Below are positions 1 to 38,955 of a stretch of 38,955 nucleotides of DNA, in pieces. Within the stretch, counting starts at the first letter, position 1, and each line of letters begins with the position of its first letter. Made by a program: the position numbers and the translations under genes. The stretch lies in the IMG/VR virus record IMGVR_UViG_3300046048_000346, positions 1-38,955 of that record. One strand, written 5' to 3'. The stretch comes from a virus. The notes under the pieces are model-generated. The model was not told where the DNA came from and searched no databases. It saw only the letters and a program-made list of their open reading frames with translations.

Positions 1-160
1 ACCCTGCTGACCTGTATGCTCAAGCACCTCGTACGCATGGATCTCATCGAACATATCATCGTCAAACGGCAACGGCAGGTTCTCTAAATCCCATACGATA
101 TCCGGCTCGAGGTTCGGGTCGATGTCCAGCGTGGTCAGCTCAGTCCATTCAGCCGGCATA
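1..160. repeat. Left copy of the terminal overlap (circular closure)
   Basis: These 160 bases recur at 38796-38955 with one difference: C at 34 against A at 38829. Both copies lie inside the same methyltransferase reading frame, and joining them restores one continuous gene. This indicates a circular or circularly permuted genome whose contig ends overlap. The difference is synonymous (Ala GCG against GCT on the minus strand). A true direct terminal repeat is possible but less likely, because the ends cut through a gene. Confidence 0.9.
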
Positions 161-222
161 ATGTCCGGTATCCGAACCTGCTTACCTGTTTTCGTTCCTG
201 ATCCGATCAGTAGCTCAGACAT
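1..222 (-). CDS. SAM-dependent methyltransferase, N-terminal part (continues at 38795)
   Basis: This is the 5' part of a class I methyltransferase gene that crosses the contig ends. It starts at the ATG ending at 222, overlaps the stop of the glycosyltransferase gene, and continues at the other end down to 38493, giving 174 aa in all. The N-terminus contains LLIGSGTKTGK, then the family-typical LDIDP and EVLEH patterns follow. The role is probably methyl transfer to a glycan, small molecule or protein; the substrate cannot be read from sequence. The neighbouring glycosyltransferase suggests the two act on the same glycan (inference). Confidence 0.75.
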   Translation of the reverse strand, partial: MSELLIGSGTKTGKQVRIPDIMPAEWTELTTLDIDPNLEPDIVWDLENLPLPFDDDMFDEIHAYEVLEHTGQQG

Positions 223-1027
223 TGACAACCCTCCTCGGCTCGCGCTTGTTAATTGTTTTTCTCACCGCGTAACCGTCATCGTCCACGTTCACCGCGTGTT
301 TGGATATCCATCGCTGGTAGTTTCCCTTGATCCCACCATGAACAAAGTCGAAATCAGGCCAGACCGAGATCTGCTTGCCGTACCGCTTCACGTAATCATC
401 ACACCAGGCAAAGTCCTCACCGATGAACTGGTTCTGCTCGTTGATGTAAGTGTAAAACAACCGCGGCACCTTGCCGTGACCCTTTATCTCCATGATCGGT
501 GCCTCAGCGGACATCTCCTCAAGGACGTTCCTGCGTATGCACAGAAACCCGGTCGGAACCCGGTTGCACATCAGAAATCCCTGCTCGTCATACCACAACC
601 GATCGATACCGTTCTGTGACAACTCGGGGTGCGGAGTCCACCTGACCGGGTACTCCTCGATGTCCTGCCGCTTCGGATAAACACCGGCAATAACCGGTCG
701 ATCCTCAGTGCAGTGCCTGACCACCTCGACAAACGCCCGTGCCTCGAACTTCAGGTCTGCATCGATGAATAACAAGTGTGTGCATTCCTTGTTTTCCTTC
801 AGAAATAACTTTACGAACATATTCCGGGCCAGGTCGATAAACGCCCCATTACCCATAACCGCACCCGTGACCTGGATGCCATACACCGTCGCCGCCTGCG
901 TTGCGCTGATACACGACTGTGCGAAGTCAGTGTCAACCTTCCCGTCATATGCCGGCGTTGCAATAAATACGTGCGGTATGTCGTAAAACTGCTTGTTGGC
1001 TTTCCTTTTCGCTTCTTTCTTTGCCAC
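215..1027 (-). CDS. GT-A type glycosyltransferase
   Basis: A 270-aa protein resembling GT-A fold glycosyltransferases, which transfer a sugar from a nucleotide-sugar donor. The N-terminus has a VFIATPAYDGKV strand-loop, and the metal-binding DxD motif is visible as LLFIDADLKF at residues 86-95. I chose the GTG at 1025-1027 because GGAG lies six bases upstream; longer forms would run into the terminator hairpin. It follows the coat gene, behind an intrinsic terminator, and its stop overlaps the methyltransferase start. The pair could decorate virion proteins or alter host surface glycans. The target is unknown. Confidence 0.75.
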   Translation of the reverse strand: MAKKEAKRKANKQFYDIPHVFIATPAYDGKVDTDFAQSCISATQAATVYGIQVTGAVMGNGAFIDLARNMFVKLFLKENKECTHLLFIDADLKFEARAFVEVVRHCTEDRPVIAGVYPKRQDIEEYPVRWTPHPELSQNGIDRLWYDEQGFLMCNRVPTGFLCIRRNVLEEMSAEAPIMEIKGHGKVPRLFYTYINEQNQFIGEDFAWCDDYVKRYGKQISVWPDFDFVHGGIKGNYQRWISKHAVNVDDDGYAVRKTINKREPRRVVNV

Positions 1028-1037
1028 TGCACTCTCC

Positions 1038-1068
1038 AAAAAAAAGGGGTGCACAAATTGTACACCCC
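1038..1068 (-). terminator. Intrinsic terminator after the coat gene
   Basis: On the minus strand, arms GGGGTGTACA and TGTGCACCCC (nine Watson-Crick pairs and one G-U) enclose an ATT loop and are followed at once by eight T. This is a classic Rho-independent terminator 23 bases past the coat stop. The GGAG site of the next gene begins right after the T run, so downstream late genes would be expressed by read-through or antitermination. Confidence 0.88.
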
Positions 1069-1090
1069 TCGGTTTTCTACATCACCAGAT

Positions 1091-2359
1091 TTACAGCAAG
1101 TCCAGCTCGTACATATGTCGGTTTGCGAGCTCAGGGTACAAGCCTGCGAATCCGAACAACACGTCAATACGACACGGAACCGTATCGGAACTGATCGCGT
1201 ACTGCCTTGCCAGCCTCATCGAGATGCCGTCCTGCGTGGCACGAGCTCCCCATGCTCCATACCTAGACACATCCTCCAGGTCTGCACTGGCAAATACGAA
1301 CGCATCTTTGTGGAACTGAAGATCCTGACCGAACGCCGAACTGACAGCACCAATCTGCGTCACAGAGTGGTTATCAGTATCGGTTGACCCGGAAAGGACG
1401 CAGTTCTGGTAAGCGTTGCCCGTACCCCAGATCACACCCGGCTTAACCGTAACCGTGTAAGCGGTGGCGGCAGTCGTCAGCGTAACGGTACTCTGCACAA
1501 CAAACGTCTTCAGCTTGCCGGTGTTCACCTTTGTTTCAGGGTGCACGTCATAGAGCTGATCGATTGTGATGATATCGCCAGCGTTCAGCGTATCAGCGGT
1601 GACACCATTCACCGACAGGTCTGTCTGTGAAACCCAGGTGTTCTGAGTCGTCGTTCCCGTACCCAGTGCAGTGCCATTGGTCAGCGCCGCAGCAGAGTCC
1701 AGGTTACCCGTGGTATGTGCCGGCATCAGCGTATTTTCATACACGTCGAATCCACCGGTACGTCCCATCAGACCCTCACGATACTGCTTGCGGATGTTCT
1801 CCTGCGACTGGAAAAGACCCTTCACTGCGTCATTAAACTCGACCTGGGAATCAGGCGAGAGAATCGCAGCACGATCAGAGAGCGGCCCCAGTGATTTGGT
1901 GATATTTGCTCCACCTTGCTGGAAACGCTTGTAGGTCAGAAGACCGTCTGTCGTTGCATTCGTGTAGTTTGAGACGAGCTTGTATGCATCTGCCATACAG
2001 TCGCCTTCAATCTTCGCGGCAAGCTGTGACATCGCAGGCTTGATGATTCGATCTGAGAAATCGTCCAGATCCATCGTCAGCTCAACACTGGTGAACGATA
2101 CGTCAACACCGTACTGACTGGAAACGGTCAGCGGGGTCGAACGCTCGGTGTGATCCTGGGCAGACAAAGTGGCACCGGTTCTTACGGTGTACTTGGCCGG
2201 CATACGGACATTGAGTGATGTTCCGATTTTGGCACCCGTTTGGGCAAAACGATCATCATACTGACGATTCACGTTGCCGATGAAATTACACTTCTGGTGC
2301 AGAACCCGAAGTGATTCACGGGTGATCATTGTCGGAGTGAGAATTGCATTCGTTGCCAT
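1091..2359 (-). CDS. Major coat protein, P22 gp5-like
   Basis: A 422-aa capsid protein. Its N-terminus (ATNAILTPTMITRESLRVLHQ, then NVNRQYDDRF) is like P22-family coat proteins, and the length is close to P22 gp5 (430 aa). It would assemble with the scaffold upstream into the procapsid. The mid-region (residues ~215-330) is rich in threonine and valine and may correspond to the inserted domain of the HK97-fold P22 coat (inference). It lies directly after the scaffold gene, in the conserved order portal, scaffold, coat, and is followed by a strong terminator, which would favour high coat expression. Confidence 0.93.
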   Translation of the reverse strand: MATNAILTPTMITRESLRVLHQKCNFIGNVNRQYDDRFAQTGAKIGTSLNVRMPAKYTVRTGATLSAQDHTERSTPLTVSSQYGVDVSFTSVELTMDLDDFSDRIIKPAMSQLAAKIEGDCMADAYKLVSNYTNATTDGLLTYKRFQQGGANITKSLGPLSDRAAILSPDSQVEFNDAVKGLFQSQENIRKQYREGLMGRTGGFDVYENTLMPAHTTGNLDSAAALTNGTALGTGTTTQNTWVSQTDLSVNGVTADTLNAGDIITIDQLYDVHPETKVNTGKLKTFVVQSTVTLTTAATAYTVTVKPGVIWGTGNAYQNCVLSGSTDTDNHSVTQIGAVSSAFGQDLQFHKDAFVFASADLEDVSRYGAWGARATQDGISMRLARQYAISSDTVPCRIDVLFGFAGLYPELANRHMYELDLL

Positions 2360-2371
2360 GATATCAAATCC

Positions 2372-3214
2372 TTATTGGCGTTTAGCTAACTCTAACTCCC
2401 TCCTCTTGAGCCACTCTCTGTCAGATAACTTGTCAGAGCTGGTACTCGTTGCCGGGATTTTAATTCCGGGCTGTGAACCCTGAACTGTCCTCGCCGGCGG
2501 AGGAGGCGCGTTGCTGACGCTCTTGCCGCGGGACGACTTCTTCTCGGACAGTAACCTGTCTTCGAGTGCTGCCATCCTGCGAACTGCAGTTCTGTCGGTT
2601 AGCTTGAAGATCTCGAATGCCTCTTCAGGATTGTTCGCCAGGTAGTAAGCCATTTCCGGCCCGACCTCGCTATCCCTGATCTCATCTGCCATAAGAGGAC
2701 TGATCCTCGTATTCTCGTCGTAGACCTTTTGCTCATAGTCTTCGACTGATTTGGCAAACTCTGATTCCCTGCTCTCAAACCTCGTTCGGGCTTCAGTATC
2801 TCTCCGCTCTTTGTCGAAACCCTTGACGATGCGTTCTGCTGCTGCTTCCGCACGTTTCTCTGATTCCGCAAATAAGTAAGTCTGATACTGACCCTCGTCA
2901 TAATTGAAGTCCTGCAGGGTCTTTAACGGTTCAGCAGGTTTCGCCTGTCGCAGTTCATTTACTTCTGCTTCAAGTTCGACCCGTCGTCTCCGCTCGGCAT
3001 CACGCTCTCTCTCTGCCTCCCTCCGCTGCCACGTCAGCTTATTAGCCCGTTGTTCAAACGGGTCGTCTTCGCTTTTTTCCTCGACGTTTTCCTCGTCGGC
3101 AGGTGGTGAGTCTGCTTCGTTTTCCTGATCCTCAGCTTCGGAGAGTTCGGCATCCGCCTCCAGCTCTTCCACTTCCGGTTCAGGACTTACGTCTGCACCT
3201 TCGGTTTCACTCAT
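2372..3214 (-). CDS. Scaffolding protein
   Basis: A 280-aa, highly charged protein. The first ~60 residues are strongly acidic (runs of E and D), the middle is a long Arg/Glu-rich coiled coil, and the C-terminus is basic (EWLKRRELELAKRQ). In P22 the scaffold binds coat through a basic C-terminal helix-loop-helix, and this tail fits that. Length (P22 gp8: 303 aa) and position between portal and coat support the call. The protein would be released during DNA packaging. Confidence 0.88.
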   Translation of the reverse strand: MSETEGADVSPEPEVEELEADAELSEAEDQENEADSPPADEENVEEKSEDDPFEQRANKLTWQRREAERERDAERRRRVELEAEVNELRQAKPAEPLKTLQDFNYDEGQYQTYLFAESEKRAEAAAERIVKGFDKERRDTEARTRFESRESEFAKSVEDYEQKVYDENTRISPLMADEIRDSEVGPEMAYYLANNPEEAFEIFKLTDRTAVRRMAALEDRLLSEKKSSRGKSVSNAPPPPARTVQGSQPGIKIPATSTSSDKLSDREWLKRRELELAKRQ

Positions 3215-3231
3215 TTTGCCTCTTTCGAGTA

Positions 3232-5640
3232 TCAGCCACCGTCAGGCACGGTGTCAGCCTCGGGTTCGATGACTAAATTGCCACCTTCCCTGACCGCACT
3301 CAGACTTCTCCGTGTGCCGTCATCGTATTCTACATCTGCGCGGAGTTTACCACCCTCACGCCGGGTAATTCCACCCACAACCTTTTTATTCACTGCAGTG
3401 CCAAGCATATCGGCCTTTTGTTCCATAACGCCCATTGCGTTATCGACAACCTCCATGAAGTTCGCCACGATCTGATCGAGTGACCTCACGGTTTCTGAAG
3501 CAACGTACCCGTGAGTGTCATCAAGCCCCTCACCGATCTTGCTTGAGACATCAGCAAAACGAATCGTCGCATCGGCAATCTTGCCCTGCAGCCCAGCCTC
3601 GCTTACCTTGATTCCTGCATCCTTCGTAACCAACTTTGAAAGCTCATTGGCAATGTGCGCGTCAAACTCAGCCCGTGCCGCCCTGACATTAGCAAGCTCA
3701 GTCTTGATTTCCGCTTTCTGCTTCTCATTCAGTGCCTTCTCACCCTCGAGCTCGGCAGCGGCATCCTGAACCAATGCCCCATACTGCTGCACCTCCTGCA
3801 TTGCCCTCTCGGCTTTCTGCATCATCTGCTGCACCTCTGGCGGGATCGGCGCTTCCTGATTCATCAGCTCCTGTATCTGCGGCGGAAGCATCGTTTGGAT
3901 GCGCTCGGCAATGTCTTCCGAGTAAGGTAAGTCCATGCTCTTGAATACCAGGTCACCGGCGATCGGCATCAGGTCAGGGAACTGCTGTGCCAGTTGTCCG
4001 TAGATTTCGGACGCCTCCTGTCTCCGCGTACTGAAGTTCGGGCCGACTGTGACAGTCACGTCATATCGACCCTGTCCAAGATCATTAATACGCATCGACT
4101 TGCCCGTGGCCGGGTCGAACACTACCTGATTCACCCGCTTGTAGTCCTCAGAACCGTCCGAACCTAATATCCTCAGCTCGCGCTCCGTGTCGTACACGTT
4201 AGGGATCAGATCGATAAGAATCTCGTAAGTTCGCCGGATGCCCTTCGCAACATTATCCTGGTAATTGAACGTGGCAATCTCACCCTGCTGCTGTCGGGCG
4301 TAAATGGCGCGTCCCGACGTCTCGTTGCCGCGGTTTCCCATGCTCGCATCAAATATACCCGTAACTGCCTTGATCTCATCAGAGGCGATCTGCGACTCCT
4401 GTATCAGCGCAACAGGGATATCCGCAGCACCCATTCTCTGCGGCGGCCCAGGCGCTTTCGAGTCCGGGTTGTAAAGCATGAAAGGATAATTCTTCTTGTG
4501 AGCTTCAGCCCACTGCGTCTCAAGCCCTGCGGCCTGCTCTGCAGTCGCCCAGAAATAAGTCTTCGGTATCTGGGCAGTCGATTCGGAAATGTTAGTCCTG
4601 GCGACGTTATAAGCCCGTTGCGCGTCCTTCGCAAACCGCGGCAGACCCCACCAGACCGTCTTGCCATCGATTACCAGGTACTCACCATAGATCATCACGA
4701 ACGGGAATAGTTTACCTGCCCACTCGCTTGGCCCCTCAATGATCTTCGAGCCGGATGCAATGCACCACATGATCTTGTCATATACGACAGAGCGGGTCTT
4801 GACGACAGGGTTCTCTGCAATCTGCTGCGGGTCTTTTGCGATCGCCTGACCCTCATCAGTCGTCGAGTCAACGACCGTACCGTCCTGCAACTGCCACAGC
4901 TCCTTCTCTGCCGGCTCTTTGTACCAGTACTCGGCAATGCGGACAGACTCCTCGTCGATCCAGTCATCGTCATCAAACTCCAGCTCTTCAAACGAGAACT
5001 TCTTTTCCTTTGGAAAGCGTTTCTCGTATGTCTTGAAGCTGATTTTCTCTGTGAGAATCCAGTCCTCTGCGTCCCGTTTCAGCGAATCCTTGCAGCCCGG
5101 ATCGGCATACAGACAGAACGGGTTCTGAATCGTCTGCAGTACGATGTCCTGCTCGAACATATTGTCGTCACCGTACTCTGTGCTTACTCGCCAGCATCCC
5201 ATGCCGGCATTAACCTGGTACTCGGTCGCATAATCAACCACAGTGTCGCCATCGCTGACGTTCCACAGGTTTCTGATTAACCCCTCGTAGATCTCAGCAA
5301 TGTCCTTATCGCCGCCCTCGTAACCTCTGACCTTGCCCTGCGGACGATTGGCCCGGATATCATTGATGACACGCTTGCCAGTCACACGGAGCTTGTTGAA
5401 TTCGTAGCAAGGACGATTTCCCCGCTCTTGCTTCATCTTGTCGTCCCACTGAGCTCCAGGGACGTTCACGAATTTAAGATCTTCCATCGCATCCTGACGA
5501 TTCTGGTCGTCCGCACTGGACATATACTTGAATCTGCGCTTCACCCGCTCAAGGAGTTTCTCATCCCTGTTGTCTTCCCTTGTGTCTTCCTTCGTGTCTT
5601 CAGCCTGCGTATCCACTCGCGAATCCTCTGTATGGGTCAC
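3232..5640 (-). CDS. Portal protein, P22 gp1-like
   Basis: An 802-aa portal, a little longer than P22 gp1 (725 aa). It forms the dodecameric vertex through which terminase packages DNA and to which the tail attaches. It has a core with WDDKMKQERGNRPCYEFN near residues 65-82. A long C-terminal helical region rich in Gln, Glu and Ala (residues ~600-740) resembles the P22 portal barrel. The first ~45 residues are very acidic. Its start overlaps the end of the large terminase gene by 41 bases, as in tightly packed late operons. Confidence 0.92.
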   Translation of the reverse strand: MTHTEDSRVDTQAEDTKEDTREDNRDEKLLERVKRRFKYMSSADDQNRQDAMEDLKFVNVPGAQWDDKMKQERGNRPCYEFNKLRVTGKRVINDIRANRPQGKVRGYEGGDKDIAEIYEGLIRNLWNVSDGDTVVDYATEYQVNAGMGCWRVSTEYGDDNMFEQDIVLQTIQNPFCLYADPGCKDSLKRDAEDWILTEKISFKTYEKRFPKEKKFSFEELEFDDDDWIDEESVRIAEYWYKEPAEKELWQLQDGTVVDSTTDEGQAIAKDPQQIAENPVVKTRSVVYDKIMWCIASGSKIIEGPSEWAGKLFPFVMIYGEYLVIDGKTVWWGLPRFAKDAQRAYNVARTNISESTAQIPKTYFWATAEQAAGLETQWAEAHKKNYPFMLYNPDSKAPGPPQRMGAADIPVALIQESQIASDEIKAVTGIFDASMGNRGNETSGRAIYARQQQGEIATFNYQDNVAKGIRRTYEILIDLIPNVYDTERELRILGSDGSEDYKRVNQVVFDPATGKSMRINDLGQGRYDVTVTVGPNFSTRRQEASEIYGQLAQQFPDLMPIAGDLVFKSMDLPYSEDIAERIQTMLPPQIQELMNQEAPIPPEVQQMMQKAERAMQEVQQYGALVQDAAAELEGEKALNEKQKAEIKTELANVRAARAEFDAHIANELSKLVTKDAGIKVSEAGLQGKIADATIRFADVSSKIGEGLDDTHGYVASETVRSLDQIVANFMEVVDNAMGVMEQKADMLGTAVNKKVVGGITRREGGKLRADVEYDDGTRRSLSAVREGGNLVIEPEADTVPDGG

Positions 5641-6985
5641 TGATCACTGTCTCATTTTCCAACCGATCAGCAACCACCGCAGTATAACAAAATGCCTCTG
5701 CCCCGTGGCTAAACTCATCTTTCATCGGCGGGTGCGTCTTGATCGATCCCGTGCTCGTATCAGATACCTGGTAGCGCCATCGACGCAAGCACCGAATCAA
5801 CACCTGTATGTCCTCGGTATCAGAAAAGTAGACGTTCCCAAAGAGATTACGCCCGGCCTCGATATAGTTCTCAACCCCGATCTGCGGTATCTGTTCGGTC
5901 TTCCAGCCCAGCTCCTCCATCACCTCGAAGTGAGACTTGCCGTATTTCGGATCTCTGTGGCTGGCATCGTGAGGCATGAACACCTTGCCCCATTGGTAGG
6001 GAAGCTTCTTCAGATCCAAAGTAAGATCATGATAAGTGCTATGGGTCATTTCCCGGTAGCCGATGATCTGTACCGTACTGGCGAACTTCTGCGCGAGAAT
6101 GGCCGTCATCACACCATATCCGAGATCCATAATGACGTGAACCTTTCCCTTCGGGTCGTAGTCCAGGAGCCGAACCCGGCCCTGCTCCTGCATCCTCGCC
6201 ACCTCAGCAGCAAAGATAGCGCCCTCAACCGCTGGTAAGGTCTTGCCCTCCCATATCCAGTTGTATTTGACCTTGCCCTCGGACTTGTCAGCGTCAAAGG
6301 TTCTCTGTCTCTCACCCTCCAGCACCTTTGGGAACCACTTGTTGTCCCGCCAGTTCAGATCGACCACGCATACATCAGGCTGAGGGCTCAGCGTGTATCT
6401 GGCGTGGACAGGATCGTCCTCAAGCTCCGGGTTGTAGGTGTAGATGATGACCGAGTTCTCCTCTCGAATCGTTGGAGCTAATACGTCAAGGGATTTCTCG
6501 CTCAGCACATGAGCCTCCTCACACCAGCACAGCATGATCCGCTCTGTTGACTTGAGCTTTGCCACGTCCTGCGAGCGTAAGCCGGCAAACAGGAATGCGC
6601 TGCCGTTATTCCCGACAATGCTGGTCTTTTGCTTGGTATAGAAGTCGTCATATCCAAGCTCGTCAATAACATCTGACAGTAGCTGGAAGACCGACTCCTC
6701 GATGGATTTCTGTATCTCACGAGTGCATAAGAAGCGGACACTGAGCTCAACACCCACATTGACAAGGATACGGGCCACGCTGTGCGACTTGCCTGATCCT
6801 CGACCGCCCTTGATAACCAGGTGACGTAATGGCGTTTCGAAATCATTACCAGGTCCGCACTCACCCAGAATCGTTGCAATAAGCCACTTGACTGCCTGTT
6901 CAAGCTTCTTCGGCAGACTCAGGTTTTTCTGGGCTTTCGAAGGAGAAAGGGCGTGCTCTGTGTTCATGTTCAATCGGGCCACCAT
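5600..6985 (-). CDS. Terminase large subunit
   Basis: A 461-aa packaging motor. The ATPase Walker A is GGRGSGKS at residues 60-67 and Walker B with catalytic Glu is IMLCWCEEAH near 150-159. The C-terminal nuclease begins with HVIMDLGYG, with its first acidic ligand at about D287. It translocates and cuts concatemeric DNA with the small subunit, whose gene overlaps it by 86 bases. The start is uncertain: an internal ATG six codons later (MNTEHAL) is also possible. Confidence 0.94.
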   Translation of the reverse strand: MVARLNMNTEHALSPSKAQKNLSLPKKLEQAVKWLIATILGECGPGNDFETPLRHLVIKGGRGSGKSHSVARILVNVGVELSVRFLCTREIQKSIEESVFQLLSDVIDELGYDDFYTKQKTSIVGNNGSAFLFAGLRSQDVAKLKSTERIMLCWCEEAHVLSEKSLDVLAPTIREENSVIIYTYNPELEDDPVHARYTLSPQPDVCVVDLNWRDNKWFPKVLEGERQRTFDADKSEGKVKYNWIWEGKTLPAVEGAIFAAEVARMQEQGRVRLLDYDPKGKVHVIMDLGYGVMTAILAQKFASTVQIIGYREMTHSTYHDLTLDLKKLPYQWGKVFMPHDASHRDPKYGKSHFEVMEELGWKTEQIPQIGVENYIEAGRNLFGNVYFSDTEDIQVLIRCLRRWRYQVSDTSTGSIKTHPPMKDEFSHGAEAFCYTAVVADRLENETVISDPYRGFASGYAG

Positions 6986-7373
6986 CTGCTCCTGTGTGCT
7001 CTGCTGTCATCCTGTCCCCGTATTTCTTCGGCTTCAGTTTCGAAGCTATCCATTTTCTGGCATCAACCCTTAGCCTCGATCGTTGAACGTGTTCGCCGTT
7101 GTAAACGTAACCACCTTCTCTTTCCACGTAATCATTGATTCCGTCATCAGCTATCTCAATGATTTCCTCGGCAAAACAATCCGCTGATTCTGCTTTTGCT
7201 TTCTCGTATTGGTGACGAAATTCTTCATTGGTTCGTAACCATCTGAATATAGTACGTTTATCAGGCATCTCATCTGCTTTGCAGACGGTTCTTAGTGACT
7301 TTCCATCAGCAAGCTCCTCGCAAATCAGGTCTGCAAGGTCTTGTGTATAGATTGATGGTCGGCCTGCTGGCAT
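6900..7373 (-). CDS. Terminase small subunit
   Basis: A 157-aa protein with an N-terminal helix-turn-helix (SIYTQDLADLICEELADG, then SLRTVCKADEMPDKRTIFRWL). This is typical of small terminase subunits that recognise the packaging site. A basic segment (WIASKLKPKKYGDR, residues ~108-121) follows, then an acidic, Glu-rich tail that may contact the large subunit. It precedes and overlaps the large-subunit gene, the standard arrangement. Confidence 0.88.
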   Translation of the reverse strand: MPAGRPSIYTQDLADLICEELADGKSLRTVCKADEMPDKRTIFRWLRTNEEFRHQYEKAKAESADCFAEEIIEIADDGINDYVEREGGYVYNGEHVQRSRLRVDARKWIASKLKPKKYGDRMTAEHTGADGGPIEHEHRARPFSFESPEKPESAEEA

Positions 7374-7561
7374 CAGTTGAACTCCCGCTTGATGATTTGC
7401 TGCAGATCAGGATCTCCGATGAAGTTCTCTGTCACCATCTCGAACTCATCGTATCTGGAATTCTGTGTCTGAGTCTGCATGACCAGCATGAATGAGTCTG
7501 AGTCCCCAATCTGGCCCGATATGTACCTGACGATCTCGGCGACCTTATCCGGGGTGAGCAT
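7373..7561 (-). CDS. Small hypothetical protein (62 aa)
   Basis: I do not recognise this gene. It encodes a 62-aa, mostly polar, acidic protein (MLTPDKVAEIVRYISG) with no membrane segment or zinc motif. It overlaps both neighbours by one base (stop/start fusion), so it is clearly part of the late operon. Its place just upstream of the small terminase suggests a packaging or head-associated role, but nothing in the sequence proves that. Confidence 0.7.
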   Translation of the reverse strand: MLTPDKVAEIVRYISGQIGDSDSFMLVMQTQTQNSRYDEFEMVTENFIGDPDLQQIIKREFN

Positions 7562-7896
7562 CAGATCCCCTTCAGGTTTTTGACGTTCCAGTATGCGTGA
7601 TTGGACGCCTGTGTTGAGAGTCCTCGATCGGCCTGGACAATGATCTCCTTGCGCTCCCAGAGGTTATTAGCGTCATCGATGCTGCTGTTCACGGTGATGC
7701 TGACATTCGATGCCGGGGTGACTGATGTCCAGTCTGTCTCTATCTTCGTGGTCTTCTTGTTGGTGATCTTATAGTGGACGGTGGTTGGTGTGCTTGCCGC
7801 GGACGTGGCGTAATCACGGAAATAGGCAGTCAGGGTGAAGTTGGTGCCTTCATCGACTACCGATCGGGGAATCTGGATCTCAACCTGGTCTGCCAT
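7561..7896 (-). CDS. Beta-rich, Ig-like structural protein
   Basis: A 111-aa protein with alternating hydrophobic strands (FTLTAYFRDY, VHYKITNKK, VSITVNSSI, EIIVQADRG) resembling a single Ig-like or fibronectin-like domain. Such small domains occur as capsid decorations or appendage parts. No enzymatic motif is visible. It overlaps the next gene by one base and sits between a sulfotransferase-like gene and the terminase genes. Family not identified. Confidence 0.65.
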   Translation of the reverse strand: MADQVEIQIPRSVVDEGTNFTLTAYFRDYATSAASTPTTVHYKITNKKTTKIETDWTSVTPASNVSITVNSSIDDANNLWERKEIIVQADRGLSTQASNHAYWNVKNLKGI

Positions 7897-7897
7897 T

Positions 7898-8320
7898 TTA
7901 TTTCATCCAATCGAAACTATCGTAAAAGTTGCGATAAAAATCTATTTTATCACCAATCCACCGTTTTATAACAATCACGCCCGGGTGATCCATGTCGATA
8001 TCGGTATCCGGCCCATTGCCGATATGGAAGGGCAAGTCCTCTACGACATAAAAGTGGGTATCCTTTCTGCCCTTCGTATATTCAATTTGCTTGTCAAGCA
8101 ATGCCAAAACAGACGCACCGGTCTTCTCTTTCTCGTTCGGGTATCGCCTTGCCCAAGACATCAGCACCTTCAGCGGATCTCTGATCGGGACATGGATAAG
8201 CTCGCTGTGCTGGTAGATGTCCTGATCGTGCAGCCCCCAGTGCCAGTATGCGGTCAGGCCGAGAAACTTCTGCAGGGATCGCGTCCCTGAATGAGGAACT
8301 GAAATAATACGACCATTCAC
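7898..8320 (-). CDS. Small sulfotransferase-like protein
   Basis: A 140-aa protein with the two PAPS-binding signatures of sulfotransferases. The N-terminal 5'-phosphosulfate loop is seen in IISVPHSGTRSLQKFL (residues 5-20, compare family pattern P-x-S/T-G-T). The 3'-phosphate region is HVPIRDPLKVLMSWARRY (residues 43-60, compare RDP...S.Y). It is much shorter than typical enzymes (about 250-300 aa), so it may be a minimal or reduced domain. If active, it would transfer sulfate to a glycan or protein. Its place inside a tail-appendage cluster suggests a virion or host-surface glycan as substrate (inference). Confidence 0.6.
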   Translation of the reverse strand: MNGRIISVPHSGTRSLQKFLGLTAYWHWGLHDQDIYQHSELIHVPIRDPLKVLMSWARRYPNEKEKTGASVLALLDKQIEYTKGRKDTHFYVVEDLPFHIGNGPDTDIDMDHPGVIVIKRWIGDKIDFYRNFYDSFDWMK

Positions 8321-10617
8321 TGCAGCATCACCATTGACAGAAAGAGAAACTCCTCCTCCTCCATTGCCTTGTCCATCTCGCGCTCGAATGCCTCCAGTGC
8401 GGAGAAGTTATGCTGCGTTGCTGCACGGACATATGCTTTTGCCGCCCGTTCGCTGTATTCCTTTGCCAGATTGAGTTCGTCGTTCCTGAAGGTTTCAGCG
8501 ACCAGTCGATCAAGTTCTGCAATCTCCTGTTCTCTCGGATCAGGGTGCATGAATGCCGCGATTTCACGATCTACATCATCAGGAATAGAGTCGAGTAAAA
8601 GTTCCCTTTCCCTTCGACGCCTTTTCTTCCGCTGTTGGTATGCCTCGTAAGCGTTTATTGCCGCCCATCCGCCAGAATACTCCTCGGTCGTAACCACTTG
8701 CCCGGTTGATATAACACTGGCCTGGTACGTGGTCAGCGTTAACGCATCAACACCGGCATTGACCCCGATATCCAGACTGACCGTTGCCGAATACTCTGTG
8801 ATGACCAGGGCTTGACTGGTGGCAGGGACATTGACATCGGCTCCAGCAACAACTATTGCAGCAAATGGCGTGAGCGTTAACGCATCTGTTGTTGCGAACA
8901 CCTCGACGTCATAGGTAATCGTGGCCGGGTATTCGGTCAGAGTCAGCGCATCTGTTGTCGCCGCAACATTGGCATCACTGGAAATAGTCGCGGCATATTC
9001 CGTCAGTACGAGGGCATCTACACCTGCACCGACGTTGACATCGTAAGTGATTGTTGCCGGGTGCGTGGTAATTGCCAGCGCATCAGTCGTGGCCGACACA
9101 TCAACACCAAGGCTGACAGTTGCCACATACTCTGTTAGTACGAGGGCATCTATACCTGCACCGACCGCAACATCGTAAGTGATTGTTACCGGGTAGGTGG
9201 TGATTGCCAGCGAGTCAGTCGTTGCGGACACACCGACATCCAGAGATATCGTCGCCTGGTAGGTGGTTATTGACAGCGCATCGGTTGTGGCCGACACGTC
9301 AACGCCCAGCGATATCGTCGCCGGGTACGTGGTGATTGATAGCGCATCAGTCGTTGCGGAAATGTCAATATCAAGGCTAACAGTTGCCGCATTTTCTGTT
9401 AGTACGAGAGCGTCAACGCCTGCACTGACGTTGACATCGGTGCCACCGGCCAGATTGGTAGAAAACGCAACCAGAGAGCGTCTGACCTGATCGATTGATG
9501 TCGTGCTCTCATCGAGAGCAACATCCATATCAATAGTCTTTGTGCCAGCGGTCATCGATCCGCTGGCAATTCCGTGTATGGCTATAAAATCGAACTGGTC
9601 ACGCGAATGCCCCGATGCGCGACCCATATTCGTATAAATATCTGTGCCGCCCTCCTGAAGTCTCAGGTATGGATCGTCAACGGTTCCGATGTTGTCAGAT
9701 ATGGTCTGACCGAAAACAATAACCGTTCCGGTTGTCGCAAGAGACAGCGATATCGTCGCGTCTTCGACGTATGTATCAGGCGTAGCAGAGAGCGAAACGG
9801 TGCTGGTGTTTGTGACACCGGCATGAGATTCAAACGCATTCAGCCGTATTGCAAGAATCCGGGCGCTGTCAACAACAAAGGAGCTTGATGCTGTTTCTTG
9901 GTACTGCGCGTTGAGAACCTGACTGCTCGCTGCGCTTGCCAGGTAATAGATTAGAAACGGCTGTAACTGCTCGGATGTATCCTCGCCCTCCCAGCGATGC
10001 ATCATAACGTCGGCAACGCCTGATACGTTTAGCTGACCTTCAACACCGATTGTGGTTGACGCAACATCAATATCTGCCGCGGTTAAAACAAGCCAGTCAT
10101 CACCTCCACCGCTCGGAAGGGTGACTGTCGCCTCTGTGCTAAACGTCGTGCCGATTGATGTGCCGGGACTGGTTGCATTATATCGATAATCGTCAGCCGC
10201 TAAATCTGAAACCTTGATGAAGGTTACAGAATAGTTAGCAACTCGTGCTGTACCACTGTCCGTCGATAACGCGAAAAAGAAGTGCTCAGCGTCAACCAGG
10301 GTGTGCTGTTCTATCCATCCGCCGTGCTGGTGGCCGTTATACGATGATGCGTCATTAGCCTCAACAGTACCGTTAACAGCAAGGAAGTCCGTCCTTCCGG
10401 CGAACGTCGTTCCGTGTCCGAAATTATAATTTGTTTTATTCGTCGTGCTCGCAGCACCAATCGAGTACGACCAGATAATAAAAACAGAATCGCCAGCGGC
10501 AAACCCAGCCGCAGTCAGGTTTGTAAACGCGACCTGACACGCGGTTATGTTGGCAAGCGAAGTCGAGGTGGTACTCTCCTCGCCCGCCTGATGCCGATAA
10601 TGGGTTATGTCCGTCAT
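8317..10617 (-). CDS. Large repeat-containing tail fibre/appendage protein
   Basis: A 766-aa virion-type protein. The N-terminal ~390 residues are beta-rich, with Ser/Thr-rich stretches such as ITHYRHQAGEESTTSTSLA. Then come eleven tandem 22-aa repeats of form D-V-x-V-x-A-x-x-D-A-L-x-L-T-x-Y-x-A-T-I-x-L, and a highly charged helical C-terminus with NAYEAYQQRKKRRRRE and a long Glu/Ala/Arg helix. The 602-aa protein encoded upstream shares the same type of C-terminus (NNYDAFQQQRKKK), suggesting a common attachment tail. Probably a receptor-binding or adhesion fibre; exact family not identified. Confidence 0.7.
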   Translation of the reverse strand: MTDITHYRHQAGEESTTSTSLANITACQVAFTNLTAAGFAAGDSVFIIWSYSIGAASTTNKTNYNFGHGTTFAGRTDFLAVNGTVEANDASSYNGHQHGGWIEQHTLVDAEHFFFALSTDSGTARVANYSVTFIKVSDLAADDYRYNATSPGTSIGTTFSTEATVTLPSGGGDDWLVLTAADIDVASTTIGVEGQLNVSGVADVMMHRWEGEDTSEQLQPFLIYYLASAASSQVLNAQYQETASSSFVVDSARILAIRLNAFESHAGVTNTSTVSLSATPDTYVEDATISLSLATTGTVIVFGQTISDNIGTVDDPYLRLQEGGTDIYTNMGRASGHSRDQFDFIAIHGIASGSMTAGTKTIDMDVALDESTTSIDQVRRSLVAFSTNLAGGTDVNVSAGVDALVLTENAATVSLDIDISATTDALSITTYPATISLGVDVSATTDALSITTYQATISLDVGVSATTDSLAITTYPVTITYDVAVGAGIDALVLTEYVATVSLGVDVSATTDALAITTHPATITYDVNVGAGVDALVLTEYAATISSDANVAATTDALTLTEYPATITYDVEVFATTDALTLTPFAAIVVAGADVNVPATSQALVITEYSATVSLDIGVNAGVDALTLTTYQASVISTGQVVTTEEYSGGWAAINAYEAYQQRKKRRRRERELLLDSIPDDVDREIAAFMHPDPREQEIAELDRLVAETFRNDELNLAKEYSERAAKAYVRAATQHNFSALEAFEREMDKAMEEEEFLFLSMVMLQ
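8710..9440 (-). repeat. Eleven tandem 66-bp coding repeats
   Basis: Approximate span of the 22-codon repeats in the 766-aa fibre gene. Units alternate between ATTDAL and AGVDAL versions and between LTEY and ITTY versions, which suggests expansion by duplication of two-unit blocks followed by drift. Boundaries are approximate to about ten bases. Confidence 0.8.
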
Positions 10618-10623
10618 CGGCTT

Positions 10624-10935
10624 TTAAACGCTAATAACGCGCCACGATATTACATTTGTGTCCGCTGGATCTGCTGGGTCAGTGGTCGGCCAATCGTAAA
10701 CTAGCCGAAATCCAAAAGCATCGGGCAGCCGGGTTTCTACCCATATTTTAAATCGCCAGTCATTCGACGGAAATGAGTCAGCATCACCAGCATGGCCCGC
10801 CCGGATACCATCCTTGATGAATTGCCCCATGTTTTCCCAGGCCGCATCGAATGCATCTGCCCTCGTTTGATAAATAGTGGGCGCGGTCTGCGTTTGGGAA
10901 CGCTTTTCATTATGTCTCCGCACTCGGAAGGGCAT
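10624..10935 (-). CDS. Hypothetical protein in appendage cluster (103 aa)
   Basis: I do not recognise this gene. It is a 103-aa soluble protein with a basic N-terminus (MPFRVRRHNEKRSQTQ), a helical middle (ADAFDAAWENMGQFIKDGIRAG) and a Trp-rich C-terminal half (DWRFKIWVETRLPDAFGFRLVYDWP). It lies between two appendage-type genes on the same strand with short spacers, so it is likely a small virion component or assembly factor. Confidence 0.65.
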   Translation of the reverse strand: MPFRVRRHNEKRSQTQTAPTIYQTRADAFDAAWENMGQFIKDGIRAGHAGDADSFPSNDWRFKIWVETRLPDAFGFRLVYDWPTTDPADPADTNVISWRVISV

Positions 10936-10953
10936 AATCTACACCTAGCCTCA

Positions 10954-11391
10954 TTATGTGATCGTGAATATCCCTGAACCGTTCCACGTTACAGTCAGCG
11001 CACCCGCAGACATATCCACCGGGCCACCAAGATCGACAAAACACAGTGCGTCATTGCCGGCATCGGTGAAATTGTAAACTAATGCCCAGTAGGCATCGGT
11101 ATCGTTCGATGCATTCTGCGCCCATGTTGGGTTCGTTCCCGAGTCAAAGGTCATCACACCTGCTGCCTCGGACACCAAGGTACTCAGCGCACCGAGGCTT
11201 GTCCCGCCGGACGTATAACTTCCGGCAGCGCCAACCTGCGTGAAATCACTTAACGTCGGGGTGGCGAATGCCGCTGTTGGGGTCGCTGTGTTATCCAAAA
11301 TCGCACAATAAAATACGTCCGTGGATGCCCAGTCTCCCGAGATCATTTTGGCTTTCGCCTCTTCAAAAACTACCAAGTCACCTACTGCCAT
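10954..11391 (-). CDS. Beta-rich phage structural protein (145 aa)
   Basis: A 145-aa protein (MAVGDLVVFEEAKAKMISGDW) with segments rich in Gly, Thr and Ala and ending in strands (GALTVTWNGSGIFTIT). The layout (an early helix, then YTSGGTSLG, then an aromatic strand ending) is common in small virion or fibre-associated proteins. It resembles in style the 133-aa protein at 15059-15460, which may be a distant paralogue. No enzymatic motif. Confidence 0.7.
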   Translation of the reverse strand: MAVGDLVVFEEAKAKMISGDWASTDVFYCAILDNTATPTAAFATPTLSDFTQVGAAGSYTSGGTSLGALSTLVSEAAGVMTFDSGTNPTWAQNASNDTDAYWALVYNFTDAGNDALCFVDLGGPVDMSAGALTVTWNGSGIFTIT

Positions 11392-11403
11392 TACGAAGTC
11401 CTC

Positions 11404-13212
11404 TCAAGGGTCTAGCTCCAAATCATACAGCTCTTTTGCCAGTTGCTGTATCTTTGCCAGCTTCTTTTTTCTCTGCTGCTGAAACGCATCGTAGTTATTC
11501 GATGCACCATAACCTCCTGACCTGATATCTGGATCTGGAATATCTTCAGGGGCCACCACGTCTGCAACCAGAGAGATCGTCGCCGGAGAAGTCGAGAGAC
11601 TCATCGACTGATTCGTGGCGTTGATCTGGGTCTGGCTTACAAAGGAATAAGTTGCCGAAAAGGTAAGAAGCGCCTCGTCTGCATAGAAAAACGTATCGTT
11701 CGGGCCGATCGTTACTGGATAACCGGCGACATTCGAGTCCGTTCCGCTATCAGTAACGAAAACGTAATAAACCGTATCGAGATTCAGTGATCCACGCTCA
11801 ACCGTGATTGTTATCTGCGTATTCGACTGTGCCGTTATCGTCTGCGTCTCTGCGCTGACATCACTCACATCGTCGGTCGGGGAGATGATGACTGACGCGC
11901 CAGACGCACCAAAATTAGTGCCGTTTATCGTCGCAGTCTCACCATGCTCCAGGGGTTCGTTTAATAATGAATTGGAACCGGTCATCGATGTGATCGATGG
12001 GACGGTTCCTGCAACATCACCACCTATCAGGAGGCTGAGGTTCTTCCTGACATTGCTGAGATCTGTAGCGGTGTAATTCAGGTCGAATCCGCCGGCAGTC
12101 ATCTGCACAAAGCTAGCCTCAAACCCCGTCGTGCCATCACCCTTGTTCAGAGAAACTGCCTTCGCAGTGGTGTACGATTCAGAATCAGAGGTGGTCTGCC
12201 CGGACTCATCAGCACCCGATATGCAATGCTCAGCATCCTGGGTCAGGAATGAGATCGCATAAGCGTCTCCAGATCCCGTTGTCCCCGTGTCGTAACTGGT
12301 CGCGAACGACATCAGGTTAATAACACCGAGGGGACTAACACCCTGACCTGTAATTGACTTTGTGCCAAGTGAGGTCGGTGTATCCCATGATGCGATCTTT
12401 ACTGTCTCTGACCCGGTAAAGCCGATGAACAGGCAGCTCACCCACTCGCTATTGGCCGCGCCAGCAATCCGCGTCGTTAGATCACACGACGTTCCAGCAC
12501 CCGCAGAAACATCCACCCCGAAGATAATTGAACCATCACCCGTTACCGTCCGGCCACCGGCATAGGTGGTAGACATATGAATCGAGTTCGACCCTGCCGG
12601 CGCTGACGCATGGTCAGAGTTCCAGATCATCGATGCCTGATTGTCATCGGCCTGCGTGTAGAAACCGATCGAGAACTCAGCGTCCGATGCCGTCGATTGC
12701 GCGCCAGAGGTCTTGTTTAAAAAGACAATAACGAAATCCCACGCAAAACCGGGGTCGATATTCGTTGCCGTGTCTACACTGGTCGATAGCACCCCTTCCT
12801 TGACTGCGGCATTACAATCAGCGAAGTGCATGAAGTTGGCGTACCAGGTATTCGCAAAACCGTTTGAGGTTCTGTCAACCCGGTGACCACCAGGAATGAA
12901 CGAGTTATGTGTATGTAATCCGTCCGGGGTTTGCGATGACGGCACACAAGAGATGACTGCAGCGGTATCCCGAACCTGGTTACAGTCGGATGGGTTCGAT
13001 GCGGAATTCACGCCCCAACCGATGCCAGTATCGACTGTTCCGTCAGTCACCCCGATGCCGTGACCGATACTATTATTTACTACGTCGAGCGTGTTATTCC
13101 TCGACGTCACGTACAGAGATGCAACCGGAGTTACGTTGGAGGCAGGTGATAAATTGTCATGCGTCCCGGTGGTCAGGTTCGATTGCTGTGATTGTCCAAT
13201 AAAGACATCCAT
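11404..13212 (-). CDS. Appendage protein with IPT/TIG-like domain
   Basis: A 602-aa, beta-rich, Ser/Thr/Asp-rich protein. The N-terminal ~400 residues lack a family I can name. Near residues 405-505, PSITSMTGSN then ATINGTNFGASGASVIISP fits an IPT/TIG (Ig-like) domain, common in cell-surface and phage adhesion proteins. The C-terminus (YGASNNYDAFQQQRKKKLAKIQQLAKELYD) is a charged helix like the one ending the 766-aa fibre. It overlaps the glycosidase-like gene upstream by one base. Likely an appendage subunit acting in host attachment. Confidence 0.7.
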   Translation of the reverse strand: MDVFIGQSQQSNLTTGTHDNLSPASNVTPVASLYVTSRNNTLDVVNNSIGHGIGVTDGTVDTGIGWGVNSASNPSDCNQVRDTAAVISCVPSSQTPDGLHTHNSFIPGGHRVDRTSNGFANTWYANFMHFADCNAAVKEGVLSTSVDTATNIDPGFAWDFVIVFLNKTSGAQSTASDAEFSIGFYTQADDNQASMIWNSDHASAPAGSNSIHMSTTYAGGRTVTGDGSIIFGVDVSAGAGTSCDLTTRIAGAANSEWVSCLFIGFTGSETVKIASWDTPTSLGTKSITGQGVSPLGVINLMSFATSYDTGTTGSGDAYAISFLTQDAEHCISGADESGQTTSDSESYTTAKAVSLNKGDGTTGFEASFVQMTAGGFDLNYTATDLSNVRKNLSLLIGGDVAGTVPSITSMTGSNSLLNEPLEHGETATINGTNFGASGASVIISPTDDVSDVSAETQTITAQSNTQITITVERGSLNLDTVYYVFVTDSGTDSNVAGYPVTIGPNDTFFYADEALLTFSATYSFVSQTQINATNQSMSLSTSPATISLVADVVAPEDIPDPDIRSGGYGASNNYDAFQQQRKKKLAKIQQLAKELYDLELDP

Positions 13213-15059
13213 TATGGGTACTTCGCAGAGTAACCGGCCCTGACCAGGACACGGCCATCGATCGCCTCAAGCGTCAGACCTGATGGGAAGTTGGTGGTAT
13301 CAACCCGCTGACCCGTGTTAATCGCTGGATCTTGCACACCGTCGATCAGATACCACTCACCGGAGGGGATATGACCGTCATCAAGTACACCACCAGCAGC
13401 CACCGGTATGACTCTCGATCCGGTAGTCGATTTCTGAGAATTAACCAATACCAGCATATAGGCAAACTCCCTATAGAATACACCGTTGTCATCCGTACCC
13501 AACCAGACCCCACTCACCCCGGTGTTTTCCTCGATCACAGACAGGGCGCTAGTTATAGGAGAACCCCCCCACTCTCGGGCAAGCCCTGTCGTGGACTCGT
13601 TTCCGCTGACGCCCATCTCATCAAATAGCGGGGTTCTGTTGTGGTGCGATGTCTCGTCGGCAATAAAGACGTAACCGTCATCAAGCCAAGTAAAACACAT
13701 CCCAAATCGAGCCACGGCCATCGCGTCAGCAGTCATATCTGTGCCGACGACCGGGTTTCTGTTGTTTGTCGTGATCTCAACTCTGAATTCAATGCCAACG
13801 TGCCTTGGGGCGATCACGGATCGCATCTGGTAGAGGTATGCTGCCATACCTCGTCGCCAGGTGCCGAACGTCGCATTTAATGTGCGATCGGCATATATCC
13901 CGGTGAGCGGGAACCTCCACGGTGTATCAGTGCCGTTCCAACCGGTCATTCCCTCGTGGATACCACCATTCAACAAACCACCGTAATGGTTGTGCGGCAG
14001 AGGTGGGTAATTTGGGTCGTTGGGGTCAATTATAAGCGTCTCTGTTCCCCAGGTGTGATTATTACCAATCACCAACATTCCGGGGCTATCCGTTTTCAGT
14101 TGCTGAACGTAAAGTTTATGACCTTCGCGGTACTCGTCCGATGCGTCATATCCTCTCGTCCCCGGTGTGTTCCAGTCACGACGACCGTAGTCATTCGTGC
14201 CTACCCGGCGGAAGTCCTGGTCGTCACTCTTCGTGCGGTGGTCGAATACGTCATCGAAAATTCCGCACCGGTACGTGGTCGGTGCATCTGGATTATGCGG
14301 GTCAAGGAATGTTGTCTTTACATATTTTCCGTAATAAGCCGGGTACTTGTCGCCGTTACTGTCTGCAGTGACGTGAGTTGTGATATTGGTGTGATAAGAA
14401 CCCGGAAAGTTGCTGACCTTCGCACCGGCAGCACTATAGACCCACCAGTCACCCGTCCCCCCCGGCCCAACCTCGCCATCGAGTTTAGTGGCCTGATCTC
14501 CGGTAAGGCTAGCCTCCTGAATATCTGTATATTCATAGACCATGAAATTATTGCTGGCAGCGATCGGGTACACGTTGTCGAGAAACGTCTCTTTTGCAGT
14601 AACAAACGAAGCTCCACGGTACTCCTGGGAGTTTATGATTACCCAGTGCAGTTTTGATATCTGTGTGAGTTCTGGATCAACACCCCAGTCCCGAGTTCCG
14701 ATCCGGTATGCCGCCATGCGGGGAAATCCGTCATTGGTTGACGGTGATGTCACGTCAATGACAGTAAGCGAAAAAGAAGCTGATGCTGACGAGCTCAACG
14801 ATCCATCACTGGCTGTGATCGTAATCCCAGTCGTTACGCCGGCAGACCCAACACCATTCCAATAAAGGATATTTCCCGTAAAAGAAAATCCCGTGGGCAG
14901 AGCTGTGCCACCAATGCTCAAGGTGGTTGCATCACCGTCTGGGTCACTGCTAAAACCGGTCATATCGACCTGGGAGTCAACACCGAGAATAAAGTCATAA
15001 TCGGGCGGATCTGAAACAGTCGGAGCTCGGTTGGTCGTCGTTTTAAGTCGGATCGCCAT
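13212..15059 (-). CDS. Glycosidase-like appendage protein with N-terminal Ig domain
   Basis: A 615-aa protein. Residues ~13-107 form a putative Ig/cadherin-like domain (RAPTVSDPP ... DGDATTLSIGG ... ITITASDGSLS). The rest resembles TIM-barrel glycoside hydrolases of the hypothetical GHL15 type: FPRMAAYRIGTRDW, WVIINSQEY, then CGIFDDVFDHRT with acidic residues that could be catalytic, and FTWLDDGYVFI further on. It would act at the host surface, cleaving capsule or another polysaccharide. The family match is by pattern memory and only moderate. It overlaps the upstream gene's stop (TAATG) and is second in the late operon. Confidence 0.6.
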   Translation of the reverse strand: MAIRLKTTTNRAPTVSDPPDYDFILGVDSQVDMTGFSSDPDGDATTLSIGGTALPTGFSFTGNILYWNGVGSAGVTTGITITASDGSLSSSASASFSLTVIDVTSPSTNDGFPRMAAYRIGTRDWGVDPELTQISKLHWVIINSQEYRGASFVTAKETFLDNVYPIAASNNFMVYEYTDIQEASLTGDQATKLDGEVGPGGTGDWWVYSAAGAKVSNFPGSYHTNITTHVTADSNGDKYPAYYGKYVKTTFLDPHNPDAPTTYRCGIFDDVFDHRTKSDDQDFRRVGTNDYGRRDWNTPGTRGYDASDEYREGHKLYVQQLKTDSPGMLVIGNNHTWGTETLIIDPNDPNYPPLPHNHYGGLLNGGIHEGMTGWNGTDTPWRFPLTGIYADRTLNATFGTWRRGMAAYLYQMRSVIAPRHVGIEFRVEITTNNRNPVVGTDMTADAMAVARFGMCFTWLDDGYVFIADETSHHNRTPLFDEMGVSGNESTTGLAREWGGSPITSALSVIEENTGVSGVWLGTDDNGVFYREFAYMLVLVNSQKSTTGSRVIPVAAGGVLDDGHIPSGEWYLIDGVQDPAINTGQRVDTTNFPSGLTLEAIDGRVLVRAGYSAKYP

Positions 15060-15460
15060 TAGCCCAACGTCGGGCCTATCGTTACGCGAAACGTAGCGCC
15101 ATCAGATATTGTGAGTGGGGGTGAGTCGTACTCGATGATCGTCCACAGACGTGGTGTTCCGCCTGCGGCCTTTGACGCAATGAAAACACCGTAAACCCCG
15201 GTAATATCTGCACCGGACGCCGTAAAATCGACGTTCGCGTATGTTCCCTCATCAGAGCTTATCGACCAGGATGCGTCGGTCAGGTCTTGTCTGGCGTAAC
15301 CACCCGTGGCCGGCTCAGTCAGTGCGGCCTCTGTCGCTGTCTCAAGGGTCAGGGTGGAGTTTGTGTAAAGACCCATCTCCAGGTCGGCATCACGGTCAGT
15401 CAGGGATCTCTTCAGCAACACAGTCAGGATTGCTGTCTCGCCCTCGTCAGGAACTGCCAT
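15059..15460 (-). CDS. Phage structural protein, first gene of the late operon
   Basis: A 133-aa beta-rich protein (MAVPDEGETAILTVLLKRSL, then ALTEPATGGYARQDL and SWSISSDEGTYANVDFT). The TGGYARQ-type pattern is common in virion proteins of this size. I chose the ATG at 15458-15460 because GGAG lies seven bases upstream; a longer form has no such site. It is the first gene after the presumed late promoter and may associate with the fibres encoded next to it. Confidence 0.75.
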   Translation of the reverse strand: MAVPDEGETAILTVLLKRSLTDRDADLEMGLYTNSTLTLETATEAALTEPATGGYARQDLTDASWSISSDEGTYANVDFTASGADITGVYGVFIASKAAGGTPRLWTIIEYDSPPLTISDGATFRVTIGPTLG

Positions 15461-15538
15461 ATTTAATCTCCACAAGAAAACCATCGACGAGTGCAAAGAC
15501 CCGACCGCAGATCATGCGAAAATGTAAGATTTGAATGT

Positions 15539-15557
15539 CCATGATAAACGCTCATGG
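15539..15557. promoter_or_regulatory. Dyad at the presumed late transcription start
   Basis: Perfect 6-bp inverted repeat, CCATGA and TCATGG, separated by seven bases. It lies where a transcript from the -10 box at 15562-15567 would begin. It could be an operator or a short 5' hairpin. Function not shown. Confidence 0.4.
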
Positions 15558-15561
15558 CGGC

Positions 15562-15592
15562 ATTATATCAGTGAATTAGGTGAAAGTGACAA
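15562..15592 (-). promoter_or_regulatory. Presumed late promoter (extended -10)
   Basis: On the minus strand there is a perfect TATAAT (15562-15567) preceded by TGA, giving an extended -10 (TGnTATAAT). A TTGTCA (15587-15592) lies 19 bases upstream, a slightly long spacing that an extended -10 tolerates. It sits in the only sizeable noncoding gap on this strand, directly upstream of the first late gene. No separate late activator gene was recognised. Confidence 0.7.
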
Positions 15593-15632
15593 CCGGGGCG
15601 AGAATCACCAAACCCCGGTCGCCACAGTAGCT

Positions 15633-15706
15633 GACATGGCACCTGAGCGAACTCGTGAGGCCGATGCCATGTCTGACGGCGCTACCCGGTTGGAGATGGC
15701 CTCACG
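15633..15706 (-). other. Two interlocked 9-bp inverted repeats (possible pseudoknot)
   Basis: Stem 1 pairs GACATGGCA (15633-15641) with TGCCATGTC (15665-15673). Stem 2 pairs CGTGAGGCC (15654-15662) with GGCCTCACG (15698-15706). One arm of stem 2 lies inside the loop of stem 1, the topology of an H-type pseudoknot or of mutually exclusive hairpins. The region covers the last codons of the VRR-NUC gene and the gap before the late promoter. No T run follows, so it is not a simple intrinsic terminator. Confidence 0.6.
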
Positions 15707-15990
15707 TAAGACTCCGTTACAAGTTTCACTGCTTCCTCCACTGACTCTACCACCCTGATCTGTCCATTCCACTCACGGTGAAATACCTTCTGGTCTTCTG
15801 TTAGTTGCCGGCGAGATGGCGACTTGTTTCCGTCCTTCACCTCAACCAGGAAATTCATCGCACGATATCCAATCAGCAGATCCGGGCATCCAGACCCGAC
15901 CGCGGCGAGACTGACAACGCTGCACCCGATCTTTCTCAAGGCGGCGACGATCTCCACCTGGTTGTCGTCAATTTTTGCGGCGCGCCTCAA
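15682..15990 (-). CDS. VRR-NUC domain nuclease
   Basis: A 102-aa stand-alone VRR-NUC (PD-(D/E)XK) nuclease. Motifs visible are GSGCPDLLIGY with Asp37, and FLVEVKDGNKSPSRRQLTEDQ with Glu50, Lys52 and Gln62. Such phage enzymes are structure-selective and thought to resolve junctions or process replication intermediates. It is the last gene of the early minus-strand chain, overlapping the DUF1364 gene by four bases. Its final codons form part of the interlocked stem region before the late promoter. Confidence 0.88.
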   Translation of the reverse strand: MRRAAKIDDNQVEIVAALRKIGCSVVSLAAVGSGCPDLLIGYRAMNFLVEVKDGNKSPSRRQLTEDQKVFHREWNGQIRVVESVEEAVKLVTESYVRPSPTG

Positions 15991-16283
15991 ATTCTCACCA
16001 GTCCCATCTCAATCAATCGGTTAATCGTTCTGCTCTGTCCTCGTCGCATATAGAATTCTCTGTCCTCTGCCACGAGTACAGTCGTTCGTCCGTCGAGTAC
16101 ATCGTGGCATTCGCTGCAACCAAACGCGATTGATAATGGCCCGGTGAGACGATTACTTCCGCCCGAACCGTCGGGTAAGTGGCAGACCACAGTCGTTTCG
16201 TTGTCATAACTGCATACTCCAGCAATGTTCAGGGTGCAGGGTTCGCCTCGGGCAGCGTCCATTATACGCTTGGGAGTCTTCAC
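15987..16283 (-). CDS. DUF1364 family protein (putative nuclease)
   Basis: A 98-aa protein matching the DUF1364 phage family: ARGEPCTLNIAGVCSYDNETTVVCHLP with paired cysteines and a histidine, then GCSECHDVLDGR. The Cys/His pattern suggests a zinc-supported HNH-like fold. Members sit beside recombination or Holliday-junction nuclease genes in lambdoid phages, and here it is followed directly by VRR-NUC. A role in DNA recombination or processing is likely but not proven. Confidence 0.8.
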   Translation of the reverse strand: MKTPKRIMDAARGEPCTLNIAGVCSYDNETTVVCHLPDGSGGSNRLTGPLSIAFGCSECHDVLDGRTTVLVAEDREFYMRRGQSRTINRLIEMGLVRI

Positions 16284-16759
16284 GTGTACTCCAGTAGTCC
16301 GTCGATCGTAACCTTTAATTCATCCGCCGACATATTCAGTGCCTGGATGTGCCTGATCGCCACATCGACAACCTTGTTGTAAAGCTCGGCAAACGTGTCC
16401 TCGTCCATACTCGCAAACGACATCGACTTCGCCTCGATCCTGATCTCACCATTGACCCGGATTGTTGAATCGAAATAGCCGGCGAGGATGATCAGATCCT
16501 TCCTGAACCGTTCCTTATTCTTCTCCGGTGTGATGCCGCGCACGGAAAGATATTGCGGAACTTCCACATCCTGCGGTTCCCACACATCGAACACGTAATC
16601 GAGCATGGCGAAGAACTTTCTGTGGAACTGGATGTTGCGCTTGCGAACTGCCTTGACGTGGACAGTCTCACCCGTCCGTAGTCTGCGGATAAACTCGGCA
16701 CCGTCCTGGTCACAGGCGTACAGCGTGTTATTGACTGCCTTTGTGAAATATCCATCCAT
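16280..16759 (-). CDS. DUF1367 family protein (NinB-position)
   Basis: A 159-aa protein starting MDGYFTKAVNNTLYACDQDG, with the characteristic KRNIQFHRKFFAMLDYVFD segment (residues ~41-59) and an IRIEAKSMSFASMDEDTFAELYNKVVDVAI C-terminal half. This pattern is typical of DUF1367 phage proteins, found where lambdoid phages carry ninB-like recombination genes. I chose the ATG at 16757-16759, which overlaps the stop of the upstream HTH gene (TGATG), over an upstream extension. Confidence 0.78.
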   Translation of the reverse strand: MDGYFTKAVNNTLYACDQDGAEFIRRLRTGETVHVKAVRKRNIQFHRKFFAMLDYVFDVWEPQDVEVPQYLSVRGITPEKNKERFRKDLIILAGYFDSTIRVNGEIRIEAKSMSFASMDEDTFAELYNKVVDVAIRHIQALNMSADELKVTIDGLLEYT

Positions 16760-16992
16760 CAGAACAGGTTCCGCTGACCGATCGGGCGACTGTATTCCGT
16801 CACATGGCACTTTCTGCCGTTGACCCTGCCGATGACCTCGACCGTCTTTCTCGGCACCGTGTAACCCTTCTGTTCGATGTCATGAATTCTCGCGGCCAAA
16901 CGAAAGCAACCCAGTTCCTGCAGTGCTTCCAATGGTGTGATAGATCCGTGATGTTCCAGGTAGGTCAGTATTTCTTCGCATTGAGTACTCAT
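16759..16992 (-). CDS. Small winged-helix-like DNA-binding protein
   Basis: A 77-aa protein with a helix-turn-helix layout: CEEILTYLEHHGSITPLEALQELGCFRLAARIHDIEQKGY, followed by a basic strand pair (VPRKTVEVIGRVNGRKCHVTEY) like a wing. This form is common in phage helix-turn-helix proteins next to ninB-type genes. A GGAG site seven to eight bases upstream supports the start. It may act as a regulator or DNA-bending partner for the recombination genes downstream. Confidence 0.75.
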   Translation of the reverse strand: MSTQCEEILTYLEHHGSITPLEALQELGCFRLAARIHDIEQKGYTVPRKTVEVIGRVNGRKCHVTEYSRPIGQRNLF

Positions 16993-17019
16993 CTCGTTCT
17001 CCAGTTATTTTAGGCATAC

Positions 17020-17412
17020 TTATGGCTTTTCCCTGATCGGACAGATACAGGTACTGATTTCCTCTTCCTGATCGGAACCCCTTACTGGGACTGGACTTAC
17101 AGCGGCCACGCCTATTCCAGATTTCTGCCCTTTCGGACTACCGGCCTGATATTTATTCACGGAGACACCGTGTCGGGTTTGGGTTACACAAACTGCTTTG
17201 AAGGTGGCCCTGATAAGTCGAGCAACGGATTCGAACCGAACCGTCCAGTCTCTCGTCATGCCTTCAGGAGATCGATCTCCATCCAGCCTCTCGGCCAAGA
17301 TATCTGTGGATTCTAAGGCCCACGGGCCACCATCAAAACAGTCTGTTTTACGGTCGAACTGAGAAAAACACCGCTGATGGGTGTTTGCTGGGTTGTATAG
17401 ACAGGGTTTCAT
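17020..17412 (-). CDS. Uncertain ORF (130 aa)
   Basis: An open frame of 130 aa from the ATG at 17410-17412 (MKPCLYNPANTHQRCFSQFD). The first third looks protein-like, but the C-terminal half (RGSDQEEEISTCICPIREKP) has low similarity to anything I know and unusual composition. There is no good ribosome-binding site, though the start is one base after the stop of a plausible 35-aa gene, so coupling is possible. No better frame fills this stretch. It may be a real accessory gene or a decayed one. Confidence 0.4.
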   Translation of the reverse strand: MKPCLYNPANTHQRCFSQFDRKTDCFDGGPWALESTDILAERLDGDRSPEGMTRDWTVRFESVARLIRATFKAVCVTQTRHGVSVNKYQAGSPKGQKSGIGVAAVSPVPVRGSDQEEEISTCICPIREKP

Positions 17413-17413
17413 G

Positions 17414-17521
17414 TTAGACTTGCCCTGTCTGATGTTTCGCCAGCAAAGCATCAACATCAGATTCGAAGCCCCTTGCGTATTCATCTCCGCTTGGGGCTTC
17501 ACTTTTTGAATCTACGCTCAT
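17414..17521 (-). CDS. Small acidic peptide (35 aa)
   Basis: A 35-aa reading frame, MSVDSKSEAPSGDEYARGF, then ESDVDALLAKHQTGQV. It has the composition of a real soluble phage peptide: acidic, with a short C-terminal helix. The ribosome-binding site is weak (AAGTAAAAAGCG upstream), but the ATG overlaps the TGA closing a short frame that carries the 19-nt repeat tail. Function unknown. Confidence 0.5.
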   Translation of the reverse strand: MSVDSKSEAPSGDEYARGFESDVDALLAKHQTGQV

Positions 17522-17538
17522 CGCTTTTTACTTGCAAG

Positions 17539-17557
17539 CCTGATCTTCACGACGCAG
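17539..17557 (-). repeat. 19-nt direct repeat, copy 1
   Basis: CCTGATCTTCACGACGCAG on the plus strand, identical to 17864-17882. The two copies bracket the 97-aa gene at 17562-17855. Here it lies just after that gene's stop, in a short frame reading CVVKIRLASKKR, which mimics the C-terminus of the 36-aa gene upstream. Confidence 0.8.
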
Positions 17558-17561
17558 ACAA

Positions 17562-17855
17562 TCAAACCGGACGCCCGTCACGAGTTGAAACCATTTTCAT
17601 ATTTCGCAATGCCGGCCACAATGAGCGCAGATACTCAGCACCGTGACCGCGTGAAGGATCAGATCGCAAGTCAAGCGCTTGAATCTTTTTAGATGGCTTG
17701 AAAAGTCCTGAAAGGTACAACCCTATGCGGCGAATCACATTGTTGATTCGACCTTGTCTGACGTATTCCTTTTGCTGCTTGTTTCCCCATCGGTCTTTCG
17801 TTTCGAACTTAACCTTACGATCAAACAATGGTGTTTTATGTTGTTGCCTTCTCAT
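17562..17855 (-). CDS. Basic hypothetical protein (97 aa)
   Basis: I do not recognise this gene. It encodes a very basic 97-aa protein (MRRQQHKTPLFDRKVKFETKDRWGNKQQKEYVRQGRINNVIRRIGLYLSG), rich in Arg and Lys, which suggests nucleic-acid binding. A strong AGGAG site six bases upstream supports the start, and it overlaps the upstream gene's stop. It is bracketed by 19-nt direct repeats, as if gained as a cassette. Confidence 0.65.
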   Translation of the reverse strand: MRRQQHKTPLFDRKVKFETKDRWGNKQQKEYVRQGRINNVIRRIGLYLSGLFKPSKKIQALDLRSDPSRGHGAEYLRSLWPALRNMKMVSTRDGRPV

Positions 17856-17962
17856 CTCTTTCTCCTGATCTTCACGACGCAGGCATAACCGTACGTCATC
17901 TTGTTTGCCTTACACTCGGCCAAGATCTGCTTGCCAACGTGGTTGTACGGATCACGGTTCAC
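17852..17962 (-). CDS. Small basic protein with GTG start (36 aa)
   Basis: A 36-aa protein (VNRDPYNHVGKQILAECKAN, then KMTYGYACVVKIRRKR) starting at a GTG that overlaps the stop of the preceding membrane-protein gene. A GGAGGT site lies upstream at six-base spacing, so the start is well supported although the frame is short. The YGYACVVKIRRKR ending contains repeat copy 2. Function unknown; the Lys/Arg-rich tail suggests nucleic-acid contact. Confidence 0.65.
   Translation of the reverse strand: MNRDPYNHVGKQILAECKANKMTYGYACVVKIRRKR
17864..17882 (-). repeat. 19-nt direct repeat, copy 2
   Basis: Identical to 17539-17557. Here it encodes the ACVVKIR end of the 36-aa gene and runs into the AGGAG site of the 97-aa gene. 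Confidence 0.8.
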
Positions 17963-18141
17963 AACAGACCTCCATTACCAGTCACCCACAAATCCCGGCA
18001 GTACTCGTAACCCATCTCTCTACCGCAGTCCCATTGAAACTGTGCGTACTCAATCAGCGGCCAAAAGAACAACACCAGGCCAAGCAACATTGCTATCGCC
18101 AGGAATAAATAAACATCGCGCCTCAAACCTGTATCAGTCAT
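17959..18141 (-). CDS. Small inner-membrane protein (60 aa)
   Basis: A 60-aa protein with one clear transmembrane segment (VYLFLAIAMLLGLVLFFWPLI, residues ~10-30). Short basic residues precede it, and a Cys-containing polar tail follows (WDCGREMGYEYCRDLW), perhaps disulfide-bonded if periplasmic. It overlaps both neighbours by stop/start fusion. Family unknown; possibly a superinfection-exclusion or host-takeover protein (speculative). Confidence 0.7.
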   Translation of the reverse strand: MTDTGLRRDVYLFLAIAMLLGLVLFFWPLIEYAQFQWDCGREMGYEYCRDLWVTGNGGLL

Positions 18142-18296
18142 TTCTTTTTCCTCACAATTTCGTTACAGGCTGGACATAGCGCAAACCACCGTTTCATTCC
18201 GCCTGTCCCCGGCACCGTCCCATGCTGCAACCAGGCTAGCTGATGAGGCTCATATTCGGTGTTGTTTCCATTCTTTTCGCAGCGTGAACAGCGCAT
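18138..18296 (-). CDS. Zinc-ribbon-like peptide (52 aa)
   Basis: A 52-aa protein with two CxxC knuckles: MRCSRCEKNG at the N-terminus and ALCPACNEIV near residue 43, spaced as in small zinc ribbons. The sequence between (YEPHQLAWLQHGTVPGTGGMKRWF) is typical of such phage peptides. It begins two bases inside the end of the coiled-coil gene (TGATATG) and ends overlapping the membrane-protein start. Likely binds zinc and a nucleic acid or protein partner. Confidence 0.72.
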   Translation of the reverse strand: MRCSRCEKNGNNTEYEPHQLAWLQHGTVPGTGGMKRWFALCPACNEIVRKKK

Positions 18297-18297
18297 A

Positions 18298-18534
18298 TCA
18301 CTCTCTCTTGTCCATCTCAGCGTAGCGTGCTGCAGCTAGAGCAGCACTGGACATATGTGAATCTATTTTCGAGCATTTTTTCTTCAGCCGCTCATTCTCT
18401 GCGGTGAGTCGTTCGTTATCGTCCAGAAGGGATTGCATGGTGTCTGCTATTTCCCCCGGACATACACAGTCCCGGTCAGTGGCAGCATCTGCGCGCAATT
18501 CAGCTATATGCTCTCGTACTGCTTCACTGTTCAT
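18298..18534 (-). CDS. Coiled-coil protein, Ea22-like
   Basis: A 78-aa protein starting MNSEAVREHIAELRADAATD. A heptad-rich helix (LLDDNERLTAENERLKKKCSKI, residues ~37-58) predicts a coiled coil. This layout resembles the loose Ea22-like phage group, whose roles are poorly known. The start comes from the 20-nt junction cassette, with GGAG seven bases upstream; the longer upstream frame is inside the previous gene. The plus-strand protein at 25260-25616 has a similar helix. Confidence 0.68.
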   Translation of the reverse strand: MNSEAVREHIAELRADAATDRDCVCPGEIADTMQSLLDDNERLTAENERLKKKCSKIDSHMSSAALAAARYAEMDKRE

Positions 18535-18832
18535 TGGCTTGCTCCAGTGCTTCAAGGTAGGCTTTTGCCCTGACAGCGCGGAAGTCAGATCCGTGATCGC
18601 CGCGAATTTTCGATACACTATTGAGCATAGTTATGTGCTCGTCATCTGTAGCAGCGCGCAACAACGTGCAATCCGTAGCTTGTGCCAGACATGCTGGCCA
18701 TCCGGCAGGAGAAACCTTACCGGTGCCGTCCTCAAGATCACCAAAGGCCAACACCCATTTCTCGCCAGTTGGTCCATGCGCCACTTCATCACCCGACCGA
18801 AACTGTCTCTGTACTAATACTTCACTGTTCAT
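18524..18832 (-). CDS. Hypothetical accessory protein (102 aa)
   Basis: A 102-aa protein, MNSEVLVQRQFRSGDEVAHG, then TGEKWVLAFGDLEDGTGKVSPAGWPA and DCTLLRAATDDEH. It resembles small phage proteins of unknown role seen in early accessory regions. The start is set by the junction cassette (GGAG, seven bases, ATG); the frame extends further upstream but only through the previous gene. It ends in ALEQANEQ, encoded by the next cassette. Confidence 0.65.
   Translation of the reverse strand: MNSEVLVQRQFRSGDEVAHGPTGEKWVLAFGDLEDGTGKVSPAGWPACLAQATDCTLLRAATDDEHITMLNSVSKIRGDHGSDFRAVRAKAYLEALEQANEQ
18526..18545 (-). repeat. Junction cassette, copy 5
   Basis: GGAGCAAGCCAATGAACAGT on the minus strand. It supplies the ribosome-binding site and ATG of the coiled-coil gene and, with the next base, the EQANEQ-stop end of the 102-aa gene. 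It shares extra flanking bases with copy 1. Confidence 0.92.
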
Positions 18833-19007
18833 TGGCTTGCTCCTTATGCTTATCGCTAAAGCAAATTTGGCAATAGACACCACAAAACCGACCGTCTACG
18901 GTGGCGTTAATTAGCTTTCCACAATTCATGCAATGCGCATCAAGTATCGGCTTATAGCCAAGTGACCTTAGTGTTTCAGCCAGCTTGATACGCGCTTTAC
19001 TGTTCAT
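18822..19007 (-). CDS. Zinc-ribbon-like peptide (61 aa)
   Basis: A 61-aa protein starting MNSKARIKLAETLRSLGYKP, with CMNC near residues 26-29 and CGVYCQIC near 42-49, a spacing that fits a zinc ribbon or treble clef. It ends KEQANEQ within the junction cassette. The start cassette differs just after the 20-nt core, giving MNSKA instead of MNSEA. Probably a small zinc-binding regulator or adaptor. Confidence 0.68.
   Translation of the reverse strand: MNSKARIKLAETLRSLGYKPILDAHCMNCGKLINATVDGRFCGVYCQICFSDKHKEQANEQ
18824..18843 (-). repeat. Junction cassette, copy 4
   Basis: Same 20-nt core. It links the zinc-ribbon peptide (ending EQANEQ) to the 102-aa gene (starting MNSEV). Confidence 0.92.
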
Positions 19008-19018
19008 TGGCTTGCTCC
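18999..19018 (-). repeat. Junction cassette, copy 3 (different upstream frame)
   Basis: Same 20-nt core, but the upstream DHH gene reads through it in another frame and stops at the TGA inside CAATGA, ending TGASQ. The nucleotide sequence is conserved although the upstream protein ending is not, so the conserved element acts as DNA or RNA. Confidence 0.92.
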
Positions 19019-19909
19019 AGTTTGGGCAGCGAACTGATCGAGTTGATTGAATGGTACGCGAAACCCGGATGCGTGCTTATGCCCACCACCACCGTACTGC
19101 TTTGCTATCTCGGCAACGTCAGCGCCGTTGTCTCGGCTTCGGAGACTAAACACGCGCCCCTCTGGGGTGTCCCAGTAGCAACCGGCGAACGGGTAGTCAT
19201 CGCCACAAAGCAAGTGCCCTGCGTCACTGGCGAGCGTGTACGGCAGGTTTGCCATTGGCACGACCTCACCACCTATTGTCATTTTTCGAGTAACGACCTT
19301 TGTTAGTTCAGCAATGTCTTTGTGATGTTTGCGCTCTATAGCCGCGCCCTCGGTCGCAAGCCCGGCCAAGTTGTCGGTAGCGAGCATCAATCCAGTCCAT
19401 ACCTCGAAATCATACGGATAGCTAAATACTGCCGCCTGAATTTCACGGGTATTAGGTAGGTCAAATCGCCACAGGTCGCGATCCTCAATGTGATCGATTA
19501 GTTTTGGCCGCGGTCCTTCGTGGAAAAAATCCCACGCAATACCGGCCCCACTTCGCTCCATATCGAAAACGACACCAGTTGTCGATGGCGCGGCTGTTTC
19601 ACGCCACTCAGAATAGCGAATACCGGCATCAGGCAAATCGCCCAAATCGTCAGCAGCACTTTTATGATGATCCAGAATTAGTATTGAGTTGGCTACTCTC
19701 ATCATCTGTTCCAATACTGGCCGCTTATAGCTGAAATCAACCATAATTACATCACGGCCCGTTACGTCAGGCGGTGGGTCTTGATGGACACCAGCATGAA
19801 AGTCGATGTCGCCAAGTGCTGCCCTAACCGCCCAAGCAGCTCCAAATCCATCGGCACAGTTGCCATGATAGATACATAGTTTCAATTCATTTCTAGCTTC
19901 ACTGTTCAT
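19004..19909 (-). CDS. DHH family phosphoesterase
   Basis: A 301-aa DHH/DHHA1 phosphoesterase. Motifs: YHGNCADGFGAAW (residues 14-26), the DHH signature in ILILDHHKSA (80-82), and the C-terminal GGGGHKHASGF (273-283) that binds the substrate phosphate. Relatives (RecJ-like, NrnA, GdpP groups) cleave short oligonucleotides, cyclic dinucleotides or ssDNA. This could be nucleotide salvage or destruction of a host signal used in anti-phage defence (inference). It begins with the junction cassette (MNSEA). Confidence 0.88.
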   Translation of the reverse strand: MNSEARNELKLCIYHGNCADGFGAAWAVRAALGDIDFHAGVHQDPPPDVTGRDVIMVDFSYKRPVLEQMMRVANSILILDHHKSAADDLGDLPDAGIRYSEWRETAAPSTTGVVFDMERSGAGIAWDFFHEGPRPKLIDHIEDRDLWRFDLPNTREIQAAVFSYPYDFEVWTGLMLATDNLAGLATEGAAIERKHHKDIAELTKVVTRKMTIGGEVVPMANLPYTLASDAGHLLCGDDYPFAGCYWDTPEGRVFSLRSRDNGADVAEIAKQYGGGGHKHASGFRVPFNQLDQFAAQTGASQ

Positions 19910-20630
19910 TGGCTTGCTCCACTCGCTTAAACTCGATCACCCACACCCACGGGTTAGAGTTCCACGAATCTCGCGAGTGAATGTCAGACCACAATAATCG
20001 AAAACATTGAATAGAATTACCATCAGGTGCCACAACGCCCTCGGAAATCGCATCCTCAACGCTAATATCGTGCAATCGCTCGACCCTTACGGCGGTGACT
20101 TCGAGCACAAGGCGGCAGGCCCAGCGGGGCATGTGGATTGATGGTCGCCAGCGCTGAATCATTTCATCGGTGTCAACGTCTAAAAGCTCTGGACACTTGT
20201 CGGTCGCGCGGTAATAGCACTGCTGCCATGATGGGTATTCTGGATCATCTACCATTAAGGTTGGCCTACCATCGGAATGTGGCGGCGTCGTATCACGGCA
20301 ATCAACATGATAGTTCGAGCAAATTTGAAATGTTTCCCGCACCCACAAGCGGTCGCCGGGTTTACCGTAGGGACACTTGATGCCCCATTCGCCATCGTCG
20401 TCATACACTCCGTAAATTTCCGGACCGGGCTGCATTTCGCCGTTACGGTCATAGGCAGCCGGTTCAAAATATTCAGGGCCGCGAATCGTACCGTGAGCTG
20501 GATAGCCGAACTCATCTAGAGGGGGCTGCGGCTTCACCACCCGCCGCGTCATAGTCTTGCGACCTTCGAGAATGGCCCGCACCATCGGGCCGGAGAATAG
20601 GATTGGCCGCTCTTTGGCTTCACTGTTCAT
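19899..20630 (-). CDS. ASCH-like (PUA fold) protein
   Basis: A 243-aa protein with the N-terminal signature RPILFSGPMVRAILEGRKTMTRRVV (residues ~8-32), the hallmark of phage ASCH-type proteins. WVRETFQI and WRPSIHMPRWACRLVLEVTAVRVERL follow later. The ASCH fold is related to the PUA RNA-binding fold; roles in RNA contact or modified-nucleoside processing are suggested for the family. It begins with MNSEA from the junction cassette and ends VEQANEQ. It lies between an unknown gene and the DHH gene. Confidence 0.8.
   Translation of the reverse strand: MNSEAKERPILFSGPMVRAILEGRKTMTRRVVKPQPPLDEFGYPAHGTIRGPEYFEPAAYDRNGEMQPGPEIYGVYDDDGEWGIKCPYGKPGDRLWVRETFQICSNYHVDCRDTTPPHSDGRPTLMVDDPEYPSWQQCYYRATDKCPELLDVDTDEMIQRWRPSIHMPRWACRLVLEVTAVRVERLHDISVEDAISEGVVAPDGNSIQCFRLLWSDIHSRDSWNSNPWVWVIEFKRVEQANEQ
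19901..19920 (-). repeat. Junction cassette, copy 2
   Basis: Same 20-nt core. It links the ASCH-like gene (ending VEQANEQ) to the DHH phosphoesterase gene (starting MNSEA). Confidence 0.92.
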
Positions 20631-20976
20631 TGGCTTGCTCCAGTGCCTTTACACAGGCTTCAAGGATTGCGCGGGGAAGGGATTCGTTTTGACATGCTGC
20701 ATCTATTTTTTCTGGCTCCACAACCCATGCGTGTCCGGTTTGCAAGCTAATTAACTCGCCTCCATCAAGGTCTTCGTCTTCATAAAGTATTTTCCAAATG
20801 ACCAATTCTTGTCCAAGCCTCTCCATCATCGCCAGCACCACTCGACCATCGCGGATGAAGTCACCCGCTCTTACAAAGCAACCATCAGGCAACTTGTATT
20901 CATCTGCTCCATCACGAATGGATATTGAACCAACCCCTAACGCCACAACCTTATCGGCTAACTCTTTATCGTTCAT
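20620..20976 (-). CDS. Hypothetical protein (118 aa)
   Basis: A 118-aa soluble protein, MNDKELADKVVALGVGSISI, then DEYKLPDGCFVRAGDFIRDGRVVLAMMERL. The family is common in phage accessory regions but its role is unknown. It ends ACVKALEQANEQ, using the first junction cassette. I chose the ATG at 20974-20976; an alternative ATG at 20992-20994 (MESRNN) overlaps the stop of the pentapeptide gene and is also possible. Confidence 0.68.
   Translation of the reverse strand: MNDKELADKVVALGVGSISIRDGADEYKLPDGCFVRAGDFIRDGRVVLAMMERLGQELVIWKILYEDEDLDGGELISLQTGHAWVVEPEKIDAACQNESLPRAILEACVKALEQANEQ
20622..20641 (-). repeat. Junction cassette, copy 1
   Basis: Same 20-nt core, GGAG-seven bases-ATG, joining the 118-aa gene (ending EQANEQ) to the ASCH-like gene (starting MNSEA). 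Most upstream of five copies on this transcript. Confidence 0.92.
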
Positions 20977-20993
20977 GTTATTTCGACTCTCCA

Positions 20994-21719
20994 TCAGTAA
21001 CTCTTCGCTTCGTATCGTGTGATGAAAAAGTGAATCCCACCGGAGCATTCGTTCCATCGGTCATCGTCCCATTTGTCGCAATGGACAACTTCCCCCTTTC
21101 GGTACGTGATAAGCCTTTCGTGCTTACTTACGCCAACGTCAGCGCCAAAGACTTCCAGCACCTTGACAAACTCAGCCCGACATTTTCTTCCGGTAGCATT
21201 AGACCGCTTTGCTTTGGCGGGAATCCGTAATTTAACAATGACGTTATTGCGGCATTTTTTCCAACCATCAAACGAACCAGACTCTGGAAGAATCCTTGTG
21301 ATTGAATCCACATAATCAGGGATGTTTTTGGCACCCTGAAGATCGGCATCCTGAAGATCGGCACACTGAAGATCAGCATCCCGAAGATTGGCATGCCGAA
21401 GATTGACATACCGAAGATCAGCATCCTGAAGATCGGCACACCGAAGATTGGCACACCGAAGATCAGCATCCCGAAGATCAGCATCCCGAAGATCAGCATC
21501 CCGAAGATCAGCATCCCGAAGATCAGCATCCTGAAGATCGGCACACTGAAGATCAGCATCCCGAAGATTGGCATGCCGAAGATTGACATACCGAAGATTG
21601 ACATACCGAAGATTGACATACCGAAGATTGGCATCCTGAAGATCGGCACGTTCTCCGCCACTTCTATTCAGCCATTTACTGTGACTGGCGAGGACTTTCT
21701 TTAATTGTTCTGGTGTCAT
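20994..21719 (-). CDS. Pentapeptide-repeat protein
   Basis: A 241-aa protein. MTPEQLKKVLASHSKWLNRSG is followed by about 21 tandem pentapeptides of the A(D/N)Lxx type (LRDADLRDADL, residues ~24-130), which fold into a right-handed quadrilateral beta helix. A non-repeat C-terminal domain follows (DYVDSITRILPESGSFDGWKK ... KGEVVHCDKWDDDRW). Some relatives mimic DNA and inhibit gyrase; most phage members have no known role. The ATG at 21717-21719 has GGAG seven bases upstream and overlaps the previous stop; the longer frame does not. The repeat tract contains a 73-nt exact duplication. Confidence 0.85.
   Translation of the reverse strand: MTPEQLKKVLASHSKWLNRSGGERADLQDANLRYVNLRYVNLRYVNLRHANLRDADLQCADLQDADLRDADLRDADLRDADLRDADLRCANLRCADLQDADLRYVNLRHANLRDADLQCADLQDADLQGAKNIPDYVDSITRILPESGSFDGWKKCRNNVIVKLRIPAKAKRSNATGRKCRAEFVKVLEVFGADVGVSKHERLITYRKGEVVHCDKWDDDRWNECSGGIHFFITRYEAKSY
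21346..21418 (-). repeat. 73-nt exact repeat in the pentapeptide tract, copy 1
   Basis: Identical to 21526-21598, offset 180 bases (12 pentapeptides), encoding the block around RYVNLRHANLRDADLQCADL. A likely site for unequal recombination. Confidence 0.85.
21526..21598 (-). repeat. 73-nt exact repeat in the pentapeptide tract, copy 2
   Basis: Second copy of the block at 21346-21418. The segment between and around the copies is 15-nt repeats (GATCTTCGGGATGCT type on the minus strand). Confidence 0.85.
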
Positions 21720-21862
21720 TTCGGCTCTCCAATTGAACCCCGTCTGATTTCCCGCGTGATCTTCCAATAATCGTGGCGCTTTTTCTGACTGATCAGGCTG
21801 AACACGATCTTGCGCTCGAGCTCGTCGAGGATCGCGTCAAGACGGAGCAGACGGGCGTTCAT
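21716..21862 (-). CDS. Small basic helical protein (48 aa)
   Basis: A 48-aa protein, MNARLLRLDAILDELERKIV, then FSLISQKKRHDYWKITREIR. It appears to be two basic amphipathic helices. The start overlaps the stop of the second HTH gene (GTATGA) and its stop overlaps the pentapeptide gene's start (AAATGA), so the frame is well placed. Function unknown; it may bind nucleic acid. Confidence 0.7.
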   Translation of the reverse strand: MNARLLRLDAILDELERKIVFSLISQKKRHDYWKITREIRRGSIGEPK

Positions 21863-22050
21863 ACGAACCACGTCTGTTTGATATCTGGATCGGCCTCAAC
21901 CAGTCGTTTCACCAGCGCATCGGATGGTGGGCTATGTCCGCCGGCAACCTTCGTCAGCGTGACTCTCGATACACCAACCGTTTCCGCCAAATCATGCTTG
22001 GCCTGCCTGGAAAGGTGTGACCAGTAACCGATGAAGTTGTGAGCGATCAT
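21859..22050 (-). CDS. HTH regulator (CII/YdaS-like position)
   Basis: A 63-aa DNA-binding protein with an HTH, KHDLAETVGVSRVTLTKVAG, then GHSPPSDALVKRLVEADPD. The motif is of the Cro/YdaS kind. It is the second gene of the leftward early operon, the position of cII in lambdoid phages, but its sequence gives no direct link to CII. It overlaps the Cro stop (ATGA). It probably regulates early transcription. Confidence 0.75.
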   Translation of the reverse strand: MIAHNFIGYWSHLSRQAKHDLAETVGVSRVTLTKVAGGHSPPSDALVKRLVEADPDIKQTWFV

Positions 22051-22223
22051 TGGTAATCACTCCAATTTACCGTCAATTTGCCGCCGGTAGTCTTCTGAAT
22101 CCTAAGCGCATATTTAACGGGAATGACACCACCCCATTTATTTACCGCTTGCCTTGAAATGCCCAGAACCCGCGCCAATGCTGCCTCTGAGCCAAAAAAA
22201 GATGCTGCTTGCTTCGTTTTCAT
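22047..22223 (-). CDS. cro: Cro-like repressor
   Basis: A 58-aa protein, MKTKQAASFFGSEAALARVL, then GISRQAVNKWGGVIPVKYAL, close in layout to P22 Cro (HFGTQRAVAKALGISDAAVSQWKEVIPEK). The HTH recognition helix is around ISRQAVNKWG. It is the first gene left of the divergent control region, with GAGGAG upstream, and would bind the palindrome at 22257-22278 to restrain both early operons. No CI partner was found on either side, so the switch may be incomplete or the partner unrecognisable. Confidence 0.85.
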   Translation of the reverse strand: MKTKQAASFFGSEAALARVLGISRQAVNKWGGVIPVKYALRIQKTTGGKLTVNWSDYQ

Positions 22224-22246
22224 GCTATCTCCTCGTTGGAAAATAG

Positions 22247-22275
22247 ATTAAAACACAGGTTGACAGAATCGTCAA
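22247..22275 (-). promoter_or_regulatory. Leftward early promoter
   Basis: Minus strand TTGACG (22270-22275), 17-base spacer, TTTAAT (22247-22252), each five of six consensus. It drives cro. Its -35 lies in the right arm of the operator. Confidence 0.75.
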
Positions 22276-22278
22276 CCT
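22257..22278. promoter_or_regulatory. Palindromic operator
   Basis: Perfect inverted repeat AGGTTGAC, six bases AGAATC, GTCAACCT. Both divergent -35 boxes are inside the arms, so a bound repressor would block both promoters. A further half site GTTGAC lies at 22287-22292. Presumed binding site of the Cro-like protein. Confidence 0.82.
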
Positions 22279-22288
22279 ACTATATCGT
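22260..22288 (+). promoter_or_regulatory. Rightward early promoter
   Basis: TTGACA (22260-22265), 17-base spacer, TATCGT (22283-22288, four of six consensus). It drives the plus-strand operon beginning at 22316. The extra half site GTTGAC overlaps the end of the -10 box. Confidence 0.7.
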
Positions 22289-22315
22289 TGACCCAAGTTC
22301 AGAGGAGATAAAGAG

Positions 22316-22540
22316 ATGAATCACAACCCCTACGCACACGGTACCGAAGACGACGAAGTTGCAGACTACTGCACTACTCACCATGAAACATTCTGGCCCT
22401 CAGAAGGTTGCTACAAGTGCCGAGCCGCACAGAGTCGCCGCGACAGCATATTCAATGTTGCGATGGAGCTGGCGCTGAGTCAGGAAAACTGGTGGGAGCA
22501 GCAAGACCAGGACGATGAATGGATAGGGGATCAGTTATGA
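22316..22540 (+). CDS. Putative zinc-binding protein (74 aa)
   Basis: A 74-aa acidic protein, MNHNPYAHGTEDDEVADYCT, with a Cys/His cluster (CTTHHETFWPSEGCYKCRAA, residues ~19-38) that could hold one zinc ion. The C-terminus is very acidic (WWEQQDQDDEWIGDQL). It is first in the plus-strand early operon, with AGGAG eight bases upstream. Early phage genes of this type often target host proteins, but no function can be read here. Confidence 0.75.
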   Translation: MNHNPYAHGTEDDEVADYCTTHHETFWPSEGCYKCRAAQSRRDSIFNVAMELALSQENWWEQQDQDDEWIGDQL

Positions 22541-22749
22541 GCTTAGACGATCGCACATCAGTCATAGACCCGTACACCGACGCAGATCTTATTGAGGCGC
22601 TGGAAAACGGGCAGCATCGCCGGCAAGTCAACTGGACAGGTGAGTTTGGAATTATGTATCTCGCCGCTCAGCGCCTAAAAGAGCTTCTTGCTGACACTGC
22701 TCCAGTGGACTGTGGAGCAGTCGAAGTGACACTGACGAGGCTTGATTAG
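22537..22749 (+). CDS. Hypothetical early protein (70 aa)
   Basis: A 70-aa protein from the ATG at 22537 (MSLDDRTSVIDPYTDADLIE), with a helical segment EFGIMYLAAQRLKELLADTA. AGGGG lies seven bases upstream and the start overlaps the previous stop (ATGA), so I prefer it to the longer frame. No family recognised. Confidence 0.68.
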   Translation: MSLDDRTSVIDPYTDADLIEALENGQHRRQVNWTGEFGIMYLAAQRLKELLADTAPVDCGAVEVTLTRLD

Positions 22750-22754
22750 CCGAA

Positions 22755-22770
22755 ACCGCAGGGATGCGGT
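22755..22770 (+). other. Small hairpin with GNRA-type loop
   Basis: ACCGCA, loop GGGA, TGCGGT: a 6-bp stem closed by a GNRA tetraloop in the 51-base gap before the SSB-like gene. No T run, so not a terminator. It may stabilise or process the mRNA. Confidence 0.5.
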
Positions 22771-22800
22771 CTGTCACATTAACTTAACAGGAACACGAAA

Positions 22801-23217
22801 ATGGAAGACATTAACCTAGACTCTCTCGTACCGACACAATCCAAGTACCTGACAAAAGAAGACGCAGGCGAGGACGGAATCAACCTGACCATCGCAGGCT
22901 TCAAGATCGAAACGGTGGGACAGGGTGCTGACGCAGATGAACGCTGTGTGCTGCACTTTGCCGAGGCTGAAGTAAAGCCGATGGTCATCAACAAGACCAA
23001 CATGAACCGGATTAAGCACGTCACCAAGGCTGAGACGACCGGACAGGCGTGTGGCAAGCTTATCAACGTGTATAACGATCCAATGGTCGAGTTCGGCGGA
23101 AAGCTCACGGGTGGGCTTAGAATCCGTCCTGCCGCTGAACCGGCAAATCCTGCCGCTGAACCGGCAAAGACACCCGTGCCGCCGGCAGCAGATGATCTGG
23201 GAGATATACCGTTTTAA
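22801..23217 (+). CDS. SSB-like DNA-binding protein
   Basis: A 138-aa protein of a widespread phage family: INLTIAGFKIETVGQ, VLHFAEAEVKPMVINKTNMN and VYNDPMVEFGGKLTGGLRIRP, which likely form an OB-fold-like barrel. A Pro/Ala linker (two PAAEPA units) leads to the acidic tip DDLGDIPF, which matches the protein-docking end of bacterial SSB (DDDIPF). It probably coats ssDNA and recruits host replication and repair proteins. The PolB-type exonuclease gene follows. Confidence 0.75.
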   Translation: MEDINLDSLVPTQSKYLTKEDAGEDGINLTIAGFKIETVGQGADADERCVLHFAEAEVKPMVINKTNMNRIKHVTKAETTGQACGKLINVYNDPMVEFGGKLTGGLRIRPAAEPANPAAEPAKTPVPPAADDLGDIPF

Positions 23218-23221
23218 CCCC

Positions 23222-23290
23222 ATGTCAGAAGAGCGTGAGAATAAACCGCAGGCCTTGCCCCACCTGTCACGCGAAATAGGGGCCACTTAA
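23222..23290 (+). CDS. Possible micro-ORF (22 aa)
   Basis: A short frame, MSEERENKPQALPHLSREIG, in the gap between the SSB-like and exonuclease genes. No good ribosome-binding site. An overlapping GTG frame ends in RPCPTCHAK, a zinc-peptide-like ending. Neither is certain; at most one is real. Confidence 0.25.
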   Translation: MSEERENKPQALPHLSREIGAT

Positions 23291-23302
23291 CTGGAGAACA
23301 TC

Positions 23303-23938
23303 GTGGATCTGAAATTTGATATCGAAACCATTCCTGGCGGCAACCCTGACGAGATCGAGGTCAAGGTGCCGGCCAATTACAAAAACCCGGACGTGATCGA
23401 GAAGTACATCGCTGAGAACCGTGACACAGAGTTCCGCAAGAGGGCGCTTAACGGTCTGACAGGCGAGATCATCTCGATTGCATGGCAGAGGCAGTCTGAC
23501 CCGATTCAGTCGATTACGCGCAATACGGAATGGACTGAAAGGTGGTTGCTGGAGGAATTCTTCGGTGCCATCACGAATTTTGGCGATTTGAAATATCCAC
23601 GCCTCAAGTGGATCGGTCACAACTCCCTGGAGTTCGACCTGCGCTACCTGAAGCAGAGGTGCTGGGTCAATCGCGTCAATCCCGGCGTTATGATCCCGGC
23701 AGACGCTAAACACGGGGATTGGGCATTCGACGTGATGAAGGAATGGGCCGGATGGAAGGGCTACGTCTCCCAGGATGCCCTGTACCGCGCGTTAGGCGGA
23801 CAACCTTACGAGGATGACAGCGTTGATGGTTCAATGGTGTATGACCTCTGGTTGGCAGGGGAATACGACAAGATCCGCGACTACAACATCCGCGACGTTA
23901 AGAAGTTGGCTTTCAACTACGAGAGGTTGACGCAATGA
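23303..23938 (+). CDS. PolB-type 3'-5' exonuclease
   Basis: A 211-aa DEDDy exonuclease of the kind annotated as related to the exonuclease domain of PolB. Exo I is KFDIETIP (Asp6, Glu8), Exo II is WIGHNSLEFDLRYL (Asp112), and Exo III is DYNIRDVK (Tyr194, Asp198), so the catalytic set is complete. The start is GTG with GGAG six bases upstream. It probably trims 3' ends in replication or repair together with the SSB-like protein. No polymerase domain is attached. Confidence 0.88.
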   Translation: MDLKFDIETIPGGNPDEIEVKVPANYKNPDVIEKYIAENRDTEFRKRALNGLTGEIISIAWQRQSDPIQSITRNTEWTERWLLEEFFGAITNFGDLKYPRLKWIGHNSLEFDLRYLKQRCWVNRVNPGVMIPADAKHGDWAFDVMKEWAGWKGYVSQDALYRALGGQPYEDDSVDGSMVYDLWLAGEYDKIRDYNIRDVKKLAFNYERLTQ

Positions 23939-24297
23939 CCAAATCGGAGCTGATCAACCTTTTCCCAGATATCAGCCCGACTGCCATCCAAATCGGGCAG
24001 GACGGAGCAGAAATACGCGGTAAATGGGCGGTAATCACGCCAATGGATGGTATCTGGGACGTATGGCTGTATAACCCAAAAGATCCCTCCAAGGGGCTTT
24101 CTGCGCGCAAGATAACTAATATGCTCAGGTCGATGGAAAGTACCGATAAAACGGACTTAACGGTGCTGGATGGTGAGGCATGGTTCAGGGTATCGGATCA
24201 CCGGGTTATATCGGAGATACGGCATATTATCGGGGTAAGAAAGAAGAGGAGGGTATCTGATGCGGCACTTGCTAACCTCAAAAAAGGGAGCTTCTGA
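23935..24297 (+). CDS. Hypothetical early protein (120 aa)
   Basis: I do not recognise this gene. It encodes a 120-aa protein (MTKSELINLFPDISPTAIQI), with a Trp-rich middle (GKWAVITPMDGIWDVWLYNP) and a basic C-terminal region (IGVRKKRRVSDAALANLKKG). It overlaps the exonuclease stop by four bases (ATGA). It may be a DNA-associated accessory factor. Confidence 0.7.
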   Translation: MTKSELINLFPDISPTAIQIGQDGAEIRGKWAVITPMDGIWDVWLYNPKDPSKGLSARKITNMLRSMESTDKTDLTVLDGEAWFRVSDHRVISEIRHIIGVRKKRRVSDAALANLKKGSF

Positions 24298-24298
24298 T

Positions 24299-24511
24299 AT
24301 GAACCTACCACCAAGTTCAGAACGACTGCTGACCATTCACACCGGCATCCAGGTCGTCAGCCCGGGGGAGTCCGATCGACTCACGGATAAACGTATCCAG
24401 GCACTGGTCTGGATGGACGAGAACCCGTTCGCTAATGCCATGCGCTACAAATTAAAACGACACCTGACTGCGCGTAACTACTCGAATGTGAGGTATTTGC
24501 TGGGAGAGTGA
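24299..24511 (+). CDS. Hypothetical early protein (70 aa)
   Basis: A 70-aa protein, MNLPPSSERLLTIHTGIQVV, with a basic C-terminal helix (MRYKLKRHLTARNYSNVRYL). I place the start at 24299 (GGGAG eight bases upstream). An alternative ATG at 24260 has an excellent AGGAGG site but lies inside the previous gene. Both starts may be used. Family unknown. Confidence 0.62.
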   Translation: MNLPPSSERLLTIHTGIQVVSPGESDRLTDKRIQALVWMDENPFANAMRYKLKRHLTARNYSNVRYLLGE

Positions 24512-24512
24512 G

Positions 24513-25106
24513 ATGAGTCAAAATCATGTGGAAGCATTTCCGCTTTATTGGCCGCCGGGAAGATCGCGAACCAAGCGCCAACAACACGCTGCGTTCCATT
24601 TATCGCTTGCAAAGGCTCGCGATCATTTAATGAACGAAATCAGACTTCTTGGTGGAAAACAACCGATACTGTCTTCTAATCTTAATTTACGGCAGGACGG
24701 TCTGCCATACGCAAATCAGAAAATGCCTGAAGATACAGGTATTGCTGTCTATTTCACATACAAAGGAGCGCAACATTGTTTTGCCTGCGACGATTGGTTT
24801 CGGGTCGAGGATAATATCCGAGCTATCGGCAAAACAATTGAGGCACTGCGTGGCATTTCTCGTTGGGGTACTAGTGACATGATGGAACGAGCATTCCAGG
24901 GGTTTGTTGCGCTTCCAGCGCCAGAGGAAGATCCGTGGTGGTCGATACTCGGATACTATTCGGAATCCGAGGCAATATCTCAGGGTGACTTCGAGGCCCG
25001 TGCAAAAAAACTTATCCAGCAATACCACCCAGACAAAGAATGCGGCGACGAGTGGAAATTTAAGCAGATTATTTCTGCTCGCAATAAAGGAAGGGAGCAA
25101 CTATGA
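24513..25106 (+). CDS. J-domain (DnaJ-like) protein
   Basis: A 197-aa protein. The C-terminal part (residues ~142-197) has a J-domain layout: WWSILGYYSESEA, the helix EARAKKLIQQ and the invariant HPD tripeptide in YHPDK (172-174), then KFKQIISARNKGREQL. J domains stimulate DnaK-type ATPases. The N-terminal ~130 residues (FPLYWPPGRSRTKRQQHAAF) form a conserved phage domain of unknown role. It may direct host chaperones to a replication or assembly complex. Confidence 0.78.
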   Translation: MSQNHVEAFPLYWPPGRSRTKRQQHAAFHLSLAKARDHLMNEIRLLGGKQPILSSNLNLRQDGLPYANQKMPEDTGIAVYFTYKGAQHCFACDDWFRVEDNIRAIGKTIEALRGISRWGTSDMMERAFQGFVALPAPEEDPWWSILGYYSESEAISQGDFEARAKKLIQQYHPDKECGDEWKFKQIISARNKGREQL

Positions 25107-25258
25107 AAGACGACCTCAACGCAGCTCGCGGTATCTTGGTCGGTGTTGTCCTTGGCCTGATTTTCTGGACAGTAATCATCGGTATTGCGATTGCCGGCCA
25201 AGAGCCGGAACCGATTCACGTAATGCGTGACCAGTTTGGGTATAGATTGGGAGAGTGA
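25103..25258 (+). CDS. Small membrane protein (51 aa)
   Basis: A 51-aa protein, MKDDLNAARGILVGVVLGLI, with one transmembrane helix (residues ~11-32: ILVGVVLGLIFWTVIIGIAI) and a short polar tail (EPIHVMRDQFGYRLGE). The start overlaps the J-protein stop by four bases and GGGAG lies upstream. Role unknown. Confidence 0.75.
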   Translation: MKDDLNAARGILVGVVLGLIFWTVIIGIAIAGQEPEPIHVMRDQFGYRLGE

Positions 25259-25259
25259 T

Positions 25260-25616
25260 ATGAGTGATTTAATTGCAACACATTGGGACACGATCTCTGA
25301 CCTTCGGAAAGAGATAAAGCGCCTTCAGGCAGAGCTTGAGCGTCTATCGACAGACAATGTTCAGCACATGGTCAATATCAAGCGTCTTACCGCCGAGAAT
25401 GAGCGCCTTGAAGAAGAACTAAGCAAATGGAAATATATTACTGCTGACTATGAAATATCAGCGGCCCAACAAGAGCATGAAAAACGCATCGAACTGCTTG
25501 AGGCTGAGAACAACCGATTAGCAGAGATAGTGTGCGAAGCGTTTGAGTCCGATGATCCGGGTTCGTTCAAAGAGTGGTGCGATATGAACGGGTACAGGCT
25601 TGACAAGGGAAAGTGA
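25260..25616 (+). CDS. Coiled-coil protein, Ea22-like
   Basis: A 118-aa protein from the ATG at 25260 (MSDLIATHWDTISDLRKEIK), almost all heptad-rich helix (LQAELERLSTD, LTAENERLEEELSKW, AENNRLAEIVCEAFESDD). It ends with FKEWCDMNGYRLDKGK. It resembles the shorter coiled-coil protein at 18298-18534 (shared LTAENERL block). Last gene of the plus-strand operon, meeting the lysis genes tail to tail six bases later, with no clear terminator. Confidence 0.72.
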   Translation: MSDLIATHWDTISDLRKEIKRLQAELERLSTDNVQHMVNIKRLTAENERLEEELSKWKYITADYEISAAQQEHEKRIELLEAENNRLAEIVCEAFESDDPGSFKEWCDMNGYRLDKGK

Positions 25617-25622
25617 TGTGTA

Positions 25623-25916
25623 CTAAGGATTGTTACCATTCCCGCTTTTAATGACCACGGATTCCAACCGATCCATCCTCTTCATCACGGCAGCATTGTG
25701 AGAGTCCATCCTCGAAATGATTTCTCGGCGTTGCTCATCGCGAGAGTGCTTGTTCTCAATTCTCTGAGTTTCCTGCCAGAGTTGCTGCCGCTCCAGAATA
25801 GTGGAGCGGCTTTCGATATTGAATAATCTCATATAGATGTGCGCCAGCATGACTACGATCGGAATCCAAACCCACTCGATTACTTTGAGAAATATACTGT
25901 TGTCAGGGTTTGGCAT
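25623..25916 (-). CDS. Membrane-anchored coiled-coil protein
   Basis: A 97-aa protein, MPNPDNSIFLKVIEWVWIPI, with one transmembrane helix (residues ~9-26, IEWVWIPIVVMLAHIYMRLF) and then a long charged helix (LERQQLWQETQRIENKHSRDEQRREI). The layout resembles DUF2730-type or holin-associated phage proteins. I chose the ATG at 25914-25916; a TTG at 25950-25952 directly after the previous stop is an alternative. Last gene of the late transcript, in the lysis cluster. Confidence 0.65.
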   Translation of the reverse strand: MPNPDNSIFLKVIEWVWIPIVVMLAHIYMRLFNIESRSTILERQQLWQETQRIENKHSRDEQRREIISRMDSHNAAVMKRMDRLESVVIKSGNGNNP

Positions 25917-25952
25917 TCCAATAATTTCCTTCGACTGGGATATTCTTCCCAA

Positions 25953-26261
25953 TCAACATCCTGCCTTAGCCGTTAACGCACGCTTGGCATCTTGGTTAGT
26001 ACACCAGTAATGGTTCGGCAGTTCTGTGCACAAGGACACAAACTCTGCCTCTATTGTCCGGCAGATCCATTCTGCCGATCCCTCATGATGCGCCTGCTCC
26101 ACCAGTTCCAGAATCGTGTTAACCCGGTTTGCGGCCTGCATCTGGATGACCTGCTCACGCGGCGCATGGAGGTGATCCAGGTACAGCGCGCCACCACCGA
26201 TCGCCCCAAGCGAAGTCGCCAGTGCCGCGGCGCTCTTAATTGTTGCTGTCAGTTCCATCAT
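25953..26261 (-). CDS. Hypothetical protein near lysis genes (102 aa)
   Basis: A 102-aa protein with a short hydrophobic N-terminal stretch (AAALATSLGAIGGGALYL, residues ~11-28), then a mostly soluble part with paired cysteines (WICRTIEAEFVSLCTELP, YWCTNQD, AGC) that may form disulfides in the periplasm. It overlaps the Rz1-like gene. Function unknown; probably membrane-attached. Confidence 0.62.
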   Translation of the reverse strand: MMELTATIKSAAALATSLGAIGGGALYLDHLHAPREQVIQMQAANRVNTILELVEQAHHEGSAEWICRTIEAEFVSLCTELPNHYWCTNQDAKRALTAKAGC

Positions 26262-26523
26262 TGAGACTCTCGATTGCCCTTATCTGGCCGAGTAAAATGT
26301 CGATCGTGGCCCGGTCTGCTGCCCACAAGATAGCACCCTCACCCCATGTGATGTCGTCCGGGATGGTCGTCTTCTGATGCTGGATCAGCAGGTCTGACGG
26401 CACATCGACGTACTCATAGACTGTCGGCCCCGGCACCGGCACGGGCCTCTCCACAATCCGTTCCTGCGCGCAGGCAGCGAAGAAGGTCAGGGTTGAAAGC
26501 AACAGCAGCACACGCATCTTCAT
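26236..26523 (-). CDS. Outer-membrane spanin lipoprotein, Rz1-like
   Basis: A 95-aa lipoprotein with signal peptide MRVLLLLSTLTFFAAC, where the Cys of FAAC would be lipidated. It is followed by a Pro-rich stretch (ERPVPVPGPTVYEYVDVP), the typical Rz1 makeup. Its 5' part overlaps the end of the Rz-like gene in another frame by 110 bases, the embedded arrangement known for spanins. It joins Rz across the periplasm and disrupts the outer membrane at lysis. Confidence 0.82.
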   Translation of the reverse strand: MKMRVLLLLSTLTFFAACAQERIVERPVPVPGPTVYEYVDVPSDLLIQHQKTTIPDDITWGEGAILWAADRATIDILLGQIRAIESLNDGTDSNN

Positions 26524-26818
26524 CGATTATCCTCTGGTAAACGGTTCTAACCCGCTCAGGCTTATTCTCGGCGTCTATACGCGCCTCTACGGCGATATCA
26601 CGGGCTTTCTGTGCGGACAGGGCCGTGGACTCCAGTTGCTGTATGCGGCTCTCCAGCGCGCTTGTGGTGGCTTTACGGGTGATCTTCTCGGCCTCGGCAA
26701 TGGATGCCATCTTGTCCGTATTGCAAGCCTCGATCGCCGCGGCCAGCTCGTCACGCTTCCCCATGTAGAGCCATGTCATCAGGATCAGGGCAGCGACAAG
26801 GGCGATCTGCAATTTCAT
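26414..26818 (-). CDS. Inner-membrane spanin, Rz-like
   Basis: A 134-aa protein, MKLQIALVAALILMTWLYMG, with an N-terminal membrane anchor (residues ~3-19) and then a periplasmic helical domain (AEAEKITRKATTSALESRIQ, STALSAQKARDIAVEARIDA). GGAG lies upstream of the ATG at 26816-26818, and the start overlaps the previous stop. It pairs with the Rz1-like lipoprotein for the last lysis step. Confidence 0.85.
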   Translation of the reverse strand: MKLQIALVAALILMTWLYMGKRDELAAAIEACNTDKMASIAEAEKITRKATTSALESRIQQLESTALSAQKARDIAVEARIDAENKPERVRTVYQRIIDEDACAAVAFNPDLLRCLRAGTDCGEARAGAGADSL

Positions 26819-26988
26819 ACCATCTCCATATCTTGCTTGGCATAGATCAGGTTTCTGATCTTTCCGAAGCCACCGGCGCCACCAAGCCTGCGCTCTGACA
26901 GACCCTTCCAGCCACTGACCTGCTTGTATGGCTTGCACATTTTGCAGCCAGCCCGGGCATTCGGATGGCGTTTTCTCTTATGATTCAT
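26815..26988 (-). CDS. Small basic CxxC protein (57 aa)
   Basis: A 57-aa, Arg/Lys-rich protein, MNHKRKRHPNARAGCKMCKP, then YKQVSGWKGLSERRLGGAGG. The NARAGCxMCKP block is common to a group of small phage proteins of unknown role. Its last codons overlap the Rz start by four bases. The 174-aa reading frame running through here in another frame is only an upstream extension of Rz. Confidence 0.75.
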   Translation of the reverse strand: MNHKRKRHPNARAGCKMCKPYKQVSGWKGLSERRLGGAGGFGKIRNLIYAKQDMEMV

Positions 26989-27027
26989 AAAGCCCTAAGC
27001 TCCTTCCTATGCGCCCGCACCCTCGCT

Positions 27028-27153
27028 TCACAGCAGAATCGCACCCACGACAAATCCGGCCACGAACAGCACCGCGCTCGAGTACGGATAGCCCGTAAGC
27101 ACACCGGGAAGATTGGCCTTGACCTGCGCCCATATGATTTTCAGCTTGTCCAT
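27028..27153 (-). CDS. Small membrane protein (41 aa)
   Basis: A 41-aa protein, MDKLKIIWAQVKANLPGVLT, with a C-terminal transmembrane helix (SSAVLFVAGFVVGAILL). The ATG overlaps the stop of the holin-like gene. It may be a second holin, a holin regulator or an antiholin, judging from size and place. Confidence 0.68.
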   Translation of the reverse strand: MDKLKIIWAQVKANLPGVLTGYPYSSAVLFVAGFVVGAILL

Positions 27154-27359
27154 CACGTTCTCTCGTTGACCATGTAGCCCAGAACAAACCCGGCAATAGT
27201 CGCAATGCCACCTTCGAAGCCTGCCGGAACCAGCTCGTACTGCTCGGGATAGAAGATCGCCAGAAGCCCCATCAGGACGCTGGCAACACCACCACCGAGG
27301 GCCACCATTGTCATCTTGGTATTCGGTGCCAGGGATGGTTGATTGTAGGGTGTACTCAT
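27153..27359 (-). CDS. Holin-like membrane protein (68 aa)
   Basis: A 68-aa protein, MSTPYNQPSLAPNTKMTMVA, with two hydrophobic segments (residues ~17-36, MTMVALGGGVASVLMGLLAI, and ~49-64, GGIATIAGFVLGYMV), a two-pass class II-like holin layout. It lies in the lysis cluster downstream of the endolysin gene. It would make inner-membrane holes that let the endolysin reach the wall. Confidence 0.65.
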   Translation of the reverse strand: MSTPYNQPSLAPNTKMTMVALGGGVASVLMGLLAIFYPEQYELVPAGFEGGIATIAGFVLGYMVNERT

Positions 27360-28018
27360 TTCTGAACCCCCGCCTCGTGAATACGCCTGTCGCGCTCTTT
27401 CAGCCTGTCCTCCGCCTCCGCGATCTCGCCGCGCAAAACCTCGCCCTGCTTGTCGATCAGCTCCTTGTTGCCGCCGATAGCATCATCAAGGGCTTGCTTC
27501 CACTCCGCGACCTGAGCCTTGCCGCTCTCGGTCTTCATTCTGACACAAACGTCCTGTCGGTCCCTCCGTGGCACGTCATAAGCAACGGCATTGCGATACT
27601 TTCGGTCGCCGCACAGCAACCTTGCATTTAGCTCGATATCGCGCTCGGTGCTGGCGATCTGGTTCAACCAGCAGGAGGTACTCAAAAACCGAATGCCGAG
27701 AAACCCGCCCTTGTTATCCTCATGACCCCCACCCTGTACGCCAGTGAAACATCCACCGCCTTCTGGAAACATCAACGACAGCGCATAGAACTGACTCGAA
27801 TTCATGCTCACCTGGTCGCCGTTACTGGCATCGGATGACGAGTTCGCCGACTGTGATTGTTCCTGACTCTGTTGCTGATTTTGTGACTGCTCCTGCGTCG
27901 GTGCTGGCGGTTTCTTCATGCTCGTCGCGTTCGCAGTTGATACCAGTAATAGCGCACAGATAAGAAAGCCGATAAATCTAACCCCGAACCCGATCATGCT
28001 CTTTGTCAATCTGTTCAT
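27356..28018 (-). CDS. Exported hypothetical protein (220 aa)
   Basis: A 220-aa protein with an N-terminal signal peptide or anchor (IGFGVRFIGFLICALLLVST, ANA cut site near residue 32). A low-complexity Gln/Ser linker (EQSQNQQQSQEQSQS) leads to a domain with four or more cysteines (GGCFTG, TSCWLN, LLCGDRKY, DVCVRM). The C-terminus is a charged coiled coil (ELIDKQGEVLRGEIAEAEDR). Cys pairs suggest periplasmic folding. It lies between endolysin and holin genes, with an ATGA overlap upstream. Family unknown. Confidence 0.68.
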   Translation of the reverse strand: MNRLTKSMIGFGVRFIGFLICALLLVSTANATSMKKPPAPTQEQSQNQQQSQEQSQSANSSSDASNGDQVSMNSSQFYALSLMFPEGGGCFTGVQGGGHEDNKGGFLGIRFLSTSCWLNQIASTERDIELNARLLCGDRKYRNAVAYDVPRRDRQDVCVRMKTESGKAQVAEWKQALDDAIGGNKELIDKQGEVLRGEIAEAEDRLKERDRRIHEAGVQK

Positions 28019-28392
28019 TTATATAACCTCTTTGGTAACTGCCAGTGAGGGCCGTCCTTGAACGACTTCCAGTCGCCTCCCCACTCGATCACGATGCCAC
28101 AGTCCTGCGCGGCTTTTTTAATGGTAACAGACAGCGTGTCATAGAGAGGCCAATCCCAACGAATCGTGCCGGCAATGTACGGCGCAATATCTACCGCATG
28201 ACCTGTCAGGTGCCTCGACTTCATTGTCTTGCTGGCACCGGCATCAAAAAGTTCCTTCTGCCGCTCGACCGTTCTAAGCCCCTCGATCACAGCGAAATCA
28301 ATCTCGGTTCGCTGAATGGCTGTTGCCATGACAATAATTAAATCCGGGTGAACCCCGATCAGCTTTTCCCTGCTGCGCTTGCCTAAAATCAA
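28015..28392 (-). CDS. M15 peptidase endolysin
   Basis: A 125-aa L-alanyl-D-glutamate/VanY-type endopeptidase. Zinc-binding motifs are SRHLTGHAVD (His61, Asp68) and DGPHW (His116), with Glu103 in IEWGGDW as likely catalytic base, as in T5-type endolysins. The start is TTG (MILGKRSREKLIGVHPDL) fused to the previous stop (TTGA), with AAAGGGGG just upstream; no ATG or GTG fits as well. It cleaves the peptidoglycan stem peptide at lysis. Confidence 0.9.
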   Translation of the reverse strand: MILGKRSREKLIGVHPDLIIVMATAIQRTEIDFAVIEGLRTVERQKELFDAGASKTMKSRHLTGHAVDIAPYIAGTIRWDWPLYDTLSVTIKKAAQDCGIVIEWGGDWKSFKDGPHWQLPKRLYK

Positions 28393-28718
28393 CACAACCC
28401 CCTTTGGCAGTTCCTGTAGACACCTACCCCATGCGCGCTGATTTCCCACAATTGCCACCTAAGTCGCCATCGTTCAGGCAAGGCCCTGGAGATGAAGTAA
28501 TTGCCGACCAGGATCGCACCGAAGTAAACAACCACATCAGAAGTCTCTGGTTGTGGCCCAAGGAATCGTTTTGCGACCGGGCCAGACTCCCATACGTTCG
28601 GCTTGTCCTGTATTCGACTGGTCGTGATCGCATCGGCAATAATCACAACACTGACAGCCACATCCCGATCCGACCAGGTTGCACAGCCGGTAAGAAAGAG
28701 AAGTGGAAGAAATCTCAC
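28389..28718 (-). CDS. Lipoprotein with membrane segment (109 aa)
   Basis: A 109-aa protein with a lipoprotein signal, MRFLPLLFLTGCATWSD, lipobox LTGC with Cys12. A second hydrophobic segment lies near residues 66-80 (VVVYFGAILVGNYFIS). It sits directly before the endolysin gene. It may act in lysis or surface exclusion. Family unknown. Confidence 0.68.
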   Translation of the reverse strand: MRFLPLLFLTGCATWSDRDVAVSVVIIADAITTSRIQDKPNVWESGPVAKRFLGPQPETSDVVVYFGAILVGNYFISRALPERWRLRWQLWEISAHGVGVYRNCQRGLC

Positions 28719-29152
28719 GAGTTCGCATAAGCAGAAAACGAATAAGACCGAATGATCGGGAATCCGTTCTGCTCAGTCTCCGACCCATTGTCGAAAATCT
28801 TGAAGGTGACGGTACACGTCTTGAATTTATCAGGGATCGACTGCGTAATGTAGTAAGCTCGGTTGCTGCTCAGAACCTGCGAAATTCCCGCGTTAGAGGT
28901 TAGCCCACCAGCAGTTACCGTTCCCGAAACATAGAAATCGCTCGCAGTTCCTGATAACAACCACGACCCTATCGACTGCATTGCACCATAGGTCGTGTAT
29001 CGATAGACCATCCCGTCCGAACCAAACAACACACCCGAATAGATTGGTGCGCCGGCAACATCACCCTCATTGGCAAAAGCCGGATCGGCAACAGGGATCT
29101 GGATGGTGTCACCACCTGCACCCCATGTCGATTGTATGAAGTGACTAAGCAT
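28715..29152 (-). CDS. Small tail-associated structural protein
   Basis: A 145-aa beta-rich protein, MLSHFIQSTWGAGGDTIQIP, then APIYSGVLFGSDGMVYRYTT and FYVSGTVTAGGLT. It starts inside the last eight bases of the tail-protein gene (sharing CTATGCTTAG) and has no strong ribosome-binding site, so it is likely translationally coupled. It may form the distal part of the fibre or a fibre tip. Confidence 0.65.
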   Translation of the reverse strand: MLSHFIQSTWGAGGDTIQIPVADPAFANEGDVAGAPIYSGVLFGSDGMVYRYTTYGAMQSIGSWLLSGTASDFYVSGTVTAGGLTSNAGISQVLSSNRAYYITQSIPDKFKTCTVTFKIFDNGSETEQNGFPIIRSYSFSAYANS

Positions 29153-29945
29153 AGGCTTGAGAGTAGTTGCCGTACCATGTCGTGCCGGCATCCCAGGTCA
29201 TTAACGTGACAACATCGATCGCACCCGCACCAACAGAGATCGTCGGCGCAGTTCCGCCGGGCCACTTGACCGATGCCGGCCATGCGACGGTGTAAGCACT
29301 CGCGCCCTGCGTGATCTTGATCACAATCTCACACAGGTTTCCGGTCGGTGACGGGTTGCTCAGAGAGAATGTCGCGTTCTCTGTCAGCGTTACCGTGAAT
29401 GCATTAGCTGACCCACCGGCAATATCGAAGTCGGGGGTTGCCGTTGACTGTGTGACCACGGCGTTGTTAATGCTGTAGTCGGCGAGCTCCGGTCGGATAA
29501 TCTGGTTGTCCTGCATATTGATCGTGGACGAGTGTGTCCTGGCACCAGAGATTGTTTCCGCCGCTGAATTCTTCGCGTAGTTCGCACCAAGGTCTGCAAG
29601 CACCGTCTCAAGCTCTGTCCCGGCGAAGTAAGACCCGGCATCGACAATTGCAATCTCCGACGCGGTTAACGGTGAGTGGATAGGATCGACGTCGTCCAGC
29701 TGCACATCATTCGTGTCAGTAATAATGCACCGGTAGGTGACATCCGGGTCGAGATAGATCGCTGCCCACTGACCACCCGCATCGGCCACGACCGGGTTCG
29801 CGTTGGCTGTACTCAGCGCATTGTCTGAGTAGGTGTTCGCTCTGGTCGTTGTTCCTGTCAGGTAAAAGTTCGCTTTCGCGCCGGCATAAGGTGCCCCGGT
29901 CGAGTCAATGCGAACCGCCTGCGGAATGTAAAATAATCTTGACAT
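29145..29945 (-). CDS. Tail spike/fibre with head-binding type N-terminus
   Basis: A 266-aa protein. The N-terminal ~85 residues (LFYIPQAVRIDSTGAPYAGA, KANFYLTGTTTRANTYSDNA, YLDPDVTYRCIITDTNDV) have the layout of a virion-binding module at the base of phage spikes and fibres. The C-terminal ~110 residues are Thr/Ser-rich strands. It is much shorter than P22 gp9 (667 aa) and lacks a beta-helix depolymerase. Its position after the ejection genes matches gp9. Confidence 0.75.
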   Translation of the reverse strand: MSRLFYIPQAVRIDSTGAPYAGAKANFYLTGTTTRANTYSDNALSTANANPVVADAGGQWAAIYLDPDVTYRCIITDTNDVQLDDVDPIHSPLTASEIAIVDAGSYFAGTELETVLADLGANYAKNSAAETISGARTHSSTINMQDNQIIRPELADYSINNAVVTQSTATPDFDIAGGSANAFTVTLTENATFSLSNPSPTGNLCEIVIKITQGASAYTVAWPASVKWPGGTAPTISVGAGAIDVVTLMTWDAGTTWYGNYSQAYA

Positions 29946-31447
29946 TACTTGGTCTTCCCCTCGATAACATCCAGAGCGGCTTTGTTAGCAGAACCGCGTC
30001 GTAACGCAGTAGATAATTGCCTGCCACCCTCGCCAATTGCGATAGACATAATTGCACCAACCGGGCCAAACATGGCTGCGGCAGAACCAGGCACAAGCGC
30101 GCCTGAAACAGCTCCCCTGACGGCAAACCTGCCGAGAAATGACGCCGCTTTTTGTGCCGCTGTCCCATCGACAATCGCCTCTAAAAGCTTTACTTCATTG
30201 TCATTGAACTGCCTGCGCCGGTTCTTGTTCATCAGGATCTGTCGAAATTCTGTTTTTAGGGCGTTGTCAAAGCCAGATCCGGTAAACTGACCAGACCTTA
30301 GCCTTGCCCGCTCAATGGCCCATGTGATCTCATCAGCCTTGAATTTCTGTGATGCCAGCTTGCGCCCTTGAGCATAAAGTGCCGGCGCATCGGTTGCGGT
30401 CCCGATAAACGCCTGATTCGGTATTGATACATAAGCCTCGTCATACATGTCCCTGATCATTCCGACCATTCTTGCGTCTTCTTTCGAATTTCGAACAGCC
30501 AGCGACATGGCACCATTCAATTGCTTTCGGATCACCTCCATTCCCTTCAGGGTGTGGTTCTTTCCGGCAGCTTCATTAATAACTTTTAATGCCTCCGCAG
30601 CTCCCGGATGTATCCCTGGTGCGTACCCCTCATCGGTCATTTTCTGCACAACATTGTTCCTGACAGAATCAAGATAGGATGCCTGCACACCACCCCCGGC
30701 AGCATCGGCCTGCTTATAGAAATTATTGACGTCAGCCTCAAGCTTTGAATAAGCGGCATCGACCTTCTCAGACCCGCCTTTTGGCTTCCTGCCTTTTGCG
30801 CCCTTCTCTAATTGCTTTTCAAGCGTGCCCTCGGACCCAAACAGTCGTCCGCCAAGTACAGCAGTCGCCATAGACAGACCTGTATAAACCGCGGCAGCGC
30901 CAACCGTGTCGTCCTCGCCACCAGTAGCAAAGGCGAGGTCATAAAGCGGCATTTCTGTCTCTTTGACACCCGGCAGCCAGTCCGTGACTTTGCGTGACAC
31001 TTGCCTCGCCGTGTCATCAATACCGCCGAGCAAGGCTTGACCCTGAATGGTTTTCGGTTGGTAAGTTCTTTTCTCTACCGTTTGCTCAACCGTATCGGCG
31101 AACGATTGATCGGGCTGCCTTTGCTGGTATTCCTGCCATTGCCGATCTGACCACTTCTCCGGCTTTTGAGGAATGCGGTTGATCTCATTCTCAATGCCGC
31201 GCAGGCCACCCTCCGCCATACCGTAAAGATTGGTCGCCCCGGTCAGGATGGCCTCACCTCCTCCAAGCAATACATCGTTCAATGACAGGTTTTTCATCCG
31301 GCTCCAGGTAGATTCGGCCTTTGTTTCAGGACGATCAACTTGAGGTTCCTCGACTGGGGCAGGTTCATTGACAAGACCGCTCTCCTCAAAAGCTGACCAG
31401 TCCTGTTGTGGCTGGACCTCCTCGAATTGTTCCCAGTTACTGGGCAT
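29945..31447 (-). CDS. Ejection (internal virion) protein, gp16 position
   Basis: A 500-aa protein with a Gln/Glu-rich N-terminus (MPSNWEQFEEVQPQQDWSAF) typical of phage internal virion proteins. Hydrophobic glycine-rich stretches (LLGGGEAILTGATNLYG; AVRGAVSGALVPGSAAAMFGPVGAI near 450) could insert in membranes. Long helices lie between. Synteny with P22 gp16 supports a role in forming the DNA channel through the host envelope. Confidence 0.75.
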   Translation of the reverse strand: MPSNWEQFEEVQPQQDWSAFEESGLVNEPAPVEEPQVDRPETKAESTWSRMKNLSLNDVLLGGGEAILTGATNLYGMAEGGLRGIENEINRIPQKPEKWSDRQWQEYQQRQPDQSFADTVEQTVEKRTYQPKTIQGQALLGGIDDTARQVSRKVTDWLPGVKETEMPLYDLAFATGGEDDTVGAAAVYTGLSMATAVLGGRLFGSEGTLEKQLEKGAKGRKPKGGSEKVDAAYSKLEADVNNFYKQADAAGGGVQASYLDSVRNNVVQKMTDEGYAPGIHPGAAEALKVINEAAGKNHTLKGMEVIRKQLNGAMSLAVRNSKEDARMVGMIRDMYDEAYVSIPNQAFIGTATDAPALYAQGRKLASQKFKADEITWAIERARLRSGQFTGSGFDNALKTEFRQILMNKNRRRQFNDNEVKLLEAIVDGTAAQKAASFLGRFAVRGAVSGALVPGSAAAMFGPVGAIMSIAIGEGGRQLSTALRRGSANKAALDVIEGKTK

Positions 31448-32618
31448 CCGGAACCCTCAAGACCCTTCCCTCCGGGTTTACAAACGATGTTCCCGGCGGT
31501 AATGACAACGCCTCTTGTGGCGTCGAAATAAACTGCATCCCGCTGGCAATGGCTGCCAACCCTGTTTGCTGGCGTCGAATTTTCTCGTAATGCTTTCGGA
31601 CACGCTTCAACGATTCGACCAGCGCAGGAACGCTTTGCGCCTGATCGAGCGAAGTAATCGCACCCTCAAGGAGATCCAGCTCCTTCTCTGAAATGGCACC
31701 CAATGCGCCACCCGTTTTTGACGCATCCCTCATCGCCTGCAACCGATCGAAGGCAAGCGACGATCTGATTGGCTGAAGGGCTGCCTTCAATGAACGGGCA
31801 TCCGTTGCGCCAAGTCCTGACATGATTTGTGCCATCGTGCCAGTTGACCACCAGTTTGCCAGCCCCATCGCGGCGTCTACCTGGGAGAGCGTTGAATCAA
31901 TACTATTGATCGAGGCTTGAGCAGCCATCGCCTGTTGCGGTCGATTTCTCTCGTCCTCGATAGCGTTTTTAGTCGTGACGTCCGCAGTTGTTTTTGCGGC
32001 GGCAACATCACCGGCAATTCTGGACTGACCAGCAGCCTCCTGATCAAGCGTAGACAGCGGAACCGGTGCTGCGCCCGTACCGCCGGCATCAGGCAACCCA
32101 CCGCCAGGCGGAACCCACGTTGGAACGCCACCAACATCCCGGAAAGTGCCAGCGTTATTAGCAGACAGATAAGCCTGTCGCTGCTCATCTGTTGCCTGCT
32201 CCCACCACTGGGCATTTTGCACTCTGGATGGCAGATCCGATTGCACCTCAGGCTGTCCACCAAGTTCCACCAAAGCGCCGTGATGCAAACCCTCGATCTT
32301 CTGCATCAACTCTTCTGGCGGAATCGTTGACGGGTCAAAGTCTGGCTGAATAAAGCCGCGGCTTTTACCTGTCTCGATCAGCTTCGGTAGTGCTTGCGGG
32401 TTTTTCAGGGCATACCCTGTCGCGCCGGCAAGCCACTGCAGTCCTTCCCGCGTTTGTGCATCGGCATCAGCAGCGCCCTGTCTTGCACGATCATCCTGTG
32501 CATACGCCATGTTCTGATTGGCAGCGTCCATCCTCAGCGCATTAAACTCATCGTCCTGGCGCGCAGTCTTACCGGCACCCCATGAGTCCTGCATACTAAA
32601 TGGTCTGAATTCAGGCAT
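31437..32618 (-). CDS. Ejection protein, gp20 position
   Basis: A 393-aa helical protein, MPEFRPFSMQDSWGAGKTAR, with a long Ala/Gln/Asp-rich N-terminal helix, a Pro/Gly-rich centre (PTWVPPGGGLPDAGGTGAAP) and a helical C-terminus (LLEGAITSLDQAQSVPALVE). It corresponds by position to P22 gp20 (471 aa), which is released into the host with DNA. Overlaps its neighbours slightly. Confidence 0.72.
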   Translation of the reverse strand: MPEFRPFSMQDSWGAGKTARQDDEFNALRMDAANQNMAYAQDDRARQGAADADAQTREGLQWLAGATGYALKNPQALPKLIETGKSRGFIQPDFDPSTIPPEELMQKIEGLHHGALVELGGQPEVQSDLPSRVQNAQWWEQATDEQRQAYLSANNAGTFRDVGGVPTWVPPGGGLPDAGGTGAAPVPLSTLDQEAAGQSRIAGDVAAAKTTADVTTKNAIEDERNRPQQAMAAQASINSIDSTLSQVDAAMGLANWWSTGTMAQIMSGLGATDARSLKAALQPIRSSLAFDRLQAMRDASKTGGALGAISEKELDLLEGAITSLDQAQSVPALVESLKRVRKHYEKIRRQQTGLAAIASGMQFISTPQEALSLPPGTSFVNPEGRVLRVPDAQ

Positions 32619-33304
32619 CAGTATCTCCTGGCCGGCAATGTTCGCATATTGATTGTCTGCAGCCCGTTTTTATCCGGCGCGTTCCATTGCGTTCCGGCAT
32701 TCACGTTATTACCGCCACCTTTTCTCTGGTCGTAATAGAGGTAGTTCGATATTCCACCCTGCACCGCCTTATTGATCGAGCTTCCGACCTCGTTGTGCAT
32801 ATTGGCCCGTGCATTACCTCGACCGATCATCGCATTGCCGACGTTCGCTGCATTCTGTGAACCGGCATTGGCAACATTCGTGGTTGCGTTCATACCCCGA
32901 TCTGCCATTCCAGAAGTCCGATCCCACCAGTTACCGAACTCACCGGCGGCAAGTCCAGAATTGAATTCAGCCAGTGCGCGCATCGCATTGCCACCAGAAC
33001 CACGCGCAGCAAATTGATTGCCAATCCCGCGGGTTCCCTCGGTACGTCTGAAATTGTAGTCAGGCGAGGTATAGAAGTCGGTCATATCGCCGGTTGCGGT
33101 TCGATCCAATCGACCGAGTGCGTCCGTGCCTGACTTCATGTATGGAGAGTAGTCCTGCCGGGTCTGCTCGTACTGCTTGCGACTTTCTTCAGCCGCGGCA
33201 TCGTATCCAGCAGTTTGTGCTCGTCCTGCCTTCTTCGCAGCATTCGCACCGGTAATGCCGGACACCACGCTACCGAGCGCCATCAATCCAGTTGCCAACC
33301 CCAT
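32618..33304 (-). CDS. Ejection/DNA transfer protein, gp7 position
   Basis: A 228-aa protein, almost exactly the length of P22 gp7 (229 aa). The Gly/Ala-rich hydrophobic start (MGLATGLMALGSVVSGITGA) and the Gln-, Asn- and Ala-rich helical body (NAAKKAGRAQTAGYDAAAEE) are typical of this ejection-protein group (DNA transfer protein p32-like). A C-terminal basic segment (NMRTLPARRY) follows. Confidence 0.78.
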   Translation of the reverse strand: MGLATGLMALGSVVSGITGANAAKKAGRAQTAGYDAAAEESRKQYEQTRQDYSPYMKSGTDALGRLDRTATGDMTDFYTSPDYNFRRTEGTRGIGNQFAARGSGGNAMRALAEFNSGLAAGEFGNWWDRTSGMADRGMNATTNVANAGSQNAANVGNAMIGRGNARANMHNEVGSSINKAVQGGISNYLYYDQRKGGGNNVNAGTQWNAPDKNGLQTINMRTLPARRY

Positions 33305-33724
33305 CTAAATCACCTTCACGTAGTGAGACTCAAAATGCTTGAATCCATGTCGTTCATAAATCTTGCCGACACCCTTGTCCAGTGCTGTCATTGACATCAT
33401 GGACAGTCGTTCAGCTCCGTGGGCTCTTGCCCATGATTCTAACCCATTTAATAGCTTTACACCCACACCATTGCCTCGTACCTCCTCATCGACCCACCAG
33501 AATAACTCAGTTGCCATCAGGCGCGACTTGTCGAAGAAGTGAGGCACGAGCAAGCCACCAACCATCGCACCCTCGTCGTAAAGAAGAACACCGAAATCCT
33601 CATCAATCAGCATCTCAAGGGTTTCAACAATAGATTCTCGCTCGCACCCCTCGCTAATTGCCGCACAAAACGCCCTGCCCATCCGCAACAACTCTGGTAA
33701 ATCATCCCTGGTCGCCGGCCTCAT
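33305..33724 (-). CDS. GNAT acetyltransferase-like protein, gp14 position
   Basis: A 139-aa GNAT-fold protein. Acetyl-CoA-binding motif A is seen in LFWWVDEEVRGNGVGVKLLN (residues ~74-93, with the R/Q-x-x-G-x-G/A pattern as RGNGVG). MRPATRDDLPELLRMGRAFC and MGKIYERHGF-like ends (GVGKIYERHGFKHFESHYVK) complete the fold. Such proteins occur at this place in many podoviruses, where P22 has gp14. It may be a virion assembly factor or an ejected enzyme. Confidence 0.82.
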   Translation of the reverse strand: MRPATRDDLPELLRMGRAFCAAISEGCERESIVETLEMLIDEDFGVLLYDEGAMVGGLLVPHFFDKSRLMATELFWWVDEEVRGNGVGVKLLNGLESWARAHGAERLSMMSMTALDKGVGKIYERHGFKHFESHYVKVI

Positions 33725-34302
33725 ATCACAAAATACTCCAGGTAAGACCCGGCAAGCACCGTCGTGTCACCGGCATCCGATGTATTCTGAGCCCAGTCAA
33801 ACGAAAAAGTGCCGGCATTCGATGCGTTCTGAACAAGGAAGTCTGCCTTCACACAACCACCAACCGTGCCTGATCCAATTGGTGTTCCAGTAACATTGTA
33901 TGCCTCGTCATTAAATTCTGTGAAGGCAGCATCACCAGGCGCAATATGCTCACCATTGATCCGCACCGCGGTCGGCGATGATGGGCCGGAAAATTCAAAC
34001 TTGAAGTCCGGGGCTGCCCCAGTGTCGAAAAACACCACCATCCTCCCCGCATAGACCGTATTCGCCTCCATCAGGAATTGAAGGTCTGAGTCTGCAGCTA
34101 AAGTCGTGGTTGAGTTTCGTGTCTCGTCATTCTCTTTTGACAGCCTCGTCCAAATACCAGCAACATCGGCCTGCAGTGCGGTTATATTTGATTCGATCAG
34201 CGTCGTGTCAGTTTCCGAACCGAGATCCTGATCGGACATCCACCGCGCCCATTCCTTCTCATCGGCAGGGACGGTGCGAAACGGTTTTAACTTGACCGTC
34301 AT
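33721..34302 (-). CDS. Candidate tail needle/knob protein, gp26 position
   Basis: A 193-aa protein. Residues ~35-58 (LIESNITALQADVAGIWTRL) form a short heptad-like helix, and residues ~80-193 are beta-rich (AGRMVVFFDTGAAPDFKFEF, GTFSFDWAQNTS), like a coiled-coil stalk with a knob. It lies directly after gp10, where P22 has the tail needle gp26 (233 aa). Assignment rests on position and layout; the stalk is much shorter than in P22. Confidence 0.55.
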   Translation of the reverse strand: MTVKLKPFRTVPADEKEWARWMSDQDLGSETDTTLIESNITALQADVAGIWTRLSKENDETRNSTTTLAADSDLQFLMEANTVYAGRMVVFFDTGAAPDFKFEFSGPSSPTAVRINGEHIAPGDAAFTEFNDEAYNVTGTPIGSGTVGGCVKADFLVQNASNAGTFSFDWAQNTSDAGDTTVLAGSYLEYFVI

Positions 34303-36305
34303 AGTCTGCCACCATCAACCTCGAGGATCGTGTCAACCACCGTCACCGGGATAGGATCTGAAACAGCGCACCGATATACCCGATCGCGTGACGACCCCAG
34401 GCCATACCAGACGCACCGGGTTAGCGTTTTCCCCGTGGCACCAATTGCCCGATCAGGCGCAGACTTCCAGTTACGACCACCGTCATCAGAGTACTGCAAC
34501 ATCAACTTCGGTGCCGAACCCTGCCCGGTTTCTGTTCCAATGCCCGTCTCAAGGATGATCTCAAGTCGCTTGTGGAATGCCCTCTGACCATCTGCGTAAA
34601 CGGTCTGGTATGTCCACTGCATTCGCTGCGTACCAACCCGAGTCTTGATCACTGCCGTCTGGTTACCTGCTAGTGGGGAGTCGGTGGATTCATACGTTGT
34701 CGGATATTTGCCCTTCTCCATCTGCGCGTCGGCAAGAAGGATCGACGAGGTGCCATCAAGGGCAACCGTAATATCCGCATCAGCGTCCGCGGCATAAACC
34801 TGGATAAACCCGGTGACATCGGCAACCGTGGTCACAACCAGGTAACAACGATAGTACCCGTTGCCGGCGGGAATCATTCCAGACGCATCTATTCCTGACC
34901 CGATCGTTCCCTTCTGACCGTTCGCCAGGTCGAAATAACCATCAACATCACCCGGCATATCCGTGAACCCGGAAAACAACAAATAGACCCAGTCGAGTTG
35001 ATCAGGTTTTGCCTTAATCGAGAAAACGTACTGCGTTCCGGCCTCTAGCGTCAGACCCTGGTAACAGGTCACGTTGCCCGTGCCACCACCGGAATCATCA
35101 AGGATCTGCGCCGCATGAGTCGTTCCATTCGGCCCGACTGCGTAGGCATCGGTCACCCCGGTATCGCCGCCAGGTGTCCAATAGATAGCATTCGCAAACT
35201 TGCCAGAGCTCCTGATCAGATTCGTCGTGTCTGTTCCCCAGTCGGTAAACTCATCGAAACTCAGGTATCCGATCCGGTTACTGTTTGAATCCCCAACCAG
35301 TTCCTTGCCGGCAAACTGCTCATGACAATTGATCTTCCAGTTATTCTCGTTGTAGGTCTTACGTTCTGCCCACTCACCAGTAGACAGGTCGTAAGCGTAC
35401 GTTCCCTCATCAAAGGTCAGCACGTAGAAATAATGACCGTCCTGCTCGTAAGTAAATGCCCTGCCAGTTGACGTGGTCGCTGCCGATACCGCCTGGTCGA
35501 TTGCTGGGTTCGAGATCTTGACCGGTGTAATCCCGTCGAGTCTTCTCACAGAATAATCGTCTGCCAGCCAGATCAGGATATTGTCGATTTCGGCAACCGT
35601 CGCCGGGTTCAGGCAACCCATCTGTATCGTCGCGTTAACAATACGCTCAAACGGAAACCCCGATGCGCCCGTGTTCTCGTAAAGCTCAAGCGTTCTCGAC
35701 CCAAACGCATGAAGAATTCTGTGATGCGACTTGATGCCTTTCAGGTCATCAGGTGAAGAATCGGCAACAGCAAACTGCAGCGCATTGAAGTCGGTAGCCG
35801 AACCAACATCGGCACCGAAGAAGTTCGGGGAGTTGGGCTGGCGAAACAGCAGAAAGTTATCAAGAAACTCTACGTCACCCGCTCCACGTGAAACCAGGTC
35901 GTCATCGAGGATCTGCTCGAAGGTCGTCCCGTCCCAGTGGAAGGCATTCGGTTCATTGACGACCACAACATCGGTCGTGTTCGAGCCAATATCCACCCTG
36001 ACCTCATCACCAACCGTGCCGATCAGCGTCACATTCTTATCTGAATCGACGTAATACAGCTCGCTACCGGAAACCACGTACAGGTATTCGTAATAGCCTG
36101 TAGTCAGGTCAATCTCGGCTGAGTACATGGCGACAATAGGCCCATCCCCGACCTCTTGCCATGTCGGGATGCCCGGTGCGCGAGTGACCATGACCGGGGT
36201 TTTACCCCCGGCTGGCATCAGCTCGGCAAAGCAATTGACCAATTTGGCAGAGCTTGCGGGTCGACTGCGGATTTCGTATGAATGGACAGGTAAATTTATT
36301 TTCAT
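34299..36305 (-). CDS. Packaged-DNA stabilisation/tail hub, gp10-like, with inserted module
   Basis: A 668-aa homologue of P22 gp10 (472 aa), the hub joining portal and tail. Residues 1-350 (INLPVHSYEIRSRPASSAKL, VNCFAELMPAGGKTPVMVTR) and 550-668 (LMLQYSDDGGRNWKSAPDRA) match the family. Residues ~361-543 are an extra domain with the NLIRSSGKFAN...YWTP start, the TQYVFSIKAKP middle and the ADAQMEKGKYPTTYEST end. These mark jelly-roll glycan-binding-like modules usually found on fibres. Confidence 0.85.
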   Translation of the reverse strand: MKINLPVHSYEIRSRPASSAKLVNCFAELMPAGGKTPVMVTRAPGIPTWQEVGDGPIVAMYSAEIDLTTGYYEYLYVVSGSELYYVDSDKNVTLIGTVGDEVRVDIGSNTTDVVVVNEPNAFHWDGTTFEQILDDDLVSRGAGDVEFLDNFLLFRQPNSPNFFGADVGSATDFNALQFAVADSSPDDLKGIKSHHRILHAFGSRTLELYENTGASGFPFERIVNATIQMGCLNPATVAEIDNILIWLADDYSVRRLDGITPVKISNPAIDQAVSAATTSTGRAFTYEQDGHYFYVLTFDEGTYAYDLSTGEWAERKTYNENNWKINCHEQFAGKELVGDSNSNRIGYLSFDEFTDWGTDTTNLIRSSGKFANAIYWTPGGDTGVTDAYAVGPNGTTHAAQILDDSGGGTGNVTCYQGLTLEAGTQYVFSIKAKPDQLDWVYLLFSGFTDMPGDVDGYFDLANGQKGTIGSGIDASGMIPAGNGYYRCYLVVTTVADVTGFIQVYAADADADITVALDGTSSILLADAQMEKGKYPTTYESTDSPLAGNQTAVIKTRVGTQRMQWTYQTVYADGQRAFHKRLEIILETGIGTETGQGSAPKLMLQYSDDGGRNWKSAPDRAIGATGKTLTRCVWYGLGSSRDRVYRCAVSDPIPVTVVDTILEVDGGRL

Positions 36306-36311
36306 GATAAA
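36283..36311 (+). promoter_or_regulatory. Possible promoter of the opposite-strand ORF
   Basis: TGGACA (36283-36288), 17-base spacer, GATAAA (36306-36311) on the plus strand, five and four matches to consensus. Transcription would begin only about five bases before the ATG at 36323. Confidence 0.35.
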
Positions 36312-36322
36312 CTTAGCCAGTT

Positions 36323-36541
36323 ATGCAGCGATTTCCTGACATCATCATCGAGTCGAAAGACGGGCGAACCATTCGGCTTGTAACCGAAAGGGCAGCGCAG
36401 TGGCTTGCCACCGACAGAGAGATGCCCGTGAGCGAACTCAGACGATCTACTGTCGCAATTAGTGATGGCGACACCCTTATCGACGACGCATACCTTAGTG
36501 GACTCGCTATCAAGACTCATTCAGGGCATTCCTTGATTTAG
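36323..36541 (+). CDS. Lone opposite-strand ORF (72 aa)
   Basis: A 72-aa frame, MQRFPDIIIESKDGRTIRLV, then TERAAQWLATDREMPVSELR and STVAISDGDTLIDDAYLSGL, with the composition of a soluble globular protein. It fills the only 204-bp gap in the late genes but runs against them. There is no ribosome-binding site, so it would be near-leaderless. Competing minus-strand frames here look less protein-like. It may be a moron-type gene or chance. Confidence 0.42.
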   Translation: MQRFPDIIIESKDGRTIRLVTERAAQWLATDREMPVSELRRSTVAISDGDTLIDDAYLSGLAIKTHSGHSLI

Positions 36542-38087
36542 TTTTCTCGTCGATGTCTTTGTATACCCCGGCAGCAACCTTGCCGGCATCACCACCGGAT
36601 GGATCACCAAGTGAGCCGCGTTGCCTTGAAAGAACATTCGTGTTCGGCTTTTCGAATATGGCCTTACCGTCGCGCTTCACTTGTTTAATGATGTCGGGTG
36701 TGAACGGGACTATGTTGCGGGTACCGTCACCTGCTTTACGTGAGTTGCCGTCGTAATAACGGATACCGGGGATGCCACGTTCATTCAGCTGTTTGGAGGC
36801 GATCTTGTCACCAGTATTCAGGGCCAACCCGCGGTATATTCTTTGGCCTGTTTTGGTTCCCATTGCCTCAAGTGCGGCTTTTTTGGTTGGGTATCCATCA
36901 ATGGTATGGCCAAAAGCAGAGAGCACCCACTGATCAGACTGGCCGGCATTAGGATCTTTGAATACTTCAAGCTGCAACGCTTCCCGCACACTCTCAGGCT
37001 GCTCACTCAGCGGCGCATCCCAATCCAGCATCTTGCCTATGGTTTCGTCAGGGATGTCTACTTCGTAGAGGTGGCCTGATCTGTCTACGGCATCTCTTAA
37101 TGACTGAGAAGCGTCCCAATTATCTAATTTTCCACTATAAGAGGCAGAAATAGCTTGCGATGGATAATCAAACCCGAGCCAATCATTCTCATCAAGAGCG
37201 CGAATAATTGCTTCTTGATCTGGCGTAAAAGTGCCCTGCCCAATCTCAGCCAAAACGTCATCAATCTCAGCATCTTCTGGTAACGCATCCAAAAACCTTT
37301 TTTGTGCGTCTTTTGCAGAAAGTCCATGACGATAACTATTAGCCACCCCCGGATTCTCGGCAAAGTAACCGACCGGGGTATAGCCATAAGCCTGCGCCCC
37401 CTCACCACTGAACGCGTTGTCAGGATGGAATATGTCGAGGATGTTCTCGGTCTTACCACCTTCTGGGATCTTGTTGTATCGACTGTACGGCGATCCGTGA
37501 TAAGCAACCATTCCCCACTCATCTGGAAACTTCTTCGAGAGCTTGCCCATGCTATTCGCGATCCTCGCCTCGCTACCACCAGGTAACCACGTTTCAGCAA
37601 CACCAGTCCCCAGTGCATAAATTCCGCCGGCAATGGTCGGGCCAAGCAGTGCATTCGCATACGGTTCCGCCTTACGCATTGCAGTGCCGATCGGGTATGT
37701 GACCTTAGAAACACCTTCACCAACCGTCCTGAGCGTGTTCGTCGCACTCTCGCCCGGTTGGTATGTGAAACGCTCCCGCGCCTTATCAATGCGGTCTACA
37801 GCGTCATCAATCTTCGTGCGACCGGGTGCAGGATCTTTTGCCAGACCGATCAGCGCATTCGTGCCACCGATCGCATCAGCAGCAAGACCAGACCCAACCA
37901 TCATCCCGGCCTGACCGATATCAGTCGCTACCTGGCCGGCCTGCTGCGTCGTTGTCCCAGGGGTGAAATACTCGCTAGGGTTGTTGATATCCCACAGCAC
38001 AGACCCGTCGCCGAATATGTCTGTCCAGCTTTTCTTCTTCTCCGGGCCAAGTCCTGCGGAAGGGATTCTTGGTGATTTATCAGGCAT
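36510..38087 (-). CDS. Putative ADP-ribosyltransferase, ejection-type
   Basis: A 525-aa protein. Residues ~20-170 are Gly/Ala-rich with hydrophobic stretches (TDIGQAGMMVGSGLAADAIG; LLGPTIAGGIYALGTG) like ejected proteins. The C-terminal half has the pattern of ART domains in phage polyvalent proteins: VAYHGSP (residues 194-200), GEGAQAYGYTPVGYFAE (228-244), LYEVDIPDE (340-348), LNERGIPGIRYYDGNSR (434-450). It would transfer ADP-ribose from NAD to a host protein after ejection (inference). The ATG at 38085-38087 overlaps the gp4 stop; an upstream start lies inside gp4. Confidence 0.72.
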   Translation of the reverse strand: MPDKSPRIPSAGLGPEKKKSWTDIFGDGSVLWDINNPSEYFTPGTTTQQAGQVATDIGQAGMMVGSGLAADAIGGTNALIGLAKDPAPGRTKIDDAVDRIDKARERFTYQPGESATNTLRTVGEGVSKVTYPIGTAMRKAEPYANALLGPTIAGGIYALGTGVAETWLPGGSEARIANSMGKLSKKFPDEWGMVAYHGSPYSRYNKIPEGGKTENILDIFHPDNAFSGEGAQAYGYTPVGYFAENPGVANSYRHGLSAKDAQKRFLDALPEDAEIDDVLAEIGQGTFTPDQEAIIRALDENDWLGFDYPSQAISASYSGKLDNWDASQSLRDAVDRSGHLYEVDIPDETIGKMLDWDAPLSEQPESVREALQLEVFKDPNAGQSDQWVLSAFGHTIDGYPTKKAALEAMGTKTGQRIYRGLALNTGDKIASKQLNERGIPGIRYYDGNSRKAGDGTRNIVPFTPDIIKQVKRDGKAIFEKPNTNVLSRQRGSLGDPSGGDAGKVAAGVYKDIDEKTKSRNALNES

Positions 38088-38496
38088 CGGTGTTGATGTC
38101 CCATCGCGAACCGTAATGGCCCGTGCCGGATGGCATATGAGACATATCAAGAGAGCCAAGACCCTCGGCAATCAGCTTTCGCTTCAACTTACTAATCGAG
38201 GAGTCCAGCATCGACGCAGTCTCAGCAGAGAGACTCGCGCCGTATGTCGGCGCAATCATCAGCGCCAATGCACTGGTTATCGCTATCTCGGCGTAGGTCG
38301 GGATCGGACAGGTTCCGGCAGTGGAACCCTGCGCGAAGTACCCGACATCAATGCCGTCCTCACGCAGCACCTCCATCAATTGGTTTAACTTCCTGAGACA
38401 GGTCGAACCCTGCTCAGAAGACGCCGAATCAACCTCCGATATAACGCCAATCTCTCTCAGCGCATCCTCGATCAACTGCAGGTTGGTTATGCTCAT
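38080..38496 (-). CDS. Tail accessory factor, gp4-like
   Basis: A 138-aa protein, MSITNLQLIEDALREIGVIS, then SCLRKLNQLMEVLREDGIDV and IAITSALALMIAPTYGASLS. This is the recognised layout of P22 gp4-type head completion/tail accessory proteins (P22 gp4: 166 aa), which extend the portal and form the platform for gp10. No separate lysozyme motif is visible. Flanked by the methyltransferase and the ART-like gene, both insertions relative to P22. Confidence 0.88.
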   Translation of the reverse strand: MSITNLQLIEDALREIGVISEVDSASSEQGSTCLRKLNQLMEVLREDGIDVGYFAQGSTAGTCPIPTYAEIAITSALALMIAPTYGASLSAETASMLDSSISKLKRKLIAEGLGSLDMSHMPSGTGHYGSRWDINTDA

Positions 38497-38955
38497 TCAG
38501 GTTCCTTGATTGCTCGCATTGCAAAGACAAAAGTGTCACCCATCTCGTTGCAGGTTAATAATTCAAAGTCTCCATCCCAGTACGGTCGATAGTCGGTCAT
38601 CGCACTATTGCCTACCTGTACTTTGTACTCTTTTTGGCTCAGAAAAACCAACGTCGCGGAGCTGATTACCCGCTTGTGACCGGGGTCGCCCCACGCCCAC
38701 ACACCGTCCCACATCGGCGTCGTGCCAACAAATAATCCGCCCGGTTTCAATATGCGCCAGAACTCATAAAACTGGTTGAAGAAAAAGCGCCAGTCACCCT
38801 GCTGACCTGTATGCTCAAGCACCTCGTAAGCATGGATCTCATCGAACATATCATCGTCAAACGGCAACGGCAGGTTCTCTAAATCCCATACGATATCCGG
38901 CTCGAGGTTCGGGTCGATGTCCAGCGTGGTCAGCTCAGTCCATTCAGCCGGCATA
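38493..38955 (-). CDS. SAM-dependent methyltransferase, main part (starts at 222)
   Basis: The larger part of the 174-aa methyltransferase; its 5' end is the segment at 1-222. Visible class I motifs are LDIDPNLEPDIVWDLENLPL, then FDEIHAYEVLEH (acidic loop and post-II motif) and the ILKPGGLFVGTTP strand-turn (motif III type). It is short for the family, suggesting a minimal core. It overlaps gp4 by four bases. Substrate unknown; coupling to the glycosyltransferase suggests methylation of a transferred sugar. Confidence 0.78.
   Translation of the reverse strand, partial: MPAEWTELTTLDIDPNLEPDIVWDLENLPLPFDDDMFDEIHAYEVLEHTGQQGDWRFFFNQFYEFWRILKPGGLFVGTTPMWDGVWAWGDPGHKRVISSATLVFLSQKEYKVQVGNSAMTDYRPYWDGDFELLTCNEMGDTFVFAMRAIKEPE
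38796..38955. repeat. Right copy of the terminal overlap
   Basis: Repeats bases 1-160 with one substitution at 38829 (A for C). The exact run after the variant is 126 bases. The complete methyltransferase gene is obtained by joining 38795 to 1. Confidence 0.9.

Follow-up and report, generated by a model that had tools for sequence, protein, structure and literature searches.

The closest described relatives of the protein discussed here are the ART-PolyVal domains (PF18760; PMC5512222), which carry a histidine in an HGS/T motif on strand beta1 and a tyrosine region on beta2, occur in polyvalent proteins of phages and plasmids, and are predicted to be delivered with the DNA. This class of ADP-ribosyltransferase (ART) has been predicted to be packaged into the virion and injected, and has been likened to Alt of phage T4 (Iyer 2017, PMC5512222; 2022, PMC9503650). 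Alt is a packaged ART that is delivered with the DNA and modifies host proteins early in infection; of the two proteins, only Alt has established packaging, injection and activity. Alt belongs to the R-S-E clade of ARTs, which is not that of the present protein (PMC5512222), and the comparison between them is one of logic only. ARTs have been reported in only 3% of podoviruses (PMC9503650). One podovirus protein resembling ours is gp5 of Sulfitobacter phage phiGT1 (QLB38217.1), likewise a stand-alone ART-PolyVal-like protein encoded in the structural block; mass spectrometry of phiGT1 has been published (PMC10386132). In the PARPs the active site is an H-Y-Y-E tetrad (PMC7955679).

The window, by which we mean the whole stretch of DNA analysed, spans the 38,955 bases of an IMG/VR virus record, and its ART gene sits in a block of virion genes. 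We tentatively take the product to be most likely a virion-delivered mono-ADP-ribosyltransferase, carried as cargo by a P22-like podovirus and containing a predicted NAD+-binding ART domain. The genes that matter for the argument are the following, in window coordinates:

38080-38496, minus strand: gp4-like head-tail adaptor (phrog_637 Ad3, E 1.4e-15)
36510-38087, minus strand: ART-PolyVal-like gene, 525 aa, from the ORF list, relatives and the model
36302-36520, minus strand: possible 72-aa ORF in the gap between ART and gp10, coding status uncertain
34299-36305, minus strand: gp10-like head closure / packaged-DNA stabilisation protein (phrog_578 Hc3, E 1.2e-93)
32618-33304, minus strand: gp7-like DNA ejection protein (phrog_598, E 6.9e-30)
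29945-31447, minus strand: 500-aa ejection-type internal protein, assigned from position and composition, with weak similarity to the ART N-terminus

The ART reading frame is intact, running from an ATG at 38087 to a stop at 36510-36512 with no internal stops, and its start lies in the last 8 nt of the gp4-like gene, giving a stop/start overlap. Downstream of it come the gp10-like gene, a gene for a 193-aa unknown protein, a GNAT protein, the gp7-like gene and two larger ejection-type proteins. The GNAT acetyltransferase-like gene (33305-33724, minus strand; PF00583, E 2e-10) stands where the IVPA gene is found in phiGT1, a gene described as a homologue of P22 gene 14 (PMC10386132), and near that place L100 and L101 encode a protein that appears cupin-like by eye. 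Upstream of gp4 the window has a methyltransferase-like gene (38493-38954, minus strand), and its relatives have glycosyltransferase-like genes (L098:4317-5587 and L099:3412-5573), accompanied in L099 by radical-SAM-like genes, these two types being assigned by eye; the stretch from capsid to gp4 carries enzyme cargo in the window, L098 and L099. Within the 668-aa gp10-like protein of the window there is an insert of approximately 200 aa (residues about 358-558, with a match to the tail protein family phrog_5939 over 360-541), which is also present in L099 (660 aa) and missing from L098, L100 and L101.

The ART protein can be divided into an N-terminal region and a C-terminal domain that carries two inserts:

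37533-38087, minus strand: helical, G+A-rich N-terminal region, residues 1-185; helices in the AlphaFold2 model, mostly at pLDDT below 50
36648-37520, minus strand: ART-fold domain, residues 190-480, pLDDT mostly above 90, homologous to domain model m2c0b6c442c98, for which the best 33 PDB matches all have the ART fold
37080-37316, minus strand: all-helical insert module in the beta2-beta3 loop, residues 258-336 (DWLGFDYPSQAIS), very confidently modelled by AlphaFold2
36855-36941, minus strand: beta-beta-alpha hairpin insert, residues 383-411, DUF2188-like by eye (strands 387-391 and 394-399, helix 402-411)

A sequence-only reading of this DNA had proposed the gene as a candidate ART, and when this was checked by AlphaFold and by structure and profile comparison with ART families the ART fold was recovered. 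The AlphaFold2 model of the full protein, built from 87 aligned rows, has pLDDT mostly above 90 at residues 190-200 and 231-480, and about 60 in the 200-230 loop. Foldseek searches of the PDB with this full-length model returned weak matches only, none of them significant, and we therefore modelled a compact relative, the domain of L003 (L003:2859-3605; pLDDT 88.7, pTM 0.82). Its best 33 PDB matches are all ART-fold proteins, headed by MbcT (E 5.6e-3, prob 0.98), which we take to be an ART-fold NAD+ phosphorylase toxin, and including exotoxin A domain III, cholix, RES toxins and diphtheria-like toxins. These fold matches are distant, with TM values of 0.3-0.4 and 13% identity for MbcT. The window model itself has 23 Foldseek matches in BFVD at E<=0.001, several of them named ART-PolyVal-like, and a family profile run against PDB sequences placed tankyrase catalytic domains first, with the H and Y motifs aligned, at a marginal E of 0.068. 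On these models residues about 190-480 almost certainly adopt the ART fold.

The three motif strings on which the sequence-only reading relied, YHGSP (196-200), GEGAQAYGYTPVGYFAE (228-244) and GIPGIRYYDGNSR (438-450), are all present and highly conserved in relatives. They are not chance resemblances, because tblastn against phages finds relatives in 4 annotated records at E 1e-13 to 1e-16, more than 570 IMG/VR stretches encode relatives, and 12 positions of the domain do not vary across the 87 proteins aligned. The 4 records are phiGT1 gp5 (387 aa, stand-alone, from a podovirus; 32.5% identical to the window ART over 169-476) and three giant proteins of 1500-3000 aa. Used alone, the window protein matched nothing in Pfam (to E 10), NCBIfam or the PDB sequences, and a genome scan with this single sequence found no locus, while a scan with the alignment as query gave 74 loci. 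Among the 16 proteins first aligned, 13 matched PF18760 at E<=1 (best 2.5e-7), 9 matched DUF3990 and 3 weakly matched PARP; the curated PF18760 cut-off of 31.2 bits was reached by no member of the branch scored singly, the relatives checked scoring 13-29 bits. Profile-profile comparison gave 93% (E 4e-7) against canonical ART-PolyVal, over the beta1-beta2 half only, and 81% against RPP1 vRNAP, the ART-PolyVal prototype of Iyer et al. Together with the ART-PolyVal-like viral models, these matches bear out the earlier description of the C-terminal domain as ART-PolyVal-like, and the family belongs around ART-PolyVal (PF18760). It differs from canonical ART-PolyVal in having Pro for the Asp of the YDG motif, Asn for E/Q and long loop inserts, and the window gene is stand-alone whereas the canonical domains are part of giant proteins.

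Several loci combine such domains with one another or with other enzymes. L113:3943-9516 encodes an 1858-aa protein with both a canonical E-type ART-PolyVal domain (E 3e-29) and an Asn-type copy from the present branch, L050:5445-10178 has two tandem ART-PolyVal-like domains within one protein, and L018:547-5049 (Tunturi_5) pairs a full domain with a further match that is only partial. In L022:2876-5065, just upstream of a terminase-like gene, an ART-PolyVal-like domain is fused to a C-5 cytosine DNA methylase (E 5e-26).

The helical module, approximately 78 aa in length, shares 50.7% identity (E 2e-20) with a stretch from the archaeal virus MetMV, and its GC3 is 0.31 over residues 262-335 compared to about 0.55 elsewhere. 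MetMV, a Methanosarcina virus, encodes a 3000-aa protein with an ART-PolyVal-like domain, but there the module lies in the beta4-beta5 loop, between the YLDxxSR motif and the Asn strand, as it also does in three bacterial-contig proteins, and the beta2-beta3 loop of the MetMV domain is nearly absent. The beta2-beta3 position is shared by the window protein and 14 distinct instances among the loci. One helical module therefore occupies two different loops of one fold, within a set of loci that were all fetched through ART motifs, so that occurrences outside ARTs would be missed. The hairpin insert has a counterpart in L024, where a similar stretch matches DUF2188 at E 0.057; this WVxxxG..TKKEAL hairpin is found in the beta3-beta4 region of the window ART and, in a similar version, in the beta4-beta5 loop of L024 (about residues 447-482).

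The position of the gene, which had been read as an insertion between gp4 and gp10, was confirmed by its flanks, which match phrog_637 and phrog_578, and by the corresponding junctions of relatives, which lack it. P22 presumably has no gene between gp4 and gp10 either. In 9 of 10 relatives checked gp4 abuts or overlaps gp10, and in the remaining one, L100, an HNH endonuclease gene occupies the slot. gp4 runs directly into gp10 in the IMG/VR relatives L098 (gp10 66% identity), L099 (57%) and L101 (gp4 54%), and no ART gene was found when the records of these three were searched. Junction genes also abut or overlap in 6 annotated phage records containing more distant gp10 relatives, where most, but not all, of the six have a gp4-type annotation for the gene that precedes gp10. 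No near relative of this region came up when phage records were searched at the DNA level. The earlier reading needs one correction, in that the insertion extends beyond the ART gene: 204 nt, possibly holding the 72-aa ORF, also separate the ART stop from gp10. Two 72-aa ORFs overlap on opposite strands in this gap (36302-36520, minus; 36323-36541, plus), the minus-strand one slightly overlapping both the ART gene and the gp10 gene, and searches with these small ORFs returned neither relatives nor family matches. No promoter-like site was found in the insertion, which makes it likely that the gene is expressed together with the late genes. The ART gene is cargo that has been inserted where gp4 and gp10 meet, and its absence from sister phages argues against a core structural role.

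The predicted NAD+ pocket and the third catalytic position are formed by the following residues:

37497-37499, minus strand: His197, H of the HGS motif on beta1, aligned to the tankyrase HGSP motif
37365-37367, minus strand: Tyr241 on beta2, after a two-residue insertion; Y in 87/87
37332-37334, minus strand: Tyr252, second Tyr of the PARP-type H-Y-Y pocket; Y in 87/87
36714-36716, minus strand: Asn458 on beta5, at the E/D/Q position of other ARTs; N in 84/87

The pocket histidine and tyrosine of tankyrase and PARP catalytic domains align with the branch, while the residue equivalence to the PARP tetrad, including that of the second Tyr, comes from our own alignment; PARPs have Glu where the branch has Asn, and the overall similarity is marginal. 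At the third catalytic position Asn is found in 158 of 159 distinct domains collected by pattern. D357, D446, S449 and R450 are conserved in 87/87. Canonical ART-PolyVal copies, including the one in L113, mostly have E or Q at the Asn458 position and an invariant Asp in YDG; the branch has Pro (P440) in place of this Asp, in 77/87, in a by-eye alignment against A7. Equating the YDG Asp with the Asp of H-Y-D in PMC5512222 is our own assignment. Of the features that define the H-Y-[EDQ] clade, the beta1 His and the beta2 Tyr are present and a beta5 E, D or Q is absent (N458). The branch thus falls outside both the H-Y-D description (PMC5512222) and the H-Y-[EDQ] definition, with the predicted NAD+ pocket apparently kept.

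The window copy is itself unusual. The His197 column holds H in 79 of the 87 proteins and Q in 8, and the closest relatives of the window copy are among those with Gln. Spacing before Tyr241 is normal in 85/87, the two extra residues of the window copy being almost unique; Phe and Thr stand at two near-invariant glycine columns (226 and 237), and the beta1-beta2 loop has 28 residues compared to the usual 14. A frameshift was considered as the cause of the oddity near Y241; the other two frames lack any family motif, and this is not an obvious frameshift.

We lean only slightly towards predicted catalytic transfer of ADP-ribose by this site. A pseudo-enzyme, less likely in our judgement but a serious rival, would use the ART fold to bind NAD+, ADP-ribose or another ligand without transfer, and would act as a binding or decoy protein or have a minor structural role close to the portal or tail. 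The near-universal replacement of the catalytic acid by Asn, the Gln in place of His even in the closest relatives, the insertion beside Y241 and the 'head and packaging' label of the phrog_873 family would all fit such a protein, but H, Y and Y are retained almost everywhere, the Asn is strictly kept rather than drifting, and the four residues D357, D446, S449 and R450 are invariant. Moreover, several mono-ART PARPs function without the Glu.

How the protein might reach its site of action can be judged from its surroundings. The ART neighbours of relatives are repeatedly of the terminase, portal and scaffold families (the family counts overlap); in the close relative L021 the gene lies between portal and scaffold, and phiGT1 gp5, which is without the helical module, is within the portal-to-scaffold stretch and not at gp4/gp10. 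In bacterial contigs and other phages the domain is found inside proteins of 1500-3000 aa, several of which, including those of bacterial contigs, carry LPD, MuF-C, transglycosylase, ddrB-ParB or pyrophosphatase domains. The N-terminus had been read as Gly/Ala-rich and ejection-like. The first part stands in modest form, G+A being 26% over residues 1-185, 19% in gp4 and gp10 and 23-29% in the phage's own ejection-type proteins; the second is weak, with a BLASTP E of 0.006 to the 500-aa ejection-type protein and pLDDT mostly below 50. A shuffle test of that pair gave a z of 4.5, yet the best of 300 shuffles equalled the real score, and the region had no PHROG match at E<=0.001. A TYQP-like N-terminal motif that the ART would have in common with ejection proteins was dropped as a candidate after being found in only 2 of 96 proteins. 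The likeness of the N-terminus to an ejection protein is suggestive only.

We consider virion delivery of the ART protein fairly probable as a prediction, and an Alt-like, virion-carried logic is plausible, as predicted for the class in PMC5512222 and PMC9503650. An active ART that is made late, stays unpackaged and acts in the same cell, on host targets or to exclude competing phages, seems improbable: the gene is a dispensable, moron-like insertion in a late operon, as this would have it, but its relatives are encoded among terminase, portal and scaffold genes and are joined to MuF-C, transglycosylase and LPD domains, as is typical of virion proteins, and its own N-terminus bears a weak likeness to the ejection-type protein of this phage. 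A NADase or NAD+ phosphorylase that degrades NAD+ with no macromolecule modified, so that the infected cell is starved or signalled, is likewise improbable, since the MbcT match that heads the PDB results of the compact relative, where RES toxins also rank high, is one of fold only, the motifs are PARP-like (HGSP and GxYFAE), and polyvalent-protein ARTs have been grouped, by inference, with macromolecule-modifying enzymes (PMC5512222).

A virion-delivered mono-ADP-ribosyltransferase could work as follows. The gene would be read with the late virion genes through translation coupled to that of gp4, and the protein would be made alongside the head and tail parts, entering the particle with the ejection proteins by means of its N-terminal region. 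Released into the cell along with the DNA, it would bind NAD+ in the H197/Y241/Y252 pocket, as the conservation suggests, and may, in the early stage of infection, attach one ADP-ribose to a macromolecule of the host. As the usual catalytic acid is replaced by Asn, the transfer would need to be substrate-assisted or to draw on another conserved acid, D357, D446 or E229, so that mono- rather than poly-ADP-ribosylation is expected. The loop inserts would likely serve target recognition. Points against a virion-delivered mono-ART are N458, the odd residues near Y241, the two altered glycine columns and the long beta1-beta2 loop, the Gln relatives, the lack of a Pfam match, the distance of the PDB matches and the low model confidence over residues 1-185.

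We infer the ART fold and the Alt-like reading from these comparisons; neither is new, and the kind of protein is already known. The new details are the H-Y-Y-N site, the relocating helical module and the gp4/gp10 slot. A more general proposal, which we regard as doubtful, is that one widespread group of phage ARTs operates through an H-Y-Y-N site lacking an acid in the customary catalytic position, that a mobile helical module able to enter either of two loops of the fold sets the target, and that podoviruses gain such genes as a ready-made virion cargo at gp4/gp10. Apart from T4 Alt, ARTs delivered by virions have been predicted but are, as far as we found, unproven, and a simple test case is offered by a small podovirus whose ART gene stands alone and is dispensable and whose sister phages have none. 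The invariant Asn gives a clear prediction, either mono-transfer or none, and a module that can sit in either of two loops amounts to a natural experiment on the way in which ARTs acquire targets.
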